Origin: Clostridia bacterium
Lineage (GTDB): Bacteria; CBDUZB01; JAGLHV01
Length of the DNA stretch: 9,275 nucleotides
Assembly: GCA_030595925.1 (NCBI GenBank)
Contig: JAUVLC010000095.1
Span: 1-9,275, forward strand
Reading direction: 5' to 3'
The position numbers were made by a program, and so were the translations under genes. Shown here one piece after another: positions 1 through 9,275 of this stretch (positions are counted from its first letter, which is position 1; each line of letters opens with the position of its first letter). The notes beneath the pieces were generated by a model, which saw only the letters and a program-made list of their open reading frames with translations, did not search any database and was not told the DNA's origin.

Positions 1-35
1 CGCCCCTACACACCTAACTCGTCACAAATAGTCTT

Positions 36-70
36 AAATCCCCCTAACCCCCTTTTTCAAAGGGGGAAAT
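36..70. repeat. Short G/C-run palindrome, probable dispersed repeat
   Basis: In an otherwise A+T-rich gene-free end, CCCCCTTT (48-55) and AAAGGGGG (59-66) form a perfect 8-bp stem with a 3-nt TTC loop. A further CCCCC run at 40-44 precedes the stem, flanked by AAAT and AAATTA. Elements of this look (C-run, short spacer, CCCCCTTTTTCAAAGGGGG) occur as dispersed intergenic repeats in many environmental bacterial genomes; that is from general knowledge and only one copy is present here. It lies about 60 nt past the stop of the asparagine synthetase-like gene, so it could slow or end transcription, but on the minus strand the stem is followed by TTAGGGGG and not by a T-run, so it is not a standard intrinsic terminator. 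The rest of 1-125 shows no gene. Confidence 0.5.
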
Positions 71-125
71 TACTTTTCATATTCTTTCATCTAATTTTTG
101 ACACTCCCTTTTCTTATTCGATTTA

Positions 126-2030
126 TCAGTTTAAAAAAGACTGATTCCAGAGTTCTAAAATAGTTAACGCCATAATCTGTTTATTATAAACTAAAGGTGA
201 CTCCTGCCTTCTTTTTAAGATATTTTCAATAAAATTATAATTAAAATATCCTCTTTGGTTAATCATCGTTGAAGAAAGGACAGATTCAGCATAATTTTTT
301 GATTTTCCTTTAAAATATCTATCTACCGGAAAATAAAACGGTTTTTTCTTCCTTTTAACTACTTTTTCGGGTAAATAATTTTTCATTGCCTTACGCAAAA
401 AACACTTATTAACCAATCCGTTTATTCTATCTTTATCTCTAAGATTTAAAGAAAATTCGACTAACCGGTGATCAAGAAAAGGAACTCTGCATTCTACTGA
501 ATTAGCCATTGCCATCCGGTCATTTTTAAAAAGAATATTATTGGGTAACCAATTTGCTAAATCCTGAAAGATTAATTCTTGCAAAAAAGTATTATCTTTT
601 TTTCTTTTAAATTTTTTCTCAAAATCTATATTCAGACCTTTTTTGCTCACCTCTATTTCCTCAAACAATTCTTTAGTATATAATTTTTTCTTATCCTCAC
701 TGGTAAACAAACTAAGCAATTCAAAATAAAATCTTTCTCTGTTCTGCCCTCCGCCAAGATAACTTAAAAATCTCCTCTTCCCCTCCTGTCCCAGAGAAGC
801 CGGATAAGGGAAAAAAAAGTCCATCACTCCCAACGGAATCAACTGCATTACTTTATTTATCAAGTTAATTTGAATAAAATCCGGAACGGATTTTTTATAA
901 AGCTCCAGATAATTTAAAACGAAATGATGAATATACCCCCCCAATAATTCATCTGCACCATCACCGGTAAGAATTACCTTTACCCCTGATTGCCTGGCTG
1001 ATTTTGAAAGACAATAAAGAGGAATAAGTATCGCATCACCTAACGGGGCATCTAAAGATTTAACTATTTCCGGTAACAATTGAAAATCTTTTTCTTTAAC
1101 AATTATTTCCTGATGCCGGGTTTTATAAAATAACGAAATTTCCCGTGCCTGTTTCAATTCATCCGGCCCGGATTCAAAACCAATACTAAATGTCTTAACC
1201 GGCTTAATAAAACCGTTCATTAATGATAAAATGGCTGTTGAATCTATTCCCCCGCTTAAATACATACCGACAGGAACGTCGCTAAGCAATCGTTTTCGCA
1301 CCGAATCAACCAGCAATTTATAATATTCCTCTTCCCAAATATGAATACTGCTCTTATTCACCTTTTTCCCTACATCCCAGTATCGATCTATCTTTACCTT
1401 CCCATTTTGATAAATTAAAACACACCCCGGAAGTAATTCAAGAATCCCTTTAAACATCGTTCCGGGACCGGGAACATAACGAAAAGTCAAATAAGCATCC
1501 AGCGATAAAAAATCCATCTCCCTTTTTACCAGAGAACTTCGGAGAATAGCTTTAATTTCGGAAGCAAAAAGAAAACATCCGCTCAAAACAGTATAATATA
1601 AAGGACAAATACCCAATCGATCACGGGCGATAAACAACTTTTTTTTTCTTTCATCCCAAAGAGCAAAAGCAAACTTTCCATTAAAACTATCTACACATTT
1701 CTCCCCTTTTTCTTCATATAAGTGGACAATAACTTCTGAATCAGTGTGAGTATAAAATATATGCCCCTTATCCCTTAATTCATCCCTCAATTCTTTAAAA
1801 TTATAAATAATTCCATTACAAACAAGGCAAATAGATCTATCTTCATTAAATAAAGGTTGATTCCCTCCTTTTAGATCTATTATACCCAGACGGTTATGCC
1901 CTAATCCTATCCGGAATTTCTTATTGTTATATTTACCTTTGCTATCCGGACCCCGGGAACTTAAAGACTCAATCATTTTATCCAGTAAATTATCCTCGTC
2001 TACACCACCAAAGCCGCAAATACCACACAC
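126..2030 (-). CDS. asnB: Asparagine synthetase (glutamine-hydrolysing)-like amidotransferase
   Basis: Two-domain cytoplasmic amidotransferase of 634 residues. The N-terminal class-II glutaminase releases ammonia from glutamine, and the C-terminal ATP-pyrophosphatase domain adenylates and amidates a carboxylate (aspartate in AsnB). Visible motifs: Cys2 as N-terminal nucleophile (MCGICGFGG), RGPD 26-29, GHNRLGIIDL 44-53 with Arg47, NGIIYN 72-77, TDSE 96-99, ARDRLGICPLYY 135-146, the PP-loop SGGIDS 259-264, TGDGADE 355-361, and a C-terminal ECRVPFLDHRLVEF signature. It is longer than E. coli AsnB (554 aa) and close to the size of amidotransferases in exosortase/exopolysaccharide clusters, so the acceptor may be a sugar acid or glycan and not free aspartate. 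The start is GTG at 2030: it alone places Cys at position 2, and a strong Shine-Dalgarno site precedes it. The gene starts 4 nt after the upstream stop, so the two are probably co-transcribed. Oddity: the usual NGEIYN glutamine-binding motif has Ile74 in place of Glu. It ends in TGA and appears complete. Confidence 0.93.
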   Translation of the reverse strand: MCGICGFGGVDEDNLLDKMIESLSSRGPDSKGKYNNKKFRIGLGHNRLGIIDLKGGNQPLFNEDRSICLVCNGIIYNFKELRDELRDKGHIFYTHTDSEVIVHLYEEKGEKCVDSFNGKFAFALWDERKKKLFIARDRLGICPLYYTVLSGCFLFASEIKAILRSSLVKREMDFLSLDAYLTFRYVPGPGTMFKGILELLPGCVLIYQNGKVKIDRYWDVGKKVNKSSIHIWEEEYYKLLVDSVRKRLLSDVPVGMYLSGGIDSTAILSLMNGFIKPVKTFSIGFESGPDELKQAREISLFYKTRHQEIIVKEKDFQLLPEIVKSLDAPLGDAILIPLYCLSKSARQSGVKVILTGDGADELLGGYIHHFVLNYLELYKKSVPDFIQINLINKVMQLIPLGVMDFFFPYPASLGQEGKRRFLSYLGGGQNRERFYFELLSLFTSEDKKKLYTKELFEEIEVSKKGLNIDFEKKFKRKKDNTFLQELIFQDLANWLPNNILFKNDRMAMANSVECRVPFLDHRLVEFSLNLRDKDRINGLVNKCFLRKAMKNYLPEKVVKRKKKPFYFPVDRYFKGKSKNYAESVLSSTMINQRGYFNYNFIENILKRRQESPLVYNKQIMALTILELWNQSFLN

Positions 2031-2034
2031 ATTA

Positions 2035-4311
2035 CTACTCCTCTGTTTGCAAGTTGTCTAATTCCATTGCTGCCTCAATAAAATCAGGTTTGAGTTTCAA
2101 AGCCTTTTCATACATAGACTTTGCTTTTTGTAAATCCCCGGAACCTTTATAAGCCTGAGCAAGATTATAGCAAGCCCCTACATTCCCCGGGGACAAAGCA
2201 ACTAATTTCTCCATTTTTTCTATTGCTCTATCGTAATTCCCGGTACTATACCAAAAACTTCCTACTTTTTGATAAAGAGCTATTGTTTTCTTGTCTAAAG
2301 GATTATCTTTTATTTCATTTTCTAATCGGACAATTTCTAAATATTTCTTAATTTTTTTATTTTTGGGGTCATATTTCAGAATATATTCATATCCTTTGAT
2401 TGCATTATCATATTCCTCCGTAGTAAAAAAAAGATTAGCTAAGTCCAGAGAAAATCTCATATTAGCAGGATAAAAATCAATCGCATACTTGAGTTTCTGT
2501 CTTGCTTCTTCATTCTGTCCATTTTCCGCAAGAAAACCTCCTAATATATTATAAATAAACGGATTATGAGGATGCATTTCATCTATTTTTCGATAAAGGT
2601 CTATAGCGTCACTTATTGCCCCCTGGGCAGAGTAAGCCAGGGCAAGGTCTATATACGCTATAAAATAATGAGGATTTAAATCTATTGCCCTTTTATAACT
2701 TTCTATTGCTTTATCCCATGCCCTATAACTAAAATATGCCCAACCTAAATTAGTAAATGCCTCACTACTATTAGGCTTAAGTTCCGTTAATCTTTCCCCC
2801 GGATCAGTAGCATCTACATATCTTTTGTTTTTCATAAAAAAATTAAATTTTTGTTCATGCATGGGAATAAAAGTACGATTAATTTCAAAATCATACCCAA
2901 AAGTATCATCATAATTTATAACTCCAGCTAAAATAACAAAAATTATAACCGGTGAAAAAAGCAAATCCCACCTTTTCTCTTTTATTTGCATATAACAAAA
3001 ATAAAGAGTATACGCTCCGAATATTATAAAAAACGGTACTAACGGTAATCTATAGCGGGAAGCAGTATGAAAAATCAACATCGAAACAATGTAACTAAAC
3101 ATAAAAAAATAAATGATCTTAAATTTATTTCGTTGCTTAAAGGTCAAAAAAATTCCTACTAAACCCAGGGGGCAAATAATTCCATAATTAAATATAAATA
3201 TTCGTAGCAGAGAAGATATTTGTTTCATTTCCAAAAAAGGAATATCCCCATCCTGAACCTCAAAATTGTTAAAAATGATAATTCCCTTTTTTATTTCCAG
3301 AGTAAACCACCAGAAAGGATCTTTTAATATATTTTTTAGTCCTTGTTTAAACCAAAACCCGGAGGCATAAGACGGTTTAACTTTTTTTCCCAGTAAAAGT
3401 TCAGCTACGGCCCTGTCCCGCTGATGCTCATTCATTTCAGCCGAAATTTGTATTTTACGCATAAATAATTCCGCAGGATTAATCAAATATTTATACTTAT
3501 CCTGATTAGTTATAAATACACCCTGGCTGGAAGGATTATTGCCTCCATAAAAATTTGCCCCTCCGCTATCGGTTATTAATACTAAATCATCAGCTATAAT
3601 ATAATTTCTAATGGTTATCGGCATAATTACCATTGATAAAGCAAGACAAACATACCCAAGAGCCCTAAACCGTTCTTTTTTAGATATTCCATTCAAAGAA
3701 TATATCCAAAACAAAACAAAAGGCACAAAAAGTAAAACATTCGGACGGGTAATCCCGGATAAACCCAAAAATAACCCGGAGAGAACCCAAAACCTTGGAA
3801 TCGGTTTTTCTTTTGCTTTAAGAAGAAATAAAAACACCCAACTATTAAAAAATAAAATTAAAAACTCCGGCATTAAAATCCCTTCAAAAAACACAAACAT
3901 ACCATAATAAGCAGCTATTACAAAGGCTATGAGCCCTACCCATTTATTAAATAATTTTTTTCCAATAAAATAAATTAAAACACAATTCAAAGACCCGATT
4001 ATCCATTGAATTACTTTAATCAGTGAAAAATTACCCTGGAAAAGTTTAGAAACCATTGCTAAAAAATAAGTATATCCGGGACTCATTTCGAAAGGAGTTT
4101 TATAATTACCTAGAAAAATATTTCCATTGATAATATCCTGTGCTAAATCATTAAAAACCCTTCCATCATAACATAAATCCGTAAAATCAGGCGAATGCCC
4201 AACACTAACAAAATACAAAAGCCGAACTGTTAAGGCAAAAAGAAATAGGATACTGATAACATACTTTTCTTTGGATAAAACTTTACTAAGTAAAATCTTG
4301 AATTTTTCCAT
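2035..4311 (-). CDS. ArnT/PMT-like GT-C glycosyltransferase with C-terminal TPR repeats
   Basis: Integral membrane glycosyltransferase of the GT39/GT83 (PMT_2, ArnT-like) type, 758 residues from the chosen start. A short basic N-terminus and first membrane helix (about 17-37) are followed by the extracytoplasmic catalytic-loop pattern: PDF 41-43, YDG 48-50, LA..I..G 56-63 and SPGYTYFLA 77-85. About ten more hydrophobic helices follow, with the family-typical GITRPNVLLF and SRYRLPLVPF segments. From about residue 514 to the end are six or seven TPR units (for example NLGWAYF, AIESYKRAIDLNP, CYNLAQAYKGSG), probably extracytoplasmic and used for acceptor or partner binding. Such enzymes transfer sugar from polyprenyl phosphate; donor and acceptor cannot be told from sequence. 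ATG 4311 is preferred: it follows a G-rich site and gives the family's usual short N-terminus. A TTG at 4410 would add 33 polar residues and overlap the previous gene by 13 nt. The asnB-like gene follows by 4 nt. Confidence 0.88.
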   Translation of the reverse strand: MEKFKILLSKVLSKEKYVISILFLFALTVRLLYFVSVGHSPDFTDLCYDGRVFNDLAQDIINGNIFLGNYKTPFEMSPGYTYFLAMVSKLFQGNFSLIKVIQWIIGSLNCVLIYFIGKKLFNKWVGLIAFVIAAYYGMFVFFEGILMPEFLILFFNSWVFLFLLKAKEKPIPRFWVLSGLFLGLSGITRPNVLLFVPFVLFWIYSLNGISKKERFRALGYVCLALSMVIMPITIRNYIIADDLVLITDSGGANFYGGNNPSSQGVFITNQDKYKYLINPAELFMRKIQISAEMNEHQRDRAVAELLLGKKVKPSYASGFWFKQGLKNILKDPFWWFTLEIKKGIIIFNNFEVQDGDIPFLEMKQISSLLRIFIFNYGIICPLGLVGIFLTFKQRNKFKIIYFFMFSYIVSMLIFHTASRYRLPLVPFFIIFGAYTLYFCYMQIKEKRWDLLFSPVIIFVILAGVINYDDTFGYDFEINRTFIPMHEQKFNFFMKNKRYVDATDPGERLTELKPNSSEAFTNLGWAYFSYRAWDKAIESYKRAIDLNPHYFIAYIDLALAYSAQGAISDAIDLYRKIDEMHPHNPFIYNILGGFLAENGQNEEARQKLKYAIDFYPANMRFSLDLANLFFTTEEYDNAIKGYEYILKYDPKNKKIKKYLEIVRLENEIKDNPLDKKTIALYQKVGSFWYSTGNYDRAIEKMEKLVALSPGNVGACYNLAQAYKGSGDLQKAKSMYEKALKLKPDFIEAAMELDNLQTEE
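2038..2044 (-). promoter_or_regulatory. Ribosome binding site for the asnB-like gene
   Basis: On the minus strand AGAGGAG occupies 2044-2038, 7 nt before the GTG at 2030, which is ideal spacing. It lies inside the last codons of the upstream glycosyltransferase gene, whose TAG stop is 2037-2035, so translation of the two genes is likely coupled. An ATG at 2032-2030 overlaps the GTG but is in another frame and would give MCVVF, not the required MCGI, so the site decides for GTG. Confidence 0.75.
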
Positions 4312-4314
4312 CTT

Positions 4315-4321
4315 CCCCCCT
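4315..4321 (-). promoter_or_regulatory. Candidate ribosome binding site for the GT-C/TPR gene
   Basis: Minus-strand AGGGGGG at 4321-4315 sits 3 nt before ATG 4311. The spacing is short and the match to AGGAGG only partial, but this is the only purine/G-rich tract in an A+T-rich 86-nt spacer (4312-4397), and it supports ATG 4311 over the TTG at 4410. No convincing -35/-10 pair was found in the spacer. Confidence 0.4.
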
Positions 4322-4397
4322 ATATATAGATAAAACATTAATTTTTTAATTACTAAACTATTAGAATTTTTATCTGTTTTTTTTTGCCGATTCCAAG

Positions 4398-7300
4398 CTA
4401 ATTCATCCAACCTAACTTTCGTGCTTCTTTAAAATGTTTTTTTGCCTTTCTTTTTTGTCCTTTCACCTGATAGGCTAATCCTACAATATAATGGGCTTCT
4501 CCGTCAAGGGTGTTCATTTTTATTTTTTCCAACCAGTCTTTTTTTATTTTTTTATCATTAATAATGGACCGTAACGGAGAATATAAATTGGCATAATCAG
4601 GTTCTATTTTCAATATCTCTTTAAATTGTTCAACAGCTCTTTCTGTGTTTTTTTTAATTATGAACAAATTGGCTAAATTTAACCGTGCTGTTATCAATCC
4701 AGGATTAATTACAATTGCTTTTTTAAAACACAGTATGGCCGAATCAATATCAAACCCATTACCAAAACGGACATTTTTTTCATTATGCTCATAATAAATC
4801 CCTAACAGAGTATATAACCAGGCAGTTGCTTCTTTTTCACCATTTAAGGCAATCCCTTTTTTATAGGCCTGTAATTCTTTCCTATATTGTTTCCTTTGTC
4901 TATATACCCTACCTAGTAAACAATACTTCCATCCCGAATCCATAACATCCTCCTCCAGATACACCCTCAAAAAATGAGGATCCGTTTCTTTCAGTATTCC
5001 ATAAATAAGTTTGTCTAAATCACCAGCAAGGGATTGTTTAATTTCATTTTTATATTCTAGTATTTTTTCTTTACGTTCTCCCTTCTCCATAGGCCTATAC
5101 ATATAATTCAGGTAAGCCATAAAATCAAAAGGCTTCTCTTTTATCAATTCTCTATATGCCTTTAAACTTTTCTTCGGCTTTCGATAAGAAACTCTTAAGC
5201 TTGATTCCAAAGCGGACACATCTATTTCATCCGGATGCCAGCTAATATGCCGAATTAAATCCTGTTCAAAATCTTCTATATTTATTTCTTTTTGAATCTG
5301 CATGAGTTGATAATGATACAAACTAATAGCCAATCTTTCACAAAAAGACGAAGATTTCTTCTTTATTTCCTTTAAACCCTTGATAATTCCCTTTTGAAGT
5401 GAAAAAAAATATTCACTATTCTCAACTATTCGTTTTTTGCAATTCTCTCTTAAAACATTAAGCGTGTACCACCCAGTCTTAGAAGAAACAACTTTTATAT
5501 TTTCCTGTTTAGCAATCGTCCAACGTTTCCTTAATTCTTTAAATAAATTTTCCTTTAATAAATAATGCATTTCCAGTTTAGCTAAAACGCTTTCCGAATA
5601 TTTATTACTTCCATTCCAATTTAAAAAAACATTATCTCCTCTTTTATTTATCATTTTTTTATAGAATTTTTTAAAAATAGTTTGTATCTGCTTTTTCCGT
5701 GTAATCAATATTTCATACCGGGAACAACTATATGTCCCATAAACATAAAAAACCGGCTTAAATATTTCTGCTATTACATTGTTATCTATATTTTGAATGT
5801 AACCTATCAATCCTGAACCTTCTTTAAAATTAACATTAATCTCTTTACAAATGTATGCCTCCCAAAAAAAATAATAATAACTAAAATTTACCGGATCATT
5901 CTGAAGAGACAGGTTAACATTCAATGTTGGAACATTTAATGCATTAAATGCCGAATCTTTGTCAATAGCGACAATCTCTCCCTTTTTAGTAACAAGAAAA
6001 TTATCTTTTGTACTATCATGGTTAAGAATAAACCAATCAAAAATGTGCTGTTTCTGAATATAATCCCTTTGGTGCGAAACTAATTTTTTCGTTGGTATAT
6101 CACAAAAAGAGCTCATATCCGGTAAAAATTTTTGAACAGACCCAAATCTTAATTTTCCGTTAATCGGTAAACAACAATAATGTACTTCCGGCAAATTAAT
6201 TCCACAAATTAGTGCCCAAAAATATACCGCTTCCTGAATTCGGGCAACATCCAAAGCAAATGAAGGATATGTTTCAAACAACCATTTCTTTCCCAAATTA
6301 TCTTCAAGTAAATATTTTTCTATCTCCCCTTGCAAATATGGTTGATTTTTTACTAATCGAAAATTCATTTTCTTTAATATCCGGTCGTTTAACATTTTGA
6401 TTTTTTTATAAAAATAAATATTTTCTTCCATTCCGTGCTTTTCATTTTTCTCTTTATAAAAATCAAGACATTCTCGAGCTCTAAAACACTGCGGCTTCAA
6501 TTCTAAAGCATACTTATACGCTTTTATTGCTTCCGCTTCCATTCCCTGTATACGGTATAAATCTCCAATACGTTCGTAACCACCAACCGACCGGGGATTT
6601 AATTCCAATACCTTGTTATACTCCTGCATCGCCTGATTATATTCGCCTTTTAACACATATATATTTCCTAAAATAAGTCTCGTTAAAATACAGCGAGGAT
6701 TCAATTGCAAAGCTTTTTTGCATTCTCTACAGGCTTCATCATATTTACTTTCTTGCTTATATACATACGCTAATTGATTATAAGCCTGAAAATTATTTGG
6801 ATGCATTTTAACTGTTTTGCTCCACAAAGTAAAATCATCCCTCCAATCATTATTTCGTCTTACTGTTGCCCAACTATAAAAACCTAACACAAAAATCAAT
6901 ACTACCATTACTATTTTTTTAGTTTTTATCCATTTATCTATCCCTGCTGCTAAAAACATGCAAAATCCTACCAGCGGAATATACAAATATCTCTCATTAA
7001 ACAAATAAATAAAAGGTGTTATAATTAATATTGGCAATAAATTCAAAAAAACCCAGAGCAAACCCCAAAGATTTTTTTTAGAATACTTCTGAATTAAAAA
7101 ACTAAATATTCCGGCAACAAGCAGAATATCAGTTAAAATAAAACCCACCATCTTAAATGAAGGTTCCGGAACATATGTAAGCGGAAATGCACATAAATTA
7201 ATAGGGAAAAGAAGTAATTCCACAAAAGAAACAAATTTCACTATTATTTGCAATAATCCTAAGAATAAAAAGCCTTTCCCTGCCGGGTCAGAAAAAAACA

Positions 7301-8027
7301 CATTTTGCATATCCTGTAAAATAAAAAATCTAATTGCTAAATAAAAAAAAGTTACTGCAATATAACCCAAATAAAAAAAAGCCCTTTTTCTCATATCTCT
7401 TTCCGAATCAAAACAATAATCATAAGCCAAAATAATCAAAGGCAAACTAATTGCTACTTCCTTGGACAGGAGAGCTAATAAATAAAATAAATTTGAAATA
7501 CACCATAAAAATATTATATTTTTTCGGGACTTTTCCCTGCCTTGACTTTTTATGTATAAATAAAAAGATAATAAAAGAAATAAACAGGCCAACAAATTTT
7601 CATTAAAACTAATTACACAAACCGCCTCAGTAGCAATAGGATGGGAAACAAAAAACAAACCAGCCAGGAAAGAAATCCGTCTTTTTTGAAAAAGAAGAAA
7701 AGTGATTAAATAAACTAACACGGCATTTAATAAATGATTAAGCAAACTTGATAAATGATAACCAAAAGGATTCAATCCCCACAAACCATAATTAATAAAA
7801 TAAGAAAGGGTAGTTAAGGGACGCCAACTTAGCGAAAATTGTTCCCTGGAAAGCTTAAAATAATCTTTAGTAAAGAGTTTGTCAATACTACCCCAATCTT
7901 TTATAAAATCATTTTGCACTATATGGAGCCAATCATCCCAAACAAAGGAGTTATCCAAGGAGTTTGCATAAAGAATAAACCCAAAAATAATAATTATAAA
8001 GATAAATAAAAAATCTTTTTTTTTCAT
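4398..8027 (-). CDS. TMTC-like GT-C transferase fused to TPRs, a kinase-like domain and further TPRs
   Basis: A 1209-residue multidomain protein. Residues 1-400 are a TMTC-like GT-C membrane module with about 11 hydrophobic helices: FVWDDW 28-33 with the paired Asp31-Asp32, SWRPLTTLSYF 67-77, NPFGYHL 86-92, FVSHPIATEAV near 130, LLSKEVAISLPLII near 185-198, and NERYLYIPLVGF near 342-353. Eukaryotic TMTC proteins are O-mannosyltransferases with TPRs. Residues about 411-530 hold three TPRs. About 545-790 resembles the protein-kinase-like fold (HipA/PI3-4K or CotH type): Lys580/Lys581, Glu599, GSVQKF 629-634, FDWFILNHDSTKDN 663-676 with candidate catalytic Asp671 and Asn676, and metal-type Asp689 in AIDKDSAF. 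About 790-940 is helical and unrecognised; 940-1209 holds further TPR-like repeats. ATG 8027 starts 2 nt after the stop of the preceding paralogue (TAG-A-ATG), implying translational coupling. The membrane module is firm, the kinase call moderate, the substrate unknown. Confidence 0.85.
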   Translation of the reverse strand: MKKKDFLFIFIIIIFGFILYANSLDNSFVWDDWLHIVQNDFIKDWGSIDKLFTKDYFKLSREQFSLSWRPLTTLSYFINYGLWGLNPFGYHLSSLLNHLLNAVLVYLITFLLFQKRRISFLAGLFFVSHPIATEAVCVISFNENLLACLFLLLSFYLYIKSQGREKSRKNIIFLWCISNLFYLLALLSKEVAISLPLIILAYDYCFDSERDMRKRAFFYLGYIAVTFFYLAIRFFILQDMQNVFFSDPAGKGFLFLGLLQIIVKFVSFVELLLFPINLCAFPLTYVPEPSFKMVGFILTDILLVAGIFSFLIQKYSKKNLWGLLWVFLNLLPILIITPFIYLFNERYLYIPLVGFCMFLAAGIDKWIKTKKIVMVVLIFVLGFYSWATVRRNNDWRDDFTLWSKTVKMHPNNFQAYNQLAYVYKQESKYDEACRECKKALQLNPRCILTRLILGNIYVLKGEYNQAMQEYNKVLELNPRSVGGYERIGDLYRIQGMEAEAIKAYKYALELKPQCFRARECLDFYKEKNEKHGMEENIYFYKKIKMLNDRILKKMNFRLVKNQPYLQGEIEKYLLEDNLGKKWLFETYPSFALDVARIQEAVYFWALICGINLPEVHYCCLPINGKLRFGSVQKFLPDMSSFCDIPTKKLVSHQRDYIQKQHIFDWFILNHDSTKDNFLVTKKGEIVAIDKDSAFNALNVPTLNVNLSLQNDPVNFSYYYFFWEAYICKEINVNFKEGSGLIGYIQNIDNNVIAEIFKPVFYVYGTYSCSRYEILITRKKQIQTIFKKFYKKMINKRGDNVFLNWNGSNKYSESVLAKLEMHYLLKENLFKELRKRWTIAKQENIKVVSSKTGWYTLNVLRENCKKRIVENSEYFFSLQKGIIKGLKEIKKKSSSFCERLAISLYHYQLMQIQKEINIEDFEQDLIRHISWHPDEIDVSALESSLRVSYRKPKKSLKAYRELIKEKPFDFMAYLNYMYRPMEKGERKEKILEYKNEIKQSLAGDLDKLIYGILKETDPHFLRVYLEEDVMDSGWKYCLLGRVYRQRKQYRKELQAYKKGIALNGEKEATAWLYTLLGIYYEHNEKNVRFGNGFDIDSAILCFKKAIVINPGLITARLNLANLFIIKKNTERAVEQFKEILKIEPDYANLYSPLRSIINDKKIKKDWLEKIKMNTLDGEAHYIVGLAYQVKGQKRKAKKHFKEARKLGWMN
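6501..6640 (-). repeat. TPR-coding block shared with the neighbouring paralogue, copy A
   Basis: Aligns without gaps at an offset of 1600 to 8101-8240, with 23 differences in 140 bases by hand count (about 84% identity). It encodes the last two TPRs before the kinase-like domain, with shared strings such as GDLYRIQGME/GDLYQIQGME and AIKAYKYAL. The offset change from 1717 to 1600 (117 nt, 39 codons) reflects mainly the extra TPR in the other gene. Confidence 0.8.
7411..7558 (-). repeat. Near-identical paralogue block, copy A
   Basis: Aligned without gaps at an offset of 1717 to 9128-9275; I count 7 differences in 148 bases, and 7480-7558 is identical over 79 bases to the end of the window. 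It encodes residues about 157-206 of the fusion protein, ending in AYDYCF. Identity includes third codon positions, so it reflects recent shared DNA and not only protein-level constraint. Left of 7411 the two genes diverge sharply. Confidence 0.9.
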
Positions 8028-8028
8028 T

Positions 8029-9275
8029 CTATTTAGTTTCTACCTTTTTCTTATATATGCTTTCAAGAATATCCTTAACTGCTGAATACTGAGGATTTAA
8101 TTTTAAAGCATACTTATACGCTTTTATCGCTTTATCTTCCATCCCCTGTATTTGATATAAATCTCCAATATTTTTATAAATACCGGCTGAGCGGGGTTTT
8201 AATTCCAATACCTTTTTATACTCCTGCATCGCCTTAGTATACAATCCTATTTTGGTATAGCAAACACCCATGTTAATATGTGCCCCAGCATGCCCGGGAT
8301 TTAATTTAAAAACTTCCTTTATTGCTTTTATCGCCTTATTACATTCACCTTTTAATATATACACGTTTGCTAAATTAAACCATGCTTCACTATAATATGG
8401 ATTTAATTTTAAAGCTTTTCTGATTTTTTCACAAGCCTGTTCATATTTACCCTGCCGGCAGCAAATTTGGCCGAATTTATTATAAAGGGAAAAGTTATCC
8501 GGGTATTGCTCAAAAATTTTAGAAAACATTATATCGTCATTTTGCCAATCGTTATTTCGCTTCACAGTTTTTAAGCCATAAAAAAGCAACAGCCCTACCA
8601 TTACTATACTAAATGACCTTTTTAACTGTAATCCCTTATCTATCCCTATCGCCAATAACATACAAAATCCTACCAACGGAATATACAAATATCTCTCAGC
8701 AAACAGATACGAAGAAGGTATTATTATTAATATGGGAAGAATATTTAAAAAAATCCAGAGAATATTCCAAAAAAATTTTTTAGAACACTTATAGATTAAA
8801 AAACTAATCCACCCGGCAAAAAGAACAATTACCACCGAAAAAAGTATACGGAACTCAAATAAAGAATTTATGGTTAATATAAAGTATGTAAAATATAAAT
8901 TTATTGGAAAAATAAGCAATTTAATAAAACTAGCTAAGGCATATATTATTTCCAATAATGCTTTATACAAAAAATTTTCTCTGTTTACAAAACAAAAACA
9001 TGCTCTTTGTATATCCTGAAAAAACAAAAATCTAACACTCAAATAAAAAACGGTTATGCTAATATAACCGGAATAAAACACTATCTTTTCTTTTATACTT
9101 TTTATCCTTCCGTTCTTTTCTGGAAGAAAACAATAATCATAAGCCAAAATAATCAAGGGCAAACTAATTGCTACTTCTTTTGAGAAAAGAGCTAACAAAT
9201 AAAATAAATTTGAAATACACCATAAAAATATTATATTTTTTCGGGACTTTTCCCTGCCTTGACTTTTTATGTATA
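8029..9275 (-). CDS. TMTC-like GT-C glycosyltransferase with TPRs (5' end cut by window edge)
   Basis: The visible 414 codons are the 3' part of a membrane glycosyltransferase paralogous to the N-terminal module of the next gene. Readable TMTC-type segments include LFSKEVAISLPLIILAYDYCF, LLIFPINLYF, AERYLYIPLVGFC and VKRNNDW. There are about seven hydrophobic helices, then four to five TPR units (for example AWFNLANVYILKGE, AGAHINMGVCYTKIG, AIKAYKYALKLNPQ) up to the TAG stop at 8031-8029. It lacks the kinase-like extension of its neighbour and carries about one more TPR than the corresponding region there. The frame stays open to base 9275, so the gene begins outside the window. A TTG at 9198 could be read as a start but falls inside a membrane helix whose upstream codons match the paralogue exactly. 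By family it should glycosylate an acceptor outside the cytoplasmic membrane using a lipid-linked sugar; the sugar and acceptor are unknown. Confidence 0.85.
   Translation of the reverse strand, partial: YIKSQGREKSRKNIIFLWCISNLFYLLALFSKEVAISLPLIILAYDYCFLPEKNGRIKSIKEKIVFYSGYISITVFYLSVRFLFFQDIQRACFCFVNRENFLYKALLEIIYALASFIKLLIFPINLYFTYFILTINSLFEFRILFSVVIVLFAGWISFLIYKCSKKFFWNILWIFLNILPILIIIPSSYLFAERYLYIPLVGFCMLLAIGIDKGLQLKRSFSIVMVGLLLFYGLKTVKRNNDWQNDDIMFSKIFEQYPDNFSLYNKFGQICCRQGKYEQACEKIRKALKLNPYYSEAWFNLANVYILKGECNKAIKAIKEVFKLNPGHAGAHINMGVCYTKIGLYTKAMQEYKKVLELKPRSAGIYKNIGDLYQIQGMEDKAIKAYKYALKLNPQYSAVKDILESIYKKKVETK
8101..8240 (-). repeat. TPR-coding block shared with the neighbouring paralogue, copy B
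   Basis: Partner of 6501-6640. It encodes the last two TPRs of the truncated TMTC-like protein, immediately before its stop. In the neighbouring fusion gene the equivalent position continues into the kinase-like region, so this block marks where the two paralogues part. Confidence 0.8.
9128..9275 (-). repeat. Near-identical paralogue block, copy B, running off the window
   Basis: Partner of 7411-7558, in the 5'-truncated TMTC-like gene. The match is still perfect at base 9275, so the repeat is longer than can be seen. Differences cluster in 9157-9196; none occurs in 9197-9275. Confidence 0.9.

What the first reader, a model, noticed from the sequence alone, without database searches (positions are those of the whole stretch)
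4398..8027. Fusion of a TMTC-like O-glycosyltransferase, TPRs, a kinase-like domain and a second TPR array
The first 530 residues match the architecture of the neighbouring TMTC-like gene (GT-C membrane module plus TPRs). Another roughly 680 residues follow: a region with ordered kinase-like landmarks (K580/K581, E599, GSVQKF, D671, N676, D689), a helical segment and more TPRs. Known: eukaryotic TMTCs add O-mannose, and a separate kinase, POMK, phosphorylates O-mannose glycans. Inference: this polypeptide could couple glycosyl transfer to phosphorylation of the glycan or acceptor. I do not know this domain combination as a described family.
Basis: partly seen in the sequence, partly recalled or inferred. 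Interest (0 to 1): 0.75.

Follow-up and report, generated by a model that had tools for sequence, protein, structure and literature searches.

The report
Sugar transferase fused to kinase-like domain
A bacterial membrane protein joins a protein-mannosylation-type sugar transferase to a whole exported kinase-shaped protein; the kinase shape is real, but the fused copy has lost a lysine that every other relative compared with it keeps, so it is more likely a binding or regulatory module than a working kinase.

Summary
The 1209-aa ORF and its fusion architecture are real. Residues 1-395 model as a GT-C transferase (best solved match Pmt4, Z 22.8), with several but not all TMTC motifs, followed by TPRs. 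Residues 541-796 model as a kinase fold (pLDDT 90) closest to PI4-kinase II (Z 16.1), HipA-like CtkA and Fam20C. Residues 530-1207 align end to end, about 33% identical, with about ten predicted-secreted paralogues in the same genome. The fusion is therefore an exported kinase-fold+TPR protein whose signal peptide has been replaced by a TMTC-like module. It recurs in a second species of the genus under purifying selection (omega 0.19-0.22 in the kinase-like domain), so it is not an assembly artefact. More distant relatives are unannotated domains in phage MuF/ADP-ribosyltransferase capsid proteins and a Tat-exported tandem family in another phylum. D671, N676 and D689 are kept. A phosphorylating O-glycan machine is not supported; an extracytoplasmic pseudokinase-like acceptor or regulator module on a GT-C enzyme is more likely. 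New variant of known parts.

The parts
4398..8027 (-). Fusion gene, 1209 aa: TMTC-like GT-C + TPR + kinase-like domain (KLD) + helical region + TPR
   Evidence: orthologue of 1241 aa in a second species G001:C347:3157-6882
6843..8027 (-). aa 1-395, GT-C membrane module (TMTC-like): DD31-32, RP69-70, K189-E190, ERxxY kept
   Evidence: AF2 pLDDT 87.5, pTM 0.90; Pmt4 Z 22.8, ArnT Z 20.4, OST Z 22.0; motif alignment against the TMTC motif table of PMC7801869
6489..6824 (-). aa 402-513, first TPR array
   Evidence: Pfam TPR_2, TPR_1 etc.
5640..6407 (-). aa 541-796, kinase-like domain (PI4KII/HipA/Fam20-type fold)
   Evidence: AF2 pLDDT 89.6, pTM 0.89; PI4KII Z 16.1, CtkA 14.4, Fam20C 12.5; profile matches
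6273..6275 (-). E585: position of the beta3 lysine, Lys in all 31 unfused copies compared
6315..6317 (-). K571: glycine-rich-loop lysine, invariant in G000/G001 copies and also in the G119 ones
6015..6017 (-). D671, catalytic-loop Asp (NHDSTKDN)
   Evidence: D in both fusions, 18/18 phage and 8/13 paralogous copies, E in the other 5
6000..6002 (-). N676, metal-ligand position
   Evidence: N in both fusions, N or Q in phage, E/H/C/T/N in paralogues
5961..5963 (-). D689 of AIDKD (DFG-Asp equivalent), invariant
   Evidence: 33/33 rows
4998..5639 (-). aa 797-1010, helical region shared with the secreted paralogues
   Evidence: full-length BLASTP alignment of aa 530-1207 to paralogues
4407..4970 (-). 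aa 1020-1207, second TPR array
   Evidence: Pfam
8029..9273 (-). Neighbouring TMTC-like + TPR gene, cut by the contig end, no KLD
   Evidence: 75-base exact overlap with contig C67
2035..4410 (-). Downstream PMT_2 GT-C + TPR protein
   Evidence: PMT_2 E 4.9e-13
126..2030 (-). Asparagine-synthase-type amidotransferase, XrtA/EPS-locus-like
   Evidence: Asn_synthase E 1.3e-86; XrtA amidotransferase TIGR03108 E 1.3e-141 but below its cut-off

Best explanation
The protein is a polyprenyl-phosphate-sugar-dependent GT-C transferase of the TMTC/PMT type. Its extracytoplasmic C-terminal arm has been extended by a complete exported kinase-fold + TPR protein. The transferase (inferred to be active from its fold and DD motif) would move a sugar onto a protein or glycan outside the membrane. 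The kinase-fold module with its two TPR arms most likely binds and positions the acceptor, a partner (perhaps one of the secreted paralogues) or a nucleotide/phosphate ligand, without phosphorylating it, i.e. it acts as a pseudokinase-like module. Shown: the domain folds (predicted models), homology, full-length correspondence to secreted paralogues, recurrence in two species, purifying selection, and loss of the beta3 Lys only in the fused copies. Inferred: outside location of the arm, absence of phosphotransfer, acceptor or partner binding.
For: GT-C fold. Kinase fold. aa 530-1207 align end to end with secreted paralogues that carry signal peptides. Orthologous fusion in G001 with omega 0.19-0.22 in the KLD and 0.16 in the C-terminal parts. 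E585 replaces the beta3 Lys in both fusions, Lys in 31/31 others. Catalytic positions drift in the paralogues (D671->E in 5/13, N676->E/H/C/T in 12/13) and in the exported G119 family (NHHVH). All five KLD-bearing loci of G000/G001 also carry GT-C genes. TMTC topology puts the TPR arm outside (PMC7801869).
Against: The fused KLD keeps D671, N676, D689 and E599, more of the catalytic set than most paralogues, which would be odd for a dead domain. Kinases with a displaced lysine exist (WNK, from my own knowledge), and K571 sits in the glycine-rich loop. GT-C activity is itself uncertain because TMTC motifs M3 (NxN for RxD) and M5 are missing. No ligand, substrate or partner is known.
Confidence: 0.5

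Rival explanations
1. The fusion is a coupled glycosyltransferase-kinase: the GT-C half adds a sugar and the kinase half phosphorylates that sugar or the acceptor outside the membrane, with K571 (or K580/K581) standing in for the lost beta3 lysine.
For: D671, N676, D689 and E599 are all kept in both fusions. Profile and fold similarity to the FAM20 secretory kinases, which include the FAM20B xylosylkinase. Strong purifying selection on the N-lobe, omega 0.19.
Against: E585 at the beta3-Lys position. K580/K581 are N-R in the sister species. No established ATP supply outside a bacterial cytoplasm. K571 is equally invariant in copies that do have the beta3 Lys, so it is not a specific replacement.
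Confidence: 0.17
2. The kinase-fold module performs another reaction known for this fold (AMPylation, polyglutamylation, nucleotide hydrolysis), so the altered residues reflect changed chemistry rather than loss.
For: Kinase-fold pseudokinases with other chemistry exist (SidJ polyglutamylation, PMC6858067, seen). Unusual second Asp (D691, IDKD) invariant in all G000/G001 copies but Gly/Ala in phage copies.
Against: No specific signature of such chemistry was identified.
Confidence: 0.13
3. The domain is a captured phage MuF-toxin/effector domain that still serves in conflict (toxin or anti-phage), with the GT-C half as a delivery anchor.
For: Homologous domains occur in phage MuF proteins, several with a C-terminal ADP-ribosyltransferase.
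Against: In the tree the bacterial exported copies form their own group with G119 apart from the phage copies (98/93, midpoint root only). No MuF or ART domain, no immunity gene seen; PADLOC gives nothing for the fusion. The neighbourhood is glycan and envelope genes.
Confidence: 0.1
4. The fusion is an assembly chimera or a decaying pseudogene.
For: The contig ends inside near-identical TMTC genes (75-base overlap with C67; 96% identity of the paralogous N-terminus).
Against: The same junction exists intact in an independent MAG of another species at 70% identity, with omega 0.23 overall.
Confidence: 0.02

Closest known systems
TMTC1-4 O-mannosyltransferases (GT-C/PMT clan) and their bacterial TPR homologues
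   Same: GT-C fold, DD motif, RP of M2, KE of M4, ERxxY of M7, TPR tail
   Different: Lacks M3 (RxD) and M5 (DW); no DUF1736 Pfam hit (3 of 29 relatives do hit); carries an extra kinase-fold + TPR arm
PI4-kinase type II / HipA / CtkA / Fam20 atypical kinases
   Same: Fold: PI4KII Z 16.1, CtkA Z 14.4, Fam20C Z 12.5 (HipA itself not in the listed rows); catalytic loop D-x4-N and IDxD similar to PI4KII
   Different: Beta3 Lys replaced by Glu; attached to a membrane GT-C; paralogues are exported
Phage MuF (minor capsid) + kinase-like + ADP-ribosyltransferase proteins
   Same: Clear sequence homology of the kinase-like domain (tblastn down to 5e-8; profile rows)
   Different: Phage copies keep the beta3 Lys and NHDxH..N/Q; no GT-C or TPR
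Kinase-PolyVal of phage polyvalent proteins (Iyer 2017, PMC5512222)
   Same: Kinase-fold domain in large phage proteins
   Different: That family lacks the kinase C-terminal subdomain; here a C-lobe is modelled
POMK / FAM20B glycan kinases
   Same: Secretory-compartment kinases acting on glycans; the profile touches FAM20B weakly (E 0.056)
   Different: They are separate proteins in eukaryotes with intact catalytic residues; POMK not seen among listed matches

Membership tests
TMTC O-mannosyltransferase | GT-C membrane fold | tested here: met
   AF2 model, Pmt4 Z 22.8, 331 aligned, rmsd 3.8
TMTC O-mannosyltransferase | M1 DD, M4 KE and M7 ERxxY motifs | tested here: met
   D31-D32, K189-E190, E-R-Y-L-Y
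TMTC O-mannosyltransferase | M3 RxD and M5 DW motifs | tested here: not met
   N-E-N in place of RxD; FP in place of DW/DY in the fusion, VP in its local paralogue and orthologue
TMTC O-mannosyltransferase | DUF1736 (PF08409) match | tested here: not met
   No hit for the window protein; 3 of 29 relatives hit
TMTC O-mannosyltransferase | TPR tail in the extracytoplasmic space | tested here: inconclusive
   TPRs present; crude hydropathy gives 9 segments (N-in, C-out), 7 in the orthologue, 11 in TMTC
PI4KII/HipA/Fam20-type kinase superfamily | Two-lobed kinase fold of this type | tested here: met
PI4KII/HipA/Fam20-type kinase superfamily | Catalytic-loop Asp, Asn ligand and DFG-type Asp | tested here: met
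   D671, N676, D689 in both fusions
PI4KII/HipA/Fam20-type kinase superfamily | Beta3 ATP-binding lysine | tested here: not met
   E585 in both fusions, Lys in 31/31 others
PI4KII/HipA/Fam20-type kinase superfamily | Phosphotransfer activity | not testable with these tools
   needs biochemistry
POMK O-mannose kinase | POMK-type kinase fold and glycan 6-phosphorylation | tested here: inconclusive
   POMK not among the listed fold matches, which does not exclude it; activity not testable
Phage MuF-associated kinase-like domain | Sequence homology of the domain | tested here: met
Phage MuF-associated kinase-like domain | Linked MuF or ADP-ribosyltransferase domain | tested here: not met
   Pfam scan of P0001

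The most novel reading that the evidence does not exclude
A bacterial one-polypeptide glycosyltransferase-kinase that glycosylates and then phosphorylates an envelope acceptor outside the cytoplasm, using a relocated lysine (WNK-like, e.g. K571), assisted by secreted paralogues in the way Fam20A assists Fam20C.
Probability: 0.1. Interest if true: 0.85.

Novelty: new variant of a known kind. Interest (0 to 1): 0.5.

Why it matters
It exposes an apparently undescribed, locally expanded family of predicted-exported PI4KII/HipA/Fam20-type kinase-fold proteins in bacteria, linked to GT-C sugar transferases by fusion and by neighbourhood, and related to unannotated domains of phage capsid toxins. 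If the modules bind or modify acceptors of surface glycosylation, they would be bacterial analogues of secretory-pathway kinases or pseudokinases, with a natural Lys-to-Glu contrast that makes the catalysis question directly testable.

Tried and rejected
Pfam, NCBIfam and PADLOC gave no kinase or GT-C family for the fusion itself. phmmer of the KLD and of the GT-C half against the PDB found nothing useful, nor did the GT-C profile. The search for related loci with the whole protein in viral contigs found no relative, and a too-diverse alignment gave no pattern for genome contigs; a narrower one found only the G001 contigs, using a single restrictive pattern, so absence elsewhere is weak evidence. 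Phyla of G119, G189, G026 and G121 are tiny in the held set, so rarity could not be measured well; no further GT-C+KLD fusion appeared in 290 and 385 (overlapping) broadly sampled genomes. Assembly-chimera idea rejected by the G001 orthologue. POMK analogy not supported by fold ranking; absence from the list is not proof.
Full report
WHAT IS THERE. The window is contig C149 of a 2.6-Mb genome of a phylum for which only three genomes are held. The ORF at 8027..4398 (-) encodes 1209 residues without interruption. Upstream lies a truncated TMTC-like gene; downstream are a PMT_2-type GT-C + TPR protein and an asparagine-synthase-type amidotransferase. The left neighbour contig C67 overlaps the window end by exactly 75 bases and carries a VTC-domain protein, a PMT_2 GT-C, a GT2-like protein (my reading), a DUF3473 polysaccharide deacetylase and one and a half further TMTC-like genes. 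The genome also has an exosortase.

THE GT-C HALF. Pfam sees nothing in residues 1-406 of this protein, but 82 of 193 sampled genomes have homologues, typically in ORFs of 550-800 residues. Among 29 aligned relatives some hit PMT_2, PMT or TMTC_DUF1736. An AlphaFold2 model from that alignment (pLDDT 87.5, pTM 0.90) matches Pmt4, oligosaccharyltransferases and ArnT at Z 20-23 and by Foldseek. Against the TMTC motif table of PMC7801869, the fusion keeps DD, the RP of M2, KE and ERxxY, but has N-E-N where most relatives have RxD, and FP where many have DY. I therefore call it TMTC-like, not a TMTC.

THE KINASE-LIKE HALF. A profile of the domain touches PI4KII-beta, FAM20B, PI4KII-alpha, FAM20C, HipA and VPS34 in the PDB. 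Each match is weak (E 0.056 to about 0.9), and some unrelated serpins and phage proteins are interleaved, but the kinase matches lie in or around the catalytic loop and are all of one superfamily. A phage relative, L061, passes the HipA_C cut-off (31.3 against 30.5 bits) and matches PI3_PI4_kinase at 4.5e-4. The AF2 model (pLDDT 89.6, pTM 0.89) matches PI4KII (Z 16.1, 233 residues), CtkA (14.4) and Fam20C (12.5). The kinase fold is thus established at the level of prediction.

A WHOLE EXPORTED PROTEIN WAS FUSED. G000 has about ten further copies, mostly ~700-residue proteins in a tandem array on C117 and on C176; one 1122-residue protein has two kinase-like domains. Their N-termini look like signal peptides (hydrophobic stretch and A-x-A-like or similar sites; my reading, no dedicated predictor was available). 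Residues 530-1207 of the fusion align with these proteins from just after the signal peptide to the C-terminus at 31-34% identity (E down to 1e-106). The fusion is thus a secreted kinase-fold + TPR protein whose export signal has been replaced by a TMTC-like module. In TMTCs the TPR arm is on the lumenal side (PMC7801869), which is consistent with the exported state of the paralogues; hydropathy alone (9 segments here, 7 in the orthologue) does not settle the topology.

IT IS NOT AN ARTEFACT. The sister species G001 (JAGLYT01, MAG RS_13_36) has the same fusion at 1241 residues. Between the two, omega is 0.30 for the GT-C, 0.19 and 0.22 for the two kinase lobes and 0.16 for the C-terminal parts. 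A third genome of the genus, G002, shows no kinase-like domain.

CATALYTIC RESIDUES. On the 33-row alignment, D689 is invariant; D671 is D in both fusions, all 18 phage copies and 8 of 13 paralogous copies (E in the other 5); N676 is N in the fusions, N or Q in phage, and N in only 1 of 13 paralogous copies. E599 is E in the fusions and 9 of 18 phage copies and never E in paralogues. The beta3 lysine (WLFK) is present in all 31 unfused copies and is Glu (E585) only in the two fusions. The fused copies thus lack precisely the residue that all others keep. By my knowledge of kinases this usually abolishes ATP use, though WNK kinases show that a lysine in the glycine-rich loop can replace it; K571 is in that region but is equally invariant in copies that have the beta3 Lys.

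RELATIVES ELSEWHERE. Thirty-one viral contigs encode the domain, typically in large proteins; those examined with Pfam or PHROGs are mostly head proteins (MuF, VG15 or head-protease matches), several with ADP-ribosyltransferase. Annotated mycobacteriophages call the proteins 'minor capsid and ADP-ribosyltransferase fusion', 'ADP-ribosyltransferase' or hypothetical. In another phylum, G119 has at least five tandem copies with Tat-like (SRRGFL) leaders and NHHVH in place of NHD, near MBOAT-, sulfatase- and SGNH/TPR-like genes (my reading). In a maximum-likelihood tree the G000/G001 copies group together (99/95) and with G119 (98/93); the fusion's nearest paralogue is weakly C176:4768 (82/63), and the root is a midpoint root.

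ASSOCIATION WITH GT-C GENES. Standalone kinase-like genes lie beside ArnT/PMT-type GT-C + TPR genes on C117, C176 and G001:C113, and the fusion itself has GT-C neighbours. That GT-C subfamily has 15 matches on six of the 193 contigs of G000. This is suggestive, not a formal test.

MECHANISM AND RIVALS. The best-supported reading is a GT-C sugar transferase with an outside arm made of a pseudokinase-like module and TPRs that recruits or regulates an acceptor or partner (0.5). A coupled transferase-kinase is possible but disfavoured (0.17); other kinase-fold chemistry 0.13; a conflict role derived from phage proteins 0.1. Fam20A/Fam20C (own knowledge) and bacterial pseudokinases in polysaccharide synthesis (EcpK, PMC12004946, title and abstract start seen) are precedents for non-catalytic kinase folds in secretion and glycan biology.

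NOVELTY. Both modules belong to known fold families; the combination and the exported KLD + TPR family have no entry in the libraries searched, and the paper searches found no description, though only open-licence papers are covered. I rate it a new variant of a known kind.

Noticed in passing
window 1-131: Interspersed ~35-110-base repeat with several dozen other matches at 83-100% identity across many contigs of the genome, several near contig ends.
   Followed up: partly
window 9201-9275 / G000:C67:7172-7246: 75-base exact overlap of two contig ends inside nearly identical TMTC-like genes, an assembly break in a tandem gene array.
   Followed up: yes
L028:14854-16957 (G000:C117:26854-28957): One kinase-like gene of the array is split into two overlapping ORFs (172 and 539 aa) in different frames: pseudogene or sequencing error.
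   Followed up: no
L086:4698-13544 (G119:C167): Tandem family of Tat-leader kinase-fold proteins with degenerate catalytic Asp, in another phylum, near MBOAT-, sulfatase- and SGNH/TPR-like genes.
   Followed up: partly
L033-L063 (viral contigs); H1-H24 (mycobacteriophages): An unannotated HipA/PI4K-like domain with NHDxH..N/Q and IDKGQAF sits in phage minor-capsid proteins, several ending in an ADP-ribosyltransferase.
   Followed up: partly
L027:7085-8821 (G000:C117): 578-aa predicted-exported protein with no Pfam hit and a Cys-His-Asp pattern resembling transglutaminase-like proteases, within the kinase-like/GT-C cluster (my reading).
   Followed up: no
L032:568-1269 (G000:C67): VTC (polyphosphate-polymerase-type) domain protein upstream of the TMTC array.
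   Followed up: no
G000:C176 and C117: Kinase-like + TPR genes alternate with or follow ArnT/PMT-type GT-C + TPR genes, a repeated two-gene pattern.
   Followed up: partly
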